Of a DNA stretch of 64,000 nt, positions 1 to 64,000 are shown piece after piece (the first letter of the stretch is position 1; the number at the start of each line of letters is the position of its first letter). The DNA is taken from assembly GCF_005298075.1 (NCBI RefSeq), contig NZ_SZZH01000001.1, forward strand, positions 1,116,001-1,180,000. The letters run 5' to 3'. The DNA comes from Nakamurella flava. Lineage in GTDB: Bacteria > Actinomycetota > Actinomycetes > Mycobacteriales > Nakamurellaceae. Position numbers and translations under genes: made by a program. A model generated the notes under the pieces. That model did no database searches, was not told where the DNA came from, and saw only the letters and a program-made list of their open reading frames with translations.

Positions 1-407
1 GCCCGGTCGTACACCCACCGGCCGTCTTCCCGGACGAACAGGCTGTTCTCCTGGTGCACCCCGGCGACGCCGCGGTACTCGAAGTGGGCCCGGAACTCGA
101 CCGTTCCGGTCGAGTGGAAGGCGGTGCCCCCGGTGGAACCGAGGATCTCCAGCCCCGTCCAGCGCAGGGCGTCATCGAAGTCGAGACGGCCGGGCCGTTG
201 GGCGGACGACCAGGTTCGCAACAGGTGGTCCCGATCGCGCACCACGAACGCGGCGTAGCGGGAACGCATCAACTCGGCGGGGGTGGCCGCCGCCGCCCCG
301 GCGTGCAGGCGGCCGCACCCATCGGCATACGTGGCCGGCTCCCCGCAGGGGCAGGTAGCGGTGGGGGCGACGGCGAGTGCGCGACGGCGGCGGGAGCGGG
401 ACGACAC
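1..407 (-). CDS. YchJ-like SEC-C motif protein (3' part cut by window edge)
   Basis: The reading frame runs off the left edge, so the C-terminus is missing; about 135 residues are visible. Near the N-terminus is a CPCG cysteine pair followed by a GCGRLHAG stretch, the SEC-C-like metal-binding knuckle of the YchJ/UPF0225 family. The following NTF2-like part (SRYAAFVVRD, then a TW-S-A-Q-RP segment and WTGLEIL) also fits that family. The GTG start at 407 is the only start after an in-frame stop a few codons upstream. It begins 19 bases after the stop of the sigma factor gene, so it is probably the last gene of that operon. The molecular function of YchJ proteins is unknown; binding of metal or protein through the cysteine motif is inferred from the family. 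Confidence 0.8.
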   Translation of the reverse strand, partial: MSSRSRRRRALAVAPTATCPCGEPATYADGCGRLHAGAAAATPAELMRSRYAAFVVRDRDHLLRTWSSAQRPGRLDFDDALRWTGLEILGSTGGTAFHSTGTVEFRAHFEYRGVAGVHQENSLFVREDGRWVYDR

Positions 408-426
408 CCCTGCAGTGTCGCGCTAC

Positions 427-1593
427 TCAACCTGTCGCGTTCAGCCGGGCTGCCTGCCGCAACAGGTGATCGCGCTCGGCCGCGTTCGTCGCTGCCGCGC
501 TCGCCTCGGCGTACAACCGGGCCGCCACTGTTGTCTCGCCGGCGCTTTCGTGCAGGTGGGCGGCGACGGCGGTCCACCTCGGCACGGTGCAGGGCACGTC
601 ATTCAGCGCAGCCAGACCAGCTCGCGGACCGTCGGCCTCACCCACGGCCACCGCCCGATTGAGCCGGGCGACCGGGGTGTCGGCGAGCCGCAACAGTTCG
701 TCGAACCATTCGACGATCTGCACCCAGTCGGTCTCGCCGGTGCTCGGCGCGTCGGCGTGCAGGGCGGCGATGGCTGCCTGGGCCTGGTACTCCCCCAGCC
801 GGTCGCGGGCCAGGGCTGCCTGCAGGATTTCGACCCCCTCGGCGATCAGCCCCGTGTCCCAGCGGGAACGGTCCTGCTCGGCCAACGGCACCAACTGTCC
901 AGCGGCGTCGGTGCGGGCGGGTCGACGGGCGTGGTGCAGGAGCATCAACGCGAGCAGACCGGCCACCTCCGGGTGGTCGACGACGGTGGCGAGCTGTCGG
1001 GCGAGGCGGATGGCTTCGGCGGCGAGATCGACGTCGCCCGAGTAGCCCTCGTTGAAGACGAGGTAGAGCACCCGAAGGACGGTGGTGACGTCGCCGGGCT
1101 GATCGAGCCGCACCCCCGACACGGTCCGCTTAGCCCGCGAGATACGTTGCGCCATCGTCGCTTCCGGCACGAGGTAGGCGTCGGCGATCTGTCGCGTGGT
1201 GAGGCCACCGAGCGCCCGCAGGGTGAGCGCCACCGCCGACGACGGGGACAGGCCAGGGTGGGCGCACAGGAAGTACAACCACAACGTGTCGTCGGCCGGC
1301 ACCGGAGCTGCGTCGGTGAGCGGCACGGTCTGGGCGTGTGAACGATCTTCCCGTCGACGCCGGGCCGTCTCCGAACGATGCCCGTCCAGGTAGCGACGCC
1401 AGGCGACGGTCGTCAGCCAGGCCCGTGGCTCGCGCGGCGGGTCGCCGGGCCAGACGTCGACGGCTTCGACCAACGCCTCCTGGACGGCGTCCTCGGCCGC
1501 CGCGAACTCGGCGCCACGGTGGACGAGGACGCCCAGAACCAGTGGGATCAGCCGGCGGAGCGCATCCGCATCGAGCTCATCCATGACGGTCAT
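427..1593 (-). CDS. ECF42-type RNA polymerase sigma factor with C-terminal TPR-like extension
   Basis: This is a 388-residue extracytoplasmic-function sigma factor. The N-terminal third carries sigma region 2 (AEDAVQEALVEAV, then PRAWLTTVAWRRYLD) and region 4 (LTTRQIADAYLVPEATMAQRI). The long C-terminal half of helical repeats, with the conserved YLVFNEGY segment, is typical of group ECF42, which has no separate anti-sigma factor; the C-terminal domain is thought to control activity. The ATG at 1593 overlaps the stop of the upstream YCII/DGPF gene by four bases (ATGA). That pairing is itself the known genomic signature of ECF42. A longer start 16 codons upstream is possible but lies inside the YCII gene. 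The stimulus is unknown. Confidence 0.88.
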   Translation of the reverse strand: MTVMDELDADALRRLIPLVLGVLVHRGAEFAAAEDAVQEALVEAVDVWPGDPPREPRAWLTTVAWRRYLDGHRSETARRRREDRSHAQTVPLTDAAPVPADDTLWLYFLCAHPGLSPSSAVALTLRALGGLTTRQIADAYLVPEATMAQRISRAKRTVSGVRLDQPGDVTTVLRVLYLVFNEGYSGDVDLAAEAIRLARQLATVVDHPEVAGLLALMLLHHARRPARTDAAGQLVPLAEQDRSRWDTGLIAEGVEILQAALARDRLGEYQAQAAIAALHADAPSTGETDWVQIVEWFDELLRLADTPVARLNRAVAVGEADGPRAGLAALNDVPCTVPRWTAVAAHLHESAGETTVAARLYAEASAAATNAAERDHLLRQAARLNATG

Positions 1594-1997
1594 TCGGTGA
1601 TGGTGGGGGGCGCCTCCAGGAAGGGACGCAACTCGATCCATTCGTGCAGGGGCCGACCGCCGGCCCCCGGCGCGGAGGACAGCTCGGCCGCGACCTGTAG
1701 GGCTCGTTCCTCGCTGTCGACGTCGATGGCCATCCAGCCGGCGATGAGGTCCTTGGTCTCGGCGAACGGGCCGTCGGTCACCGGCGGGCGCCCATCACCG
1801 TCGAAGCGGACGAAGGTCCCGGTGGGTGCCAGCGCCTGGGCATCGACGAACTCGCCCGAGGCCTGCAGGCGATCGGCGAGGTCCTGCATGAAACGAATGT
1901 GGTCCGTCACCTCCTGCGGCGCCCAGCGGTCCATCGGGACGTCGTTGGCCGGAGCCGGTGCGCCACGGTAGTGCTTGAGCAGCAGGTACTTGGCCAT
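1590..1997 (-). CDS. YCII/DGPF-domain protein, ECF42 partner
   Basis: This small protein of 135 residues begins MAKYLLLKHYRG and carries the segment VTDGPFAETKDLIAGWMAIDVDS. The DGPF motif defines the YCII-related (DGPF) family that is regularly encoded beside ECF42 sigma factors. The ATG at 1997 is preceded by GAGAGG at good distance; another ATG sits just upstream at 2000. The gene is first in an operon with the sigma factor and is joined to it by an ATGA overlap, so the two are likely made in fixed ratio. DGPF proteins have a ferredoxin-like alpha/beta fold with conserved His and Asp, but their biochemical role is unsettled. They may be targets or partners of the sigma factor rather than inhibitors. 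Confidence 0.85.
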   Translation of the reverse strand: MAKYLLLKHYRGAPAPANDVPMDRWAPQEVTDHIRFMQDLADRLQASGEFVDAQALAPTGTFVRFDGDGRPPVTDGPFAETKDLIAGWMAIDVDSEERALQVAAELSSAPGAGGRPLHEWIELRPFLEAPPTITE

Positions 1998-2199
1998 CAT
2001 CGTTCCTCTCGGTGCTGCGACCCGGGTGGTCGCCTCGTAGGGAAGACGGAGACGCAACCCGGTTCTCGACATGGTCCGCCGATCTTTCTCCGGATTCCTC
2101 CGCGGCGGCCGCACCTCAGTACGTGAGAACGGCGATTCCGGTCGCGGCGACCGGACCCTACGGTGCAGATCCCGCAACGATGCGATCGAGGAGCAGCTC

Positions 2200-3279
2200 A
2201 TGCCGCTGGACAACCCGTTCTACTCCGCTGAACAGCAGGGCCCGTACGAGCTGATCTCGATCGGGCGTTTCGAGCTGGAAGATGGCGGGGTCATCCCCGA
2301 CCTGCAGCTCGCGGTCGCGACCTACGGTGAGCTGAACGGGGCCAAGGACAACGTCATCCTCATCCCGACCTGGTTCTCGGGGTCACACGCCACGTGGTGG
2401 CAGGTCTACATCGGTGAGGGTCGGGCCCTGGACCCGACGAAGTACTTCATCGTCGTCGTCAACCAGATCGGTAACGGCCTGTCGACATCCCCGCACACCA
2501 CCGACGACCCGAGCATCGCGATGTCGAAGTTCCCGCACGTCCGTATCGGGGACGACGTCCGGGCGCAGGAGATCCTGCTCCGCCAGCACTGGGGCGTCGA
2601 GAAGCTCGCACTCGTCGTCGGCGGATCGATGGGCGCGCAGCAGACCTGGGAGTGGGCCGTTCGGTTCCCCGAGAAGGTCGAGCGGGCCGCACCGATCGCG
2701 GGGACCGCGCAGGTCACCCCGCACGACTTCCTGTACGTGCAGACCCTGATGGACGCGATGACCAGCGATCCCGGATGGGCGGGTGGCGATTACACGTCCA
2801 ACACCGAGGTGGCCGACGGCCTGCGTCGGCACGCCGACATCTGGGCGATCATGGGCCTGACCACTGATTTCTGGAAGTCCGGGTTTTGGAAGACGATCCC
2901 GCCGGTCGTCGAGGGCCACGGCTGGGAAACGTTCGAGGAGTTCCAGCAGAACTTCACCCGGCTGCTGTTCGGCCTGATGGATCCGAACGCGCTGCTCACC
3001 ATGGGCTGGAAGTGGCAGCGCGGCGACGTCGCCCGCCTGGCCGACGGTGACCTCGCCGCCGCCCTCAGGCGGGTGACGGCCAAGGTGTTCGTCATGCCCA
3101 TCGAGCAGGACATGTTGTTCCCGCCGCAGGACTGCGTGCCGGAGGCCGACCTCACCCCAGGTGCGGAGGTGCGGATGCTGCACAGCATCGCCGGCCACTT
3201 CGGGCTGTTCGGCTTCGAGCAGTCGTACCTGGACGAGGTCGACGCGGCGCTCACCGAGTTGCTCGCGACACCGAACTGA
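2200..3279 (+). CDS. MetX-like alpha/beta-fold hydrolase/acyltransferase
   Basis: This 359-residue protein resembles the homoserine O-acetyltransferase (MetX) family in length and layout. It has an N-terminal NVILIPTWFSG strand, the nucleophile elbow VVGGSMGAQQTWEW (Ser about residue 143), an acid at EQDMLFPP (Asp about 304) and a histidine at GHFGLFG (about 333). The region where true MetX proteins carry the homoserine-binding N-x-L-G-x-C/T-x-G-P stretch reads NQIGNGLSTSP instead, so substrate and even acyl transfer are uncertain; it may be a hydrolase. The ATG at 2200 follows GAGGAG. An upstream extension of the frame exists but has no better start. It is divergent from the ECF42 operon and converges on the next gene. 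Confidence 0.75.
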   Translation: MPLDNPFYSAEQQGPYELISIGRFELEDGGVIPDLQLAVATYGELNGAKDNVILIPTWFSGSHATWWQVYIGEGRALDPTKYFIVVVNQIGNGLSTSPHTTDDPSIAMSKFPHVRIGDDVRAQEILLRQHWGVEKLALVVGGSMGAQQTWEWAVRFPEKVERAAPIAGTAQVTPHDFLYVQTLMDAMTSDPGWAGGDYTSNTEVADGLRRHADIWAIMGLTTDFWKSGFWKTIPPVVEGHGWETFEEFQQNFTRLLFGLMDPNALLTMGWKWQRGDVARLADGDLAAALRRVTAKVFVMPIEQDMLFPPQDCVPEADLTPGAEVRMLHSIAGHFGLFGFEQSYLDEVDAALTELLATPN

Positions 3280-3319
3280 CTCGGGAAAGCCGAATTGGTC
3301 ACCGTTGTCGACCCGCCGA

Positions 3320-3997
3320 TCAGAACGGCTGATAGCCGGCCCGGGCGATCGTGAAACCGAAACCACCGGGGCTGACGCAGGCCATGCCGACCTCCTCGAC
3401 GGTGCACACATAGCTACCCAGCGCGGCGACGTCGCCGTACTCGAGGGTGGTCGCGTCGACGCCGTCGAGGATCTCGGCGCCGCACGAGCTGATGTCGCTG
3501 GGCCCGGTGCTGGCCAGACTGATCAGTGCCCCGGAACTCGGGGAAGGGCAGGACGGCAGGTCGAAGTCGTAGACGCCGATGGTGCAGAACAGGATCCCAC
3601 CGACCACCCCGCAGGTGATGTTCCCGCTCGGCGACACGAGGCCGGAGACCGTCCGCCGGGTTCCGCCACCGCCCCCGCCAGCGGCTGCGGTCACGGTGGC
3701 CACCTCGGTGTGGGTGACGACGACCGGAGCCGGTGGCGGTTCCGCCGTGGTCGTCACCACCGAGGTGACCGCAGCGGGCGGCGCCACCGTCCTGGTCACC
3801 TCGACGACCGCTACAGCGGGCACGCTCGGGGTGGGTGCGAGCGCGGCCGTCGACGGGGTGCCGACGGCCGCGGTCCCGGCCGTCGTGCCGGAACAGGCGA
3901 CCGTCACCGCCAGGAGCAGCACCGAAAGGCTGACGGTCACGATCCGAGCACAGCGCTGACGGAAGGGGTGGCCGGCTCGGCCGGGGGTGAAGGTCAT
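3320..3997 (-). CDS. Putative secreted lipoprotein, unknown function
   Basis: This protein of about 225 residues has an N-terminal signal with arginines, a hydrophobic core (VSLSVLLLAVTVAC) and a plausible lipobox ending in TVAC, so lipidation and surface anchoring are inferred. A Thr/Ala/Pro/Val-rich linker follows, then a Gly-rich turn and a C-terminal domain of about 110 residues with paired cysteines (NITCGVVGGILFCTIG, SSCGAEI, YVCTVEEVGMACVS). This pattern is seen in small actinobacterial secreted proteins of unknown role, likely disulfide-bonded. I use the ATG at 3997 because it leaves a normal signal peptide; a GTG at 4036 would add 13 residues. It converges on the MetX-like gene and is not obviously in an operon. 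Confidence 0.65.
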   Translation of the reverse strand: MTFTPGRAGHPFRQRCARIVTVSLSVLLLAVTVACSGTTAGTAAVGTPSTAALAPTPSVPAVAVVEVTRTVAPPAAVTSVVTTTAEPPPAPVVVTHTEVATVTAAAGGGGGGTRRTVSGLVSPSGNITCGVVGGILFCTIGVYDFDLPSCPSPSSGALISLASTGPSDISSCGAEILDGVDATTLEYGDVAALGSYVCTVEEVGMACVSPGGFGFTIARAGYQPF

Positions 3998-4102
3998 GCC
4001 GATGTGACGCCCGCAACAAGTCACCGTCACGCCCACTGTCGAGTGACCGCTTGTCCGGATTGGGTGATCTGCCGGGATAGCCCACCCTGAGTCATTCAGA
4101 CG

Positions 4103-7100
4103 TCAGGATGCCGCCGAGGCCTCCTCCGAACGGAGACCGGCGAGAACGGGCTGCCGGCGCTCGCCGATCCGGATGCCCAGCCCCTCCAGCCGTTCCCACA
4201 CCGGTTCCATTGCCAGGTCCGGGTCACGGTAGAAGGCCGATCCGCGGATGCGCTCGAAAGTCCAGCCCGCCCGCTCGAGCACCTGCTGCCGCGCGCGGTC
4301 GCGATCCCACTCGGCCTCGGAATGCCAACGGTCGCCGTCACATTCGATGGCGAGCCGGGCGTCGGGGCCGCTGACGACGATGTCCAGCCGGTACTGACCG
4401 ACCCGGTGCTGGACGGTGACGTCGGTGTACCCGCGAGCCAGGAGCTTGCGGACGACGCGTCGTTCGAACTCCGATTCGCACCGCGCCAACAGGTCGCCGC
4501 GTTCGTCGTCGTCGGCGGCGGTGGCCGAGCAGTGCGCGATCAGCGCGGCCCGGTAATCCCCGGGCGACAGCACCGAAGGGTCGACCGAGGTGACCACCCA
4601 CAGCTGATCGCGGGCCCGGGACGCGGCGACGTTGATGCGGCGCTTGTCGGCCTCGCTGGTCATGGCCCCGTACCGGGTGCGCTCCTTCGACGGGTCAACG
4701 GCGATCACCGTGCTGACGACCATGACGTCCCGTTCGTCGCCCTGGAAGCTGGCCGCTTCCCCGACCCGGATCTGTCGACGTTCCACGGCGGCCGGGCCGA
4801 GGCCGTCGTACAGCAGCTCCTTGATCAGTGCCGACTGCTGGGTGCTCAGCAGGGAGATGACACCGAAGCTCATACCGTCGTACTCGGGGCGTCCGTCGAG
4901 GTCGCGCAACAGAGCGACGACAGCTTCGGCTTCGGGTCGGTTGACGAAGCCGGACCGGTAGCCGTCGGGTACCCGGACGGTGCGTACCGGCTGCCACCCG
5001 GGATGGGGTGGACGATCCCGCAACGGCACGATGCGCCCGTTGTAGGACAGCTGATTGGAGAATTCGATGATCTGCGGCAGACAGCGGAAGTGTTCGGTCA
5101 GCATGATCGGCTGCGAGAAGCGCAGCAGCGCGAGGTCGTACAGGCTCTTGTCGGGATCGAAAACCGTCCGGTAACCCGGGATGTCGCGAAGGTGGTCGTC
5201 CATCAGACGGTAGACCGGTTCGCGGTCCAGGCCGACGTTCTCCGGGCTGGTCTGCTGGTCGTCACCCACCACGATCGTCCGGCGGGCCAGGGCTAGCAGC
5301 GGCAGAGCCGTCATGCCGATCTGCGACGCCTCGTCGATGATCAGGACGTCGAACGGCGGCTCGGCCGAGGGTCGGAAGTTCAGCAGGGCCCGAGCAGTCG
5401 GCATGATCCAGACCGGCACGGCGGTCGTGGCGTTGCCCATGGCGCGGCGCATCTCGGCGATCCAGCGGCTGGCGTGTTTGCCTCCGGTCTTGCCGAAGCG
5501 CTTACTGGCTTGGACGTACTCCTCCAACGCCTGACGTTGCGGGTGCCCGAGGTTGTCGACCAGCCGCCGCCACGCCTTCTCGGTCACCAGCTCGGTGACG
5601 GTGCGTCGGCGTTCCGCGGTGACCTCGTCCAGCAGGGCCTGCAGGACGGCGGGCGCGGGCCGATCGGCGACGGCCCGTACCCAGGTCTCGAGGTGGCGCC
5701 ACTGCCAGGCGGCACCCAGGTCCTCGGGCTCACCGGCAGCGGAGTGGTCCTGCGTCATCTCGGTCGCCCAGACGGGCGCGACCGCCGCCAGCTCCGCCAG
5801 CAGAGCGTCACGCCGGTCGATGCTCGGGCGCATCTCCGTGAGGCGGCGGACCCGATCGATGCCCGACTGCCAGGCTTCGGTGTCTTCCCGGTCGAGGGCG
5901 TCCCGCAGGTCGGACCAACTCGTCGCCGTCGACGCGGCCGCGCCCTGATCCAGCTGGCACCTCAGTTGGCCCAGGATGCTGTCGATCTCGGCGGTCCGCG
6001 CCACGGCGGCGACGTCGGCGACGGTGCTCGCGGCGGCGGCGAGAGCACGTGGCTCGGGCGGCAGAGCGGGCAGCTGGAGCGCGGCGGCACGGGAAGTCAG
6101 GTCGGCCCACCGGCCGGCGGTGCGCCGCACCTCAGCCAGCGTGTCGAGGTGGGGGCCGACCGACGTCTCCGGGTAGCCCGACAGGGCAGGCGCGTCGACG
6201 TCGGCGGTCTGGTTCCGCCAGCGGGTGGCCAACCGGTGGCGGAGCTGTTCGACGGTCAGTGAGTCCAGGCAGACCTGAATGGCGTCGGCGGTCGTCGGTA
6301 CCTGCCCGTCGACCCGGCACGATTCGACCGCGGCCTTGGCATCCCGGGCGAAGAAGCCCAACTTGCCGGTGGTGCGCATGCGATGAGCGGCGTCGGCCAG
6401 GTCCTTCTCGAACTCCGCGCCGGGCTGCGGCGGCAGTTGGACATCGTGGGCGCGCACGTTCTTGCGCAGGGTGAAGACCTGATCGCGCAGGTCGGCCAGT
6501 GCTGCAGTGGCGTCCGCCCATTCAGCGTCCAGCCGGGGGTCGCTGCACTGCTGCACGACGCGCGCGACCCAGGTGCCGTCGACGCTTTGTCGCCAGTGGG
6601 CCTCACGGTCAAGGTCGGCGGCCAGGGTCCGGGCACGGTCGGCGGTGTCCGGCTCCACGGGTAGCGGGCCGGGAAGAACGGTGCGGGCCCGGGCGACGGC
6701 CGGCGCCAGGGCGGTGCGTTCACTCAGCAGGCCGGCGAGGTCGTGGCCGGAAGGCAGCCCGTCGACCGGGGGCAGATCGAGTACGGCCTGCCGGGCATCG
6801 GCGGGGTCGATGGTCCGCAGGGTGGCGAGCAACTCCCCGAATTCGGCGTCGGTGAGCGGGCAGGCGGTGCCGGGGGTGATGGGATCGGGGATGTAGCCGA
6901 GGTCGGCATGATCATGGACCCAGCCGGCCGCGATCTGCGGAGTGACCGCCGATCCGGCCGACCACTGCCCGGGCAGCGTGTCGAATTCCGCCCACCGGCT
7001 GGCCCGCAGCTGTTCGCTGACCTCCGCGTATTCGCGGTCGAGCCGGTCGATGGTCTCGGTGAGGGTGCGAATGCGTTCGTCGGCGACCCGTCGGTCGACC

Positions 7101-8470
7101 AGCCCCACCTTGGTCTGGATGCTGCGGATCGCATCGCCCAGTCGCTTGCGGCCGTCCTCGTCGGCCCCCAGGACGGAGACCGTCAGGTCGCGGATGTCCT
7201 CCGGCACCTTGTCCGCCAGGACCTTCAGTGCCTGTTCCTTCTCGGCCGTCACCAGCACCCGTTGCCCCTCGGCGACGAAGTGGCTGATGAGATTGGCGAT
7301 GGTGTGCGACTTCCCGGTACCCGGCGGGCCCTGGACGACGACTCCGGCCTGCCGACGGCTGGTCCGCAGGATGCGTTCCTGCTGCTCGTTCGCCGGCAGG
7401 GGCAGCAGGAGCAGTTCGTCGTCGATCGTGGTGGAGGTTTCACCGTCCGACGCGGGGACTCCCGCCAGCGTGGCCGGGTCCTCGCTGGTGAGGATCCCCC
7501 GCAGTGGCGGTGGGATCACCTCGGGCAGATCCCGGTACAGCTCGCGCATCTCGTGCAGGAAACCCTCGGAGTCCGGCTGCCGGCGGCGGAGGAACAGCGT
7601 CCAACCCGGATGGACGACGGCTCGGGCGGTCCCCCTGCCGTCGTCCGCTGACGGCTGGGTGTCGACGGTGCGGACGGTGCCGTGGTCGTCGACAGCGCGG
7701 ACCAACCGCCGGAGCACGTCGGCGATCTCGTCGCTCACCCAGGGATCGAGATCGCTGTCGGCGATCTCCTGGCGGGTGGCCGCGTAACCGGCCGGGTCAT
7801 GCACGTCGAGACCGTTGATCATCCGCATCTCGATCTCCGGGCCACCGGCCGGGCGGACGGTGACGCGTTGCGTCCGGACGTCGATGTCCACCTCGACCGG
7901 AACCGTCAGCAGCGGATGGTCGACGGTCTCGCCGGACGCCGGATCCGTCCACGTCAGGCGACCGAAACCCCACACCAGCTCGTAGGTTTCGCGATCGACG
8001 GCGAGGACCTCGCGCTGCTCGAACAGGGCCCGATGCAACGACTTGACTGCTGCTGCGTTGCGGTGATCGTCCCTATAGAGGGCCCAGACACCGGACACCC
8101 AGTCGCGGGCCGGCCGGGTCAGCTGCTCCCACGCCGCGACCTGCTCGACGGTGGCGTCCGCTGCGGCCGGGATGATCGACGGCTCGGTGTCCGGCCGGAC
8201 GGACGGCTCCATCAGGAGCGCGGCGATCTCGTCCGGAACCGCGGGTGGCTCGGGGAGGTCGACGAAATCGACGGTGAGCCATCGATCCTCGCCCGGATGG
8301 ACGGTGACCGCCGGGTGCGTGGGCAGCGCCGCGGCGTCGATCCGGAACAGTCGGTGGTCGGCGGTCCGCCGCACCGGCGGATTGCGGATCGCCTCGAACG
8401 CCACCAGGTAGTCGATGAGGCGCAGCGCCTGATCGCGCGGCGACAGCATCGCTCCCTCGCCCTGCTCCAT
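4103..8470 (-). CDS. Large SF1 (UPF1-like) helicase with C-terminal Vsr/DUF559-like nuclease domain
   Basis: This is a single protein of about 1455 residues. The Walker A motif GPPGTGKSHT lies near residue 380 and Walker B IDEAS near 1040, followed by GDDQQTSP, a LTEHFRC motif, FQGDERDVMVVS and NVAASRARDQLWVV. These are motifs Ia-VI of superfamily 1 DNA2/NAM7/UPF1-like helicases; a long insert of predicted coiled coil separates motifs I and II. The last 120 residues (FERRVVRKLL, YRLDIVV, IECDGDRWH, RQQVLERAGW) form a Vsr-like DUF559 endonuclease fold. An N-terminal 300 residues resemble no domain I can name. The start is uncertain: ATG 8470 or ATG 8449, the latter just behind GAGGGAG. It is a lone gene. 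Nucleic-acid restriction or repair is inferred; phage defence is possible, not shown. Confidence 0.85.
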   Translation of the reverse strand: MEQGEGAMLSPRDQALRLIDYLVAFEAIRNPPVRRTADHRLFRIDAAALPTHPAVTVHPGEDRWLTVDFVDLPEPPAVPDEIAALLMEPSVRPDTEPSIIPAAADATVEQVAAWEQLTRPARDWVSGVWALYRDDHRNAAAVKSLHRALFEQREVLAVDRETYELVWGFGRLTWTDPASGETVDHPLLTVPVEVDIDVRTQRVTVRPAGGPEIEMRMINGLDVHDPAGYAATRQEIADSDLDPWVSDEIADVLRRLVRAVDDHGTVRTVDTQPSADDGRGTARAVVHPGWTLFLRRRQPDSEGFLHEMRELYRDLPEVIPPPLRGILTSEDPATLAGVPASDGETSTTIDDELLLLPLPANEQQERILRTSRRQAGVVVQGPPGTGKSHTIANLISHFVAEGQRVLVTAEKEQALKVLADKVPEDIRDLTVSVLGADEDGRKRLGDAIRSIQTKVGLVDRRVADERIRTLTETIDRLDREYAEVSEQLRASRWAEFDTLPGQWSAGSAVTPQIAAGWVHDHADLGYIPDPITPGTACPLTDAEFGELLATLRTIDPADARQAVLDLPPVDGLPSGHDLAGLLSERTALAPAVARARTVLPGPLPVEPDTADRARTLAADLDREAHWRQSVDGTWVARVVQQCSDPRLDAEWADATAALADLRDQVFTLRKNVRAHDVQLPPQPGAEFEKDLADAAHRMRTTGKLGFFARDAKAAVESCRVDGQVPTTADAIQVCLDSLTVEQLRHRLATRWRNQTADVDAPALSGYPETSVGPHLDTLAEVRRTAGRWADLTSRAAALQLPALPPEPRALAAAASTVADVAAVARTAEIDSILGQLRCQLDQGAAASTATSWSDLRDALDREDTEAWQSGIDRVRRLTEMRPSIDRRDALLAELAAVAPVWATEMTQDHSAAGEPEDLGAAWQWRHLETWVRAVADRPAPAVLQALLDEVTAERRRTVTELVTEKAWRRLVDNLGHPQRQALEEYVQASKRFGKTGGKHASRWIAEMRRAMGNATTAVPVWIMPTARALLNFRPSAEPPFDVLIIDEASQIGMTALPLLALARRTIVVGDDQQTSPENVGLDREPVYRLMDDHLRDIPGYRTVFDPDKSLYDLALLRFSQPIMLTEHFRCLPQIIEFSNQLSYNGRIVPLRDRPPHPGWQPVRTVRVPDGYRSGFVNRPEAEAVVALLRDLDGRPEYDGMSFGVISLLSTQQSALIKELLYDGLGPAAVERRQIRVGEAASFQGDERDVMVVSTVIAVDPSKERTRYGAMTSEADKRRINVAASRARDQLWVVTSVDPSVLSPGDYRAALIAHCSATAADDDERGDLLARCESEFERRVVRKLLARGYTDVTVQHRVGQYRLDIVVSGPDARLAIECDGDRWHSEAEWDRDRARQQVLERAGWTFERIRGSAFYRDPDLAMEPVWERLEGLGIRIGERRQPVLAGLRSEEASAAS

Positions 8471-8530
8471 GCAGCGATCCCCCGTCACCGTTCTCATCAG
8501 CCGAAACACATCCGTGTCATTCGAACGGCC

Positions 8531-8536
8531 ATTCTA
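8531..8536 (-). promoter_or_regulatory. Candidate -10 box for the helicase-nuclease gene
   Basis: TAGAAT on the minus strand lies about 60 bases upstream of the likely start codon and fits the actinobacterial TANNNT -10 consensus. No convincing -35 hexamer was seen at 16-18 bases, so this is only a candidate. Confidence 0.35.
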
Positions 8537-8616
8537 CGGACGCGGTCCGACAGTGCGATCACACGGCGGGCCCACGCGATCCCCGGCTCCCGCCGGTCTA
8601 CCCGGACGCCACACCG

Positions 8617-9378
8617 TCACGGGCAGGCTGCCGCCCGGAACTCGTCCACCGGTCGGCGCTGAGCCCACTGTCCCGAAGCGCTCTGCACGAGACCCGGTGT
8701 CAGTGAACGCAAGTCCTCGGAGCTGAACGACACGTCGGTCAGGACGGCCTTGTCGCTGCGGGCAGAAGCGATCACCAGCATCTGTCCGTCGAGGGTCGAC
8801 TGGGTCAGGGGCGACCCTGTCTGCCAGCCCACCGAGGGATCGAGGAGATTGAGTTCCTGGTAGCCGGACACGGGATCGACTGACGTGTAGGTGGCCAACT
8901 CTTCGTTGAATTGCGGTGTGCGGTTTGGTCCGACCACCCTCACCCGGTCGATCGATCCGCGGCAGACCATCATGACGAGGATTGGTTCGCCCTGCGTTGT
9001 GACGGTCACGCCCATCCGCCCGATCCGGCCAGCGTCCTCGTCACGGGGCTGGATGATGCGGACCGCGATGTAGCCGATCAGAAGCACGACGACCATGACG
9101 GCAGCGCCCCATGACCAGGTCGACCATGTCCGCGGATGGAGGCCATCGGACGCCCACAGCGCGGTCACCCCACCGATCAGGGCGGCATAGCAGAGAAGGA
9201 TCAGCAGGCCGCCACCGATGTTCGGTCCGCCCCAACGCAACGGGTAGTACCCGGCCAACAGGCGATCCACGATGAGCCACAGCAGGCCGACCACCATGAC
9301 AGCGACCGCTACCCAGCGAATCCACCTCTGGGCGCGGGGACTGCGGGATTCATTCGGACCGGTTTCGCGCTCAGGCAT
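8617..9378 (-). CDS. Membrane protein with PLRWGGPNIGGG motif and extracytoplasmic tail
   Basis: This 253-residue protein has a short basic N-terminus, then three predicted membrane segments (VAVAVMVVGLLWLIVD, GGGLLILLCYAALIGGVTALW, AAVMVVVLLIGYIAVRI) and a C-terminal domain of about 120 residues, likely outside the membrane. Between the first two segments is PLRWGGPNIGGG, which recurs almost identically in the small protein at 10015-10392, so the two are paralogs in this part. I do not recognise a named family. The ATG at 9378 follows AAGGA with six bases spacing; a longer frame upstream exists but lacks a ribosome site. Its neighbours are other envelope proteins on the same strand. Confidence 0.7.
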   Translation of the reverse strand: MPERETGPNESRSPRAQRWIRWVAVAVMVVGLLWLIVDRLLAGYYPLRWGGPNIGGGLLILLCYAALIGGVTALWASDGLHPRTWSTWSWGAAVMVVVLLIGYIAVRIIQPRDEDAGRIGRMGVTVTTQGEPILVMMVCRGSIDRVRVVGPNRTPQFNEELATYTSVDPVSGYQELNLLDPSVGWQTGSPLTQSTLDGQMLVIASARSDKAVLTDVSFSSEDLRSLTPGLVQSASGQWAQRRPVDEFRAAACP

Positions 9379-9515
9379 GACCAATCCTTGCACCCGGGGG
9401 ACGGCGTCGGCCGTTTCAACCAGTGCCACCGCAGTTATCCACAGGCCAACGAACGGCCATGACAATGATCGGCTCGCTGCTTACGGTCGGATCGCGCAAC
9501 CATCAGGAGCCGATC

Positions 9516-9860
9516 ATGCCAGTCCATCTCCGTCCCCGACGGCCCGAAATCCGTTCGATCACATGCATACTCGCTTTGACCCTGTCCGGGTTCCTGGCCA
9601 TTGCCAGCTCGCACGATGGGGCGGGGAATGGAACACATCGACACGAGCCCGGTGATGCTCTCGTCGAGAAGCTGGCCCGAAGCTCGAATGTCGAGTTTCC
9701 CTGCCGCTGGGTGGAGGTCACCTCAGATCTGGCTCACGCCATCCCTGTCGACATCGACCCCACGGCCGGGAGGGTCGAGCAGAAGTCCTGTGGGGCACCT
9801 GCCGGCGACACCACAGGGATGGGCGGACCCGTCGAACGGCGCGTCGTGCCGACCTCATGA
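9516..9860 (+). CDS. Small putative secreted protein, unknown
   Basis: This frame of 114 residues starts at an ATG preceded by AGGAG at six bases, the main support for it. The N-terminus has arginines followed by a hydrophobic run (ITCILALTLSGFLAIASS), which looks like a signal peptide. The mature part is short and hydrophilic, with two cysteines (FPCRWV, KSCGAP) that could pair. It lies alone on the plus strand between minus-strand envelope genes. Third-position GC is only moderately high and I recognise no family, so it may be a young or decaying gene. Confidence 0.45.
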   Translation: MPVHLRPRRPEIRSITCILALTLSGFLAIASSHDGAGNGTHRHEPGDALVEKLARSSNVEFPCRWVEVTSDLAHAIPVDIDPTAGRVEQKSCGAPAGDTTGMGGPVERRVVPTS

Positions 9861-10014
9861 CGTCGCGGTAGCCCTCCGGTCGTCTCCGACCCCTGGTTCC
9901 GACGGCCTTCATCTTTTCTCGTCATCACCAGCCATGAACCGAGAGGGGACTCGAGCAATTGTTGCGATTCTGCGGTCTCAGTGCCGCCGACATTGTGATG
10001 GCACAGGCTAGCGA

Positions 10015-10392
10015 TCACAGTGCGCGAAGCAGAAGGTAGACGAAGGCCAATGCCGCCACGACGGCGAGCCCGATCCTGGTCATCGAGTTCCATTGTGGTG
10101 GCCTGACCGCGCTGGCAGCGCCGGTGACCACCGCACCGGCGGTAACGGTGGCGTTGGCGGCGATGAGCAGGAACCCCCCGCCGATGTTGGGGCCTCCCCA
10201 TCTCAGCGGCTGAAACTTCCGCAGCAGCGGATCGACGACCATCCAGCACAGCCCCACGACGACAAGCACGACGCCACCGATGCGGAAGGCTCCGGCTTGT
10301 TGGCCCGTCAAGTCGGCGTCCGCGTCGCTCACCAGGTCATTCTTGCCGGACCGCACTCCGTCGGCTTTGTGGGACTTGTCAGCGGCCGCCAT
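10015..10392 (-). CDS. Small membrane protein, PLRWGGPNIGGG paralog
   Basis: This protein of about 125 residues has an acidic, charged N-terminus of 35 residues and three predicted membrane segments. The stretch VVVGLCWMVVD, then QPLRWGGPNIGGGFLLI matches the gene at 8617-9378 closely, but this copy lacks the extracytoplasmic tail. The ATG at 10392 lies inside the end of the upstream gene (14-base overlap), so translation is probably coupled; a TTG at 10398 is an alternative. It is the last gene of a three-gene unit with the secreted protein and lipoprotein upstream. Its function is unknown; a membrane partner for the secreted protein is an inference from coupling. Confidence 0.65.
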   Translation of the reverse strand: MAAADKSHKADGVRSGKNDLVSDADADLTGQQAGAFRIGGVVLVVVGLCWMVVDPLLRKFQPLRWGGPNIGGGFLLIAANATVTAGAVVTGAASAVRPPQWNSMTRIGLAVVAALAFVYLLLRAL

Positions 10393-11449
10393 CGACAAGC
10401 AGGATGCGGTACTCCCCCACCTCGACAGCGTCCTCGCTGGTGGCGGTCAAGGTGGTCGTCCCCGCCTGCCCGGTGTTCGACTGCCAGGTGACGTCCCACG
10501 ACGTCGTCGCTGTGATGGGCCACTTGCCCGTCCCGTTGGTCCGCTCCGGTAGCGAACGCCAGCGGAACGTGTGGCCACATTCCGGTTCGGTCTTCCAGTC
10601 CACACCGGCCGGCGGGGGCACACCCGCCCCCTGACAAGTCAATGTGACCGCCGGACCCGACTTGTACCCCGAGAAAGACGGATTGCGCTCGGGTTCCCCT
10701 AGCGTCCACCTCGTGGCTGTGAGAGTCGCGCTCGCCGTCACAGTCACGGTTCCGGCTGTGACCGAAGCGGTCAGTTGTCCAGGGTCGTCGATCCACAACC
10801 ACGTTGGGATCTGAACGTAGACCTCACCCATATCCGGGCCAAAATGAATTTCAGGCGAAGGAACGGCGAGTTCTCGAATTGCTCTTTCGGCTAGAACCCG
10901 AGGATCAACAACTACCGGTGGAGCGAGTTCTTCGTTCGCGAAGAACTGGGTGACTACGGGTCGACCATCTAAGTTGCCAGGAGATCCAGGGACGCCGGGC
11001 CTCAACACGGCACAGCTCTTCCACCTGATCTCCCCGCTTGAAGGGTCGTGCCCCTCCCATAGGGGGTCACCTGCGGCGGGAGGGGGGATATAGCGAGTCC
11101 AGCCGCATCCATCCCCCCAGTCGTGTTGGCTATGCCCGTTGGAGGAGTTCGACTGGTCAAGGTCAGTGGAATCGTTGCCGACCGGCCCACTCGAGCTGGG
11201 TGCCACCTGCCGTTCATGTTCTAGGCCACCGTCGGAGGCCACAAGATCGACGCTCTGGTCTGAGAGACCGTCCAAGCCTGCGCTCCGGCCCGGTTGCTGC
11301 GCAGGCTCGGCCGTTTGAATAAGTAGATTACTCTCGCTCGTCCAAATATTCCGCGGTGAATTGGAACGACTTGCTTCAGGATGCAATCCAACGGTGGAAA
11401 GACCAACACATAATATGACTGTGGCCGCAGAGAGCTTGGTTGCTAGCAT
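10379..11449 (-). CDS. Secreted protein of the actinobacterial PTWLWI family
   Basis: This 356-residue protein starts MLATKLSAATVILCVGLSTVG, a signal peptide. A Ser/Asp/Gln-rich variable stretch of about 90 residues follows. The conserved part then runs CGWTRYIPPP, DPLWEGHDP, QIPTWLWIDDP, an alternating T/V strand region, CGHTFRW and TTSWDVTWQ. This pattern is familiar from widespread actinobacterial secreted proteins often mislabelled ATP/GTP-binding protein; no nucleotide-binding motif is present. The fold is probably all-beta. The ATG at 11449 overlaps the end of the upstream lipoprotein gene by seven bases. It contains more low-GC codons at its N-terminal end than its neighbours. The role is unknown, and the family is normally found next to an NTF2-like secreted partner, as here. 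Confidence 0.7.
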   Translation of the reverse strand: MLATKLSAATVILCVGLSTVGLHPEASRSNSPRNIWTSESNLLIQTAEPAQQPGRSAGLDGLSDQSVDLVASDGGLEHERQVAPSSSGPVGNDSTDLDQSNSSNGHSQHDWGDGCGWTRYIPPPAAGDPLWEGHDPSSGEIRWKSCAVLRPGVPGSPGNLDGRPVVTQFFANEELAPPVVVDPRVLAERAIRELAVPSPEIHFGPDMGEVYVQIPTWLWIDDPGQLTASVTAGTVTVTASATLTATRWTLGEPERNPSFSGYKSGPAVTLTCQGAGVPPPAGVDWKTEPECGHTFRWRSLPERTNGTGKWPITATTSWDVTWQSNTGQAGTTTLTATSEDAVEVGEYRILLVDGGR

Positions 11450-12168
11450 TGGAGGTTCTCGATCCACTGCACGTTTTGGACTCTCCAGACGCCGTCTGAT
11501 CCGCGCTCGAAACCCGCTTGAACGAAGTGGCGGTCGGCACCAAGAGCGTGAACCTCGCCCGTGCTCACAGAAATAGAGCCCCAGCCAGATTGATCCTGGC
11601 AATCGCGAAGAAGTGCGAACTGCTCGCCGTCGATAGGTTGGGGCCAGAACGGACGAAGAATCACTTCGCCATACTGGCCTAGGCCCTCCGCTTCGAATTG
11701 CGCCGCTGCCGCTAGTAGCTTTGCCTTCTGCGGGTCAACCGCCACCGGTTCGAGCAGCTGTTCCCGATCTTCTGCGGGAACTTTTGTCAGTCCGGCTAGC
11801 ACATCCCAGTACTTGGCCCACTGCGCCTCGATTGCCGCTCGATCTGCCTGTTCAACAGGACTGAGGTTTCCAGGCGAGTCGGTACCGGACGGCGTCCCTA
11901 ACACGCTAGAAGATCGCGAGAGCGGAGTGGAGCTGGCGATCGATGGCACCGGTGACTGGGTGGGCGCCGAAACCGTTGCGGTCGGCGAGACCGGTTCCGA
12001 CGCAGCGACGACCGACGGCGACACAGTGACCGACAAGGGTGCCGTCGAACTCGGACCGGCACCGTCAGCCGAGCTGCACGCGACGAGCGAGCAGCTCAGA
12101 CCGGTCACGAGCACCGCGGCCGCCGTTCGACGGACCACCTGCGACCTACGGGTCAGACCCCCGATCAC
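11443..12168 (-). CDS. Lipoprotein with NTF2-like C-terminal domain, unknown function
   Basis: This protein has 241 residues and a GTG start at 12168 preceded by GAGGTG. The N-terminus is basic, then hydrophobic (AAAVLVTGLSCSLVAC), with a lipobox ending LVAC followed by SS, so a lipoprotein is predicted. A Ser/Thr/Pro/Val-rich linker of 60 residues leads to a C-terminal domain of about 140 residues (AIEAQWAKYWDVLAGL, then LLRDCQDQSGWGSIS, ending VWRVQNVQWIENLQC). That layout fits the NTF2-like secreted proteins that accompany the PTWLWI family. It is first in a unit with the two downstream genes, joined by short overlaps. No enzyme residues are evident. Confidence 0.7.
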   Translation of the reverse strand: MIGGLTRRSQVVRRTAAAVLVTGLSCSLVACSSADGAGPSSTAPLSVTVSPSVVAASEPVSPTATVSAPTQSPVPSIASSTPLSRSSSVLGTPSGTDSPGNLSPVEQADRAAIEAQWAKYWDVLAGLTKVPAEDREQLLEPVAVDPQKAKLLAAAAQFEAEGLGQYGEVILRPFWPQPIDGEQFALLRDCQDQSGWGSISVSTGEVHALGADRHFVQAGFERGSDGVWRVQNVQWIENLQC

Positions 12169-12633
12169 GACACCACCTCACATCTGTCACATGCACCTCA
12201 CATGCACGAGTTCGCCCGACGATAACTACCGCGTCCGCCGTGGGAATTCTGAAATACGAATGATGTGGACAACTCGGACTCCGCCGCCGAACGGCTGCAC
12301 GCTGGTATCTCGCGTTCCGCGATCGACGCACTACGGAGCGAAGAGAAATCACTGGATCGGGAAGCGTTGACAGCCTGATCGAGGTCGGGCTGATAGTCGG
12401 GCTGCGAGGTCGTCGCTGGCCGCTAGGCCATCTGACGGGTTTTCCCAGTCCCGGGGTCACGACCTCATCACGCTCACCGTCGAGCGGGCTTCCGACGCTG
12501 TACCGACACTGGACGACCGGACGACGGCACATCTCCTGTGGCCGCCACCGATCATGTGCAGTTGTCGTCCGACCGCCCCGACATACACGTCGTGCCGACC
12601 CGGGTTCGGCCTCGTGACGGCCTCATGGATCGG
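12169..12633. other. Intergenic stretch, about 465 bp, no confident gene
   Basis: This region separates the divergent lipoprotein and LacI genes. It is less GC-rich than the surroundings near 12180-12370. Open frames here have poor composition and no ribosome sites. It presumably holds the two promoters; I see no RNA gene or mobile element remnant. Confidence 0.5.
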
Positions 12634-12663
12634 TACAGTCCTTCGGACGAAGCAGTTCGAAGG
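12634..12663 (+). promoter_or_regulatory. Candidate promoter and inverted repeat before the LacI gene
   Basis: TACAGT at 12634-12639 fits a -10 box. Just behind it CCTTCG (12640-12645) and CGAAGG (12658-12663) form an inverted repeat over the expected transcription start, a possible autoregulatory site. The -35 region is unclear. Confidence 0.35.
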
Positions 12664-12671
12664 GGGCGCCG

Positions 12672-13670
12672 GTGGCGAGGGACGACGGCCGGGTCACCAT
12701 CTATGAGGTCGCCGACCGCGCCGGCGTGAGCATCTCGACGGTGTCGAATGTCCTGAACAAACCGGACCGGGTCAGCCTGGACACCCGCACGCGTGTACTG
12801 GCCGCGGCCGACGCCCTGGGTTTCGTTCCGAAGGCCCACGCGGCGACGCTGGCCCGTCGGGGCACGGGCCGTATCGCCGTGATGGCCCCGTTCACCGCCT
12901 ACGCCTCGTACCTGCGTCGGCTCGCCGGCATCCTTGCCCCGGCCGCCCAGGACGATCTGGACGTCGTCGTCCTGGATCATGAATCCGCCGCGGTGGCCTC
13001 CTCCCCGGCGTTGGCCAGCATGCCCGTCCACGGTCGGCTCGACGGGGTCATCGTGATGGGCCTCGGTCTGGAGCCTGGCATCAGCCAGCGGCTGCGGGAG
13101 CGACGGCTGCCCACGGTCGTGGTGGACGCCGACAGCGACGATTTCAGTCGGGTCCTGATCGACGACTCGGCCGGTGGCCGACTCGCCGCCGAGCACCTGC
13201 TCGGCCGCGGCTACCAGCGGTTCGGCTATCTGCTGGAGCGGCAGATCGCCGACTACGAATCCCAGGCCATCAAGCGGCTCAACGGTTTTCGGTCGACAGT
13301 GCGTGCCGCGTCGGCCGGTGACGTCATGGTCGCGACGTGCGAGAACTCGGTCAGCGCCGCCCGTTCCGCCGCGGCCGAACTGCTCGATCGACCCGACCGG
13401 CCGGCGGCCGTCATGGCCCACCACGACCTGCTCGCCGTCGGCGCGCTGCTCGCCGCCCGCGACCGTGGCCTGCGGGTACCGCAGGACGTCGCGATCATGG
13501 GTTTCGACGACGGTGAGGCCGCCGAGGCCGCGGACCTGTCGACCGTCCGGCAACCGTTCGAACAGTCCGGTGGCGCGGCCCTGGCGGTGCTCCTCGGATT
13601 GGTCAACGGCAACTCCCTGCGGTCCACCACGATGCTGGACGTGGCCGTCGTCCCCCGCGCCACCACCTGA
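12672..13670 (+). CDS. LacI-family transcriptional regulator
   Basis: This repressor has 332 residues. An N-terminal helix-turn-helix (TIYEVADRAGVSISTVSNVLN) and hinge helix (HAATLARRGTGRI) bind DNA, and a periplasmic-binding-protein-like effector domain fills the rest, ending in the usual FDDGEAAEAADLSTVRQP block. The GTG start at 12672 follows AAGGGGG. It lies upstream of, and in the same direction as, an esterase and a sugar importer, separated by 216 bases that hold a promoter and a LacI-type half-palindrome, so it most likely represses that operon in response to the imported sugar. The sugar itself cannot be told from sequence. Confidence 0.92.
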   Translation: MARDDGRVTIYEVADRAGVSISTVSNVLNKPDRVSLDTRTRVLAAADALGFVPKAHAATLARRGTGRIAVMAPFTAYASYLRRLAGILAPAAQDDLDVVVLDHESAAVASSPALASMPVHGRLDGVIVMGLGLEPGISQRLRERRLPTVVVDADSDDFSRVLIDDSAGGRLAAEHLLGRGYQRFGYLLERQIADYESQAIKRLNGFRSTVRAASAGDVMVATCENSVSAARSAAAELLDRPDRPAAVMAHHDLLAVGALLAARDRGLRVPQDVAIMGFDDGEAAEAADLSTVRQPFEQSGGAALAVLLGLVNGNSLRSTTMLDVAVVPRATT

Positions 13671-13711
13671 AGCGCGGCGCGCCCGGTCCGTTTCGCGACA
13701 CCTGCGTCGGT

Positions 13712-13763
13712 GTGACGGCTCCCGCGACCGGTCTATAAAAGTGCTTCGATGAAACCGCTTGAC
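13712..13763 (+). promoter_or_regulatory. Candidate promoter with LacI-type operator for the sugar-import operon
   Basis: GTGACG at 13712-13717 and TATAAA at 13734-13739 are spaced by 16 bases and could be -35 and -10 boxes. TGAAACCGCTTGAC at 13750-13763 matches the LacI-family pattern TGAAANCGNTTNCA at most positions, including the central CG. It sits across the expected start of transcription, so binding would block initiation. The binding protein is inferred to be the upstream LacI regulator. Confidence 0.5.
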
Positions 13764-13886
13764 GAACGGCCCCGCCGTCGAGTTGAGTGACCACCACAGA
13801 CAGATCCCGGCCGGCCGAACACCCCATCGCCTGCCGCTCCCACGCCGACGTGGTCCTCCGCTTCGGCTTCTCGCGTGAGGACTTCG

Positions 13887-14873
13887 ATGTCGTTGCACCC
13901 TGTGGTTCGGCAGTTCCTCGACAGCGCCGAGGACATGGGCGACCCGCTGGCCCCGCCCGCTCGTCGCCGCGCCGAGATCATCGCTGCCGCCGACGAGATG
14001 TACCTGCGCACCGGGCTTCCCGGTGAGCCGGCCGATGTCGACGACCGGTGGATCGATGTCGACGGGGGCACCCTGCGGCTGCGCCGCTACCGCCCGGTGG
14101 GCGCGACCGACGCGGATGTGCTGCCGGTCCATGTCTTCCTGCACGGCGGCGGCTGGTGGCTCAGCTCGATCGACGAGCTCGTCAACGATGCGCTCTGCCG
14201 GGCCCGTTGCGCCCGCCTGGGGATCACCGTCGTCGCCGTCGACTACCGCATGGCGCCCGAGCACCCGTTCCCGGTGCCGTTCGACGATTGCTACGCCGCC
14301 CTGACCGACCTCGCCGAGCACGCGGCGCAGTGGCTGATCGACCCCGCCAATATCTCCATCGGCGGCGTCTCCGCCGGCGCCAACCTCGCCGCCGCCGTCG
14401 CCCTGGCCAGCCGGGACCGAGGTGGCCCGGCGCTCCGGCTCGTGCTGCTCGAGGTCCCCGTCGTCGACCTGACTCTCGACACGATGCGGTCCAGCGGCGT
14501 CCCCGACGATTACGGCATCACCGTCCCCGGGATGGAGCGCTGCGTCGAGCTGTATCTACCGGACGCCGCGCTGGCCCGGGATCCGCGGGTGTCGCCGCTG
14601 TTCGCCGCCGACCTCACGGGGTTCCCGGCCACCCGGGTGCTGACCGCCGAGTTCGACCCGCTGCGCCGCGACGGCCAACTCTTCGCCGACCGACTGCGCG
14701 CCTCCGGCGTGCCGGTCGAGCACACCGTCTACCCCGGCGCGATCCACGGCTCGCTGTCGCTCACCGGCGTCTGGGCGCCCGCCCGTCAGTGGTGGGACGA
14801 CGCCGTCGACGCCCTGCGGACCGCCCACCGGTCCCCCGCCTTGTCGACGGCACCCGCCGTCGTCGACGTCTGA
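13887..14873 (+). CDS. HSL-family alpha/beta hydrolase (acetyl esterase-like)
   Basis: This esterase has 328 residues. It shows the HGGGWW oxyanion motif, VDYRMAPEHPFP, the nucleophile elbow GGVSAGAN, an acid at EFDPLRRDG and a histidine at GAIHG: a complete hormone-sensitive-lipase-type catalytic set. The ATG at 13887 follows GTGAGG at six bases. It is the first gene of the sugar-import operon, so a role in removing acetyl or other ester groups from the imported carbohydrate is likely but inferred; no signal peptide is seen, so it acts in the cytoplasm. The substrate-binding-protein gene starts 53 bases downstream. Confidence 0.88.
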   Translation: MSLHPVVRQFLDSAEDMGDPLAPPARRRAEIIAAADEMYLRTGLPGEPADVDDRWIDVDGGTLRLRRYRPVGATDADVLPVHVFLHGGGWWLSSIDELVNDALCRARCARLGITVVAVDYRMAPEHPFPVPFDDCYAALTDLAEHAAQWLIDPANISIGGVSAGANLAAAVALASRDRGGPALRLVLLEVPVVDLTLDTMRSSGVPDDYGITVPGMERCVELYLPDAALARDPRVSPLFAADLTGFPATRVLTAEFDPLRRDGQLFADRLRASGVPVEHTVYPGAIHGSLSLTGVWAPARQWWDDAVDALRTAHRSPALSTAPAVVDV

Positions 14874-14926
14874 CCCGCTCACCACCCCCGCACCGCTGCC
14901 GCAGTACGCCAAAGGAGGCGCCCCGC

Positions 14927-16312
14927 ATGTCCCTTCTCCGCTCCGCCCGAATGTCCCGGTCAGGTCACCGCCTGACCGCCGTGTCCGCTCTGCTGGTCGG
15001 CGGAAGCCTGCTCGTCGCCGCCTGCGGCGCGCCCGGCAGCTCCTCCGAGACCGCCAACAGTGCAACGGCTTCCTCGGCCGCCGCGGCCAAGACCGCCACC
15101 TGCGGTACCGACCCGGTGACCATGTCCGGGTACTTCGAGACTGGTTTCGCGCTGCCCAAGGCGCTCACCGACGAGTTCACCAAGCAGTACCCGAACGTCA
15201 CCTGGGACATCCGCGAGGACCAGTTCGCGGTCATCACCCAGAACGCCCCGCGCGTTCTGCAGGACAGCCCGCCGGACCTCATGCGGCTGCCCCAGGTCTC
15301 CGAACTGGTCAAGGACGGGCTGCTGCTCGACCTCGACGGGTACGCCCAGTCGCTCGGCTGGGACTCCTGGCCCGCCTCGCAGCTGTCGCAGATGCGGGTC
15401 AGCAGCACCGGCGAGCGCGGCACCGGCCCGCTGTACGCGATGGGCCTGAACTACAGCATGACCGGCGTCTTCTACAACAAGCAGCTCGCGGCCCAGATCG
15501 GCATGACCCAGGCCCCGACCACGCTGGCCGAGTTCGACGACGCCCTGGCCAAGGCCAAGGCCGCGGGGATCACCCCGATCGCCCAGTTCAACGGCGGCGC
15601 CACCGGTGGTCTGGCGTTCCCGCTGCAGAACCTGATGGCCGTCTACGGCGACCCGTCGGCGATCAACGACTGGATCTTCCAGAAGCCGGGCGCGTCCATC
15701 GACACCGACGCCACCAAGCAGGCCGCCCAGCACCTCAAGGGCTGGATCGACAACGGCTACTTCGCCAGCGATGTCAACTCGCTCGACTACGCGACCATGA
15801 TGAGCCGCTTCATCGGTGGCCAGAGCCTGTTCATCTTCGACGGCGACTGGGAGTCCGGGAACCTGGACAAGCAGATGGCCGGCAACGCCGGGTTCTTCCT
15901 CATGCCCCCGAAGGAGGCCGGCGGCTCGGTCGCGGCCATGTCCGCCCCGCTCACCTTCGGCGTCAGCGCCAAGGCCGCGCACCCCGACTGCGCTGCGTTC
16001 TTCCTGAACTGGGTGGCCACCAACGACAAGGCCCGGGAGATCGACGTGACCGTCGGCGGTTCCCACCCGATGGGCCCGGCCGACGCCAGCATGCCGACCG
16101 TCGACGCCAACACCGTCACCGCGGCCACCCTGGCCGCCGGCGCCCAGATCGCCAAGGACAACGGGGCGATGGACTTCATCGCCAACGCCACCGGTTCGAT
16201 CTACGCCAAGAGCTGGACCCCGGAGCTGCAGAAGCTGGTCGCCGGCGAGCAGACCCCCGAGGGCCTGCTGAGCACCGTGCAGTCGGACTACCAGAGCCAG
16301 ATCGGCGGCTGA
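14927..16312 (+). CDS. Sugar ABC transporter substrate-binding lipoprotein
   Basis: This 461-residue solute-binding protein is of the extracellular type 1 (MalE-like) family. The signal peptide ends in a lipobox (LLVAAC followed by GAPGSSS), so it is tethered to the outer face of the membrane. Conserved family features include GPLYAMGLNYSMTGVFYNK, DDALAKAKAAGITPI and the FIFDGDWESGNL segment. A textbook AAAGGAGG ribosome site at 14911-14918 precedes the ATG at 14927. Longer upstream frames overlap the esterase gene and are not real. It feeds the two permeases that follow eight bases downstream. The sugar specificity is unknown; the esterase partner suggests an esterified oligosaccharide. Confidence 0.93.
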   Translation: MSLLRSARMSRSGHRLTAVSALLVGGSLLVAACGAPGSSSETANSATASSAAAAKTATCGTDPVTMSGYFETGFALPKALTDEFTKQYPNVTWDIREDQFAVITQNAPRVLQDSPPDLMRLPQVSELVKDGLLLDLDGYAQSLGWDSWPASQLSQMRVSSTGERGTGPLYAMGLNYSMTGVFYNKQLAAQIGMTQAPTTLAEFDDALAKAKAAGITPIAQFNGGATGGLAFPLQNLMAVYGDPSAINDWIFQKPGASIDTDATKQAAQHLKGWIDNGYFASDVNSLDYATMMSRFIGGQSLFIFDGDWESGNLDKQMAGNAGFFLMPPKEAGGSVAAMSAPLTFGVSAKAAHPDCAAFFLNWVATNDKAREIDVTVGGSHPMGPADASMPTVDANTVTAATLAAGAQIAKDNGAMDFIANATGSIYAKSWTPELQKLVAGEQTPEGLLSTVQSDYQSQIGG

Positions 16313-16319
16313 CCGTCCC

Positions 16320-17321
16320 ATGACGTCCCCCATCGACCCGGCCCCGCGGTCGGCCACCGCGCCGGCCGTCGCCGTCGGGCTCGCCCCGGCGCCGAAGACC
16401 GACCGACCGGCCGTCACCCCGGGCCGGGTCGGTCGGGGTCGCCGCTCCGGCCGCGGCCGCGGCCAGCTCATCGGCTGGCTGTTCGCCGCGCCCGCGCTGC
16501 TGTTCTACGCCGTCTTCGTCCTGCGCCCGCTGGTGCTGACCGTCCAGTACTCGTTCTACGACTGGAACGGCATCGGCGCGGCCAAGTCCGTCGGCTTCGG
16601 CAACTACGTCAAGGTCTTCACCGACCCCGACCTCTCGCAGTCGATCCTGCACGCGTTCGTCCTCATCATCTTCTTCAGCCTCATCCCGGTCGCACTCGGC
16701 CTGCTGGTCGCCGCGGCCATCCGCAGCGTCGCCACCAGCAAGCTCGGCGCGGTCGCCCGGGTCGTGCTGTTCCTCCCCCAGGTCATCCCGCTCGTCGCGG
16801 CCGGCATCATCTGGAGCTGGCTGCTGGCCTCCGACGGCCTGATCAACCAGCTGCTCGACCTCGTCGGCCTGGGCGGCGTCACCCGTGCCTGGCTGGGCGA
16901 CTTCTCGACCGCCCTGCCGGCGGTCGGCATCATCGGCGCCTGGGTGCTGGTCGGCCTGTGCACGCTGCTGCTGTCCGCCGGCATGAGCAAGATCGACCCG
17001 TCGCTCTACGAGGCGGCCCGGATGGACGGCGCCGGCGCGATCCGGGAGTTCTTCACCATCACCGTCCCCGGCCTGCGCCAGGAGATCGGCGTCTGCGTCA
17101 CGGTCACCGTCATCGCCGCGTTGGCCAGCTTCGACATCGTCTACATCGCCACCCAGGGCGGCCCCGGCAACCGCACGATGGTGCCGGGCCTGCAGATCTT
17201 CTACCTGGCCTTCTCCGAGCGGGAGATCGGGCTGGCCTCGGCCCTGGCCGTCGTGCTGGTCCTGCTCGTCCTGCTGGTGGTCGTCCCGCTGCAGTGGTTC
17301 ACCCGTGAGGACGGATCATGA
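16320..17321 (+). CDS. Sugar ABC transporter permease (MalF/UgpA type)
   Basis: This integral membrane protein has 333 residues and an unusually long Pro/Ala/Arg-rich cytoplasmic N-terminus of about 50 residues before the first of six predicted membrane segments. The EAA loop that contacts the ATPase reads YEAARMDGAGAIREFF. It begins eight bases after the binding-protein stop and its own stop overlaps the next permease by four bases (ATGA), so the two permeases are made together and should form the heterodimeric channel. Confidence 0.93.
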   Translation: MTSPIDPAPRSATAPAVAVGLAPAPKTDRPAVTPGRVGRGRRSGRGRGQLIGWLFAAPALLFYAVFVLRPLVLTVQYSFYDWNGIGAAKSVGFGNYVKVFTDPDLSQSILHAFVLIIFFSLIPVALGLLVAAAIRSVATSKLGAVARVVLFLPQVIPLVAAGIIWSWLLASDGLINQLLDLVGLGGVTRAWLGDFSTALPAVGIIGAWVLVGLCTLLLSAGMSKIDPSLYEAARMDGAGAIREFFTITVPGLRQEIGVCVTVTVIAALASFDIVYIATQGGPGNRTMVPGLQIFYLAFSEREIGLASALAVVLVLLVLLVVVPLQWFTREDGS

Positions 17322-18142
17322 TCACCTCCCGTCGCGAGGCGCTCATCGGGCGCGTCCTGCTCGTCGTCCTGATGCTCGTCACCGTCGTGCCGTTCGTGAC
17401 GCTGTTCGTCACCGCCCTGCACCCGTCGGGCACCTACCCGTCCGGCCTTTCCTGGCCGGACGACCCCCAGTGGGGCAACTTCGTCACCGCGTTCACCTCG
17501 GCCCGGATGGGCGCGCTGCTGTGGTCGAGCACGCTCATCGTCCTCGGCGTCGTACCCCTGGCCCTGATCTTCGGCACCATGGCCGGTTTCGCCTTCGGCC
17601 AGATCCGGATGAAGGGCGGCCGGGTCGCTTTCCTGCTCCTGGTGCTCGGGCTGACCCTGCCGTTCGAGGGCATCATCACGCCGCTCTACTTCCAGATGCG
17701 CGACTTCGGTCTCCTCAACACCCGCTGGGCGATCATCCTGCCGCTCATCGGCCTGTTCATGCCGTTCTCGGTGCTCTGGATGCGGGCCCACTTCGTGTCC
17801 GTGCCCAAGGATCTCTCCGAAGCGGCGTCGATCGACGGAGCCGGGATCTGGCAGCTCTTCTGGCGCGTCCACGCACCGCTGGCCCGCCCGGCGCTGTCGT
17901 CCCTGGCGATCCTGCTGTTCCTGTGGACCTGGAACCAGTTCCTGCTGGCCATCGTCCTGGTCGACCAGCCTGACAAACGCACCATGGCCGGTGCTCTCGG
18001 TGCGTTCCAGGGTCAGTGGGGCACCGACATCCCGCTGCTGTGCGCGGGTTCGCTCCTCATCATGACGCCCACGGTGATCATCTTCGTGATCTTCCAGCGG
18101 CAGTTCGTGGCCGCCCTGCTGCAGGGGTCGGTCAAGGGATAG
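17318..18142 (+). CDS. Sugar ABC transporter permease (MalG/UgpE type)
   Basis: This is the second permease of the importer, 274 residues with six predicted membrane segments. The ATPase-contact EAA loop reads SEAASIDGAGIWQLFW and is followed by a membrane segment with LFLWTWNQFLLAIVL, typical of the MalG/CarB group. Its ATG overlaps the preceding stop. It ends the operon; a perfect 18-base hairpin follows at once. No ATPase gene is linked, which in actinomycetes usually means a shared MsiK-type ATPase powers the system. Confidence 0.93.
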   Translation: MITSRREALIGRVLLVVLMLVTVVPFVTLFVTALHPSGTYPSGLSWPDDPQWGNFVTAFTSARMGALLWSSTLIVLGVVPLALIFGTMAGFAFGQIRMKGGRVAFLLLVLGLTLPFEGIITPLYFQMRDFGLLNTRWAIILPLIGLFMPFSVLWMRAHFVSVPKDLSEAASIDGAGIWQLFWRVHAPLARPALSSLAILLFLWTWNQFLLAIVLVDQPDKRTMAGALGAFQGQWGTDIPLLCAGSLLIMTPTVIIFVIFQRQFVAALLQGSVKG

Positions 18143-18145
18143 TCC

Positions 18146-18185
18146 GGGTATCGGGTCGTCGTGGGCGCACGACGACCCGATACCC
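18146..18185 (+). terminator. Perfect 18-bp hairpin closing the sugar-import operon
   Basis: Arms at 18146-18163 and 18168-18185 are perfect inverted repeats with a four-base GGCG loop, starting four bases after the last permease stop. There is no U-tract, as is common in high-GC actinomycetes. Confidence 0.75.
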
Positions 18186-18224
18186 ATCCCCGGCGTCGGT
18201 CGCCGAAGCAGTCGTCGAAGCAAG

Positions 18225-18254
18225 ACCCGGGTGTCACCGACCGAACACCCGGGT
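18225..18254. repeat. 10-bp inverted repeat just upstream of the MBL gene
   Basis: ACCCGGGTGT at 18225-18234 and ACACCCGGGT at 18245-18254 are perfect inverted repeats with a 10-base spacer, ending ten bases before the start codon at 18265. It could be an operator for a dimeric repressor or an RNA hairpin that masks the ribosome site. Confidence 0.55.
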
Positions 18255-18264
18255 ACCTCCCGGT

Positions 18265-19122
18265 ATGACATTCGAGCCTCCGTCGACCGGCTCGCTGACC
18301 TTCATCGGCAACGCGACGCTGCTGATCCGCTGGGGCGAGCTCACCCTGCTCACCGACCCCAACTTCCTGCACCGGGGTCAACGCGCGTACCTGGGCTACG
18401 GACTGACCAGCAAGCGGCTGACCGAACCGGCTCTCTCGATCGCCGAACTGCCCACGCTCGACGGGATCGTGCTGTCCCACCTGCACGGCGACCACTGGGA
18501 CCGCGTCGCCCACCGGGGCCTCGACCGCGATCTCCCGGTGCTCATCACCCCGCACGCCTCCCGCCGTCTGCAGTGGCGCGGCTTCCCGCGCGCCACCGGC
18601 CTCCGCACCTGGACCTCCCACACGCTGACCGGCGGGACCAGCCGGGTCCGGATCACCGCACTGCCGGGGCAGCATTCCCCCGGCCCGCTGCGCCGGCTGC
18701 TGCCCCCGGTCATGGGCTCGATGCTGGAGTTCGACACCCTCGCCGAACGCGGCTCCCCTGCCGCCATCACCGCACCCGCCCCGGTGCGGCTCTACGTCTC
18801 CGGCGACACCCTGGTCATCGACGAGCTGTCCGAGATCCCCCGCCGGTTCCCCGACATCGACACCGGTGTGCTGCATCTCGGCGGGACCACGCTGCCCGGC
18901 GGGCTGATGGTCACCATGGACGGGCGGCAGGGCGCCGACCTGCTCGAGCTCATCGACCCGCACACCGTCGTCCCCGTGCACTACGACGACTACACCGTCA
19001 TGGCGTCCCCGCTGGCGGATTTCCGCGCCGAGGTGGATCGGCGCGGCCTGGGTGATCGGGTCCGCTACGTCGACCGGGGTCAGACCGTGCCGCTGTCCGC
19101 CACCCCCCGGAAAGGCACCTGA
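18265..19122 (+). CDS. Metallo-beta-lactamase-fold hydrolase
   Basis: This 285-residue protein belongs to the MBL superfamily, near the UlaG/YycJ-like group. The metal-binding signature LSHLHGDHWD lies near residue 72, with further ligands at GQHSPGP, VSGDT and VPVHYDD. The ATG at 18265 was chosen because the conserved SLTFIGNATLLI strand begins 10 residues later; a far longer upstream frame is antisense to nothing useful and crosses the hairpin. Its stop shares one base with the start of the next gene (TGATG), so the two are translated together. The substrate is unknown; phosphodiester or lactone hydrolysis are typical for the fold. Confidence 0.85.
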   Translation: MTFEPPSTGSLTFIGNATLLIRWGELTLLTDPNFLHRGQRAYLGYGLTSKRLTEPALSIAELPTLDGIVLSHLHGDHWDRVAHRGLDRDLPVLITPHASRRLQWRGFPRATGLRTWTSHTLTGGTSRVRITALPGQHSPGPLRRLLPPVMGSMLEFDTLAERGSPAAITAPAPVRLYVSGDTLVIDELSEIPRRFPDIDTGVLHLGGTTLPGGLMVTMDGRQGADLLELIDPHTVVPVHYDDYTVMASPLADFRAEVDRRGLGDRVRYVDRGQTVPLSATPRKGT

Positions 19123-20600
19123 TGACGTCGCTGTGGCTCGACCGCACTCAACCGTCCCACCCGCTGCCCGAGAACGGCCGTGAGTTCGACGTTCTCGTCA
19201 TCGGCGCCGGCCTGACCGGGCTGACCACGGCACTGCTGCTCAGCCGGGCCGGCCACTCGGTCGGTGTGGTGGAGGCGAGCCGGGTCGGGGCCGGCACCAC
19301 CGGTCACACCACCGCGAAGGTCAGTCTGCTGCAGGGCACCCGGCTGTCCACCATCCGGTCGCGACACTCCGCCGAGATCGCCCGCCAGTACGTCGAAGCC
19401 AACACCGAAGGGCAGATGTGGCTCCGGCACTACTGCGAGGAGAACGACGTTCCCTATCAGCTGCGCAGCGCCTACACCTACGCCGCGGGCGAGGACGGCA
19501 TCCCGGCCGTGCAGGCCGAGCTGCGGGCGACCCACGAAGCGGGCCTGCCCACCACCTGGGTCACCGATACCGAACTCCCCTACCCCATCGCCGGCGCGGT
19601 CCAGCTGGCCGAACAGGCGCAGATCGACCCGCTGGACGTCCTGACCGCGATGGTCACCGACCTGCAGCGCCGAGGTGCGACGATCTACGAGGGCGCCCGG
19701 GTACGTTCCGTCGACCCCGGTACGCCGGTCACCGTGCGGACGGACGACGCCACCCTGCGGGCCGGTCGGGTCGTCCTGGCCACCGGGACGCCGATCATGG
19801 ACCGCGGGGGGTTCTGGGCGCGTCTGCAACCGCTGCGGTCGTACGCCGTGGCCTTCCACCACCCCGGACCGATGCCGCAGGGGATGTACCTGTCGGCCGA
19901 CTCCCCCAGCCGGTCCGTCCGCTCGGTCCCCCGGCCGGACGGCGACCGGCTGCTGATCGGCGGCAACGGCCACGTCGTCGGGCGGGAGCGGCATCCCGCC
20001 CGACAAGTGCAGGATCTGACCGACTGGACCCGGCGCTGGTTCCCCGGGGCCGAGCCCACCCACAGCTGGTCGGCACAGGACTACCACGCCGATCACGAGC
20101 TGCCGTTCGTCGGACCGCTCACCCCGACCGACGACCAGATCCTGGTCGCAACCGGTTTCGACAAGTGGGGCATGACGCTGGCCGTGGCCTCGGCGCTTGC
20201 GCTGTCCAGCCGGATCCTCGGTGGTCGCACCGACTGGGCCCAGGCGTTGCAGTCGTGGACCCGCCGGGAGTTCGCCGGCGCCCCGACCGCCGTGAAGAGC
20301 AACCTGCAGGTCGGCGCCCACCTGGTCGGCGGATGGGCGTCCTCGATCCTGACCCAGCAGAACCGGCGGCCACCGGCCGAGAACACCGGACGGGTGGAAC
20401 GTCAGGGCCTGACGCCCACCGCGGTCTCGACCGTCGACGGCGCCACCCGGCGCCGATCGGCGGTCTGCACCCACCTCGGCGGAGTACTGACCTGGAACGA
20501 CGCCGAATGCTCGTGGGACTGCCCCCTGCACGGCTCACGATTCGCGCCGGACGGGGCGGTTCTGGAGGGCCCGGCCACCAGGGACCTCCCCGAACAATGA
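19122..20600 (+). CDS. FAD-dependent oxidoreductase with C-terminal Rieske [2Fe-2S] domain
   Basis: This is a 492-residue fusion. The N-terminal part is a DAO/glycine-oxidase-type flavoprotein: Rossmann motif VIGAGLTGLTTALLLSRAG, the GTTGHTTAKVS flavin segment, and a C-terminal ATGFDKWGMTLA FAD contact. Residues from about 445 carry Rieske ligands CTH (about 449) and CPLH (about 467), enough for a [2Fe-2S] centre. Such fusions are common in bacteria and act on unidentified amines or thiols. The gene is coupled to the upstream MBL hydrolase and followed by a strong hairpin, so the pair forms a complete two-gene unit. An electron route from flavin to Rieske centre is inferred from the fusion. 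Confidence 0.9.
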   Translation: MTSLWLDRTQPSHPLPENGREFDVLVIGAGLTGLTTALLLSRAGHSVGVVEASRVGAGTTGHTTAKVSLLQGTRLSTIRSRHSAEIARQYVEANTEGQMWLRHYCEENDVPYQLRSAYTYAAGEDGIPAVQAELRATHEAGLPTTWVTDTELPYPIAGAVQLAEQAQIDPLDVLTAMVTDLQRRGATIYEGARVRSVDPGTPVTVRTDDATLRAGRVVLATGTPIMDRGGFWARLQPLRSYAVAFHHPGPMPQGMYLSADSPSRSVRSVPRPDGDRLLIGGNGHVVGRERHPARQVQDLTDWTRRWFPGAEPTHSWSAQDYHADHELPFVGPLTPTDDQILVATGFDKWGMTLAVASALALSSRILGGRTDWAQALQSWTRREFAGAPTAVKSNLQVGAHLVGGWASSILTQQNRRPPAENTGRVERQGLTPTAVSTVDGATRRRSAVCTHLGGVLTWNDAECSWDCPLHGSRFAPDGAVLEGPATRDLPEQ

Positions 20601-20604
20601 GAAC

Positions 20605-20635
20605 GGGACCCGGCTCCCCGAAGCAGCCGGGTCCC
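20605..20635 (+). terminator. Hairpin terminator after the FAD/Rieske gene
   Basis: GGGACCCGGCT and AGCCGGGTCCC form a perfect 11-bp stem with a nine-base loop, four bases after the stop. It lies between convergent genes and may serve both. Confidence 0.7.
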
Positions 20636-20700
20636 GGGCGGCACCGCCCCTGCCACTGCCGGCCGAACGAGCGGGCCGGCAGCGGTCGGGGAAGACGGCG

Positions 20701-21042
20701 TCAGTCGCGGGCCGCCGCGGCGGACCGCCGGTCGTCGAGATCGGTGACGCTGCCGTCCACCACACGCTCGGACACCGCGGTCGCCGAATCCACCAGACCC
20801 CGCTGGGCCAGCACGGTCTCGTCGGTCAGCCACGTCCCGATCGCCCGGCCGTGACCGGTGGCGAGGTCGGTCGGGGTCTGCAACGCGACCCGCGCGAGGT
20901 CGACCGGCGAACCCCAGGCCCGAGCCCATTTGCCCGCGATACGCCGGTTGACGGCCACGCCGTCCTGCAGGTACTCGAAGAAGCGATCGACGGCCGCCGG
21001 GAATGGCCCGGTGGACGTGGTCGACGCGTCAAAGCTGGTCAT
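20701..21042 (-). CDS. Hypothetical 113-residue helical protein
   Basis: This small protein is rich in Ala, Arg and Asp and predicted to be mostly helical (VDRFFEYLQDGVAVNRRIAGKW, then LARVALQTPTDLATGHGRAIG). It has no signal peptide or membrane segment. The ATG at 21042 follows GGAGG, a strong ribosome site. The amphipathic helical character recalls phasin-like proteins, but I cannot assign a family. It is on the same strand as, and downstream of, the DUF3618 cluster, from which a hairpin separates it. Confidence 0.7.
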   Translation of the reverse strand: MTSFDASTTSTGPFPAAVDRFFEYLQDGVAVNRRIAGKWARAWGSPVDLARVALQTPTDLATGHGRAIGTWLTDETVLAQRGLVDSATAVSERVVDGSVTDLDDRRSAAAARD

Positions 21043-21121
21043 CTGACCTCCTTCTGAGTCGCCCGCACTCCGGCGAGCGACTCCTCCTCCATGGCGGTGG
21101 CCCCGGAGAACGGGACCAGGA

Positions 21122-21154
21122 GAGCGGGTCCTCCCGCATGTAGAGGACCCGCTC
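21122..21154 (-). terminator. Hairpin terminator after the DUF3618 cluster
   Basis: GAGCGGGTCCTC and GAGGACCCGCTC are a perfect 12-bp inverted repeat with a nine-base loop, placed downstream of the cluster that ends at 21234. Confidence 0.65.
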
Positions 21155-21233
21155 CGGGCGCCGTCACACCGTCACGAGACCGGCGCCACACCAGCCGCGC
21201 ACTGGACGCCGGGCTCGTCGGCCGTATCCGACC

Positions 21234-21821
21234 TCACGAACCGGCCGACTGGACCGCGCTCTTCGACTGCTGGGCCTGCTCCTTCAGATCCTCTGCACCG
21301 GAGGCGGTCTCGTCCTTCACGGCCTGCGCCGCGTCGGTCGCGGTGCTCTTGACCTCCTCCACCGCCTGCTGGGCGGGCTCCTTGAGGTGACCGGCCGCCT
21401 CCTTCGCGACCTCCGTCAGCTCGTCGACGACGGGCTGAGCCTGCTCCTTGAGCTTCTGCGCGGCCTGCTGTTCCGGTTCGCTCGCCGGCAACAGGGATGC
21501 GGCGAGCAGGCCGGCGCCGAAGGCGATCAGGCCCGCCGCCACCGGGTTTCCGCGTGTCCGCCGCTTGATCGCCGAGGGTGCTTCCGCGACGTTGTCCTGC
21601 ACCCCGCTGAGGGCGTGCTGGCCGCGATCGGCGACGTCGGAAGCCGAACCCATCACCGCCTCGCGCACCGATACAGCGGCGCCCCTGACCTTCTCTGTCT
21701 GACGGCGGGCGACGCTGGCCGGGTTGACCTTGTCGCCGAGCGCGTTGACGTCGTCACTGAGACCGGCCCGGGTGGCCTCGATCTCCCGGCGAATCGTTTC
21801 CGGGTCGTTGCTGGTGGTCAT
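21234..21821 (-). CDS. DUF3618 membrane-associated protein
   Basis: This protein has 195 residues. The N-terminus DPETIRREIEATRAGLSDDVNALGDKVNP is the DUF3618 signature. One membrane segment (GLIAFGAGLLAASLLP) sits in the middle, and the C-terminal 90 residues are a long, Ala/Glu/Gln/Lys-rich amphipathic helix resembling LEA-like or apolipoprotein-like repeats. The ATG at 21821 overlaps the stop of the upstream holin-like gene (ATGA). DUF3618 proteins are usually found with holin-like partners in actinobacteria; a role in envelope or desiccation stress is a common guess, not established. Confidence 0.85.
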   Translation of the reverse strand: MTTSNDPETIRREIEATRAGLSDDVNALGDKVNPASVARRQTEKVRGAAVSVREAVMGSASDVADRGQHALSGVQDNVAEAPSAIKRRTRGNPVAAGLIAFGAGLLAASLLPASEPEQQAAQKLKEQAQPVVDELTEVAKEAAGHLKEPAQQAVEEVKSTATDAAQAVKDETASGAEDLKEQAQQSKSAVQSAGS

Positions 21822-22252
21822 GCCGAATCCTCGTTTCCTTTCAGGGCGTCCGGGATCTTGGCGACGGTGTCGGCCGTGCGTGGCAGTCCACGGACCGACT
21901 GCAGCGCCTTCCGGCCGGTGACATACAGGACCGCACCGACGACACCCCAGATGACGGCGACGATGAGGGCCGACCAGCCCAGACCCGTGCCGGCACCGAT
22001 GAGCCACCACAGCGCGATCGACAGGAAGAGCAAGACGAAGTAGCCGGCCACAGCGGCGCCGGACATCATCCCGGCCCCCTTGGCCGCCCGGGATGCCGAC
22101 TGCTGCAGTTCGGCCCGGGCCAGCGCCACCTCCTGCCGCATCAACAGCGACAAGTCCTGGGTGACCTGCGAGATCAGGTCACCCAGCGAACGATCCGCCG
22201 GGTCCGGAGCCCGCACTCCGCCGGTCGGCTCGTACGCCGATGACCCCGTCAT
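21818..22252 (-). CDS. Holin-like (phage holin family/DUF1469) membrane protein
   Basis: This 144-residue protein has a conserved amphipathic start (SLGDLISQVTQDLSLLMRQEVALARAELQQ) and two membrane segments (VAGYFVLLFLSIALWWLI and SALIVAVIWGVVGAVLYV), the Actinobacteria holin-like family pattern. Despite the name these proteins are chromosomal and not lytic. It is the middle gene of a trio with four-base overlaps at both ends, so a complex with the DUF3618 and Ala-rich proteins is likely. Confidence 0.85.
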   Translation of the reverse strand: MTGSSAYEPTGGVRAPDPADRSLGDLISQVTQDLSLLMRQEVALARAELQQSASRAAKGAGMMSGAAVAGYFVLLFLSIALWWLIGAGTGLGWSALIVAVIWGVVGAVLYVTGRKALQSVRGLPRTADTVAKIPDALKGNEDSA

Positions 22253-23115
22253 GGCAGATCGGTCCGGCGGACGGTGCCGCCCACGGATTCGCCGGGTCCC
22301 CGCAGCGGGGCCGACGCCGGGGTGATCGAGGCGGGAGGCACCAGGTCCGGATCTTCCTCGATGCCGCCGGTGCCCACGCCGAAGCCCGGTGTGTACCCGA
22401 CGTCCGTCGGCGGGAGCCCGGTCCGGGCGCCGGTGTAGCCGACCGCGGGAGCTGGCGGCGGTACCCGGGTGGGCCGAGGAGCCGGATAGGTGGCCCCGGC
22501 GGGCACACCCGACCGGTTCGTGGAGTCCGAGGGCGAGTCGTCCCCGGCACTGGTCAAGCCGCGAGTGAACCGTCCGACCAGCAGACCGGCCGCGGCCGCC
22601 ACACCGAGATACACCCCGGGGCGGCGCCGGGCGAAGCTCTGCAGTTCGCTCAGCAGGTCGCCCGGTTCGCGCGCCTGCAGCCAGTCGGCGATGCCGTGGG
22701 CCCGGTCAGCCGCCTGACGGGCCAGGTCGCTGGCCACACCGTTCTCCTGGGACCCCTGCGCCATCTGGTGCAGTTCGTCGGCCAGGGTGTGCAACCCACC
22801 GGCCACCCGTTGCTGCTGGGTGGTGGCCTGATCGGTGAATTCCGACCGGGCCTCGTGCCACACCTGCTTGGCCTGTCGGCCGGCCTCGGCGGTGACCTCC
22901 CCGGCCTGTTCCTTGACCGTCGACGCCACCTGCGCCCCGGTCTGCTGGGCGGTCTCGGCCACTTCGCCGGCCTGCTGGCGTGCCTGCGCAGTGGCGGAGT
23001 CGTCCGGCCCGCCCGGATGTGCCGGTGGGGTCGCGGAACCCGACACCGGCGGTGGTGCGCCCGCCGACGTTCCTGTCGGCAATGGCGGGATGTCGGTGCG
23101 CGAATGATCGGCCAT
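22249..23115 (-). CDS. Ala/Gln-rich protein with one membrane segment, partner of DUF3618/holin-like pair
   Basis: This protein has 288 residues: a Pro-rich start, then about 130 residues of helical, Gln/Ala/Glu-rich sequence (QARQQAGEVAETAQQ, VKEQAGEVTAEAGRQ), a conserved RRRPGVYLGVAAAAGLLVGR membrane segment, and a Pro/Gly/Thr-rich tail of 100 residues. The middle resembles the repeats in the DUF3618 neighbour. The ATG at 23115 is eight bases from AGGAGG; an ATG at 23121 is too close to it. It leads the trio and shares an ATGA overlap with the holin-like gene. The function is unknown; a membrane-tethered stress or scaffold protein is inferred. Confidence 0.75.
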   Translation of the reverse strand: MADHSRTDIPPLPTGTSAGAPPPVSGSATPPAHPGGPDDSATAQARQQAGEVAETAQQTGAQVASTVKEQAGEVTAEAGRQAKQVWHEARSEFTDQATTQQQRVAGGLHTLADELHQMAQGSQENGVASDLARQAADRAHGIADWLQAREPGDLLSELQSFARRRPGVYLGVAAAAGLLVGRFTRGLTSAGDDSPSDSTNRSGVPAGATYPAPRPTRVPPPAPAVGYTGARTGLPPTDVGYTPGFGVGTGGIEEDPDLVPPASITPASAPLRGPGESVGGTVRRTDLP

Positions 23116-23585
23116 ACCCATCTCCTCCTGATCATGACGTCGGCCCGGATGACACTTTTGTCGTCGGCCGAGTCGCAGCGCTGTGCCGACAGAACTACCC
23201 GGGACCTGCGTCGATGACACCCAGAAGATTCTGCGGGCCGCTGGCGCGGCGGACAGCAGTGTTCCGAAAGAATGGTCCGCGGAATGCTGGTGGGAAAGGA
23301 CGGCGGCATTCTGGTCGACAGATTCCCGATGCAATTCCCGGAGATCGTCGGGTGTCCGCGGCGCCGCTGGCCGTGCGGGAACCGCCGGTCAGCCGGGCAT
23401 CGATCGAAGGACCCCGCCCTCCCTCGACGGCGAAGCTCCTCGTCACTCCGCGAAGGACCGCGTCACTCGTTGGTGGCACGAGCCTTCCTGCCAGCCCTTC
23501 GTGGACCCATCCTCACGTCGGGGGAAGGAGTGGCCACCCCGAGCGCGAGCCCGGGCGGCGGGCGGCGCCGGAGGGGGCCGGGCCG
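23116..23585. other. Intergenic stretch between divergent genes, about 470 bp
   Basis: This must hold the promoters of the DUF3618 trio (leftward) and the acid phosphatase gene (rightward). On the minus strand GGGTAG preceded at 16 bases by GTGT weakly resembles a stress-sigma (SigB/SigF-type) promoter. Short frames inside have no ribosome sites. Confidence 0.4.
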
Positions 23586-25448
23586 ATGACACGACACCAC
23601 TCACGCCGTACTCGCACCGCTGTGCGCGGGGATCTCGGTCCTCGACTTCTCGGATCCACCCTGGTCGGTGCGGTCGTGCTGAGTACCGCGCTGATCGGAG
23701 CCACCGGAGCGACCGGCGCCGAGTCGACCACCTCGTCGAGCGCGACCACGACCACCAGTCCCTCGACCGACCCCGCCGACACTCCGGCACCGGAGGCGGT
23801 GCCGATCCTCAGCGGCTTCTCCGACTTCTGGAACCTGGCCGCCTCCGGGCCGACGCCCGTCCTGAACCCGACGGTCCTCCAGCACAACGACGAGATCGTG
23901 GTCTGGATCAACAACCACGCGACCCCGGCGCAGCAGTTCACCGCTCTGCAGACGGCGGTCTTCGACGGCGCGTCCCCGGACAGCTACGACCAGTCGATCA
24001 CGCTCGCTCCGGCCCTGGGGTCTGTGCTGGCCCCGCTGTACGTCACCGGGCGGCAGAGCGGCGCCCTGCCGTTGACCACGGCGCTGGTGAACGCCAAGAC
24101 CGGGACCGCCGGCAACTACATCGATGTCGGCACGCCGAAGAACTACTTCGACGGTCTGCGGCCCTACTGGCCGACCGACGACAGCACCCCGCCGGCTGAC
24201 AACGCCTGCCCGGCCGGGTTCCCCTCCGGGGACTACATGGGACCGATCCGGGACGGCCAGCCGTACGCCGACTCGAACGGCAACCTGCTCATCGATCAAC
24301 TGGCCGACACCAGCGACACCACCGGGCAGTACACCTCCTCCTCGGTGACCCTCAGCGGTGGGTACGCGGGCCTCTGCGGCAATCCCCCCAGCCAGTACCC
24401 GGACGGACCGTCCTACTCGTTCCCCAGCGGGCACACCACGTCGGCCTACCAATCGGCCATCACGCTGGCCACCCTGCTGCCCGAGTTGGGTCCGGAACTG
24501 CTCGCCCGGGCCTCCGAGCACGGCAACAACCGGCTGGTGGTGGGTGTGCACTCCCCGCTGGACGTCATCGGCGGACGGATGCTGGGTGAGGCGTCGATCG
24601 CCGCCCGCTGGTCGCAGCCCGACTACGTCACCAGCTCACTGGCCCCGGCCGCCGTCGAACTGCGGACGTACCTGGAAACCCAGTGCGGCGGAACCATTAC
24701 CGCCTGCCTCGCGCGGGGATCGGCATACCAGGACAACCCCTACGCCGGACAGGTCATGCCGGGTGGCACCGCCCAGATCGTCACCGATCGGAAGTCCGCG
24801 GTCGCCACCTACCGCGAACGGATGACGTACTCGTTCGCCCCGTCCGGGACGACGGGACTGCCGATGACGGTCCCGCCCGGGGCCGAGAACCTGCTGCTGA
24901 CGACCTATCCCACGCTGACGGCCGCGCAACGGCAGGCCGTCCTCGCGCAGACGTCGATCGACTCGGGCTACCCGCTGGATCTGACCGACCAGGGCGACGC
25001 GGCCTGGCAGCGAATAGATCTCGCCGCGGCGATGAGCGCCAAGGTGCAGATCAACGCGGACGGCTCGGTCACCGTGCTGTCGGTCGGCGGGGCGGCGGAG
25101 GTCGTCACGGCACCTCCGACGACGACCAGCACCCCCACCACCACCACCACGACGACCCCCACGACGACGATCACCCCGGCGACCATCACGCTGGACCCGA
25201 TCACCATCGCGCCCATCACCTTCACCGCGCCCCAGCCGATCATCGTCAACGTGCCCACCACCTTCACCTACTCCCCGGTGGTGGTGGCCACCGGACCCGC
25301 GGTCGTCGTGACCGGAACTACCGGCACCACCCTGGCGGCGACCGGTGCGTCGGTCGGTGCGCCGCTGGCCCTCGGGACGGTGGCGATCGGTACCGGCCTG
25401 CTGCTGATCACGGCCGTGGCGGCCCGGCGACGACCCCGGCACCGCTGA
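23586..25448 (+). CDS. Secreted, wall-anchored class A-type acid phosphatase (PAP2 superfamily)
   Basis: This 620-residue protein has an N-terminal signal peptide. The three-part phosphatase signature is complete: KNYFDGLRP (K-x6-RP), FPSGHTT (PSGH), and R-x5-H-x3-D in RLVVGVHSPLD, so it should be an active vanadate-inhibitable phosphatase or lipid phosphatase. A Thr-rich linker (about residues 510-530) leads to a C-terminal sorting signal: LAATG, a hydrophobic span, then RRRPRHR. LAxTG is the motif used by class E sortases in high-GC actinobacteria, so covalent attachment to peptidoglycan is inferred. The ATG at 23586 follows GGAGGGGG. It is a lone gene converging on glutathione peroxidase. 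Confidence 0.87.
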   Translation: MTRHHSRRTRTAVRGDLGPRLLGSTLVGAVVLSTALIGATGATGAESTTSSSATTTTSPSTDPADTPAPEAVPILSGFSDFWNLAASGPTPVLNPTVLQHNDEIVVWINNHATPAQQFTALQTAVFDGASPDSYDQSITLAPALGSVLAPLYVTGRQSGALPLTTALVNAKTGTAGNYIDVGTPKNYFDGLRPYWPTDDSTPPADNACPAGFPSGDYMGPIRDGQPYADSNGNLLIDQLADTSDTTGQYTSSSVTLSGGYAGLCGNPPSQYPDGPSYSFPSGHTTSAYQSAITLATLLPELGPELLARASEHGNNRLVVGVHSPLDVIGGRMLGEASIAARWSQPDYVTSSLAPAAVELRTYLETQCGGTITACLARGSAYQDNPYAGQVMPGGTAQIVTDRKSAVATYRERMTYSFAPSGTTGLPMTVPPGAENLLLTTYPTLTAAQRQAVLAQTSIDSGYPLDLTDQGDAAWQRIDLAAAMSAKVQINADGSVTVLSVGGAAEVVTAPPTTTSTPTTTTTTTPTTTITPATITLDPITIAPITFTAPQPIIVNVPTTFTYSPVVVATGPAVVVTGTTGTTLAATGASVGAPLALGTVAIGTGLLLITAVAARRRPRHR

Positions 25449-25467
25449 GGGGGCCGTCCCGGCAGGG

Positions 25468-25950
25468 TCACTCGGCGAGCGCAGCCTCGATGTCGGCGGC
25501 GATCGACGACGGCGTGGTGGTCGATCCGTAGCGGTGCCGGACCGTGCCGTCTTTGCCGACGAGGAACTTGGTGAAGTTCCACTTGATCCGGCTGGTGCCC
25601 AACGCCCCCCGGGCCTCCGAACGCAGCCAGACGAACAGCGGGTGCGCGTCGGGCCCGTTCACGTCGACCTTGGCGAACATCGGGAAGGTGACGCCGTAGT
25701 TGACCGAGCAAAACTCGCTGATCTGCGCCTCGGTGCCGGGGTCCTGACCGCCGAACTGGTTGCAGGGGAAGCCCAGCACCGCCAGACCGCGGTCACGGTA
25801 GGTTTGCCACAACTCCTCGAGGCCGCCGAGTTGCGGGGTGAAACCGCAGGCCGACGCGGTGTTGACCACCAACACCACGGATCCGCTGTACGCCGCGAGT
25901 GACCGGGGCGTCCCGTCGATGGCGTCGGCGGTGAAGTCGGCCAGGATCAC
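25468..25950 (-). CDS. Glutathione peroxidase-family thiol peroxidase
   Basis: This 160-residue enzyme has the VNTASACGFTPQ peroxidatic-cysteine motif, GFPCNQFGGQDPG with the second cysteine and Gln, and the KWNFTKFLV Trp-Asn of the catalytic tetrad. Actinomycetes lack glutathione, so thioredoxin- or mycothiol-linked reductants are the likely partners. It is cytoplasmic, 160 residues being the normal length. The start is a GTG at 25950, 60 bases from the divergent dehydrogenase start. Confidence 0.9.
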   Translation of the reverse strand: MILADFTADAIDGTPRSLAAYSGSVVLVVNTASACGFTPQLGGLEELWQTYRDRGLAVLGFPCNQFGGQDPGTEAQISEFCSVNYGVTFPMFAKVDVNGPDAHPLFVWLRSEARGALGTSRIKWNFTKFLVGKDGTVRHRYGSTTTPSSIAADIEAALAE

Positions 25951-26010
25951 GTGTCCTCCAGGTGCGGTGCCCGTCCGCTGGTCGACCCCCGACCGGGGAA
26001 CCAGGACGGC

Positions 26011-26916
26011 GTGACGACTGTAACCAGCACCGCCGCGTCCACCCCCTCGCCGAACCCGTCGCCGGACCGCCCGCGTGTCGCAGTCCTCGGACTGGGCACG
26101 ATGGGCGCCGCGATGGCCCGGCGGCTGATCGGCGCGGACCTGCCGGTCACCGTGTGGAACCGCAGCATCGGACGGGCCGAGCCTTTCCGGGACACCCCGG
26201 CCCGGGTGGCGGACGACCCTGAGGACGCGGTGGCCGATGCCGACGTGGTCCTGACGATGCTGTTCGACGGGGCGGCCGTCCGCGCGGTGATGGACCTGGC
26301 CCTGCCGCGGATGGCGCGGGGCTCGGTGTGGATGCAGAGTTCGACGGTCGGCGTCGCCGCGACCGACCAGTTCGCCGACGCGGCGGACGCCGCCGGCGTC
26401 ACCTACGTCGACGCCCCGGTGCTCGGCACCAAGGGTCCGGCCGAGCAGGGCACCCTCACCGCCCTGGTCGCCGGACCACCGGCCACCGTCGAGCGCCTGG
26501 CACCGGTGCTCGACGCGATGGCGGCCAAGACCGTGCGGGTCGGCGGCGCGGCTCCTCTGGCCTCCGGGCTGAAGCTGGCGATGAACGCCTGGATCGCCAC
26601 CCTGACCGCAGGGATCGCCCAGTCGTTGACGCTCGCGCGCACCCTCGGCGTCGAACCCGGCCTGGTCCTGGAGGCGCTGGCCGGTTCCGGTCCCGACAGT
26701 CCCTACGCGCAGCTCAAGGGGACGGCGATGCTCGGCGGCGACTTCGATCCGCAGTTCGAACTGGCCGGACTGCTCAAGGATGTCCGTCTCGTCCGGCAGG
26801 CCGTGCCGCAGCCGAACGCGCTGCTGGCCGCCCTGGAGCAGACCTACGCTTCAGCGGCGGACCGGGGGGCGGCCGACCTCGACATCGCCGCCGTCATCCG
26901 GGCTTTCGACCAGTAG
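26011..26916 (+). CDS. NAD(P)-dependent beta-hydroxyacid dehydrogenase-family oxidoreductase
   Basis: This protein has about 301 residues of the 3-hydroxyisobutyrate/6-phosphogluconate dehydrogenase family. The Rossmann motif VAVLGLGTMGAAMARRL is followed by a substrate-binding DAPVLGTKGPAEQGTL and the catalytic-lysine segment ASGLKLAMN. The usual substrate-binding G-x-x-G-x-G-x-x-x reads LGTKGPAEQG. The GTG at 26011 follows AGGA; a GTG at 25951 would add 20 unlikely residues. Its last 23 bases overlap the end of the convergent hydrolase gene. The substrate is unknown. Confidence 0.87.
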   Translation: MTTVTSTAASTPSPNPSPDRPRVAVLGLGTMGAAMARRLIGADLPVTVWNRSIGRAEPFRDTPARVADDPEDAVADADVVLTMLFDGAAVRAVMDLALPRMARGSVWMQSSTVGVAATDQFADAADAAGVTYVDAPVLGTKGPAEQGTLTALVAGPPATVERLAPVLDAMAAKTVRVGGAAPLASGLKLAMNAWIATLTAGIAQSLTLARTLGVEPGLVLEALAGSGPDSPYAQLKGTAMLGGDFDPQFELAGLLKDVRLVRQAVPQPNALLAALEQTYASAADRGAADLDIAAVIRAFDQ

Positions 26917-27622
26917 CCCGGGCATCCGGAACCGCTTCGGTGAGCCCGGCCCGTCGGGCCAGAGACAGCAGGGCGGCGGCAACGCCGACGGGGTCCACCA
27001 TCAGGTGCAGGTGCCCGCCGCCCAGGCGGAGCGTCGGCCAGCCGGCGTCGGCCGCGCGTTGCCGGTCGGCCTGATAGGTGTCGCCGAAGGACACGTACGC
27101 CGACCGGGTGCCGGCGAACGGCGGAACGATCACCGCGGCGGACAGGAGCGCGGCGGGCAGGCGGGGGGCCCGCCGTTCCACCTCGGCGCGCCATCGGGCA
27201 CTCGGGAAGACACTGTCCCGATCGGCCGGCGACCACCAGAACGGCCACGCCACCGGCGCCCCGGTGGCGTCCACCGGGATCGACGAACGCAGCTGCGGGG
27301 GAACCAGCGCGACCTCGGTCGTTCGCGTCGGCTCCGTGGCCGGCAGCCGGGCATCCAGGAATACCGCCCCACGGACCGTGGCCTCCGCCAGCAGGTCCGG
27401 GACGAACAGTCCGGCGTTGCTGTGCGGGACCAGGATCGCTGGGCCGGCCGCCCGGACCTGGGACCGGTAGCGCTGCGCCAGATCAGTGGCGGACGACGGC
27501 ACCCCCGGATCCGCGATCCGCACGTCCCAGCCGGCCTCAGCCAGCGCCGCGGCCAACGGCTCGACCGAGACCGGCCCCAGGAAGACACTGGGCAGCAGCA
27601 CCGCCCGGTTGCGCGTACCCAT
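26894..27622 (-). CDS. Alpha/beta-fold hydrolase-like protein, unknown
   Basis: This 242-residue protein looks like an alpha/beta hydrolase: an early strand VLLPSVFLGPVSVEPL, a nucleophile-like ILVPHSNAGLFVPDLL (HSNAG rather than the usual GxSxG) and a late histidine in GGHLHLMVD. Whether it is catalytic is uncertain. The ATG at 27622 sits six bases behind TACGGT, so the mRNA is probably leaderless. It ends inside the tail of the convergent dehydrogenase gene. Confidence 0.7.
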   Translation of the reverse strand: MGTRNRAVLLPSVFLGPVSVEPLAAALAEAGWDVRIADPGVPSSATDLAQRYRSQVRAAGPAILVPHSNAGLFVPDLLAEATVRGAVFLDARLPATEPTRTTEVALVPPQLRSSIPVDATGAPVAWPFWWSPADRDSVFPSARWRAEVERRAPRLPAALLSAAVIVPPFAGTRSAYVSFGDTYQADRQRAADAGWPTLRLGGGHLHLMVDPVGVAAALLSLARRAGLTEAVPDARATGRKPG

Positions 27623-27628
27623 CGGCAC

Positions 27629-27634
27629 ACCGTA
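27629..27634 (-). promoter_or_regulatory. -10 box (TACGGT) of a leaderless transcript
   Basis: On the minus strand TACGGT ends six bases before the ATG at 27622, the spacing expected if transcription starts at the first base of the start codon. Confidence 0.5.
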
Positions 27635-27676
27635 GTGGGGACCGCGCCGCGGCCCCGGCACTACCGCGGACGGTGG

Positions 27677-28930
27677 TCAGCGGCGGGCGAGCGTCTCGTC
27701 CAGCCAGTCGAACACCCGCTGACCGAAGAGCGACGCCGCGCCCGCCTCGCAGTGCTCCCCGGCACCCTCGGCGTTCGTGAAGAGGATGAACTGTTTGTCG
27801 GTGGTCACCGCGTCGACGAGCGCCTGACCGGCCCCGCCGCGGACATCGTTCTCACCGCTGCAGACCAAAACCGGACAGCTGATGCGGTCGGCCAGGCCGT
27901 CGATCGTGTACGGCGCGGACGCCCGCAGATAGTCCAGCGGGGTCGAGAGACCATGAGTGAGCATGCCCCGATTGAGGGTGAAGTCGACAGCACCGTCCTG
28001 CTGCATCCGTTCGGTCAAAACCCGGTTGAGGACGGCCGGATCGCCGGTGTGCAACTGGTCCCGGTATTCCGGGGGCAGCAGAGAGGCCGCCCCGGCCCCC
28101 GGCGCGTACTGGGCGGCGTCCGCGATGACCGCCGCCACCCGGTGCTCGGCGGTGGCCGCCCGGGGCGCCAGGTAGCCGCCCCAGCTGCGGCCGACGAGGA
28201 CGACCCGGGTGGGGTCGATCTCGGAGCGCTCCAGCAACCAGTCGATCTGCGGGGTCACCACGGCCTCCCAGTCCGGCCGGAACACCAGCCCCTGCTCGAC
28301 CAGTGCACCGCCCTGCCCGGGACCGTCGACCAGCAGCACGGCATAGCCACGGCGGAGGGCGGCCACCGCACCGAACCAGGTCTCCTCCTTCGTGCCGTCG
28401 TATCCGTCGACCGCGACCACGACCGGGAACGGGCCGGCGCCACCCGGAACGACGTAGTATCCCTCCAAAGCCGTTGACTCGTAGGGGATCTCGACGATCT
28501 CGAGGCGTGTTCCACCCGCCCTGGGAGCCGGCAGTGCCCAGGCCCGCTGGAACGCGGCGCGTTGCCGGCGGTAGGCGGCCACGAAGCGCTCGTCCAGCGG
28601 CGGCCGGAACCCGAACAGGGCCGCCTGGCGGAAGTAGGTACTGGCCCGCAGGTACCCCTCGAACGCGCTGACCAGGTGGCCGTCCCGCTCGCACCGTTCG
28701 GCGATGGCGTGGACGCGTTCGGCCAGGGCTGACCATTCGGCGTACCAACTGTCGCGATCGCCCGGACAGATGCGACGGGCCGTGACGAAGCATTCGCCGA
28801 CGTCGGCGCCACCGGCCGGTATCAGGTCCAGCGCGCGCAGGAACTGTCCGTCGAACTCGTCGTCCGCGAACGCCAGGCCCCGGAGGGTGATCGATCGCGC
28901 GGCCTTCGGGTCGCCACTGGGGACGTTCAC
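27677..28930 (-). CDS. S9-like alpha/beta hydrolase (dihydropseudooxynicotine-hydrolase-like)
   Basis: This 417-residue enzyme has a helical N-terminal domain of about 140 residues and a C-terminal alpha/beta hydrolase domain. The nucleophile elbow is VLVGRSWGGYL, the acid is in CSGENDVRGG and the histidine is in GAGEHCEAG, all in normal order. The layout (helical cap first, then VVAVDGYDGTKEE) resembles the 2,6-dihydropseudooxynicotine hydrolase/FrsA group of C-C bond or ester hydrolases. The GTG at 28930 follows GGAGAGG. The substrate is unknown and there are no pathway genes alongside. Confidence 0.83.
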   Translation of the reverse strand: MNVPSGDPKAARSITLRGLAFADDEFDGQFLRALDLIPAGGADVGECFVTARRICPGDRDSWYAEWSALAERVHAIAERCERDGHLVSAFEGYLRASTYFRQAALFGFRPPLDERFVAAYRRQRAAFQRAWALPAPRAGGTRLEIVEIPYESTALEGYYVVPGGAGPFPVVVAVDGYDGTKEETWFGAVAALRRGYAVLLVDGPGQGGALVEQGLVFRPDWEAVVTPQIDWLLERSEIDPTRVVLVGRSWGGYLAPRAATAEHRVAAVIADAAQYAPGAGAASLLPPEYRDQLHTGDPAVLNRVLTERMQQDGAVDFTLNRGMLTHGLSTPLDYLRASAPYTIDGLADRISCPVLVCSGENDVRGGAGQALVDAVTTDKQFILFTNAEGAGEHCEAGAASLFGQRVFDWLDETLARR

Positions 28931-29042
28931 GGGTCTTCCTCTCCGACGGGTCTGCCCGGGGGAACGACGGCGGCTCAACGCCTTTCGGGGCCGACCCCGG
29001 GGGCGCGGTCGTCGCACCACCCGGAGCCGGCCTACCGGACGG

Positions 29043-30299
29043 TCAGTCGACCACCGCCGCGGTGGCCGCCGCGACGATCCGCAGGTTCTGCGGCAGTGCC
29101 CCGTCGAACCCGGGGGTGCTCATCGTCAGAATGACGGTGTCCAGGGCCGGGTTGTTAACGAACTTCGTCGAGAAGAAGCCCTGCCAGCTGTAGGCCCCCG
29201 GACCACCGAGGTAGTGCAAAGACCCCGCGGGCGCGTTCTCACCCTCCTGGATGTCGACCTGATAGCCCCACTTGTTCTGCGTCAGCTGCCAGTTGCGGAG
29301 GTCCCCGATCTGGTTGGTGGTCATCAGGCGCACCGCGGCCCGGCTCAGCACGCGCACGCCGTCGAGCTCACCGTTGTTGAGCAGCATCTGAGCGAACCGG
29401 AAGTAGTCGGCCGTCGTGCCGTGCAGACCCCCGGCGCCGCTGAAGTACGTCTGGTGCTCGCTGAACGTGTAGTCCGGCCCCAGGTTGCCCAGTCCCAACG
29501 GCGACGTCCCGACCTGCTTCTCGTCGCGACCGGCCCAGTAGACGGCAGCGATCCGGTGGCGCTCCTCGGCCGGCGGGAAGAACCAGGTCTCCTGCATACC
29601 TAGCGGCTCGAAAACGTTCTCCCGCAGGTAACTGTCGAAGTCCTGCCCGGAGATGACCTCGACCAGCCGACACAGGGTGTCGACGGAGTTGTTGGAGTAG
29701 TCGAAGGCCTCGCCCGGGTGGGCGATCAACGGCAGGGAGGCCAGCAGCTTGACGTTCTGTTCCAGCGTGATCGGCGGTGCGTTCAGGTCATCCATCAGGC
29801 CGGCCTCGGCGTACAGCTTGGGCACCACGTGGTAGATCGGCGGCTCGAAAAGCCCGTGCCACCAGGTGTTGGTCATGCCGGCCGTCATGGTCAGCAGGTG
29901 GTGGGCGGTGATGGGCCGAGCCGCGGTCTCCAGATGAACCTCCTGCCAGTCCCGCACCACGGCGACCTTCATGTCCGCGAACTCCGGCAGATGATCGGAG
30001 ATCGGCGCATGCAACGCCAGCCGACCCTGCTCCCACAACTGCAGCACCGCCACCGCGGCGACCACCTTGGACATCGAGGCCAGCCGGAAGATGGAATCGG
30101 TCTGCATGGGCACGTTCTCATCGGCCTTGCCGAAAGCCTTGAAATAGCCGACCTTGCCGTGCCGGGCCACCAGTACGACAGCGCCCTGGTGTATGTCGTC
30201 CGCCAGGTACTGCTCCTGCAGACGATCGATGTTCGCCAGAGCCCGGGCCGACAGACCGATCTCCTCCGGCGCCACCTCGGTGTACTCGGCCTTACCCAT
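29043..30299 (-). CDS. Serine hydrolase, class C beta-lactamase/EstB family
   Basis: This 418-residue protein is of the beta-lactamase-related family. The catalytic S-x-x-K is in RLASMSKVVA, the Tyr motif is FDYSNNSVD and the third motif region is near HYLGGPGAYSW, without a clear KTG, as is usual for esterase-type members. There is no signal peptide, so it is probably a cytoplasmic esterase rather than a resistance enzyme. The ATG at 30299 follows AAGGGA. It stands alone; the 280 bases upstream hold only promoter-like sequence. Confidence 0.87.
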   Translation of the reverse strand: MGKAEYTEVAPEEIGLSARALANIDRLQEQYLADDIHQGAVVLVARHGKVGYFKAFGKADENVPMQTDSIFRLASMSKVVAAVAVLQLWEQGRLALHAPISDHLPEFADMKVAVVRDWQEVHLETAARPITAHHLLTMTAGMTNTWWHGLFEPPIYHVVPKLYAEAGLMDDLNAPPITLEQNVKLLASLPLIAHPGEAFDYSNNSVDTLCRLVEVISGQDFDSYLRENVFEPLGMQETWFFPPAEERHRIAAVYWAGRDEKQVGTSPLGLGNLGPDYTFSEHQTYFSGAGGLHGTTADYFRFAQMLLNNGELDGVRVLSRAAVRLMTTNQIGDLRNWQLTQNKWGYQVDIQEGENAPAGSLHYLGGPGAYSWQGFFSTKFVNNPALDTVILTMSTPGFDGALPQNLRIVAAATAAVVD

Positions 30300-30579
30300 A
30301 CGACAGTCCCTTCCCCGACGACGGTGTCGACGCCAGGTTAGGCGTGTCTCGCACATACGGCGAGACACGCTCTCCTGTGCCTTCCGGCGCCCTCGCAAGC
30401 TCGGGCGACTAGGCGTGGCGGCGGTGACCCGCTCAGCGACTGGGGTAAGTTCGTCAGGCTTCTCGTGCGCCGGTCAAAAGCCACCGGACCCCCGGGAAGG
30501 CGACCCCCGGGGTAAAAGTGCGACCAGTGTCCTTCCATACCGACATGCCCATCCCCGCTGCGGCAGCCCGAGGGGACTG

Positions 30580-31338
30580 ATGGCAGCGGGAAGTGGTCCC
30601 GACCCGACCGAGTTCGCACGGTTGGCGTCGGACCTGCATCGGCAGCCCGACGTCGCGGCCGTTCTGGAACGGGTGGTCGCGGTAGCCGTCGGCGAGGTGC
30701 CCGGAGCCCGGTGGGCCGGGGTCACCGTGACGGACCGCGAGGGTGCCCGGACGCTGGCCGCCAGCGGACCGGTGGTCACCGCGGTCGACTCCCTGCAGTA
30801 CGCCATGCGCGAGGGACCGTGCCTGAGCGCCGTCTCCGATGCCGATGTGGTGGTCTCCACCGATCTGCAGACCGACCCCCGGTGGCCGACCTTCGGGTCG
30901 CGCGCCCGGGAGTACGGGGTGCGATCCATGCTCGCCGTCCGGATGTTCAGCGATCACGGCACCGTGGGCGCGCTCAACCTGTACGCCGCCGAGCTCGACG
31001 CCTTCGGACCGGAGTCCGAGGCGGCCGCCGTCCCGTTGGCCATCCATGCGGGCACCGCTCTGGTGAGTGCCCGTACGGAAGCGAACCTGCGCCTGGCCCT
31101 GGCGTCGCGGGACGTCATCGGACAGGCCAAGGGCATTCTGATGGAACGCCACAAGCTCAGTGCCGACGACGCTTTCGTGCTGATGACCCGGGTGTCGCAG
31201 AGCCGGCACCGCAAGCTCCGCGAGGTCGCCGAACACCTGGCCAGCACCGGCGAACTCCTGGGCTCCCCCGCAGACAGCTCGGCGACCGACGCCGGCCGCG
31301 AACAGAACGGGCGGTCCGCACCGCCGGCGTCCGCCTGA
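30580..31338 (+). CDS. GAF and ANTAR domain RNA-binding antiterminator regulator
   Basis: This 252-residue protein has an N-terminal GAF sensor domain (about residues 10-165) and a C-terminal ANTAR domain (about 170-225) with RDVIGQAKGILMERHKLSADDAF. ANTAR domains bind paired RNA hairpins to prevent transcription termination. GAF-ANTAR proteins are numerous in actinomycetes, and their ligands are mostly unknown. The ATG at 30580 follows GAGGGG. The last 25 residues are Ser/Ala-rich and disordered. The gene is alone and converges on the fructosamine kinase gene. Confidence 0.9.
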   Translation: MAAGSGPDPTEFARLASDLHRQPDVAAVLERVVAVAVGEVPGARWAGVTVTDREGARTLAASGPVVTAVDSLQYAMREGPCLSAVSDADVVVSTDLQTDPRWPTFGSRAREYGVRSMLAVRMFSDHGTVGALNLYAAELDAFGPESEAAAVPLAIHAGTALVSARTEANLRLALASRDVIGQAKGILMERHKLSADDAFVLMTRVSQSRHRKLREVAEHLASTGELLGSPADSSATDAGREQNGRSAPPASA

Positions 31339-31351
31339 CCCGTCACCGACC

Positions 31352-32140
31352 TCAGGCGTAACGGCGCGCCACCGCGACCGCCTCCTGCGCGTAACTCGGG
31401 CCGTGACTGACCGCATGGACCAGCAGTGGATGGAGTTGGTGCAGACCGGTCCGCGACGCCCAGTCCGACGGCAGTCCGGCCGCCTGCGCATACGCCCCCG
31501 CCAGCACCTCCAGATGTGGCGTGCCGAAGAGCTCGAGCATCGCCAGATCGGTCTGACCGTGCCCGCCGTGGGCGGCCGGGTCGATGAGCACGGCCTGCAC
31601 CATGTCCCCCGGCCGACCGGACCCGGCATAGAGGAGATTGCCGCCCCACAGGTCACCGTGGATGCGGGCCGGGGGGCGGTCGTCGTCGAATTCGCCGGCC
31701 GCCAGTCGATCGCACACCCGCTCGACGACCGTGGCCCCGTCCCGGCCGAGGTTGCCGTTGTCGACCGCGGCGCGCACGTAGGGCAGGAGCCGGGCGGTCG
31801 CGTAGAACGCGCCCCAGCGATCCCACCGACCGAGCGGCAGGCTCTGCCGCCCGATCCACCCGGTCGGATCCCGCCATTCCGGGGGCGGCGCACCGAACGC
31901 GTCCGCTCCGGCTGCGTGCAGAGCGGCCAGGTGACGACCGAAGCGCTCGGCCGCCGAACGGTCCGGCCGCACCGGATCGAGCCGGGTGAGCGTGATGGAG
32001 CCGGGGGTGACCGCGCGGACCTCGACGACCGTCGGGCCGCCGGCCGGCTCGGCCAACCAGCGCAGTCCGGCGGCCTCCCACTCGAAGAAGCCCGCAGGCG
32101 CACCCGTCCGACGTTTGACGAAGACCTCGCCGTCACCCAT
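31352..32140 (-). CDS. Fructosamine kinase-family protein
   Basis: This 262-residue kinase-fold protein has the HGDLWGGNLL catalytic loop, the LIDPAAHGGHGQTDLAML metal-binding segment (replacing DFG) and an FVKRR lysine at residue 9, all typical of the fructosamine/ketosamine-3-kinase family. It probably phosphorylates ketoamine sugars on glycated proteins so that they fall off, or an unrelated sugar-amine. The ATG at 32140 is six bases behind a TACGGT -10 box, giving a leaderless mRNA. It is divergent from the Fpg/Nei gene; a damage-control link with it is speculative. Confidence 0.87.
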   Translation of the reverse strand: MGDGEVFVKRRTGAPAGFFEWEAAGLRWLAEPAGGPTVVEVRAVTPGSITLTRLDPVRPDRSAAERFGRHLAALHAAGADAFGAPPPEWRDPTGWIGRQSLPLGRWDRWGAFYATARLLPYVRAAVDNGNLGRDGATVVERVCDRLAAGEFDDDRPPARIHGDLWGGNLLYAGSGRPGDMVQAVLIDPAAHGGHGQTDLAMLELFGTPHLEVLAGAYAQAAGLPSDWASRTGLHQLHPLLVHAVSHGPSYAQEAVAVARRYA

Positions 32141-32146
32141 CGGCCC

Positions 32147-32152
32147 ACCGTA
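32147..32152 (-). promoter_or_regulatory. -10 box (TACGGT), fructosamine kinase gene
   Basis: TACGGT on the minus strand, six bases before the ATG at 32140, indicates leaderless transcription. It lies back-to-back with the -10 box of the divergent Fpg/Nei gene. Confidence 0.5.
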
Positions 32153-32175
32153 ACCACGGCCGGCCGGCCGGCGGG

Positions 32176-32181
32176 TACCGT
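32176..32181 (+). promoter_or_regulatory. -10 box (TACCGT), Fpg/Nei gene
   Basis: TACCGT seven bases before the GTG at 32189 suggests a leaderless transcript. The two divergent -10 boxes are only 23 bases apart, so polymerases would compete. Confidence 0.5.
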
Positions 32182-32188
32182 CGCCGCC

Positions 32189-33070
32189 GTGCCCGAACTG
32201 CCCGAGGTGGAATCCGCCCGCCGTGTCCTGTCCGAGGGGGCGCTCGGGCGCACCATCACCGATGTGGACGACCACGACGAGTGGGTCACCCGCCCGCTCG
32301 GCCCGGGCGCCCTGCGGTCCGCCTTGGTCGGACGCCGCTTGACGGCCGCCCATCGCCGCGGAAAGTCGTTGTGGCTCAACACCTCCGGCCGTAGCGACGA
32401 CCCGCAGGACGGTGTCGACCTCGGCCTGCATCTCGGGATGAGCGGCATCGTCGTGATCTCCGGTCCGGCCGACCCCGCACACACCCTCGACGAGACGGCC
32501 GCCGGCCACCCCCGGATCGCCCGGCGGCTGGTGGGGGGCGACTACCGCCCCGACCGCGAGGGTTTCGCCGACCGGGGGGCGTACCAGCGGTTCGCGGTGA
32601 CCTTCGACGACGGCGGGGCGATGCGACTGCTCGACCCGCGCCGGCTCTCGCGGGTCCGGCTCGACCCCGACATCGACGCCCTCGGGCCCGATGCCCTGGA
32701 CCTCGACCCGTCGGCCTTCCGCCGCACCGTCACCGCCGGCCGCCGGGTCAGCACCGCGCCGATCAAGGCACGCCTGCTCGACCAGTCCGTGCTGGCCGGT
32801 GTCGGCAACCTGCTGGCCGACGAGGCCCTCTGGCGCGCCCGGATCGGACCCGGTCGAGCCGTGGACACCCTGACCGCCCGCGAGTTGGACCGACTGGCCG
32901 TGGCCCTGCAGGATGCTCTGGGTGACGCACTCGACCGCGGCGGGGTGCACACCGGCGAGATCATCCCGTTCCGCAAGGCCGGCCAGCGGTGCCCCCGCTG
33001 CGGGGCGGAGATGGTGACCGGGACGGTCGGCGGCCGGACCACCTGGTGGTGCCCGAAAGAGCAGACCTGA
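32189..33070 (+). CDS. Fpg/Nei-family DNA glycosylase with altered zinc finger
   Basis: This base-excision-repair glycosylase/AP lyase has 293 residues. After loss of the initiator residue the protein starts PELPEVE, giving the Pro nucleophile and catalytic Glu. The RRGKSLWL lysine, a helix-two-turn-helix region (LLDQSVLAGVGNLLADEALW) and the N-terminal beta sandwich are all present. The C-terminal zinc finger is CPRCG followed by WWCPKEQT, so the fourth cysteine is replaced by Glu; either zinc binding uses three Cys plus another ligand or the finger is zinc-free. The GTG at 32189 is fixed by the required N-terminal proline. Whether it prefers oxidised purines or pyrimidines is not clear. Confidence 0.88.
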   Translation: MPELPEVESARRVLSEGALGRTITDVDDHDEWVTRPLGPGALRSALVGRRLTAAHRRGKSLWLNTSGRSDDPQDGVDLGLHLGMSGIVVISGPADPAHTLDETAAGHPRIARRLVGGDYRPDREGFADRGAYQRFAVTFDDGGAMRLLDPRRLSRVRLDPDIDALGPDALDLDPSAFRRTVTAGRRVSTAPIKARLLDQSVLAGVGNLLADEALWRARIGPGRAVDTLTARELDRLAVALQDALGDALDRGGVHTGEIIPFRKAGQRCPRCGAEMVTGTVGGRTTWWCPKEQT

Positions 33071-33104
33071 TCACGACGGCCGGTCGGGGCCTCATCGACC
33101 GACC

Positions 33105-33110
33105 TAGTCT
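33105..33110 (+). promoter_or_regulatory. -10 box (TAGTCT), NTF2-like gene
   Basis: TAGTCT lies six bases before the ATG at 33117, the leaderless arrangement. A separate transcript from the upstream glycosylase is implied. Confidence 0.5.
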
Positions 33111-33116
33111 CTCGGC

Positions 33117-33503
33117 ATGACGATCGCACTGCTGCGGGAGATGTTCTCGCGGATGGTTGAGGGCAAGGACGCGACCCTCATCGAGCGGTACTACGACCCG
33201 TCGCTGCAGCTGTTCACCAACGGCCAGGTGCAGGACTACGAAGCGTTCTCCCGCGGACACCGGACGGTCTACGACACCCCGATCACCTACCGGGTGGAGT
33301 ACGACGAACAGGCCTGGGTCCAGGACGACCGCCGACGGACCGTGGCCGCCCGGGTGTGGATCACGACGGCCCGTCCCCAGGAGGAGCCCACCCGCATCGA
33401 GGTCGTGCTCATCGCCGAATACACCGCCGACGGGCGGATCAGGCGGATCTGGGAGACGACCTATCCGGGCTGGGAAGATCTACCGGCGTTCGAGGACTAC
33501 TGA
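33117..33503 (+). CDS. NTF2-like (SnoaL-type) fold protein
   Basis: This 128-residue protein has the SnoaL/NTF2-like cone fold pattern: IALLREMFSRMVEGKDATLIERYYDPSLQLF, then a VEYDEQAWVQDD strand and a late RIWETTYPGWEDLPAF. Such proteins are small isomerases, cyclases or ligand-binding modules. No catalytic set can be named. The ATG at 33117 is leaderless (see the -10 box). It converges on the YceI gene with 13 bases between the stops. Confidence 0.75.
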   Translation: MTIALLREMFSRMVEGKDATLIERYYDPSLQLFTNGQVQDYEAFSRGHRTVYDTPITYRVEYDEQAWVQDDRRRTVAARVWITTARPQEEPTRIEVVLIAEYTADGRIRRIWETTYPGWEDLPAFEDY

Positions 33504-33516
33504 ACGGCGGGTCGGC

Positions 33517-34107
33517 TCAGGCCGGAACGACCAGCATCTCGATCGTCACCGTCATCCGCTGCGGCATCAACCGGGACAGGCCCGGGACGTCCACCCGCAA
33601 TCCGTAGTCGTCGCGGTCCACCTCGCCCTCGGCGACGATGCGCAGGCCCGCCCGCTGCGGCATCCACCGCGCGGTCAACGCCAGCGGCCGGACGATCCCC
33701 CGGAGAGCCAGCTCGCCGCTGATCGCCGCCACCCCGGCCCCTGACTGCGCCACGCCCAGACCGTCGGCGCCCCCGCGAAAGCGGGCCACCGGATGAGCGG
33801 TCGCCGCGAACGGGTCGGCCGTGTCGATCAACTCGTCCCATACCGGATTGCCCGACGTGACCGTCGCGACTGCGATATCGACTCCGATGTCGACGGTTCC
33901 GGCCGCGACGTCGATGGTCAGTGCCCCGCTCACGTCGGGGAACCGGGCCGCCACCGTGGAGAGGAAACGAGAGACCCGACCCGAGAAGGCCACCCGGGAC
34001 GCCGCCCCGTCCACCACCCAGTCGCCGTCCAGACCGGAGGTCATCGGACCACGGTTGTCCGCCGGGTGGGTGGGGTGGCGGTGCGATGCGAGAACTGCTG
34101 CGCTCAT
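33517..34107 (-). CDS. YceI-family lipocalin-like protein
   Basis: This protein of about 196 residues has the YceI pattern: GDWVVDGAASRVAFSGR, GALTIDVAAGTVDIGVDIA, a D-P-F segment, ARFRGG and ISGELALRGIVRPLALT. YceI proteins bind isoprenoid-like lipids within a beta barrel. There is no signal peptide, as is usual for actinobacterial members. I use the ATG at 34107 behind AGGA; an ATG 22 codons later would remove a poorly conserved tail. Confidence 0.87.
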   Translation of the reverse strand: MSAAVLASHRHPTHPADNRGPMTSGLDGDWVVDGAASRVAFSGRVSRFLSTVAARFPDVSGALTIDVAAGTVDIGVDIAVATVTSGNPVWDELIDTADPFAATAHPVARFRGGADGLGVAQSGAGVAAISGELALRGIVRPLALTARWMPQRAGLRIVAEGEVDRDDYGLRVDVPGLSRLMPQRMTVTIEMLVVPA

Positions 34108-34287
34108 GACCGTTCCTGCGCTTCCGTGGGCCTGGGGTCGGATCGTCGGACACCCAGAACTCTCGCGGGACGCTCTGATACCTGACAGCCGGAAGCCCGC
34201 CCGGTCACGGTGCGGACAGCCACACCACGATCGAGCGGGCCGGTGACGGCAGACCGGTGGCGGACCCCTCGACCGCACCGGCAGGTC

Positions 34288-34707
34288 TCAGGCCGCGCAG
34301 GGCTCGGAGTCCACGACCGACAGCAGGACCCGCACGTCGGTGGTCTCGGCGATCTCCGGGTCCCGACGGAACTGCCGACCCGACGGCCAGTGCAACGACC
34401 AGCTGCCCGACTCGTCCTCGAAGCGCAGCCGGGCGATGGCGTCCCGACGCCACGACTCACGCCCCGGGCACCCCTCGCGCGGCGGCAGCACCTCGTAGAT
34501 GGTGACGCTCCGGTCGGTCATGGCGCACTCCAGCCGGCGACCGCCACCCCTCGACGACGGTCGACCGGCCTGGCACCAGCGTCCCACCGTCAACAGGTCC
34601 GCGACCGGCCCCGGCGCGGTCGTCGCCATCTGACGGGGAACGAGAACCCCGGCTGCCGGGGACATCTCGGCAACCTGCGGCCTGACCGGCAAGTGTTGGG
34701 TGATCAT
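34288..34707 (-). CDS. DUF3024 domain protein
   Basis: This 139-residue protein carries the DUF3024 pattern: VGRWCQAGRP near residue 41, RRLECAMTDRSVTIYEVLPP, then AIARLRFEDESGSWSLHW and a late VDSEPC. Part of the pattern lies upstream of an internal ATG at 34521, so the long form is right; the ATG at 34707 also has a strong GAGGAGG ribosome site. The function of the family is unknown. It lies 250 bases downstream of the permuted ATP-grasp gene on the same strand and could be co-transcribed. Confidence 0.72.
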   Translation of the reverse strand: MITQHLPVRPQVAEMSPAAGVLVPRQMATTAPGPVADLLTVGRWCQAGRPSSRGGGRRLECAMTDRSVTIYEVLPPREGCPGRESWRRDAIARLRFEDESGSWSLHWPSGRQFRRDPEIAETTDVRVLLSVVDSEPCAA

Positions 34708-34956
34708 GGCTCCTCCTCGGACCCGACAGTGGTGGCTGTGGTGTCCCGGTGCCTGGTGGGCGCCGGTGGCGCTGGTGAGCGCGCTGAGGAGAACTCTGCC
34801 GCCGGCGAGTCCGGGAGAGTGTCCACCGCCCGGCCGAGAGCGCGGGGGAACCGCGTGTCCACCGATCGGCGGATGCGCCGTTCCCGCCGATCGGGTCCGG
34901 ACCGACTATGCCGCCGGGTCCGACCGAACCGGGCGATCAGGGGTGACGACCGGCCG

Positions 34957-36567
34957 TCACCGGTCGGCGATCAACCAGGTGTCCTTCGAACCGCCGCCGC
35001 GCGAGGAGTTCACCACCAGGCCCTCGGACTCCAGTGCGACCCGACTGAGCGCCACCGGCGGGACCACGATGGCGGCACCGTCGGGCGGTCCGTCACCCGG
35101 CCCGGCGGCCACCGAGCCGTCGAGGGCGAAGACCCGCAGGTCCACGTGCCGGGGTCGCAGCCCCTCCGACCGCACCGTCGGATGGGTCGAGAACCGGATG
35201 ACCTCCTGGGCGATGAAGCGTTCCGGTGCGGCGTCGACCACCCGGCGCATGCGTCGGTGGTCGGCCGCCGTCATCTCCGGCCCGATCATCACCCCCGCTC
35301 CGCCGGACCCGTCGACCGGTTTGACCACCAGCTCGGCCAGCCGGTCACGCACCCCGGCGTACTGCGCCGGATCCGACAGCACCCACGTGCCGACGTCCGC
35401 GATGGCGGGGTTCTCCCCCAGGTAAAAGTGGATCATCGTCGGGACGAAGGCGTAGAGCGCCTTGTCGTCGGCGACACCCGTCCCGGGGGCGTTGGCCAGC
35501 GCGAGCGTCCCGGCCCGGGCGGCCGTCACCAGCAGCTCGCGGGTGGCGGCCGACAGGGCCACGACAGCCGGATCGTCGGGAACGACTGCGATCTCGTCGT
35601 CGCCCAAGCGGCGGTAGAGGACGTCGATCGGTCGCGACTGCCCGTCCACGGTGGCCCGCACCCCGTGGTCGTCACCGTGCAGATCGGCCGGGGTGACGAC
35701 CGGCACGCCCATCAGTTCGGCGAGCAGTCGGTGCTCGAACCACGCGGAATTGGCGGGCCCGTCGGACAGGACGGCCACCTCGGCGACATCCCGGGGACAG
35801 CGCGGCGGTCGGGCGGCCTGCAGCGCGGTGAGCAGGGCGGTTCCGACCTCCTCCGGCGACCGCAGTCCGGGCCACGGGTGCAGCATGGGCAGGGTGGCCG
35901 CTGCCGTGCGCCGGTTGGCGACGGCGTACCCCAGCCCTGACGGCACCCGCAGGTTGTCCTCCAGTACACGCCAGGTGCCGTCGGGTCCGTGCACGAGATC
36001 GAAACCCAGGACCGTCGCCCGGGCGGCCCGGCCGGGCGCCAGGTCGGCCGCGGCCGGCAGGTAGCCGGGGCAGGAGGAGATCACCGTCGCCGGCATCAGA
36101 CCGGCGCGGACGATGTCCGCCTGCTCGCCGTCGCCGGCGTCCGGCCGGCCCCGGTCCACGGCGTACACGTCGGCCAGGAACGCGTTCAGCGCCCGGGTAC
36201 GCTGCCGCACGCCGGTCTCGATGGCCGACCAGTCCGCCGCCGACAGCAAGCGCGGCACCGGGTCCAACGGGAACGGCTGCTCCACCAGCTCACCGTCGAC
36301 ATCGGCGATGAAGGTGATCCCGGACGCGGCCCGGTGACGGTCGAGATCGGCCGCGGCCGCGCGTATCCCATCGAGGCCGGTGGACTGCAGGGCCTGCACG
36401 ATCGGCTGGTAGGGCGCTCGTACCGCACCCCGGTCGTCGACCGCCTCGTCGAGCGGCACGACCGGGTAGCCGGCCAACAGGTCGCCGGCCGCCGGCGACC
36501 CGCCCGGGGATGATGCTCCCCCGGTCACGCCGACGGCGGTGTTCACCGCGTCCATCGGTGATGCCAC
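34957..36567 (-). CDS. Circularly permuted type 2 ATP-grasp protein
   Basis: This 536-residue protein is of the circularly permuted ATP-grasp family (DUF404/DUF407). Typical blocks include GELVEQPFPLDPVPRLL, FLADVYAVDRG, VLGFDLVHGPDGTWRVLEDNLRVPSGLGYA, LANAPGTGVADDKALYAFVP, LVVKPVDGSGGAGVMIGP and FIAQEVIRFSTHP. These ATP-grasp proteins are expected to join an acid to an amine using ATP; natural substrates are not known. It is usually linked to an alpha-E domain gene and a transglutaminase, but neither is present here. Instead it follows an S9 peptidase and an amidotransferase with a 25-base overlap. The GTG at 36567 is preceded by GAGGAG and preferred over the ATG at 36555. Confidence 0.88.
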   Translation of the reverse strand: MASPMDAVNTAVGVTGGASSPGGSPAAGDLLAGYPVVPLDEAVDDRGAVRAPYQPIVQALQSTGLDGIRAAAADLDRHRAASGITFIADVDGELVEQPFPLDPVPRLLSAADWSAIETGVRQRTRALNAFLADVYAVDRGRPDAGDGEQADIVRAGLMPATVISSCPGYLPAAADLAPGRAARATVLGFDLVHGPDGTWRVLEDNLRVPSGLGYAVANRRTAAATLPMLHPWPGLRSPEEVGTALLTALQAARPPRCPRDVAEVAVLSDGPANSAWFEHRLLAELMGVPVVTPADLHGDDHGVRATVDGQSRPIDVLYRRLGDDEIAVVPDDPAVVALSAATRELLVTAARAGTLALANAPGTGVADDKALYAFVPTMIHFYLGENPAIADVGTWVLSDPAQYAGVRDRLAELVVKPVDGSGGAGVMIGPEMTAADHRRMRRVVDAAPERFIAQEVIRFSTHPTVRSEGLRPRHVDLRVFALDGSVAAGPGDGPPDGAAIVVPPVALSRVALESEGLVVNSSRGGGSKDTWLIADR

Positions 36568-38687
36568 GACGTCACTCCTCGGGTCAGGGCGATGCGCGCA
36601 TCGCGTTCCACGATGGTGTGGCCCTGTCCGGGAAGCAGCAGCATCGACGCCGTCGCCCCCACCGCCAGCAACCGTTCGTAGGCCCGGCGGGACTCCCCCA
36701 CCGGGACGTTGGTGTCCTGTTCGCCGTGCAGCAGGAGGGTCGGGGCCATGTCCGCCGTGAATCGCACCAGCGGCGACAACGCGCTGAGCATCGCGGGATC
36801 CGTCCGGGGGTCCCCGTACTCGGTCACCGACGCCGCGGCCATCCAGGTCTCGGTCTCGGCGAAGAACCCCGCGAGGTGGCTCATCCCCGCGTGGCTGGAA
36901 CCGCAGGCGAACAGGCCCGGCCACCGGGTCAGCGCGATGAGGGCCAGGTACCCCCCGTACGACCACCCGTGCACACCGATCCGGTGGGGAGCGGCCAGTC
37001 CGGCGCCCACCAGGTAGTCGACGGTGGCCGGCACGTCCTGGAACGACGTCTCCCGGCGATCGAGATCGTCCGCGGCCATGAACGACCGGCCGAACCCGGA
37101 CGACCCACGGACGTTGGGCGCGATGACGGTCAATCCGACCGCGCAGAGCGACTGGGCCAGGATCGAGAACGCCGGCCGTTCCTGGCTTTCCGGCCCCCCG
37201 TGCAACAGGACCACCGCCGCCCCGGGACCGGCGGCGCCGTCCGGTCGGTAGAGCCAGGCCTGGACCGAGCCACCGTCCGCGGCCGGGTAGGTCACGGACC
37301 GCGGCTCCACGAGCCCCTCGGGCAGGACGGGCTCCGGGGGCCCGGCCACCGGAGACGGGACCGGCACCAGCCCGCGGGTGCGCCCCGGGGCCAACAGGTG
37401 CAGATGATGCAGCCGCCGGGGACTCGTCGGGGCGGTCACCTCGAGGATCGCCGCGCGGCCGTTGCCGAGCAACGACCACCCGGGGACCACCTTCGCACCC
37501 AGGTCGACCAGGTCCCCCGGGGCGCCGACCGTCGCGGCCGCGATGGGCTCGTCGTGGTTCCCCGCTCGGGGCAGGGCCCGACGTTCGAGCACGCTCGCGC
37601 CGCCCACGTTCCAGAACAGGGTCGCGATGTCGACGTTCTGCACCGGGTCGTCGATCGCACCGGCGGAAGCTCGGGCGCTGACCGCGTACGAGTCCAGGTC
37701 GGCGTCCGCCCGGGCGGCCACCACCCGGAGCGGGCCGACGCTCCCGTCGGGGAACAGGTCGACCCGGCCGAGCGCCCACCGCTCCCGTCCACCCAGCACG
37801 CGCAGGTGCGCCGATCGTCCGTCCGGGGCGAACCGGCCGTCCTCGCTGACATCGCCGTCACAGTCGGGGAAGTCGGCGGCCAGCAGCCGCCGGGCCCGGG
37901 TACCGGCGGTCACGTCCAGCACGACGGTGGGCCCCGCCCCCTCCGTCGCGTCCCGGGCGGTGGCCCGGCGGGCGAGTTCCCGGTCGGCTCCCGCGGTCAG
38001 GTCGTCGAAGCCGCCGAACGGGCTGTCCAGGTCGGCCAACAGCAGGTGGCGGTGCCCGCGGGGGCCGGTGCGGGCCAGCAGTCGGCGTCCGTCACCCGAC
38101 ATCGACGTCAGAGCCAGGAATCCACCGTCCAGCACGCGGCGGATCTCGCCCGTGACCACGTCCACCAGGCAGATGTCGGCGTTCGGGCCGCGGCCATCGG
38201 CCAGCGAGAACGCGTACGTGTGCGGACGTCCCGTCCATCCGCCGGCGAAAACCGTTTCCCACTCACCGGTTCCGGCCAAGACGCGGTGGTCGGAGCCGTC
38301 GGGCCGGATCGCGTGCAGTTCCGAGCGGATGAGCCCGGACGGCGACACCAGATAGGCCAGCCACGCGCCGTCCGGCGACCAGGCCACCGACACGACCTCC
38401 TGGTCCGGCAGCGACACCAGACGACCCGGTCCGGGGCGGATGGACAACGGAGCGATCTCCAGCCGCGGCAGCCCGCTGCGGTCGGTGACGTAGGCCAGAC
38501 GGGTGCCGTCGGGCGAGATGGCCGGACACCACGACCCGGCGACCCCGGAGATCTGATCGACCGCCGGGAGTGCCGTCGCATACCCCGGGTCGTCCGGCGG
38601 CGTCAGATCGACGAAGGGGTCCGCGGGCGCCGTCGGGACTGCTCGCGGGGTGGGGCGCTCCGACTGCCGGGTCGAACCGCCCGTCAC
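36543..38687 (-). CDS. S9 family prolyl oligopeptidase-like serine peptidase
   Basis: This 714-residue enzyme has an N-terminal beta-propeller with TolB-like repeats (SPDGTRLAYVTDRSG, SPDGAWLAYLVS) and a C-terminal alpha/beta hydrolase domain. The catalytic serine is in GVHGWSYGGYLAL, the Asp in LLHGEQDTNVPV and the His in PGQGHTI; the oxyanion region is VVLLHGGPESQERPAF. It is cytoplasmic (no signal peptide) and probably cleaves short or modified peptides. The GTG at 38687 overlaps the stop of the amidotransferase gene (GTGA) and its own end overlaps the ATP-grasp gene, so it is in the middle of a coupled three-gene operon. An activity on the product or precursor of the two neighbours is inferred. 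Confidence 0.9.
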   Translation of the reverse strand: MTGGSTRQSERPTPRAVPTAPADPFVDLTPPDDPGYATALPAVDQISGVAGSWCPAISPDGTRLAYVTDRSGLPRLEIAPLSIRPGPGRLVSLPDQEVVSVAWSPDGAWLAYLVSPSGLIRSELHAIRPDGSDHRVLAGTGEWETVFAGGWTGRPHTYAFSLADGRGPNADICLVDVVTGEIRRVLDGGFLALTSMSGDGRRLLARTGPRGHRHLLLADLDSPFGGFDDLTAGADRELARRATARDATEGAGPTVVLDVTAGTRARRLLAADFPDCDGDVSEDGRFAPDGRSAHLRVLGGRERWALGRVDLFPDGSVGPLRVVAARADADLDSYAVSARASAGAIDDPVQNVDIATLFWNVGGASVLERRALPRAGNHDEPIAAATVGAPGDLVDLGAKVVPGWSLLGNGRAAILEVTAPTSPRRLHHLHLLAPGRTRGLVPVPSPVAGPPEPVLPEGLVEPRSVTYPAADGGSVQAWLYRPDGAAGPGAAVVLLHGGPESQERPAFSILAQSLCAVGLTVIAPNVRGSSGFGRSFMAADDLDRRETSFQDVPATVDYLVGAGLAAPHRIGVHGWSYGGYLALIALTRWPGLFACGSSHAGMSHLAGFFAETETWMAAASVTEYGDPRTDPAMLSALSPLVRFTADMAPTLLLHGEQDTNVPVGESRRAYERLLAVGATASMLLLPGQGHTIVERDARIALTRGVTSWHHRWTR

Positions 38688-40516
38688 CGACCGCCCCCGA
38701 TCACGTTGCGCTGCAACCACATCTCCAGCAGTCCGAGCTGCCACAACTGGTTGGACCCCAGCGTGGTCCGGTGGCTGTTGGGGTCGGCGAGCAGCCGGTC
38801 GACGTACTCCGGACGGAACAGGCCACGCTGCCTGGCCGCCGGGTCGGTCAGTGCCTCGCGGACCCGTTCCAGGTAGGGACCCTGCAGGTTGATGATCGCC
38901 GGCACCGGGAAGTGGCCCTTCCGGCGGTCGATCACCGCGTTGGGCAGCACCCGCCGGGAGGCCTCCTTGAGGACTCCCTTGCCCCCGTGGGCCAGCTTGT
39001 GCTCCGGCGGGCAGGCCGCCGCCACCTCCGCGAACTCGTGGTCCAGGAACGGGGTGCGGGCCTCGAGACCCCAGGCCATCGTCATGTTGTCGACCCGCTT
39101 GACCGGATCGTCGACCAGCATGATCTGCGAGTCCAACCGCAGCACCCGGTCGAGCGCCGTGGTCGCCCCCGGCTGTTCCAGATGCTCGCGGACGAACGTC
39201 GCGCTCGGATCGGAGAACCGGTCGCCGGGGTCGGCCAGCGGGGCCAGCCACTGCGGCTGCAGGATGCCGGCCAGCGTCTCGTGATCCCGGTCGAAGAAGT
39301 GTTCGCGGTAGACCCGGAACGCCTGCTCGGGCGCGACACTGGCCAGCGGCGGATACCAGCCGTAGCCGGCCAGCAGTTCGTCGGCGCCCTGACCGGACTG
39401 CACGACGGTGAGGTACTGCGACACCTGTTGCGACAGCAAATAGAACGCGATGCAGTCGTGGCTGACCATCGGCTCCGACATCGCGCCGACCGCCCCGTCC
39501 AGACCATCCAGCACCACCGACGACGGCATCAGGATGCGGTGGTGATCGGTGTCGAACGTCTTGGCCACCAGATCCGAGAACTCGAACTCGTCGCCCTCGG
39601 TGTCACCCACCCGCTCGAATCCGATGCTGAACGTCTGCAAACCGTGCTGCCCGGCATCGGCCAGCAGGGCGACGATGATCGACGAGTCGATACCGCCGGA
39701 CAACAGCACACCGACCGGGACGTCCGCCACCATCCGCCGCTGCACCGCCCGCTGCAGCGTCTCCAGGACCAGGTCCTCCCAGTCGGCCACCGACAGCCCG
39801 GAGTACCGGGCCAGGCGTTCGTGCCGGGGAGACCAGTAGACCCGTTCCCGGGCGACCCGGCCGTCGGCCTCGTAGACCCGGATCGTCGCGGGAGGCAGCT
39901 TGCGCACCCCGGCCAGGATGGTGCGCGGAGCCGGCACCACGGCGTGGAAGGTCATGTAGTGGTGCAACGCCACCAGGTCGATCGACGTGTCGATGTCCCC
40001 CGCCCGCCGCGCCCCGGCCAGCAGCGCAGGCAGGGTGGAGGCGAACCGCAACCGCCCCGGCTCCTCCACCAGGTACAGCGGTTTGATGCCCAGCCGGTCC
40101 CGGCCCAGCACCAGGCGACCGGAATCCCGCTCGTAGACCGCGAACGCGAACATCCCGAAGAAGTGGTCGACACACTCGACGCCCCAGCGGTGCCAGGCCT
40201 TGGCCACCACCTCGGTGTCGGAGCTGGAATGGAAGCGGTAGCCGTAGCCCTGCAGCTCCGCGCGCAGCTCGCGGTAGTTGTAGATGCACCCGTTGAACAC
40301 CGTGGCCAGGCGCAGTTCCGGGTCGATCATCGGCTGAGCGCCGCTGTCCGACAGGTCGATGATGGCCAGCCGGCGATGAGCCAACGCGACCGGACCCTCG
40401 TGCCACAGGCCCGCCCCGTCCGGCCCCCGGGCCTTCATGCAGGCCGAGCATTCGGCCAGGGCTTCGGTGTCCGGGCGCTCTCCGTCGAACCGGATCTCGC
40501 CACTCAGTCCGCACAT
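38684..40516 (-). CDS. asnO: N-acetylglutaminylglutamine-type amidotransferase (asparagine synthase family)
   Basis: This is a 610-residue class II glutamine amidotransferase. Cys2 (MCGLSGE) is the glutaminase nucleophile, and the synthase domain has LLSGGIDSS as ATP pyrophosphatase motif. Long conserved stretches (HHYMTFHAVVPAPRTIL, MSEPMVSHDCIAFYLLS, VVQSGQGADELLAGYGWYP, VDDPVKRVDNMTMAWGLEAR) match the N-acetylglutaminylglutamine amidotransferase group that makes the osmolyte NAGGN, rather than ordinary AsnB. The usual acetyltransferase/ATP-grasp partner (ngg) and M42 peptidase are absent; in their place are an S9 peptidase and a permuted ATP-grasp protein. It is first in the operon. The identity of the amide product here is therefore uncertain. 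Confidence 0.85.
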   Translation of the reverse strand: MCGLSGEIRFDGERPDTEALAECSACMKARGPDGAGLWHEGPVALAHRRLAIIDLSDSGAQPMIDPELRLATVFNGCIYNYRELRAELQGYGYRFHSSSDTEVVAKAWHRWGVECVDHFFGMFAFAVYERDSGRLVLGRDRLGIKPLYLVEEPGRLRFASTLPALLAGARRAGDIDTSIDLVALHHYMTFHAVVPAPRTILAGVRKLPPATIRVYEADGRVARERVYWSPRHERLARYSGLSVADWEDLVLETLQRAVQRRMVADVPVGVLLSGGIDSSIIVALLADAGQHGLQTFSIGFERVGDTEGDEFEFSDLVAKTFDTDHHRILMPSSVVLDGLDGAVGAMSEPMVSHDCIAFYLLSQQVSQYLTVVQSGQGADELLAGYGWYPPLASVAPEQAFRVYREHFFDRDHETLAGILQPQWLAPLADPGDRFSDPSATFVREHLEQPGATTALDRVLRLDSQIMLVDDPVKRVDNMTMAWGLEARTPFLDHEFAEVAAACPPEHKLAHGGKGVLKEASRRVLPNAVIDRRKGHFPVPAIINLQGPYLERVREALTDPAARQRGLFRPEYVDRLLADPNSHRTTLGSNQLWQLGLLEMWLQRNVIGGGR

Positions 40517-40685
40517 CCGGGCTCTCCCTCTCCTGGCCGCGCCGTCGGGATCAGCACTGCGGACCGCACCGGACGTGCGCCCCGCCGATCCCGCCCCTCA
40601 CCGCGGGCGCCCGACCGTAACGTGGACATGTGGCCGGGCGATGACACGCGGTGTCCGCCGCGCACCGTCGCCGGCCGACCGGCCC

Positions 40686-41384
40686 TCAGGCCAGACCCAG
40701 CGACTTCATCCGTTCGGCGTGCCCCATCTGCAGGCGACGGAACAACGCGGCGATCCCGGCCAGGTCGCCCGAGCCGGTGACGATGAGTTCGGCCAGGGTG
40801 TCGCGCTCGGCGACGACGTACTGGGCCTGCGTCAGGGCCTCGCCCAGCAGCCGGCGGCCCCACAGGGCCAGCGGCCCGGCGACCCGCGAATCCCGCTGGC
40901 AGGCCTTGCGCACCTCACGGACCGCGAACGCCGAATGCCCGGAATCGCCGAGGACCTCGAAGACCAGGTCACGGGTGACCGGATCGAGCCACTCCGCGAT
41001 CTCCCGGTAGAAATCGGCGGCCAGACCGTCGCCGACGTGCGCCTTGACCAGCGACTCCAGCCAGGAATGCGGGGCCGTCGAGTCGTGGAACGCGTCGAAC
41101 GCGGCGACGAACGGCGTCATCGCGTCCTCGACCGCGACCCCGAAGTCGTCCAGGTGCCGGGCCAGGGCACGGAAGTGCCCCATCTCCGCCACCGCCATCT
41201 GCGACAACGCGACGCGTCCAGCCATCGTCGGCGCGTACCGGGCGTCCGCGGCCATCCGATCGAACGCCGACAGCTCGCCATAGGCGAGCACCCCGAGCAG
41301 GTCGACCACCGCCGCATCCGACGGAACCGGGATGCGGCCGGTCCGTTCCTGCGGCGCCGCAGTTCCGGCACCCACCTCCGACAT
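40686..41384 (-). CDS. Ferritin-like-fold protein, MiaE-like
   Basis: This 232-residue protein is related to tRNA-(ms2io6A) hydroxylase-like ferritin-fold proteins of actinobacteria (Rv3210c-type, by recall). The diiron-type ligands are suggested by [19 protein letters not shown] (E-x-x-H) and later Glu/His in FYREIAEW and ERDTLAELI. It is cytoplasmic. Whether it hydroxylates tRNA is not known; actinobacterial members usually lack the rest of the pathway evidence. The ATG at 41384 follows AAGGA; a 76-residue upward extension has no start signal. It is divergent from the RNA helicase gene, the order conserved in mycobacteria. Confidence 0.8.
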
Positions 41385-41958
41385 CCGCCACCGTCCTTGC
41401 CTGCGGTTCGTGAACGGACCGAGCCTACTTCCCGCGGACGCACCGGGCCCGGGCCGGGGCGGTCGGACCGGGCGCTCCCCCGGTCGCCAGGCGCGGGGTC
41501 GGGTCCGACGTGACCCGTTCGACGGGCCGTGGCGCCCCGGTTGCCACCGGTCGGCCAGGTCGACCAGGTAGAATGGGCTTCCAAGCGACATGAAGGTGTG
41601 CGTGGCCGGCACTTCCGGGCCACCGAACGGCGCAGTCCATCGCGGCCCGTCACCGGAGAGATCGGCCGAGACCCTCGGCGGACCGCTCGGAAGACCACCG
41701 CACGAACATCGCCACCGGCACGTCGCCCACCGTCATCACCAGCACAGCGGCACTGTTAGTCCTCCTGGACCGCACGGCCGCCGCTGCCGCTGACACACTT
41801 GTGCGCGCGTCATCCGCGAGACGTACCGGACCCCTCCGGTCGCGGGCCGCCCGGCACGGGACCCTCCCTGCACCGCCGCAGGGCCCAGGTGGTCCCGGCC
41901 TCCCGGGCGTGCCCCTCCGCCGACTGCGAAGAACGCGCGCGGACGCGAAAGGCATTCC
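41385..41958. other. Long divergent intergenic region before the RNA helicase gene, about 570 bp
   Basis: No protein-coding frame here looks real. TAGAAT at 41569-41574 is a possible -10 box on the plus strand; a transcript from it would carry a leader of nearly 380 bases before the helicase start. Several GC-rich inverted repeats lie within. No RNA family was recognised. Confidence 0.4.
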
Positions 41959-43704
41959 GTGACCCTGCACCCCGACACCACCGAGTCGACCCCGCCGACC
42001 GACACCGCGGCCACCGACCCGGACGGCGTGATCGCCGACGCCGCGATCGACCCGGACGACGCCGCGATCTCCCATCCGTTGACCGCCGCCGCGCCGGTCA
42101 CCCCCGAAGCCCCGCTGTTCGCCGAACTCGGCGTGGACGACCGCATCGTGCGAGCCCTCGGCGAGGTCGGCATCGAGCGCACGTTCGCCATCCAGGCCCT
42201 CACCCTGCCGATCGCCCTCGGCGGCAGCGACCTCATCGGCCAGGCCCGCACCGGCATGGGCAAGACCCTCGGCTTCGGCGTGCCGCTGCTGCAGCGGCTC
42301 ACCGGCACCGAGCTGGCGGCGGGCCGGGCCCCGCGTGCGCTGGTCATGGTCCCCACCCGTGAGCTCTGTGTGCAGGTCACCCGCGACCTGCACCAGGCGG
42401 CCAAGCACGTCGGCCTGACCGTGACCGCCGTCTACGGCGGCCGGGCCTACGAGCCGCAGGTCGCGGCCCTGCAGAACGGCGTCGACGTCGTGGTCGGCAC
42501 CCCCGGGCGACTGCTCGACCTGGCCAAGAGCGGCTCCCTGGTGCTCGGCGGCATCCAGGTGCTGGTCCTGGACGAGGCCGACGAGATGCTCGACCTGGGC
42601 TTCCTGCCGGACATCGAGCGGGTCTTGGAACTGGTGCCGGACAGCAAGCAGACGATGCTGTTCTCGGCCACCATGCCCGGCCCGATCATCACGCTGGCCC
42701 GCACGTTCATGACCCAGCCCACCCACATCCGGGCCGAACTGCCCGCCGAGGGCGCTACCCACTCGAGCACCACGCAGTTCGTCTACCGGGCCCACGCGCT
42801 CGACAAGGTCGAGATGCTCGCCCGCGTGCTCCAGGCCGACGGTCGTGGACTGACGATGGTCTTCACCCGCACCAAGCGCACCGCCGCCAAGGTCGCCGAG
42901 GAACTCGCCGAGCGGGGCTTCGCCGCCGCCGCCGTGCACGGCGACCTCGGTCAGGGGGCCCGCGAGCAGGCCCTGCGCGCCTTCCGGTCGGGCAAGATCG
43001 ACGTCCTGGTCGCCACTGACGTCGCCGCGCGGGGCATCGACATCGACGACGTCACCCACGTCGTCAACTACCAGTGCCCCGAGGACGAGAAGACCTACGT
43101 GCACCGCATCGGACGGACCGGCCGGGCCGGACGCACCGGTGTCGCCGTCTCGTTCATCGACTGGGACGACATCCCCCGCTGGGCCCTCATCAACGACGCG
43201 CTCAAGCTCGACCAGGCCGAACCGGTCGAGACCTACTCGACCAGCCCGCACCTGTACGCCGACCTCGGTATCGCCGAAGGGGTCACCGGCCGGTTGCCGC
43301 GCGGCCAGCGCACCCGGGCGGGTCTGGACGCCGAGCAGATCGAGGACCTCGGCGAGACCGGTGGTCGGCGGCGCAAGGCCGCCCCGGCCGGTCGGGACGG
43401 TCGGGACGGCGGACGGGGTCCCAGCCGCGAGCGCACCCGCACCCACGGTGCCGCCACCGACGGTGACAGCAGCGAGTCCCGCGAACCCCGTCGCCGCCGC
43501 ACCCGCCGGAGCGCGGGCGGTTCCGACGCGGCCCACGCCGACGGTGCCGCCGTCGACGCCACCACCGCGCCGGCGACCGACGGCCACGCCCCCGCGGCGG
43601 ACGGCGCTGCGCCGGCCCGCCGGCGTCGCCCCCGGCGGCGCACCCGTGGCGGTGGCGGCGAAGCCGCGGCCACCGTGGCCGGCGGTGAGGGCGCGTCGTC
43701 CTGA
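41959..43704 (+). CDS. rhlE: DEAD-box RNA helicase (RhlE type)
   Basis: This 581-residue ATP-dependent RNA helicase has the Q motif (FAIQALTLPIAL), motif I ARTGMGKT, motif II DEAD (LVLDEADEML), motif III SAT, ARGIDIDDV and the HRIGRTGRAGR motif VI. The first 45 residues are acidic and low in complexity. The last 140 are basic and rich in Arg/Gly/Ala ([22 protein letters not shown]), an RNA-binding tail. It probably remodels structured RNA in ribosome assembly or mRNA decay, and such genes are often cold-induced. The GTG at 41959 follows AAAGG. The neighbours on both sides match Rv3210c and Rv3212 in M. tuberculosis, with Rv3211 the helicase. Confidence 0.93.
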   Translation: MTLHPDTTESTPPTDTAATDPDGVIADAAIDPDDAAISHPLTAAAPVTPEAPLFAELGVDDRIVRALGEVGIERTFAIQALTLPIALGGSDLIGQARTGMGKTLGFGVPLLQRLTGTELAAGRAPRALVMVPTRELCVQVTRDLHQAAKHVGLTVTAVYGGRAYEPQVAALQNGVDVVVGTPGRLLDLAKSGSLVLGGIQVLVLDEADEMLDLGFLPDIERVLELVPDSKQTMLFSATMPGPIITLARTFMTQPTHIRAELPAEGATHSSTTQFVYRAHALDKVEMLARVLQADGRGLTMVFTRTKRTAAKVAEELAERGFAAAAVHGDLGQGAREQALRAFRSGKIDVLVATDVAARGIDIDDVTHVVNYQCPEDEKTYVHRIGRTGRAGRTGVAVSFIDWDDIPRWALINDALKLDQAEPVETYSTSPHLYADLGIAEGVTGRLPRGQRTRAGLDAEQIEDLGETGGRRRKAAPAGRDGRDGGRGPSRERTRTHGAATDGDSSESREPRRRRTRRSAGGSDAAHADGAAVDATTAPATDGHAPAADGAAPARRRRPRRRTRGGGGEAAATVAGGEGASS

Positions 43705-43736
43705 CCTCACCCCACAGCAGTGCCCTGGACTGACGA

Positions 43737-43760
43737 TGGCCGCCTCCCCGGAGGCGGCCA
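43737..43760 (+). terminator. Hairpin terminator after the RNA helicase gene
   Basis: TGGCCGCCTCC and GGAGGCGGCCA form a perfect 11-bp palindrome around CC, 33 bases after the helicase stop. No U-tract follows. Confidence 0.65.
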
Positions 43761-43770
43761 TCGTGCTGCG

Positions 43771-43776
43771 TAGGCT
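43771..43776 (+). promoter_or_regulatory. -10 box (TAGGCT) of a leaderless transcript
   Basis: TAGGCT ends six bases before the GTG at 43783, right after the helicase terminator, so the next gene has its own leaderless promoter. Confidence 0.5.
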
Positions 43777-43782
43777 CGCCGG

Positions 43783-45240
43783 GTGAGTGTCACCGGGGGA
43801 CGGCGCATCGACCCTGCCCGTCAGAGTCCAATCGCCCGCCGCCGGCGGGATCGGATCATCGCGGCGGGCATCGCCGTCGTCGTCCTGGTCGCCGGGCTGC
43901 TGATCTATCTGACCAGCGACGGACGGGCCACCACCGACGCGACCGGCCCGGCGGTCCCGGCGCCGTCCACGGCCGCCGCCCCGCCTGCTGCCCTGGCCGA
44001 ACGCTGGACGTTGACCACCGACCCGGCCCTCGGGGCGGTCGCCTCCCCGTATGGGGTCGTCGTCACCGCCGACACCACCACCGTCTACGGCCACGACGCC
44101 ACCACGGGTGCCCTGCGCTGGTCCTACGGCCGCAGCAATCTGCCGTTGTGCGCGGTCGGCTCCGGCGACGTGGACGCCCCCGGGGTGACCCGGCGCGGGG
44201 TGGTCCGCGGCGTGATGGTCGTCTCGGAGGAGGGCGGGTGGTGCTCGCAGGTCATGTTGCTCGACCCGGACACCGGTGAGCGGCACTACGTCCGCACCAG
44301 CCCCGACCAGCCGGGGGGTGCTCTGGTCTTCGGTGGTCCGTACGCCGGCTGGGTCGGCCCCACGCTGACCGAATTGTGGCGCGACGACCTCGTCCGCACC
44401 ATCCAGTACGGCGACGAACCCGCCCCCACCAAGCCCAACGCCCAGCGCCTGGGGTGCGTCTTCACCGACCTCGCCGTGGCCGACCGGCAGTTCGCCACCG
44501 TCGAACACTGCACCGACTCCACCTACGCCCAGGTCGTCATCAACTGGGCGGACCCCGGTTCCGCCCCGGACAAGCCGGCCGACCAGGACGTCTTCAAGCA
44601 CACGCCCCGGGCGACCATCGATACCGGCGCGCAGTTCGCCCGGATCGTCGGCATCACCGCCGATTCGGTGGCCGTGCTCTTGCCGAAGAGCGATGGCGCC
44701 GAGGTGGTCGTCTACGACACGTCCGGTCAGGTCCAGTCACGCGCGGACGTCACGGTGCCCGCCGCCGCGATCGCCACCGCCGACCGATTGGTCGACGGCC
44801 GGGTCGTCCCGACCCCGGCGGTTCGCGCCGGCGCCCAGCGGTACTCGCTGATCGGCAGCAGTCTCCTCGAGGTCACCACCGCATCGAGTCAACGGACCGC
44901 GCCCGCCACGTCGACCAGCCCGGCCGGCACACTCACCCCGGCGCCCGGGTCGACCGTGCCCACCAGCGAAGCGCTCGCGCCCAGCACGGTGACCGTGTCC
45001 GACCTGCAGGCCGGGTGGGTCCATGCCGACGTGACCGGGCTGCCGGCCGTCTACCCCGACCAGCTCCTGGTGCCGGTGGCCGCCGGTCTGCAGCCGGTGA
45101 CCCGGTCGGACGGCCTTGACGATCCGAGTCGGCCACTGCTGTCCGTCGACCGGGGCGGCTGGGCCGGGCGGGTGGACGTGAGCGCCGTCGGCGACGTGGT
45201 CGTCGAGACCCGTGGGGACCAGGTCGTCGGCCTGAGCTGA
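43783..45240 (+). CDS. Membrane-anchored PQQ-like beta-propeller protein (Rv3212-like)
   Basis: This 485-residue protein has a basic N-terminus, one membrane anchor (IIAAGIAVVVLVAGLLIYL) and a large outside domain of repeated strands with VYGHDATTGALRW and VVVYDTSGQ turns typical of PQQ-like propellers. A Ser/Thr/Pro-rich stretch near residues 365-395 breaks the pattern. It is the counterpart of Rv3212 by position after the RhlE helicase. The function is unknown; propellers here usually scaffold other envelope proteins. The GTG at 43783 is leaderless. Confidence 0.8.
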   Translation: MSVTGGRRIDPARQSPIARRRRDRIIAAGIAVVVLVAGLLIYLTSDGRATTDATGPAVPAPSTAAAPPAALAERWTLTTDPALGAVASPYGVVVTADTTTVYGHDATTGALRWSYGRSNLPLCAVGSGDVDAPGVTRRGVVRGVMVVSEEGGWCSQVMLLDPDTGERHYVRTSPDQPGGALVFGGPYAGWVGPTLTELWRDDLVRTIQYGDEPAPTKPNAQRLGCVFTDLAVADRQFATVEHCTDSTYAQVVINWADPGSAPDKPADQDVFKHTPRATIDTGAQFARIVGITADSVAVLLPKSDGAEVVVYDTSGQVQSRADVTVPAAAIATADRLVDGRVVPTPAVRAGAQRYSLIGSSLLEVTTASSQRTAPATSTSPAGTLTPAPGSTVPTSEALAPSTVTVSDLQAGWVHADVTGLPAVYPDQLLVPVAAGLQPVTRSDGLDDPSRPLLSVDRGGWAGRVDVSAVGDVVVETRGDQVVGLS

Positions 45241-45252
45241 CCGCAGGGCTGC

Positions 45253-45591
45253 TCAGCGGCCCCAGACGAACCAGAGCACCGCGGCCACTGTCGCGATCAC
45301 CGCCAGGTCGACGACCAGACGCGGCCCTGCGCGGCGATTCGACCGGCGTCGCAGCGCGAACTCACCGAGAGCCCCGACCAGCAGGTGTAGGCCGATCCCC
45401 CACCAGGGCCCTGAGCCGCCGGCCGCCCCGGCGGCCGGGACGAACGACGGCGCCAACAGACGTCCGACCAGCCACACCGCGCCGACCACCAGCATTCCGG
45501 CCGTCAGCAGCCCCGCCAGGCCGTCGATCCACCGCACCGCGGCGGGTCGACGGGGCGACGACTCGTCGACGCGGCACACCGAGCCGGCCAT
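45253..45591 (-). CDS. Small three-span membrane protein
   Basis: This 112-residue protein has three predicted membrane segments (GLLTAGMLVVGAVWLVG, GIGLHLLVGALGEFAL, LAVIATVAAVLWFVWG) and little else. Its ATG at 45591 shares a base with the stop of the PHP-domain gene (TGATG), so it is translated together with it. I do not recognise a family. Confidence 0.65.
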   Translation of the reverse strand: MAGSVCRVDESSPRRPAAVRWIDGLAGLLTAGMLVVGAVWLVGRLLAPSFVPAAGAAGGSGPWWGIGLHLLVGALGEFALRRRSNRRAGPRLVVDLAVIATVAAVLWFVWGR

Positions 45592-46463
45592 CACCAGAGC
45601 GAGCCGCCCGGTCCGACCGGGGCCACCACCCCGCTCGATGCCGCCAGGATCCGGCCCAGTTGTTCCTCCCGTGTCGTCTCCTGGCCGAGCCGCAGCACCT
45701 TGTTCGTGCCGTGGTAGTCCGAAGACCCCGTGGCGATCAGGCCCAGCCGCTCGACGAAGGAACCCAGTTCGGCCCGCGCGGCGTCGTCGTGGTCGGGGTG
45801 GTCGACCTCCAGTCCGCCCAGGCCGTGATCGACCAGCATGGCGACGGTGTCGAAATCCAGGGCCCGGAACTCGCCCCGCCCCCGGGGGTGGGCGATGACG
45901 CTGACCCCGCCCGCCGCGGCGATCATGTCCACGGCCGAGATGAGGTCGGTGTCGGCCTTGGGGACGTAGAACTGGCTGCGCCCGGCCAGGTACGAGGCGA
46001 ACGCCTCGTCGACCGAGGCGACCACGCCCGAGGCGACCAGGGCCCGACCGATATGCGGTCGACCCACCGGGGCGTCCCCGGCGATCTCCATGACCTGCTG
46101 GCGGGAGATGGGGACGCCCGCCGCCACCATACGATCGACGATTCCCATGCCCCGGTGCAGGCGTTCGTCCCGCAACCGCGCCTGCTCGGCCACGATCGCC
46201 GGCGCCGCCGGGTCGAACAGATAGCCCAGCAGGTGCACGCTGACCAGCCGGCCACCGCCCGGGATGAGGGTCGAGAACTCGGCTCCCCGGATGACGGCCA
46301 ACTCGGCCGGACGGGCCGCGAGGGCCGGCGCCCACCCACCCGTGTTGTCGTGATCGGTGATGGCGATGACGTCGAGACCGGACGCGACGGCGGCGGCCAT
46401 CAGCTCGGCCGGACTGTCGGTGCCGTCCGACGCCGTGGAATGGGTGTGCAGGTCGATGCGCAT
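45591..46463 (-). CDS. PHP-domain phosphoesterase (RNase AM/YciV-like)
   Basis: This 290-residue metal-dependent phosphoesterase has the metal-binding motifs in order: DLHTHSTASDG, AITDHDNTGG, GAEFS, GRPHIGRAL, AHPRG and SSDYHG. YciV-type members act on 3',5'-nucleoside bisphosphates and trim RNA 5' ends, so a role in nucleotide recycling is likely. The ATG at 46463 was chosen because MRIDLHTHS is the family start. It is the first gene of a two-gene unit with the small membrane protein. Confidence 0.9.
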   Translation of the reverse strand: MRIDLHTHSTASDGTDSPAELMAAAVASGLDVIAITDHDNTGGWAPALAARPAELAVIRGAEFSTLIPGGGRLVSVHLLGYLFDPAAPAIVAEQARLRDERLHRGMGIVDRMVAAGVPISRQQVMEIAGDAPVGRPHIGRALVASGVVASVDEAFASYLAGRSQFYVPKADTDLISAVDMIAAAGGVSVIAHPRGRGEFRALDFDTVAMLVDHGLGGLEVDHPDHDDAARAELGSFVERLGLIATGSSDYHGTNKVLRLGQETTREEQLGRILAASSGVVAPVGPGGSLW

Positions 46464-46640
46464 CGCGGTCCATCTTCGCCTACCCACCGGGGTGGGACGG
46501 ACACACACACGCGCGGCGTTCACCGACCGGCCACCTCGCCGTCGCCCGACACCCGAAGGTGCGGACTATGGTCCGGCGGGCCCTCGGAACCGTCGCGACT
46601 CCGCGACGCTCGGCATCGAAGGGGTCAGGAGGAGGTCGTC

Positions 46641-47735
46641 GTGTTGCCGTCACTGCGGGTACGTCAGGGCCTGGGTCGCGTCCGTCCGCCCCTCCCGTCG
46701 GGTGTCGATACCGACGACCGGGCCGCCGTGTCCCGGGAGTCCGCTCTGGTCGACTGCGCCGCGTACATCGACGGCCGCCGAGTGGCCTGCGACCCGTCGA
46801 CCGACGCGGCGAAGCACGCGGTCGGCGAGGCGGACAGCGGGTTCGTCTGGCTGGGCCTTTTCGAACCGGAACCCGACGAGATGGCCGCCGTGGCCCGCCA
46901 GTTCGGTCTGCATGAGCTGGCCGTCGAGGACGCCGTCCACGCCTACCAGCGGCCCAAGCTCGACCGGTACCGCGAATACCTGTTCATGGTCTTCAAGACG
47001 GTCACGTTCCGCGAACCCGACCAGCCGGACCGGACGGCGGAGGTGGTGGAGACCGGGGAGGTCATGGTCTTCCTCGGCCGCAGGTTCGTCATCACCGTGC
47101 GGCACGGCGAGCACCAGGCCCTCGGGACGCTGCGCGCCCGGCTCGAGTCCCATCCCGACCAGCTGGCCCTGGGCCCGGTCTCCGTCCTGCACGCCATCGC
47201 CGACAACGTCGTCGACCGGTACGTCGAGGTGATCGCCGCGCTGGAAGACGACATCGACGAGGCCGAGAACGCCGTCTTCAACCCGGACCGGGCCATCGAC
47301 ATCGAGGAGATCTACCGGCTCAAGCAGCAGGTGCTGCAGCTGCGCCGGTCGGTCGCACCACTGGCCAACCCGCTGCACGTGCTGTCCCACACCCCGCATC
47401 CGTTGTTGCCCGCCGGCATCCGGGAATACTTCTCCGACGTCGAGGACCATCTGTCCGGAGTGCGCGAACAGGTCAACACGGCCGACGAACTGCTGACGAC
47501 CCTGATCAACGCCGCACTGACCGAGGTCACCACCCGGCAGAACGAGGACATGCGGAAGATCTCGGCCTGGGCCGCGATCGCGCTGATCCCCACCGCCATC
47601 GCCGGCATCTACGGGATGAACTTCGAGAACATGCCCGAGCTGACCTGGACGTACGGCTACCCGATGGCGCTGGGCCTGATCGTCACCATCTGCACGCTGC
47701 TGTACGTCGTGTTGCGCCGGAAGGGCTGGCTCTGA
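46641..47735 (+). CDS. corA: CorA-family magnesium/cobalt transporter
   Basis: This 364-residue channel has a large cytoplasmic N-terminal domain, a long stalk helix (LKQQVLQLRRSVAPLANPLHVL) and two C-terminal membrane segments. The first of these ends in the selectivity motif YGMNFENMPEL (GMN). The GTG at 46641 follows GGAGGAGG. Pentamers of CorA import Mg2+ passively with gating by internal Mg2+. No Mg2+-sensing RNA was seen upstream. It converges on the stress-protein gene, with a shared hairpin between. Confidence 0.92.
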   Translation: MLPSLRVRQGLGRVRPPLPSGVDTDDRAAVSRESALVDCAAYIDGRRVACDPSTDAAKHAVGEADSGFVWLGLFEPEPDEMAAVARQFGLHELAVEDAVHAYQRPKLDRYREYLFMVFKTVTFREPDQPDRTAEVVETGEVMVFLGRRFVITVRHGEHQALGTLRARLESHPDQLALGPVSVLHAIADNVVDRYVEVIAALEDDIDEAENAVFNPDRAIDIEEIYRLKQQVLQLRRSVAPLANPLHVLSHTPHPLLPAGIREYFSDVEDHLSGVREQVNTADELLTTLINAALTEVTTRQNEDMRKISAWAAIALIPTAIAGIYGMNFENMPELTWTYGYPMALGLIVTICTLLYVVLRRKGWL

Positions 47736-47759
47736 CCCACGCCCCGGGCTGACGCAGCG

Positions 47760-47786
47760 AACCCCGCCGGCCAGGCCGACGGGGTT
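47760..47786. terminator. Bidirectional hairpin between corA and the stress-protein gene
   Basis: AACCCCG-C-CGGC and GCCG-A-CGGGGTT form a stem with one mismatch and a three-base loop, between two convergent stops; it can act in both directions. Confidence 0.7.
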
Positions 47787-47807
47787 CGGTGACACGAGGT
47801 GCGGGCG

Positions 47808-48323
47808 TCAGCCGCGCTGACCGAGTTCCATGCGGGTGAGCAGGTCACGCGCCTGCTCCGCCGAGCGCGGCTCGCACAGCACGTCGTAGCGACGGGCGAC
47901 GACCTGGGAGGCCGAGGTGAAGTCCCGGCGGCCCTTGGCCACCGAATACCCCAGGTACCCCATGACCGCGCCGAAGGCCGCGCCGATCAGCACCGACACC
48001 AGCATCAGGACCAAGACACCACCCTGGACGGGCGCGAAGAAGCCCATCAGCAGACCGACGAACAAGCCCATCCAGGCGCCGGATGCAGCGCCCGCGGCGG
48101 CCAGCTTGCCGGCCGTCAACCGGCCGATGACCCGCTCCACCAGCTGCAGATCGGACCCGACGATGGTCACGTCCTGGATGGAGAACTCGTTCTTGATCAG
48201 GTACTCGACCGCGCCCTGGGCCTGCGCGTAGGTCGGATAGGCAGCGACGGCGAACCCGGTCGGCGGAGTCGGAAGGCTGGGAACCGCGGTGGCGGCGCTC
48301 CGAAAGCTGATCGGTGAGGTCAC
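47808..48323 (-). CDS. General stress protein 17M-like membrane protein
   Basis: This 171-residue protein has an N-terminal ferredoxin-like part (FAVAAYPTYAQAQGAVEYLI, VTIVGSDLQLVERVIGRLT), a Gly/Ala-rich double membrane span (WMGLFVGLLMGFFAP, LVSVLIGAAFGAVMGYLGY) and a short C-terminal domain. This is the general stress protein 17M-like pattern. Its function is unknown. The GTG at 48323 has AGGGAG upstream. It is divergent from mrp. Confidence 0.8.
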   Translation of the reverse strand: MTSPISFRSAATAVPSLPTPPTGFAVAAYPTYAQAQGAVEYLIKNEFSIQDVTIVGSDLQLVERVIGRLTAGKLAAAGAASGAWMGLFVGLLMGFFAPVQGGVLVLMLVSVLIGAAFGAVMGYLGYSVAKGRRDFTSASQVVARRYDVLCEPRSAEQARDLLTRMELGQRG

Positions 48324-48543
48324 GGCGGACCACTCCCTTCATGACTGACCATTTCACGATGGCACGGACGGATGTGCGATGCATGGGAACCGGTGATCGG
48401 AGCACTGCGGATCAGCGGCCGATCGCCCCGCCGTCGTCCTGCCGGTTTGCGTTCCGGACGGGGACCGGGCAGTACCGTGAAGGAGTCGGTCCGTGGCGCA
48501 GGTCCGGACCGGACACCTCGTCATCCACGTGAAAAAGGTATCG

Positions 48544-49698
48544 ATGTCTGTTCCCGGTTCCGCCGGTCCCCTCCCGGACGTCGCCGGCGTACGCGCCGCG
48601 CTGGCCACGGTCAAGGACCCCGAGATCCGCCGGCCCATCACCGAACTCGACATGGTCGCCGACCTGGCCGTCGACGAGCGCGGCGGCGTCGATCTGACCG
48701 TCCTGTTGACCATCGCCGCCTGTCCCCTGCGCGACACGCTGGTCAACGACGTCACCGCCGCCGTGCGAGGCGTTCCCGGGGTGACCGACCTGCGCCTGAC
48801 CCTCGGCGTGATGACGGATGACCAGCGCACCGCTCTGCGGGAGAAGCTCCGGGGCGGCCCCGGCCGGGAGATCCCGTTCGCCAGGCCGGAATCGCGGACC
48901 CGGGTGTACGCGGTCGCCTCCGGAAAGGGCGGGGTCGGCAAGTCCACCGTCACCGTCAACCTGGCGGCCGCACTGGCCGCCCGCGGCCTGGCCGTCGGGG
49001 TGCTCGACGCGGACGTCTACGGCTTCTCCGTCCCCCGGATGCTCGGCGTGACCGGCCGTCCGACCCGGGTCGGCGACATGATCCTGCCGCCGCAGGCCAA
49101 CGGGGTGAAGGTGATCAGTGTCGGCATGTTCGTCGACGGCAACACCCCCGTCGTCTGGCGCGGGCCCATGCTGCACCGTGCCCTGCAGCAGTTCCTGGCC
49201 GACGTGTTCTGGGGCGACCTGGATGTGCTGCTCCTCGACCTGCCGCCCGGTACCGGAGACATCGCCATCTCGACCGCGCAGCTCATCCCCACCGCCGAAC
49301 TGCTGGTGGTGACCACCCCGCAGGCGGCGGCCGCCGAGGTCGCCGAGCGGGCCGGGGCGATCGCCCTGCAGACCCGTCAGCGGGTCGTCGGGGTCGTCGA
49401 GAACATGGCAGCGCTGGTGCTGCCCGACGGCAGCACCCTGGACGTCTTCGGCACCGGCGGCGGCGACACCGTGGCGGCATCGCTCAGCCGGCTGACCGGG
49501 ACCGATGTTCCCGTGCTCGGCCGGATTCCTCTGGAAGTGGGCGTCCGCACCGCCGGGGACGCCGGTGTGCCGGTGGTGGCGGCGGAGGGAAGCAGCCCGG
49601 CGACCGACGCGCTCCGGCAGGTGGCGGCAGCGTTGGCGGCGCGGGCGCGTCCGCTGGCCGGCGTCTCTCTGGGCATCTCCCCGGCCGCACGACGCTGA
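48544..49698 (+). CDS. mrp: Mrp/ApbC Fe-S cluster carrier ATPase
   Basis: This 384-residue protein has an N-terminal MIP18/DUF59 domain (about 1-90) and a C-terminal P-loop ATPase. The deviant Walker A GKGGVGKST and the LLDLPPGTGD block are intact. The C-terminal CxxC of enteric ApbC is not seen, as in other actinobacterial Mrp proteins. It carries and delivers [Fe-S] clusters to apoproteins. The ATG at 48544 follows AAGG. Position between CorA and TatB genes matches M. tuberculosis Rv1229c. Confidence 0.9.
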   Translation: MSVPGSAGPLPDVAGVRAALATVKDPEIRRPITELDMVADLAVDERGGVDLTVLLTIAACPLRDTLVNDVTAAVRGVPGVTDLRLTLGVMTDDQRTALREKLRGGPGREIPFARPESRTRVYAVASGKGGVGKSTVTVNLAAALAARGLAVGVLDADVYGFSVPRMLGVTGRPTRVGDMILPPQANGVKVISVGMFVDGNTPVVWRGPMLHRALQQFLADVFWGDLDVLLLDLPPGTGDIAISTAQLIPTAELLVVTTPQAAAAEVAERAGAIALQTRQRVVGVVENMAALVLPDGSTLDVFGTGGGDTVAASLSRLTGTDVPVLGRIPLEVGVRTAGDAGVPVVAAEGSSPATDALRQVAAALAARARPLAGVSLGISPAARR

Positions 49699-49714
49699 CC
49701 GGTTCGCGGGTCGC

Positions 49715-50242
49715 TCAGGTGCCGTCCGGATCGAAGGGCGGCGGGGCCGATGGCGCGCGGGTGGCGGTCGCGCCGTCGGGCGGCGTGGCGCCGGATGCGG
49801 GGGCCGACGGGGCAGCGGCGGCGGTCGGCACCGCGGACACCGGCTTGATCAGCCCGTCGCGACCGCTCGTCGCACCGGTCCCGGGGGGCGGCTGCTGCGC
49901 ACTGTTCGGCTGATCCTTCAGCCCGAGGAAACCGCTGACCCCGCCGGAGAACTCCTCGCCCAGCAGGTTCCGCCCGATGATGCGCTTGGGGTGCAGGTCG
50001 CGGAGCTCCCGCAGTTCCTGGATCTCCTTCAGCGACTGCAGTTCGGCGATCTGCCGCCGCAGTTCTTCCATCTCCGGCCCGATTTCCTTACGGAGCTCGG
50101 CCTGGGCGCCGACGGCCATGCCGCGCACCTTGCGCAGGGTGCTGGTCACCCAGGTGACCGCGGTGGGGATGCGCTCGGGGCCCAGCAGGAAAACGCCGAT
50201 CACGACGATGATCCCGATCTGGGTCCAGGACAGACCGAACAC
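49715..50242 (-). CDS. tatB: Twin-arginine translocase subunit TatB
   Basis: This 175-residue protein starts with the family signature FGLSWTQIGIIVVIGVFLLGPERIP: one membrane helix followed by the conserved Pro-Glu and an amphipathic helix. A charged coiled stretch and a Pro/Ala-rich disordered tail follow. TatB binds folded Tat substrates at the membrane with TatC. The GTG at 50242 is preferred; one four codons upstream is possible. The order HtrA then TatB fits mycobacteria. Confidence 0.9.
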   Translation of the reverse strand: MFGLSWTQIGIIVVIGVFLLGPERIPTAVTWVTSTLRKVRGMAVGAQAELRKEIGPEMEELRRQIAELQSLKEIQELRELRDLHPKRIIGRNLLGEEFSGGVSGFLGLKDQPNSAQQPPPGTGATSGRDGLIKPVSAVPTAAAAPSAPASGATPPDGATATRAPSAPPPFDPDGT

Positions 50243-50338
50243 GGACCCGGCCACCTCCCCGTCTCGACGGCGCACTCGTCGGTCACGCCGCCGGCTCCGT
50301 CAGGCTACCTGCGACCGGCGGCGCATCAGGAACTCCGG

Positions 50339-51811
50339 TCAGACCGCAGCCATCGTGACGTTCACCGTGGCCTCGCGCCCCGCCCGTAGAAGGGTCACCG
50401 GGACGGTCGCGCCGACCGCCTGGGCCCGTTCGGCAACGATCAGCTCGTTGGCGTTGCCGACCGTGCGGTCGCCGACCTTGGTGATGATGTCGCCTTCGGC
50501 GATACCGGCCGCCGCTGCCGGGCCCCCGGCCTGCACGTTCTGCACCTGCGCACCGTCGGTGACGCCGTCGGTGGCCGATCGGGCGTTGACCCCCATGGTC
50601 GCGTGCTGGACCGACCCGGTCCGGATGAGCTGTTCGGCGATACCGCGGGCGAAGTTCATCGGGATGGCGAAACCGAGACCGATCGACCCGCTGGACTCGC
50701 CGCCGAGAGTGCGGATCGCCGAGTTGATCCCGACGACGGCACCGGAGGCGTCGACCAGCGGCCCCCCGGAGTTGCCCGGGTTCACCGCGGCATCGGTCTG
50801 GATCGCGTCGATGACGGCGTCGGTGTCCGACCCGCCACCGGACAGCTTCACCGGGCGGTTCTTGGCGGACACGATCCCGGTGGTGACGGTTCCGGCCAGT
50901 CCGAGGGGCGAACCGATCGCGATCACCGGATCGCCGACCGCCAGTGCGTCGGAGTCCCCGAGCTGGGCGACCGTCGGATTGCTGACGTCCACCTTGACGA
51001 CGGCGAGATCCGTGAGCGGATCGCGGCCGACGATGGTCCCGGGCACCCGGGTGCCCGCCGCGTCGGCGAACACCACCGTCAACTGCGCGGACGGGTTGGT
51101 CGCCGCCGACGAGATCACGTGGTTGTTGGTCAGCACGTAGCCGGCCGGATCGATGACCACGCCGGAGCCGGTGTCGCCGGTGTCCCCGGCCCGGATCTCC
51201 AGCGAGACGACCGCCGGGGTCACGCGTGCGGCGATCTCGGACACCGATCCGGGCTCCCGGACAACGCCGGGATCAACCGCGGTGAGGGTCGCATCGGGGT
51301 CGATCACCGCAGCCGGGAGGCGATTCGCCGCCAGGACGCCGATGACCGCGCCCACCGCTCCGATCACCAGGGCGGCGACGAGCATTCCGATCAGGGCGGA
51401 CAACCGCAGTCGACGTTGGAACAGCGCCTCGCGGAGGGTGAAGCGTTCGGCCGGAGGTCGGTCGTCCGCCGGTGCGTCCTCGTCATGGGGCGGAGTCAGG
51501 GCCACGGGCGCGGCGGGATTCCGCCACGGATTCGGGGGCGGCGGCACCGGCGCTTCCGGTGGTGTTCGCCGGGGGCGCTGCAGGCTCTCCGTGTCAGGCG
51601 ACGGGCGTCCGAACGCTTCGGACAGATGAGCCGGCAGCGGGGGGTCGCCGAGGGCGATGCCGCCCACCGCGGAAGCGCCCGGCGCGAACGAACCCGGCAC
51701 GCCGGCCGGACGGCCGAAAGCGCTCGCCGACGGCCGGCTGTCCGGCGGCCGTGGTGTGCGCTGCGGCTCGGGAACGGTACGGCCAGGGCCGTTGCCGTCG
51801 GCGGCTTGCAT
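50339..51811 (-). CDS. htrA: HtrA/DegP-type membrane serine protease with PDZ domain
   Basis: This 490-residue protease has a long Pro-rich cytoplasmic N-terminus of about 135 residues, one membrane segment (LIGMLVAALVIGAVGAVIGVL) and an outside trypsin-like domain. The catalytic triad is His in TNNHVIS (about 229), Asp in DLAVVKVD (about 267) and Ser in NPGNSGGPL (about 346). A C-terminal PDZ domain binds the ends of misfolded proteins. It is the envelope quality-control protease that in mycobacteria sits beside sigE and rseA, as here. The ATG at 51811 has a spaced AGGGGGA. Confidence 0.92.
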   Translation of the reverse strand: MQAADGNGPGRTVPEPQRTPRPPDSRPSASAFGRPAGVPGSFAPGASAVGGIALGDPPLPAHLSEAFGRPSPDTESLQRPRRTPPEAPVPPPPNPWRNPAAPVALTPPHDEDAPADDRPPAERFTLREALFQRRLRLSALIGMLVAALVIGAVGAVIGVLAANRLPAAVIDPDATLTAVDPGVVREPGSVSEIAARVTPAVVSLEIRAGDTGDTGSGVVIDPAGYVLTNNHVISSAATNPSAQLTVVFADAAGTRVPGTIVGRDPLTDLAVVKVDVSNPTVAQLGDSDALAVGDPVIAIGSPLGLAGTVTTGIVSAKNRPVKLSGGGSDTDAVIDAIQTDAAVNPGNSGGPLVDASGAVVGINSAIRTLGGESSGSIGLGFAIPMNFARGIAEQLIRTGSVQHATMGVNARSATDGVTDGAQVQNVQAGGPAAAAGIAEGDIITKVGDRTVGNANELIVAERAQAVGATVPVTLLRAGREATVNVTMAAV

Positions 51812-51979
51812 CGTGGACGCGTCCCCCTGCTCGTGCGCGTGGTGTCACGGAAAAGGACCGATCAGATCCGCTCCGCGACGACCGCGACGGGTCATCGGCG
51901 CCAGGCTACGTGAGCGGCCACAGCGCAGGGGTCGACCAAGCCGGCGACACCACCGTCCCGACCCGATCAGGAGAGAACG

Positions 51980-52450
51980 TCAGGGCGATTCGAGGGGCCA
52001 ACTGGCCGGTTGCACGTGATCCGGGCGCGGAACCGGCTGACTCTGCTGATCCGCGGAGGAGGTGACGACGACCGCACCCACGGCCAGTCCGATGACCAGC
52101 GCGCCGGTCCCGATGCGGAAGAGGCGGCCACGTCCCGTGGACCGCAGACCGTCGGCCGTGCGGTAGGCCCGGCCGGTGCGGGGGTCGATCGACACACCCG
52201 GCAGCGGGCCGGGGGGTGGGGCCGCCACCGGGATGGACCGCAGACTGGCCATGAGGTCGGGTGGCATGGTCGGACAGGCCGCTGACCGCAGCCAGCTGCG
52301 AGCAGCCTGCTGTTCGGCGACCTCGGCCCGGCACTGCGGGCAGTGTTCGATGTGCGCGGCCGCTCGCTGGAACGGTGTCATACCCAGTTCGCCGTCGACG
52401 AACGCGACGATCGTGTCCAGGTTCAGGTGGTCGGGGAAGGCGGACGTCAC
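51980..52450 (-). CDS. rseA: Zinc-binding anti-sigma factor, partner of SigE
   Basis: This 156-residue membrane protein has an N-terminal zinc-binding anti-sigma motif (HIEHCPQC, H-x3-C-x2-C), a disordered middle and one membrane segment ([17 protein letters not shown]). It should hold SigE inactive and release it when oxidised or proteolysed. The GTG at 52450 overlaps the sigE stop (GTGA), so the pair is co-translated; HtrA follows downstream. The assignment as RseA rests on motif and position. Confidence 0.88.
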
Positions 52451-53118
52451 CGCATCACCTCCACGGGTTGCCTCGCGCCCGGACCGACCTCCTGAGATCG
52501 GGCCGCGCGACGTCGTTCGTATCCGTCCCGCAGGGCCAGACGCCCCCGATGGATCCGGGAGCGCACCGTGCCCAGCTTCACTCCCAGGGTTGCTCCGATC
52601 TCCTCGTAGGACAACCCCTCGACATCACAGAGCACGACGGCGGCCCGGAAATCGGGGTGCAGGTCGTCCAACGCGGCCTGCAGGTCGGGGTCGAGGTTCG
52701 CGTCGGAGAACGCCTGTTCCGGGGACGGCTCGCGACCCGCGATGCGCTCGGTCTCCTCGGGCAGGGCCTCCATGCGAATGCGCTGACGGCGCCGCACGAG
52801 GTCGAGGAACACATTGGTGGTGATGCGATGCAACCAGCCCTCGAAGGAACCGGGACGGTACCCCTCCAGGGAACGGAAGACGCGGATGAAGGTCTCCTGG
52901 GTGATGTCCTCGGCGTCGTGCACGTTGCCGGACAACCGGTAGGCGAGCCGGAAGACCCGATCACCGTGGTCGCGGACCACCTGGTCCCAGGCCGGTACCA
53001 CCCACTCGGCCGGCTGGGCCGCACCGGGCTCGACGGCCAGGGACGGGTCTCGGTCTGATCTGTCGGCTCCGACCGGCTCGATGCCGTTCGGGGCGGGCAG
53101 GATGGGCAGGGGAACCAC
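52447..53118 (-). CDS. sigE: ECF sigma factor SigE
   Basis: This sigma factor has about 223 residues. Region 2 reads [27 protein letters not shown] and region 4 [25 protein letters not shown]; both are close to M. tuberculosis SigE. It directs envelope-stress genes. The start is uncertain: GTG 53118 is the only in-frame start close to region 2, with an overlapping GGAGG that is nearer than ideal; the open frame runs further upstream without ATG. Its stop overlaps the anti-sigma gene. It is divergent from the O-methyltransferase gene. Confidence 0.88.
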
Positions 53119-53319
53119 CTCCGGGTCGCGCGACCTTCCGGTCGCTCCGTCATTTTCGACCAGCCGGATGTGAGCCGAGTGTGAACTCGACCCGCCGCGG
53201 CCGCGAGCCGTCCCCCGTGGGGCCGGTGCGCCTGGCCGAGGCGACTCGCCCCGCCCGGTAGTCTTCGCCAGCGGCGGCGGCGACCACGACGGCGCACCCG
53301 CACACCAGGAGGTTCCCCG

Positions 53320-53943
53320 TTGACGAGCAGCCGGACATACGCGGAGTTCTTCGTGCCCGAGTCCGAGACGGTGGTCGCCGCGCGTGATCGCGCCGCCCAG
53401 CTCGGTTGCGCGGCCACCGGGTCCGGGACCGCGGCCGCTCTCACCTTTCTCGCCGCATCGGTGAACGCCCGAGCGGTCGTCGAGATCGGCACGGGTGTCG
53501 GCGTCAGCGGCGTCAGTCTGCTCGCGGGCATGACCCCGGACGGCATCCTGACCACCATCGACATCGAGGCCGAACACCAGCGGGCGGCCCGCCGGGCGTT
53601 CGCCGACGCCGGCATCGCTCCCGGCCGCACGCGACTGATCAACGGCCGAGGGCTCGACGTCCTGCCCCGGCTGACCGACGGCGCCTACGACGTCGTATTC
53701 ATCGACGGCGACCGCAGCGAGTACCCGCAGTACGTCGCCGAGGCCGTGCGGCTCCTGCGACCGGGCGGGCTACTGGTGATGGACGGCGCTTTCGCCGGCG
53801 ACCGGGTGGCCGATCCGACACAACGCGACGCCGACACAGTGGCCGTGCGTGATGCCGGACGGGCCGTGCGCGACGACGAGACACTGGTCGCCGCACTGCT
53901 GCCGGTCGGTGACGGCCTGCTCACCGCGGTCCGCCGCGGCTGA
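53320..53943 (+). CDS. O-methyltransferase (class I, SAM-dependent)
   Basis: This 207-residue enzyme is of the methyltransferase 3 (catechol/caffeoyl-CoA O-methyltransferase-like) family. The SAM-binding segment is [18 protein letters not shown], then [22 protein letters not shown] and [11 protein letters not shown]. The TTG start at 53320 follows AGGAGG. It corresponds in position to Rv1220c next to sigE, whose substrate is unknown. The next gene shares one base with its stop. Confidence 0.9.
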
Positions 53944-54836
53944 TGCCCCGTCGTCCCCACCGCCGCATCACTGCCCGACTGTCTGTCCGGCGATCCACTC
54001 CTGCCGGGCGTCGCTCGGCGGCCGCAGCCCTGGCCGTCCTGACGATCGCGTCGGCCACCGCCGCCTGCGGCGCATCCGAGGCCGAAGTCGCCGCGTCCGC
54101 CGCTGCGGCGTCCTCCGCGGCCTCTGCCTCGTCGGCGTCGTCGGTCTCCGCCGCGTCGGTGGCCTCGCTCGCGTCCGCGTCCTCGGCCGCGTCGGTGTCC
54201 TCGGTGGCAGCGGCCTCGGCGGCCGCTGCGGCGTCCTCGTCGGCCGCTTCGATCGCCGCGGCGGCATCGGCCTCGGCGGCCGCAGCCACATCGTCCGTCG
54301 GGACGACCGCGCCCGGGCTCCCGCTCGCCGCGCGGCAGTCGGTGGCGGACGCCGCCGTCGCGGCGGCAGCCGCCGCGGTGGACCAGACCGCGGCCGTCGA
54401 TCCGGATACCGCCGGGGACGACAGCGGCACCCCTTGTGCCGTCGACCCGCGGTACACCGACGAGACCACCCAGGGCCTGCGCACGGACATCGCCGCGGCA
54501 TGGACGGCCGCGCGCGCACTGGCCGCCGTGGACGACGTGCAGATGTGCCTGGCCGACGGCAAACGGAGCCGAGGCCAGCAACAGGCCACCTTCGACGACT
54601 ACGTCCAGAAGTACGGCGCCGAGATGGCCGCCCAGTACGTTCTGCCGCCCGAGAAGTCCGCCCACGTCCTGGGACGTGCCATCGACGTCCAGCCCTACGC
54701 GGCCTACACCTGGCTGGAGGAGACCGACGGGCGACTGGGCTTCTGCCGCATCTACGACAACGAGGCCTGGCACTTCGAGTACGACCGTTCGTACACGTCC
54801 GGCTGCCCCGTTCGGCTGCCCCGCCCCACGGCCTGA
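53943..54836 (+). CDS. Lipoprotein with VanY/M15 D,D-carboxypeptidase domain and Ala/Ser/Val spacer
   Basis: This 297-residue protein has a signal peptide with a lipobox (TIASATAAC then GASEAE). A spacer of about 95 residues of almost only Ala, Ser and Val follows. The C-terminal 140 residues are an M15B peptidase: SAHVLGRAIDV (S-x-H-x-x-G-x-A-x-D) and EAWHFEY supply the zinc ligands and catalytic Glu. It probably trims D-Ala-D-Ala peptide stems in the cell wall. The ATG at 53943 shares a base with the methyltransferase stop. Cysteines at CAVDP and CPVR may pair. Confidence 0.87.
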   Translation: MPRRPHRRITARLSVRRSTPAGRRSAAAALAVLTIASATAACGASEAEVAASAAAASSAASASSASSVSAASVASLASASSAASVSSVAAASAAAAASSSAASIAAAASASAAAATSSVGTTAPGLPLAARQSVADAAVAAAAAAVDQTAAVDPDTAGDDSGTPCAVDPRYTDETTQGLRTDIAAAWTAARALAAVDDVQMCLADGKRSRGQQQATFDDYVQKYGAEMAAQYVLPPEKSAHVLGRAIDVQPYAAYTWLEETDGRLGFCRIYDNEAWHFEYDRSYTSGCPVRLPRPTA

Positions 54837-54875
54837 GGTCGCCCGCACCGGCCGCGCCGGAGCCCGACACGACGA

Positions 54876-54903
54876 CGCCCCGACCGGTGGTCCGGCCGGG
54901 GCG
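54876..54903. terminator. Bidirectional hairpin between the VanY-like gene and glgC
   Basis: CGCCCCG-A-CCGG and CCGG-C-CGGGGCG form a stem with one mismatch and a four-base loop between convergent stops. Confidence 0.65.
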
Positions 54904-54917
54904 TTCGTGCACCGTCG

Positions 54918-56138
54918 TCAGTGGGCGATGGTGATGTTCTTGCCGACCACCGTGATGCCGCCGGGGCTGACGGTGTAGAGGTCGTTGTCCAGATCCACGT
55001 CGACGCCGACCTTGGCCCCGTCGGGGACCACGACGTTCTTGTCGAGGATGGCGTGCCGGACGACGGCATTACGGCCGATGCGCACGCCAGGCAGCAGCAC
55101 GGAACCCTCCACGCGGCTCCCGGCATTGATGTGCACGTCCTCGGAGACCACCGACCGCGTCACCGTGGCCCCGGAGATGATGGAACCAGCGGAGATCATC
55201 GAGTCACGCGCGGTGCCGTCTTCGACGAACTTGGCCGGCGGCAGGGTCGGCGGGAGGGACAAGATCGGCCAGGCCCGGTTGTAGAGGTTGAAGATCGGCT
55301 CGACCGACACCAGGTCCATGTGCGCGTCGTGGTAGGCGTCGAGGGTACCCACGTCGCGCCAGTATCCGGCGTCCCGATCGGTCGCACCCGGCACCTTGTT
55401 GCGGGCGAAGTCGTAGACGTGCGCCGTCCCCCGCTTGACGAACATCGGAATGATGTTGCCGCCCATGTCGTGCGCGGAGGACTCGTCGGCGGCGTCCTCC
55501 TTCAGCGCCTCGATCATCGCCTTGGTACTGAAGACGTAGTTGCCCATGGACGCATAGGCGACGTCCGGGTCGTCCGGCACCGCGGGCGGGTCGGCAGGCT
55601 TCTCCAGGAACTGGTCGATCGTGTAGCCGTCCGCCCCGGTCTGGATGACGCCGAAGGCGGTCGCCTCCCGACGCGGTACCCGGATACCGGCCACCGTCGC
55701 CTCGGCACCTGACTCGATGTGCGCCTGCACCATCTGGGACGGATCCATGCGGTACACGTGGTCCGCACCGAAAACGACGAGATAGTCGGGGTTCTCGTCG
55801 TACACCAGGTTCAGCGACTGCAGGATCGCGTCGGCGCTGCCGGTGTACCACCGCGGACCGAGGCGCTGCTGCGCCGGCACCGGCGTCACGTAGTTGCCGA
55901 TCAACTGGCTCATCCGCCACGACGTCGTGATGTGGCGGTCGAGCGAGTGCGACTTGTACTGGGTGAGCACGCAGATCTTGAGGTAGCCCGCGTTCACCAG
56001 GTTGGACAGGACAAAATCGATCAGTCGGAAGTTGCCACCGAACGGCACCGCGGGCTTGGCCCGGTCCGCGGTCAACGGCCAGAGCCGTTTGCCTTCGCCG
56101 CCGGCCAACACGATCCCGAGCACCTTGGGCTTCGCCAT
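54918..56138 (-). CDS. glgC: Glucose-1-phosphate adenylyltransferase GlgC
   Basis: This 406-residue enzyme makes ADP-glucose from glucose-1-phosphate and ATP. The nucleotide site is [26 protein letters not shown], with [10 protein letters not shown] and a later EKPADPP; a left-handed beta helix forms the C-terminal part. The ATG at 56138 is seven bases behind a TACTGT -10 box, so the transcript is probably leaderless. It is divergent from glgA and together they supply ADP-glucose for glycogen or maltose-1-phosphate. Confidence 0.93.
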
Positions 56139-56145
56139 GGGGCAG

Positions 56146-56151
56146 ACAGTA
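56146..56151 (-). promoter_or_regulatory. -10 box (TACTGT), glgC
   Basis: TACTGT on the minus strand lies seven bases before the ATG at 56138, giving a leaderless mRNA. The mirror arrangement exists for glgA. Confidence 0.55.
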
Positions 56152-56317
56152 GACGGGGCGGCGAGCTTTCGCGCGGCACCCCCCACCCGAGACCGACCCG
56201 GTCCGAAACGGGCAGCGCCGGCGGCTGAACCGGACCCGTTCGCGCCCGAACGTGTCCGCTCCTCGGCCCCCTCACACCCACCCGGGTCCTCGCGCGGCGC
56301 GGGCCCCGTCGCGTCGT

Positions 56318-56323
56318 TACATT
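56318..56323 (+). promoter_or_regulatory. -10 box (TACATT), glgA
   Basis: TACATT ends six bases before the GTG at 56330, the leaderless spacing. No ribosome site precedes this GTG. Confidence 0.55.
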
Positions 56324-56329
56324 GCCCAG

Positions 56330-57481
56330 GTGCATACGGCGATCCTCACCCGCGAGTTCCCACCGGACGTCTACGGCGGCGCCGGCGTCCACGTCGAATA
56401 CCTGGTGCGCGAGCTGCGCAAGCTGATCGACGTCGACGTCCACTGCTTCGGCGACGACCGCCCCGGCGCGGTCGGCCATCGGCCGGACGCCACCCTGACC
56501 GGCGCCAACCCCGCGTTGACCACATTGTCGGTGGACCTGTCGATGGTGGCGGCCACGGCCGGGGTGGAGCTCCTCCACTCGCACACCTGGTACGCGAACA
56601 TGGCCGGGCACCTGGGCAAGCTCCTGCACGGGGTCCCGCACGTGGTCACCGCGCACTCACTGGAACCGCACCGCCCGTGGAAGGCCGAGCAGCTGGGCGG
56701 CGGCTACCGGTTGTCGTCCTGGGCCGAGAAGACGGCCTACGAGGCGGCCGACGCGATCATCTCGGTGTCGGCGGGCATGAAGGACGGAATCCTCGAGAGC
56801 TACCCCGCGCTGGACCCCGACCGGGTCCACGTCATCCGTAACGGCATCGACACCGAGATCTACCAGCCGTCGGCCGAGCGGGACCTGCTCGTCGACAAGG
56901 GGGTGAATCTCGACGCGCCGATCGCCTCGTTCGTCGGACGCATCACCCGCCAGAAGGGCGTCGGGCACCTCATCGCGGCGACGCACCACTTCGACCGGGA
57001 GATCCAGCTCGTCCTGTGCGCCGGGGCGCCGGACACGCCGGAGATCGCGGCCGAGACCAAGGCGGCGATCGAGGAGCTGCAGGCCGCCCGTCCCGGCGTG
57101 TTCTGGTTCGACGGGATGCTGACCCTGCCACAGGTCAAGCAGGTGCTGAGCGCATCGACCGTGTTCGTCTGCCCTTCGGTGTACGAGCCGCTGGGCATCG
57201 TCAACCTGGAGGCCATGGCCTGCGGGGCGGCGGTCGTGGCCAGCGACGTGGGCGGCATCCCCGAGGTCGTCGACGACGGGGTCACCGGGACGCTGGTGCA
57301 CTACGACAGCGCGGACGCCGAGGGCTTCGAGCGCGGCATCGCCGACGCGGTCAACGCGGTCGTCGCGGACCCGACCAGGGCTCGGGAATACGGGCGGGCC
57401 GGTCGCGAGCGGGCTCAGTCCCAATTCTCCTGGACGGCCATCGCCGAGCAGACCGTGGAGCTTTACCGGTCCCTGCTCTAG
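56330..57481 (+). CDS. glgA: Actinobacterial glycogen/maltose-1-phosphate synthase GlgA (GT4)
   Basis: This 383-residue glycosyltransferase has [19 protein letters not shown] near the start, the donor-binding [14 protein letters not shown], and [33 protein letters not shown], the GT4 E-x7-E region. Actinobacterial members of this length are the GlgA/GlgM group; in mycobacteria the equivalent (Rv1212c) makes maltose-1-phosphate from ADP-glucose. The start at GTG 56330 lacks a ribosome site but follows a -10 box. It is divergent from glgC. Confidence 0.92.
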
Positions 57482-57508
57482 ACCGGGTGTTCGACCGGGC
57501 AGACGGCT

Positions 57509-57544
57509 GCGCCCGGGTCGGTGGGGACCCCACCGCCCGGGCGC
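57509..57544. terminator. Long hairpin between glgA and the DUF3117 gene
   Basis: GCGCCCGGG-CGGTGGGG pairs with CCCCACCG-CCCGGGCGC (17 pairs, one bulged T, a one-base centre). It lies between convergent stops and can serve both. Confidence 0.7.
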
Positions 57545-57576
57545 TCACGGTCTGCGCAGCCTGGCGACCGCAGACG

Positions 57577-57744
57577 TCAGGAGACGACAGCCTTCAACGC
57601 GTCACCGAGGGCGGAGGCTTCGTCGGCCGAGATCTCGACCACCAAACGACCGCCACCCTCGAGGGGAACGCGCATGACGATCCCGCGGCCCTCCTTGGTG
57701 ACTTCCAGGGGACCATCCCCGGTACGGGGCTTCATGGCCGCCAT
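57577..57744 (-). CDS. DUF3117 small protein (Rv1211-like)
   Basis: This 55-residue protein starts MAAMKPRTGDGPLEVTKEGRG and ends with SADEASALGDALKAVV. It is the highly conserved actinobacterial DUF3117 family, equivalent to Rv1211. The ATG at 57744 follows GGAGGGAG. The function is unknown; the position beside glgA is conserved. Confidence 0.92.
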   Translation of the reverse strand: MAAMKPRTGDGPLEVTKEGRGIVMRVPLEGGGRLVVEISADEASALGDALKAVVS

Positions 57745-58005
57745 CTGCGACTCCCTCCACCATCTTCTGACTTCACGGCCCCGCCGGACGGGTCCGGCAC
57801 GGGCGATCTGACCCGCGATCGATCGCGGACGGTCCATTCTCCCCCATCGAACGGACCAGCGGGAACTCGCCGGTCCGGACGGCACCGGACAATCTTCTGC
57901 GGATCTGCCTCTGGCTGGTCAGCGTGGCCGCCTGCGTGCGGACGGACTCCGGGTCGCACCACTCCCGCCGGGCCGGCAAGCCCGACCCTCGACGGTCGGG
58001 TGACG

Positions 58006-58011
58006 TAGCCT
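58006..58011 (+). promoter_or_regulatory. -10 box (TAGCCT), DUF6191 gene
   Basis: TAGCCT ends six bases before the GTG at 58018, another leaderless arrangement. Confidence 0.5.
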
Positions 58012-58017
58012 GACCAG

Positions 58018-58365
58018 GTGGGACCGATGGGAGAACTGGGGGCGCTCTTCAACCCCGGCATGCGTCACGAGCAGGAAGAACGCCGGGCCAAGGCCCTCAT
58101 CCGCGAGGAGGAGGGTGATTCGCGCGAGGTGGATCCCCGGATCGACCTGGAGTCCGGAGTCGCGGTGATCACCACCGGCGATGCCGATGACGACGAAGAT
58201 TCCGGACACGCGGCCGCCGCTGACATGTCCCCCGTACATCGATCGATTCACGCCAGCACGACCGCCAGCGACGCCGACCCGGCAGCCGATGACGACGAAC
58301 CGGTGGCCACACCGCCTCGACCACGACCACGGGGCAAGCGCAGTCTGACCTCCGATACCCGCTGA
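58018..58365 (+). CDS. DUF6191-like small protein
   Basis: This 115-residue protein has a conserved N-terminal part (GALFNPGMRHEQEERRAKALIREEEGD, then IDLESGVAVI) seen in the DUF6191 family of actinobacteria, and an acidic, Pro-rich disordered C-terminus. No function is known. The GTG at 58018 is leaderless. It converges on tagA. Confidence 0.72.
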   Translation: MGPMGELGALFNPGMRHEQEERRAKALIREEEGDSREVDPRIDLESGVAVITTGDADDDEDSGHAAAADMSPVHRSIHASTTASDADPAADDDEPVATPPRPRPRGKRSLTSDTR

Positions 58366-58388
58366 TCCCGTCCACGTGGCCCGGCGGT

Positions 58389-58976
58389 TCAGCCGCTCGT
58401 GCTGATGGGCTCCGCTTCCGCCCGCCAGCAGGTGGCGACGTGGTCGTCGACCATGCCGGTGGCTTGCATCAGCGCATAGGCGGTGGTGGGGCCGAAGAAG
58501 CGGAAGCCCCGCTTCTTCAGGGCCTTGGCCATCGCGGTGGACTCCGCCGTCATCGCCGGGACATCGGCCAGCTGGGTCGGCCGGTGGGTCCGACCGGTGG
58601 GGGCGAACGACCACAGCAGGGCGTCGAGTCCGTCGGGGAGTTCGGCGGCCACGCGGGCGTTGCTGATGGTGGCCGTGATCTTGGCCCGGTTGCGGACGAT
58701 CCCGGTGTCGGCCAGTAGCCGAGCCTCGTCGTCCGGGCCGAACCCGGCCACCCGGTCGATCGAGAAGCCGGCGAAGGCGGACCGGAAGTTGTTCCGCTTG
58801 CGCAGAATGGTCAACCAGCTGAGCCCGGACTGAAAACCTTCCAGGGCCATCCGTTCGAACAGGGCGTCGTCGCCGTGGAGCTCCCGGCCCCACTCGTCGT
58901 CGTGGTAGGCGACGTAGTCGGGTGTGGACAACGCCCAGGCGCAACGCTCCCGGCCGTCCGTCACCGACACGGTCAT
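58389..58976 (-). CDS. tagA: DNA-3-methyladenine glycosylase I
   Basis: This 195-residue base-excision repair enzyme removes 3-methyladenine from DNA. The zinc ligands of the family are recognisable: RCAWA near the start, YHDDEWG, and HVATCWR at the end. Helix-hairpin-helix-like segments lie between. The ATG at 58976 overlaps the stop of the SRPBCC gene (ATGA), so it is last in a three-gene unit. The equivalent in M. tuberculosis is Rv1210. Confidence 0.92.
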   Translation of the reverse strand: MTVSVTDGRERCAWALSTPDYVAYHDDEWGRELHGDDALFERMALEGFQSGLSWLTILRKRNNFRSAFAGFSIDRVAGFGPDDEARLLADTGIVRNRAKITATISNARVAAELPDGLDALLWSFAPTGRTHRPTQLADVPAMTAESTAMAKALKKRGFRFFGPTTAYALMQATGMVDDHVATCWRAEAEPISTSG

Positions 58977-59440
58977 CCCGCCACCGGGCGACGGGCGAGC
59001 TGCTCGGCCTCGCGCGCCAGCCGCTGCAACGAGAACCACACGCCCAGCCGGGCAAGGGGGCGCACCAGGGGAAAGCCGAGCCGGCCGATGATGCCGAAAG
59101 GCAGTTGAAGATCCTCGATCCACGTCACCCGGGTTCGCCCGTCGACCGCCTCGACGAGGAAGATGCCGACGCCCTGCACGAACGCGCCGTCGTGGCGGAC
59201 CACCCACCGGTGCGGCGGGTCGTACTCGGTGACCGACATGACGTCGAGGAAGCCGACGTCGCCCAGGCCAGTGAACGCGGCCAGTCGCGCCCCCACCGCC
59301 GGGAGATCGACGTCACCGGCCAACGGGTACAAGCGGGTGCCGACCATCCAACGTTCCTGTATCGCCAGGTCGACGATCGCCGCGAACGCCGCTTCCGGAT
59401 CGGCCGTCGTCATGACCGCGACCTCCACGCGGGCCGTCAC
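58973..59440 (-). CDS. SRPBCC (START-like) family protein
   Basis: This 155-residue protein has the START/Bet v 1-like helix-grip pattern: VEVAVMTTADPEAAFAAIVDLAIQERWM at the start, a TEYDPPHRWVVRH strand and a long C-terminal helix (RLGVWFSLQRLAREAEQLAR). It probably binds a hydrophobic ligand. The GTG at 59440 overlaps the previous stop (GTGA) and its own stop overlaps tagA. The link to DNA repair is positional only. Confidence 0.8.
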   Translation of the reverse strand: MTARVEVAVMTTADPEAAFAAIVDLAIQERWMVGTRLYPLAGDVDLPAVGARLAAFTGLGDVGFLDVMSVTEYDPPHRWVVRHDGAFVQGVGIFLVEAVDGRTRVTWIEDLQLPFGIIGRLGFPLVRPLARLGVWFSLQRLAREAEQLARRPVAG

Positions 59441-59853
59441 GATGCCGACCCAGAGTCCGAGGAACCCGGCTCGACGCGACCCGACTCCGGCCCGGTGCCA
59501 TCGGCGGCCGGGTGAGTGGCCACCGCTACGCCCACCGGCACTCCCGGTGGCCGGCCACCCGCACTCGGGTCGCCGCCGAGTTCGCTGACCTGGCTTCGCA
59601 GCCGGTCGATCTCAGCGCCGAGCCGGGACAGCGCCCAGTCGACGTCGCTCATCCGGTATCCACGCAAGGCCATGGCGAATCGCAGCGACTCCACGTCCGA
59701 CCCGGTCATCGCACCGTCCGGCAGCTCGGTCGGTGACGTCCGCGGGGAGAGCGGGGCCAGCTGTTCGCCGCGGCCGAAGACGAAGACCGCGATCGCGAAG
59801 ACGACCGCCCCGATGAGGGCGGCCACGATCACGTACTGCAGGACGGTGGTCAT
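59437..59853 (-). CDS. Membrane-anchored DivIVA-domain protein (Rv1209-like)
   Basis: This 138-residue protein has an N-terminal membrane helix (YVIVAALIGAVVFAIAVFVFG) and a DivIVA-type helical segment (LRFAMALRGYRMSDVDWALSRLGAEIDRLR). It matches Rv1209 in layout and position. DivIVA-domain proteins place or organise growth machinery at the membrane. The ATG at 59853 was chosen over one eight codons upstream because the membrane helix begins there. Confidence 0.82.
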   Translation of the reverse strand: MTTVLQYVIVAALIGAVVFAIAVFVFGRGEQLAPLSPRTSPTELPDGAMTGSDVESLRFAMALRGYRMSDVDWALSRLGAEIDRLRSQVSELGGDPSAGGRPPGVPVGVAVATHPAADGTGPESGRVEPGSSDSGSAS

Positions 59854-59964
59854 GGTCGCGATGGTGCCATGTGGCACCGACAGCGGGCCGGGAACGACGC
59901 TCGACAGCCGGTTCCGCGTCGGATGGTGGCTGGTCCACGATCCGACGGGTTGGGAGGACGCTCG

Positions 59965-60855
59965 TCAGACAAGGCCGCGCAGAGGGGAGGACGGGTCCCG
60001 GGTGCCGGCGATCGCCGCGGCCATGTCGACCACCCGTCGGGTCGCCCTCACCTGGTGGGCACGGAAGACGGCCGCCCCCTGCCATGCGGCGATCGCAGTG
60101 GCGGCGAGCGTGCCTTCCACCCGCTGGTCGACGGCCAGGTCCAGGGTCTCGCCGATGAAGTCCTTGTTGGACAGGGCCATCAGGACCGGCCAGCCGGTGG
60201 CCACCAGGTCCCGCGTGCGGTGGACGAGTTCCAGACCGTGCCACGTGTTCTTGCCGAAATCGTGGGTGGGGTCGATGAGGATGCCGGCGCGCGGAACGCC
60301 CAGCCCCACCATCCGCTCGGCGGCGGCGGTGGTCTCGGCGATGACCGCGGCCACGACGTCGTCGTACTCGACGCGGTACGGGTTGGTTCGGGGGGCCGCA
60401 CCTCCGGTGTGCGAACAGACGATCCCGGTGCCGTACTCCGCGGCGACGGCGGCGACCTCGGGGTCGGCTCCGGCCCACGTGTCGTTGATGAGGTCCGCTC
60501 CGGCTCGGCACACCGCCTCGGCAACCGGGGCCCGCCAGGTGTCGACGCTGATGATCAGGTCCGGATGCCGTTCGCGGACAGCGGCGACGAACGGCACGAC
60601 CCGCCGTATCTCCTCGGCGATGGAGACCGGTTCCCCGACTCCGGCTTTCACTCCCCCGATGTCGACCAGATCAGCCCCCTCGGCGACGGCACGGTCGACC
60701 GCGGCCATCGCCGCGCTGTCGGTGAACGTTGCACCCCCGTCGTAGAAGCTGTCCGGAGTGCGATTGACGATCGCCATCACAGCCGCTCGACCGGCGGGCA
60801 GGGGGCGGCCACGCAACACCACGGCGGACTCGACAGGGACGGGCGCAGCGCTCAT
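59965..60855 (-). CDS. folP2: Dihydropteroate synthase homologue FolP2
   Basis: This 296-residue TIM-barrel protein has the pterin-binding family pattern: AIVNRTPDSFYDGG, DIGGVKAGVGEPV, VDTWRAPVAEA, LINDTW, and IDPTHDFGKN. NRTPDSFYDGG and DIGGVK in place of NVTPDSFSDGG and DIGGES mark the actinobacterial FolP2 group, reported in mycobacteria not to make dihydropteroate. So folate synthesis is not assured. The usual neighbour gpgS is not seen. Its ATG at 60855 overlaps the stop of the AdnB-like gene (ATGA). Confidence 0.88.
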   Translation of the reverse strand: MSAAPVPVESAVVLRGRPLPAGRAAVMAIVNRTPDSFYDGGATFTDSAAMAAVDRAVAEGADLVDIGGVKAGVGEPVSIAEEIRRVVPFVAAVRERHPDLIISVDTWRAPVAEAVCRAGADLINDTWAGADPEVAAVAAEYGTGIVCSHTGGAAPRTNPYRVEYDDVVAAVIAETTAAAERMVGLGVPRAGILIDPTHDFGKNTWHGLELVHRTRDLVATGWPVLMALSNKDFIGETLDLAVDQRVEGTLAATAIAAWQGAAVFRAHQVRATRRVVDMAAAIAGTRDPSSPLRGLV

Positions 60856-63800
60856 GCCGACCATGGTGACTGCCCGGCGCGATCCCCGGCATCCCATTCG
60901 TCATGGGCCGCTGATGGTGTCGGTGGTCCTGCGTCGGGTTCAGTGTCCGCTTCAGTGTCCTCTCCCGCATCGGTGACGACGGCGGATGCGAGCAGTCGAC
61001 CGATGCCGGCGGCGTCCAGCAGCCGCCGCGGAGCGACGGTGCGGTTCGAGCCCACGTAGTGGAAAACCGCCCGCACCAGCTCGACCGGGATGCCGGTCAG
61101 CTCGCTCATCGCCAGGCGGTAACAGGCGAGCTGGACGTCGCCGGCGTCCCGGTGCTCGGACGGCGGCGGGGCCCCCGTCTTCCAGTCGACGACGGTGATG
61201 CCGCCATCGGGATCGGCGAAGACGGCGTCGATCCGGCCGCGCACCCCGGTCCCCGCGATCCGCGTAGAGAACGGCACTTCGATGTCGATGGGGACCCGAC
61301 CGGCCCAGTCGCTGCGGCGGAAGGCGTCCTGTAACCGGGACAGGTCCGGGTCGGCGCCGACGGCCCGGTCCTCGGCTCCGGGGAGTTCCTCCAGCCCGAC
61401 CAGCGCGTCGCCGCGGAAGAACGTCTCCAGCCAGGAGTGGAACGCCTGACCCCGTCGGGCCTGGCTCGACGGCGCGAGCGGCATCGGTCGGCGCAACCGC
61501 TGGGCCACAGCCGCCGGATCCTCGGCCAGATCGACCAGGCGGGACACCGACAGGTCGGAGGGCAGGGGGACATCGATACGGGGTTGTTGGCGGGCGGCCC
61601 GTTCGGCGAGCAGCACAGTGAGGTCGCGGCGCCATCCCCGTGGGTCGGCGGCGGAGACCGCTGATCCCGCGGCGTCCGATTGGTCGGCGTCGACGGCAAC
61701 GGTGAGGGCACTACCGGCGTCGGGCCGGGTGAGCAGGTCGGCCCGCGACTCCGACGCCGGGTGGCCGGGGCGGGCGGCGCTGGCGAGTGCGGCCAACACG
61801 CGGGCGGCACCCGCTTCGACGAAAGCTCGCCGTTCGCCCAGCGGGTCGTACGGCCACGTCGAGGTCCGGGGAACCAGGGGGGCGCTGTCGCAGTCGGTGG
61901 GCGTCGGTTCCCAGGCGTCGGGTGCCCCGAACTCGGTGGCGACGGGGGCGAGCTCGGTGAGGAACGGGCTGGGACCCGCGGGTTTGCTGGTGCCGGCACC
62001 CCAGTGATGGCCCGACAGCAGCAGGACCCGCTCGGATCGGGTGAGCGCCACGTACAGCAGGCGGCGTTCCTCGGTGAGCCGGAACTCTCGGAAGGCCTCG
62101 ACGTGATCGGCCAGTCGATTGGCGAGCTCCTTCTGGTCGGCGCCGGGCGGCAGGTCGAAGGCCGGCAGGTCCGCCCGGTCACCGCGCAGCGTGGGGGGCA
62201 GTTGTGACGGGTCGCCGAACCACGTCCCGCCGCGGCCACTGGGGAACACCCCGGCTGTGAGGTGCGGGACGGCGACGATCTCCCACTCCAACCCCTTCGC
62301 CGCGTGCACCGTCAGCACCTGCACCTGACCGGCGGGAGCGGGCACCTCCCCCGGCGAGAGCCCGTCCTCACGCTCGGCGGCGGCGTCCACGTAGTCCAGC
62401 AGCTCCAAGGGGCCGGCACCGGTCGCCGCCACGGCGGCGACCACGTCGGCGAAGGCGTCGAGATGGGCGCGACCCGCCCCACCGGTGAGCTGCACCTCGA
62501 TCTCCACACCGATGGTCCGCTCGATGTCGGACACCAGCTCGGCCAGGGGTTGCTGTAACCGAGCCCGGAGCCGGTCCAGCTCGGCGCCGAGTCGGGACAG
62601 CCGTCGATGACCTTCGGTCGAGTACGCGGCGGCGTCGCCCGGGTCGGCCAAGGCGTCGACGAGCGAGGCCGCGTCGATGTCCTCGCCCTCGGACAGCTCG
62701 CCCAGCGCCGATCTCACCGCGGACACCGCGCTCGTACGGCCAACCGCCCCTGCGGCGTCGGCGACTCGGCCGGCCAATGACGCCGCGCGGCGGTGCAGCG
62801 CTTCCAGGTCGGCCGGACCCAGACGCCAGCGCGCACCGGTGAGGATGCGGAGGGCGGCTGCGCCCGCGGTCGGATCGACCAGGACCCGCAGCGTCGCGAT
62901 CAGGTCGGCGACCTCCGGTTCGTCGATCAGGCCACCGAGTCCGACGACCTCGACCGGTAGCCCCTGCTGCCGCAACGCCGCGGCGATACCGGCCATGTCG
63001 GCTCGGCGCCGTACCAGGACGGCCGTGGTGGGTGGTTCCGGCGGTGTCCCGCCGACGGGGAGAGCGGGCAGTTCGCTGGTCTTCACCGAGGTCGAGCCGT
63101 CCGGCAGGTCGCCGGGATCACGAGGTAGGGCGCCGGCCGCTCGCCATAATTCAGCGATCTCGGCGGCCACCCAGGTGTCCTCGTCGGCGACGGTGCGGAA
63201 CAACCCGTGTCGCACCGTCCCGGCGGAGGCACTCGGAGCGGGGCGCAGTTCGCCGACCACGGCGGCGCCACCCCCGCCCGCCCCGGGAGCAGCCGCAGGT
63301 AGGTCCGTACCCGGGCCCGGCTGGCGAATCGGCGCGGAGGCGACATTGGCCAAGGTCAGGACCGAGATCGGATTGCGGAAGCTGGTCAGCAACGTGAACG
63401 TCGGAGCCGCTCGACCGTCGGACAGCGGGAAATCCCGGCCGAAGGCCGGCAGGTTGGAGGCGGACGCGCCTCGCCAGGAGTAGATGGACTGCACAGGATC
63501 GCCGACCGCGGTGACCGGATGGCCCAACGGTGGCGGCGCGGCCAGCGCTGCCGTCCCGGCAGCGGGCGGTCCCGCGCCCGGACGGGAGGTCGGCAGTGTC
63601 CCGGCGCCGAAGACGCCGCGCAACAACACCCGCTGGGCATGGCCGGTGTCCTGGTACTCGTCCAGCAGGACCACGCGGTACCGATCGCGCAGGCTCTCCC
63701 CGATGCCCGGATGCTCGGCGACGAGACGGGCGGCGATCTGCATCTGGTCCGCGAAGTCGATGACCCCTCGTTCCTGTTTCGCGGCCCGGAACGCCCGGAC

Positions 63801-64000
63801 CAGCGGCAGGATCCACCGGCGGTCCTGCAGCGGTTTGACGTGCTTGGCCAAGCCGCTGTGCAGCAGGGACTTCTGGCGCGGCGATGGTGGGGCGGACTGC
63901 AGCGACAACAGGATGCGGTCCAGTTCGCGTTCCAGGTCCGCCGGCTCGACGAGGTGATCGGCGAGAGAACCGGAGATCGCCAGTAGGCGTTCGGTGACGG
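60852..64000 (-). CDS. adnB: AdnB-like helicase-nuclease (5' part beyond window)
   Basis: The visible 1049 codons are the C-terminal part of a UvrD-like SF1 helicase fused to a RecB-type nuclease. Helicase motifs include VVLLDEYQDTGHAQ, AVGDPVQSIYSWRG, LTSFRN, VLTVHAAKGLEWEIVAVPHL and LLYVALTRSERVLLL. The nuclease shows RRGQAFHSWLE, GRIDAVF, VVDWKTG and QLACYRLA, the PD-(D/E)XK set. This is the AdnB layout of the mycobacterial AdnAB end-resection machine. No start codon is near the right edge: the frame is open to 64000. It joins folP2 by an ATGA overlap. AdnA would be expected just beyond the edge. Confidence 0.87.
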   Translation of the reverse strand, partial: VTERLLAISGSLADHLVEPADLERELDRILLSLQSAPPSPRQKSLLHSGLAKHVKPLQDRRWILPLVRAFRAAKQERGVIDFADQMQIAARLVAEHPGIGESLRDRYRVVLLDEYQDTGHAQRVLLRGVFGAGTLPTSRPGAGPPAAGTAALAAPPPLGHPVTAVGDPVQSIYSWRGASASNLPAFGRDFPLSDGRAAPTFTLLTSFRNPISVLTLANVASAPIRQPGPGTDLPAAAPGAGGGGAAVVGELRPAPSASAGTVRHGLFRTVADEDTWVAAEIAELWRAAGALPRDPGDLPDGSTSVKTSELPALPVGGTPPEPPTTAVLVRRRADMAGIAAALRQQGLPVEVVGLGGLIDEPEVADLIATLRVLVDPTAGAAALRILTGARWRLGPADLEALHRRAASLAGRVADAAGAVGRTSAVSAVRSALGELSEGEDIDAASLVDALADPGDAAAYSTEGHRRLSRLGAELDRLRARLQQPLAELVSDIERTIGVEIEVQLTGGAGRAHLDAFADVVAAVAATGAGPLELLDYVDAAAEREDGLSPGEVPAPAGQVQVLTVHAAKGLEWEIVAVPHLTAGVFPSGRGGTWFGDPSQLPPTLRGDRADLPAFDLPPGADQKELANRLADHVEAFREFRLTEERRLLYVALTRSERVLLLSGHHWGAGTSKPAGPSPFLTELAPVATEFGAPDAWEPTPTDCDSAPLVPRTSTWPYDPLGERRAFVEAGAARVLAALASAARPGHPASESRADLLTRPDAGSALTVAVDADQSDAAGSAVSAADPRGWRRDLTVLLAERAARQQPRIDVPLPSDLSVSRLVDLAEDPAAVAQRLRRPMPLAPSSQARRGQAFHSWLETFFRGDALVGLEELPGAEDRAVGADPDLSRLQDAFRRSDWAGRVPIDIEVPFSTRIAGTGVRGRIDAVFADPDGGITVVDWKTGAPPPSEHRDAGDVQLACYRLAMSELTGIPVELVRAVFHYVGSNRTVAPRRLLDAAGIGRLLASAVVTDAGEDTEADTEPDAGPPTPSAAHDEWDAGDRAGQSPWSA

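Follow-up and report, generated by a model that had tools for sequence, protein, structure and literature searches.

The window, a 64,000-nucleotide stretch of Nakamurella flava DNA, harbors on its minus strand an open reading frame (4103..8509; 1468 codons from GTG 8509, third-codon-position GC of 0.87) encoding an SF1 helicase-nuclease, and all features described below lie on that strand. Three candidate starts, GTG 8509 (1468 aa), ATG 8470 (1455 aa), and ATG 8449 (1448 aa), are retained, since conservation with relatives begins near residue 24; no sigma-70 promoter or terminator pattern was seen in 3000-9600. The helicase was delimited by Pfam and by conservation among homologues as AAA_11 (residues 374-498, E 1.6e-17; 7016..7390), comprising the first half of RecA1 with the Q motif and Walker A (GPPGTGKS, residues 394-401; 7307..7330), and AAA_12 (residues 1122-1308, E 7.9e-19; 4586..5146), comprising RecA2 with motifs IV-VI. 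Motif II (DEASQ, residues 1059-1063; 5321..5335) lies between them, and with motifs Q, I, II, III, IV, V, and VI all present the protein has the features of a UPF1-like SF1 helicase. Solved structures were recovered by the helicase profile, with UPF1 (E 4.8e-26) and SEN1 among the best matches and DNA2 and IGHMBP2 also matched. The C-terminal end holds a REase_MTES_1575 nuclease of the Vsr/PD-(D/E)xK fold (residues 1348-1441; 4187..4468), matched in Pfam at E 2e-30 (105 bits, where the cut-off is 38). The DUF559 match on the same stretch was weaker (E 2.2e-5), and we therefore prefer the former name. An earlier note on this DNA, silent on strand, had described an SF1/UPF1-type helicase of about 1455 residues with complete motifs and a C-terminal DUF559/Vsr-like nuclease; both descriptions hold, with MTES_1575 as the better name for the latter. 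Compared by sequence with solved structures, the nuclease gave no relevant match, including none to UPF1, SEN1, DNA2, or IGHMBP2.

The present protein has intact core residues in both motor and nuclease, and at least 64 of the 67 aligned homologues keep them as well. Walker A K400 is present in all 65 homologues with a letter at that position, and D, E, S, and Q of motif II are each conserved in 67/67. In the nuclease, D1376 and E1389 (65/67 each) and D1391 (64/67) are similarly kept. Two positions of the protein are less strictly conserved, E1259 (62/67) and H1396 (55/67).

Two further regions frame the motor. The long insert that the earlier note had described does exist, spanning ~540 residues (~470-1010, ends approximate; 5480..7102, from the alignment and model) between motif Ia and motif II, and its modelled part, the first ~40 residues, forms one long helix. 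The conserved N-terminal region (residues ~22-360; 7430..8446), in which alignment and AlphaFold place a long helix followed by beta strands, aligns with homologues across phyla and is modelled with pLDDT of 83-97 in every 10-residue block of model residues 11-270. It had been said to match no nameable domain, in agreement with the lack of any Pfam match before residue 374 at E up to 1. Foldseek comparison of the N-terminal model with the PDB returned nothing at E <= 0.001 (best, UPF1 at E 0.045), and a second PDB comparison of the whole N-terminal model gave no chain at Z >= 5, while the best row, at Z 5.2, covered a single helix; we claim no new fold on this basis. DUF4011-type proteins produced a strong match only when the helicase was included; without it the link comprised one 40-column match (P 0.001-0.0035, probability 9-19%), which hints at a possible relationship between this region and DUF4011-type proteins.

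The gene stands alone among unrelated genes, as had been claimed from the letters: PADLOC matched nothing in nine of the 10 flanking proteins and gave one weak HTH match to the tenth, a LacI repressor, so that no defence gene was found among them. Neither PglZ nor N6_Mtase was matched in the genome itself, and linkage of this copy to BREX (pglX/pglZ) was not observed. The spread is patchy: of 200 genomes sampled from the order, 27 have a copy. Within the genus the gene is present in 5 of 17 genomes, and the 12 genomes with no full-length match include the closest relatives by the neighbouring carboxylase, namely G002 (77%), G009 (76%), and G012 (69%), of which G002 is the closest complete relative and G009 is an assembly 88% complete. 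The five genus copies share no common neighbours within ~8 kb except for ABC-type ATPases in L027 and L028. One genus copy adjoins CinA and an Ada/AlkA-like gene. A search for the empty site in the genus was precluded by flanking genes too poorly conserved to define an unoccupied site. In the sister groups, common neighbours are kept by four of the five g12 copies and by three Actinoplanes-type copies, which are syntenic and apparently vertically inherited. A C-terminal wHTH-like tail occurs in the genus copies L028, L029, and L030 and is absent from the present protein; 60 of the 67 homologues likewise gave no match to the tail profile, which was built from five of the seven homologues that match. 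Loss of this tail by frameshift was considered and rejected, since a search of the window for remnants of it reached no better than E 0.27.

Across the family, a different context emerges. Six genomes have their copy inside or next to a set of BREX genes, with the order pglX-pglY-copy-pglZ in G050 and pglX-pglZ-brxL-copy on an Acinetobacter plasmid (L124), the others being Virgibacillus L044, Halanaerobium L083, Mycolicibacterium L093, and G167. PglZ was encoded within ~12 kb of the copy in 3 of 30 genomes (0.06 expected) and N6_Mtase in 5 of 30 (0.52 expected, computed from 115 match rows, 114 of them above the cut-off), three of these five being the same BREX loci. In the order-level sample, PglZ occurred within 12 kb in only 1 of 27 genomes (G050, one of the six BREX genomes above), and N6_Mtase in 1 of 27 against 0.25 expected, which is near chance. 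Type I RM, type III-like RM, and Wadjet-type genes are further companions, some relatives are plasmid-borne, and two predicted phage contigs hold a copy among head genes, which in one of them (L161) adjoins a phage DNA methyltransferase. Around 58 homologue loci there are 193 neighbours in first or second place, and among the 96 nearest of these no PADLOC model matched more than two. In the clade of the present copy, which comprises 14 rows, PglZ or N6_Mtase was found within 20 kb in none of the 13 rows entering the linkage count, L058 being left out.

These observations bear on the defence role that the earlier note had proposed. At the level of the family the proposal is supported by the BREX, RM, Wadjet-type, plasmid, and phage company, by the patchy spread, and by a match to the defence candidate PDC-S37, while no nearby defence gene speaks for it at this locus. 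Homologues do lie in or next to BREX loci in the six genomes and beside RM and Wadjet-type genes, and the copy's own clade shows no linkage to PglZ or N6_Mtase (0/13). The earlier note had also held that homologues present in all relatives as vertically inherited core genes, with no defence neighbourhood, would refute defence, and the syntenic sister-group copies and the lack of defence neighbours here answer in part to that description. The earlier interpretation thus holds in part: a defence role is supported for the family and, more weakly, inferred for this copy.

The reading that we favor, with somewhat better than even confidence, is that the protein is a single-gene innate immune factor, a nuclease that works by itself, is gated by translocation, and is directed at invading nucleic acid. 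Some of its relatives neighbour phage-defence genes or are carried by plasmids and phages, which makes a one-gene antiviral role probable. For the substrate, the gating, the cutting, and the antiviral outcome, we infer the following course. The UPF1-type motor would load on a single-stranded or abnormal end, gap, or fork of the invading nucleic acid and move along it, driven by ATP. Substrate inspection would fall to the N-terminal region together with the helical insert, and both would hold the C-terminal Vsr-fold nuclease in check for as long as the motor is not engaged; once it is, the nuclease would cleave the translocated strand or the duplex. The RM, BREX, and phage-methyltransferase company of the relatives makes DNA the likelier target, and RNA is a possible one, as UPF1-like helicases act on both DNA and RNA.

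A bolder proposal, which we regard as tentative, concerns the family as a whole. According to PMC9122589, how BREX factors cooperate is not understood, and its abstract notes that none of the BREX systems appears to have a nuclease. The family may represent this missing portable nuclease effector, one that would have joined type 1-like and Pgl/type 2-like BREX operons, inside or alongside them, at four apparently separate places in the tree (L037/L093, L044, L083, L124). It would also work by itself, in company with type I or III RM, and, together with a DNA methyltransferase, in phages. Actinobacterial copies like the present one would be the stand-alone form, able to distinguish self from non-self with no methylase as partner. 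A helicase-nuclease in or next to BREX operons of unrelated bacteria offers a concrete candidate BREX effector, and the stand-alone actinobacterial copies would allow the same machine to be studied without partners. Our literature search found no experimental study of this helicase-nuclease family. The BREX link may stand in a preprint, Payne et al. 2024, which is reportedly the one behind the PDC candidates.

Among the rival explanations, the one that survives best, unlikely as we consider it, is a chromosomal enzyme of DNA repair or replication forks, an SF1 helicase-nuclease like eukaryotic DNA2, serving genome maintenance and with the defence-linked copies derived. The matches of the helicase profile to DNA2, IGHMBP2, UPF1, and SEN1 are consistent with it, as are the common neighbours of the g12 and Actinoplanes-type copies, the lack of defence neighbours at this locus, and the genus copy beside CinA and the Ada/AlkA-like gene. 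However, such a role agrees poorly with the 12 of 17 genus genomes, including G002, that gave no full-length match, with the differing neighbourhoods of the five genus copies, apart from the ABC-type ATPases, and with carriage of relatives by plasmids and phages; moreover, the nuclease is N-terminal in DNA2 and C-terminal here. Less probable is an RNA-targeting abortive-infection protein, whose UPF1-like motor would track RNA for cleavage by the Vsr-fold nuclease, a mechanism proposed for CoCoNuT systems. In its favor, the solved structures that match best include UPF1 and SEN1, and CnuH of type III-B has the same layout (PMC11090510). Against it, most of the companions of the family are systems of DNA modification, and a search for McrBC by PF10117 gave no match in the own genome and, across 57 genomes, none closer to a copy than 17.9 kb (G083), thus none within 12 kb. 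Finally, a degenerate, non-functional remnant is highly improbable, for although the wHTH-like tail of L028, L029, and L030 and any partners are missing, the frame is open over its full length, the core catalytic residues are intact, and most homologues likewise lack a match to the tail profile.

Of the known systems, UPF1, SEN1, DNA2, and IGHMBP2 belong to the same SF1 helicase branch and are eukaryotic proteins. Mokosh, to which the earlier note had likened the protein, is a loose parallel: MkoA and MkoC align in the helicase part only (best stretches, residues 1046-1310 and 1133-1310), and the Mokosh nuclease is of the PLD type, whereas the Pfam family here is MTES_1575, none of the PLD families being matched at E up to 1. 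The namesake of the nuclease family, MTES_1575 of Microbacterium testaceum, is described in PMC3710099 as an SF1 helicase with a Vsr-type REase; it exceeds 2000 residues, and its transglutaminase, HEPN, and two wHTH domains were not found in our protein by Pfam. Closer in layout is CnuH of type III-B CoCoNuT, which, according to PMC11090510, combines a UPF1-like helicase, a large helical insertion after Walker A, and a fused Vsr-like nuclease, an arrangement that the present protein shares. CoCoNuTs are defined there by McrB/McrC (CnuB/CnuC) partners, and CnuH carries a wHTH at the N-terminus, where our model gave no PDB match at E <= 0.001.

Anti-phage ProA (NF058533) and Hhe (NF042953) also have this nuclease region behind an SF1 helicase, but the scores of 230.6 bits against a cut-off of 1500 and 158.1 against 2000, with best stretches in the C-terminal half only, fall far short and place our protein outside both; a ProA protein above the cut-off does occur in the same order (L133, 1790.9 bits). 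PADLOC, to which the earlier note had pointed along with DefenseFinder, was positive for the protein and, for the flanks, gave nothing beyond the weak LacI HTH match. The best model was PDC-S37 (PDLC05009), a single-gene phage-defence candidate (232 bits, E 2.7e-69), with its best stretch at profile positions 561-1339 of 1550 and a second stretch besides. The name PDC-S37 was not found in the literature searched, and most candidates of the PDC type are said to be unvalidated. Unlike PDC-S37, the present copy has no C-terminal extension and does not lie beside a known system, so that the "guilt by embedding" that characterizes this candidate is seen for some homologues and not at this locus; the model itself matches all 30 of the 30 homologues scanned.

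The window protein is real and intact and stands alone; it belongs to a widespread helicase-nuclease family with a probable role as anti-phage effector. Its gene occupies window 4103-8509 on the minus strand, a frame of 1468 codons open throughout. The start proposed in the earlier note, 8470, is an in-frame ATG internal to the frame that reaches 8509, and ATG 8449 is a further possible start. Because third-position GC is 0.87 and a relative in another genome of the genus (G004) is 59% identical over residues 9-1458, the frame is, judged by these sequence features, a real gene. The SF1/UPF1-type helicase and C-terminal DUF559/Vsr-like nuclease previously read from the sequence were both recovered by Pfam, with AAA_11, AAA_12 and REase_MTES_1575 well over their cut-offs and DUF559 matching the nuclease stretch more weakly; solved relatives of the helicase comprise UPF1, SEN1, DNA2 and IGHMBP2. 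When 67 homologues were aligned, Walker A K400 was found in all 65 rows with a letter there, the motif II D and E and the motif VI R1298 in 67/67, and the nuclease residues D1376, E1389, D1391 and H1396 in 65, 65, 64 and 55 of the 67, respectively.

The Pfam scan gave no named family before residue 374, in line with the nameless N-terminal region noted earlier. The AlphaFold model of residues 14-540 had a mean pLDDT of 78, with 83-97 in every 10-residue block of model residues 11-270, and placed a 51-residue helix ahead of beta strands. This predicted order resembles the stalk and beta domain ahead of the UPF1 motor, in the layout that PMC11090510 gives for the helicase class; set against PDB and DUF4011-type relatives, the region gave no clear match. 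At the other end, a wHTH-like C-terminal tail was detected in 7/67 copies (L028, L029, L030, L037, L093, L081 and L071) with a profile built from five of these same seven, and was absent from the window copy. The tail measures ~230 residues in three genus copies (L028, L029, L030) and two BREX-linked ones (L037, L093), and comes and goes among close relatives.

At least 409 relatives were confirmed, the best 80 of them from several phyla (one genome per species scanned); within the order, 27/200 genomes had a match at E <= 1e-80. All 30 homologues scanned with PADLOC matched the PDC-S37 (single-gene phage-defence candidate), MkoC, Hhe and MkoA models, and the check advised in the earlier note returned PDC-S37 as the best of these for the window protein. 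MTES_1575 was likewise present in 30/30 homologues scanned, and DUF3320 in 2/30.

Several relatives lie among BREX genes. The G050 copy stands between brxC/pglY and pglZ in the order pglX, brxC/pglY, copy, pglZ, the three BREX genes scoring 1667, 1458 and 821 bits with PADLOC, respectively. On an Acinetobacter plasmid (L124), the copy follows an annotated pglX-pglZ-brxL 63 bases further on; it was matched by 34 plasmid records at E <= 1e-100 (24/34 Acinetobacter), and a single place covers at least 80% of it in 17 plasmid records, the neighbourhood being that read from L124 only. Further arrangements, with several genes named by eye, were PglX-type gene, PglZ, SNF2-like gene (by eye) and copy (L044); PglZ, BrxL-like and DUF262-like genes (by eye) and copy (L093); and HsdR-like gene (by eye), copy, a 301-aa gene, brxA-, brxB- and brxC-like genes (by eye), PglX-type gene and PglZ (L083). 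The genes of L083:6629-24061 run in one direction, and parts of two defence systems share this single stretch, several of their names being given by eye. In G167 (L240:1313-19900), the helicase-nuclease and a DUF262-like gene (by eye) head a Pgl-type BREX operon; an ORF of 1455 residues separates them from PglX, PglY and PglZ, which were named by BLAST to the G050 proteins, and all these genes occupy one strand. A word search of the main text of a BREX survey (PMC12839542) met Vsr, MTES_1575, DUF559, DUF4011, UPF1 and DUF3320 nowhere.

Plasmid records matched at E <= 1e-30 in 46/72,556 cases. On three sphingomonad plasmids (L119, L129 and L130), the copy is preceded by a methyltransferase gene and a type III-like restriction gene; the L129 copy is itself seemingly IS-interrupted. 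A DUF4194 gene and an ATPase, presumably Wadjet-type, lie about 5 kb from the Variovorax copy (L120), GIY-YIG and AbiE genes near that of L121, and TIGR02678/02679/02680 genes, which we take to be Wadjet, near the Streptomyces copy (L126). A type I RM system accompanies the copy in L095 (HsdM by N6_Mtase profile search), and a toxin-antitoxin-like pair (by eye) adjoins that of G030. L122, L123 and L125 had no clear defence company, L127 has mostly 'hypothetical' genes with an IS inside the match, and L128, L131 and L132 carry no annotation.

Among phage records, 1/50,697 matched at E <= 1e-10, and only partially; long matches occurred in 10/78 loci of predicted viral contigs (L159-L168). In L161, one flank of a 1597-residue copy is a head-morphogenesis gene, while the opposite flank has genes for an HTH/excisionase-like protein, a phage DNA methyltransferase (1733 bits) and a major head protein, and L163 holds a portal gene (profile scan) with methyltransferase and HTH genes named by likeness to L161. 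In both predicted phage contigs (L161:1889-11633 and L163:3149-13192), the helicase-nuclease sits as cargo among head genes. L160 and L166, from two metagenomes, look like one element, in which the copy adjoins a short DUF2924-resembling gene (by eye). An integrase-type recombinase lies near the copy in L164 and L168.

For linkage we used 30 genomes with a copy, from 80 loci and picked by the length of their contigs after some neighbour lists were known, matching contigs by number (checked on five loci). PglZ exceeded its cut-off in 12/30; in three genomes it was no more than about 12 kb from the copy, with 0.06 expected (Poisson 4e-5). N6_Mtase came this close in five (L044, L083, L093, L095 and L053), with 0.52 expected (Poisson 2e-4). 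These tests are not independent, since three of the five N6_Mtase loci are the BREX loci. The order-level sample (27 genomes) was weaker: PglZ lay within 12 kb in G050 only, found earlier, and at 16 kb in G167; N6_Mtase lay within 12 kb in G225 only, near chance (0.25 expected). In G138 and G217 its distance was about 13.5 kb, giving three against 0.39 expected under a 20-kb limit chosen after the distances were known. When the 96 genes closest to the copies of 58 loci were scanned, no PADLOC model matched more than two of them. The association is thus real but confined to a minority of loci.

The window copy itself was described as alone between unrelated genes, and it is: PADLOC on the ten nearest proteins returned the LacI repressor only, by a weak HTH match. 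Besides LacI, the ten comprise a DUF6596-bearing ECF sigma factor, a YCII protein, an alpha/beta hydrolase, a CrgA-like protein, an esterase and four proteins without family. The hydrolase (window 2071-3279) is patchy as well, with an 89% identical copy in one other genus genome only (G002) and a 62% paralogue elsewhere in its own genome; the protein of window 8617-9465 contains a CrgA-like stretch and matches its neighbour at 10015-10398 with 37%. Profile searches for PglZ, N6_Mtase and McrBC found no match in the window's own genome. Within the genus, 5/17 genomes have the gene, own included. For a carboxylase near the window, identity is 77, 76 and 69% in G002, G009 (88% complete) and G012, genomes that gave no full-length helicase-nuclease match; G004 and G010, with the helicase-nuclease gene at 58-59% identity, have the carboxylase at 68%. 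Within about 8 kb of the five genus copies, the common neighbours are ABC-type ATPases in L027 and L028 only.

In a tree of 67 copies, the window protein falls in a fully supported clade of 14 (five of the genus, five of f12, one of f15 and three Actinoplanes-type), and 0/13 of these, leaving out L058, have PglZ or N6_Mtase within 20 kb. Common neighbours are kept by 4/5 g12 copies (L033-L036) and by the three Actinoplanes-type copies, which speaks for their vertical inheritance; the second G049 copy (L031) sits elsewhere. The two G049 copies, L031 and L034, are 53% identical and have different surroundings. The own-clade data weaken the defence reading for the window copy without removing it. 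The earlier proposal of a defence protein probably stands for the family, given the BREX company and phage carriage of relatives, and is weaker for the window copy, given the 0/13 and the common neighbours.

As a kind, the window helicase-nuclease is ordinary; of most interest are the copies linked to BREX or borne by phages, and these concern relatives, not the window copy. According to PMC12988326, most single-gene candidates of the PDC-S37 sort are without validation. The anti-phage NCBIfam families ProA (NF058533) and Hhe (NF042953) are related to the window protein, which fails both by score. CoCoNuTs are defined by McrBC partners, and these are missing beside the helicase-nuclease copies (PF10117 had no match within 12 kb of the copy in 57 genomes), although the layout of the window protein is that of the type III-B CoCoNuT helicase CnuH described in PMC11090510.
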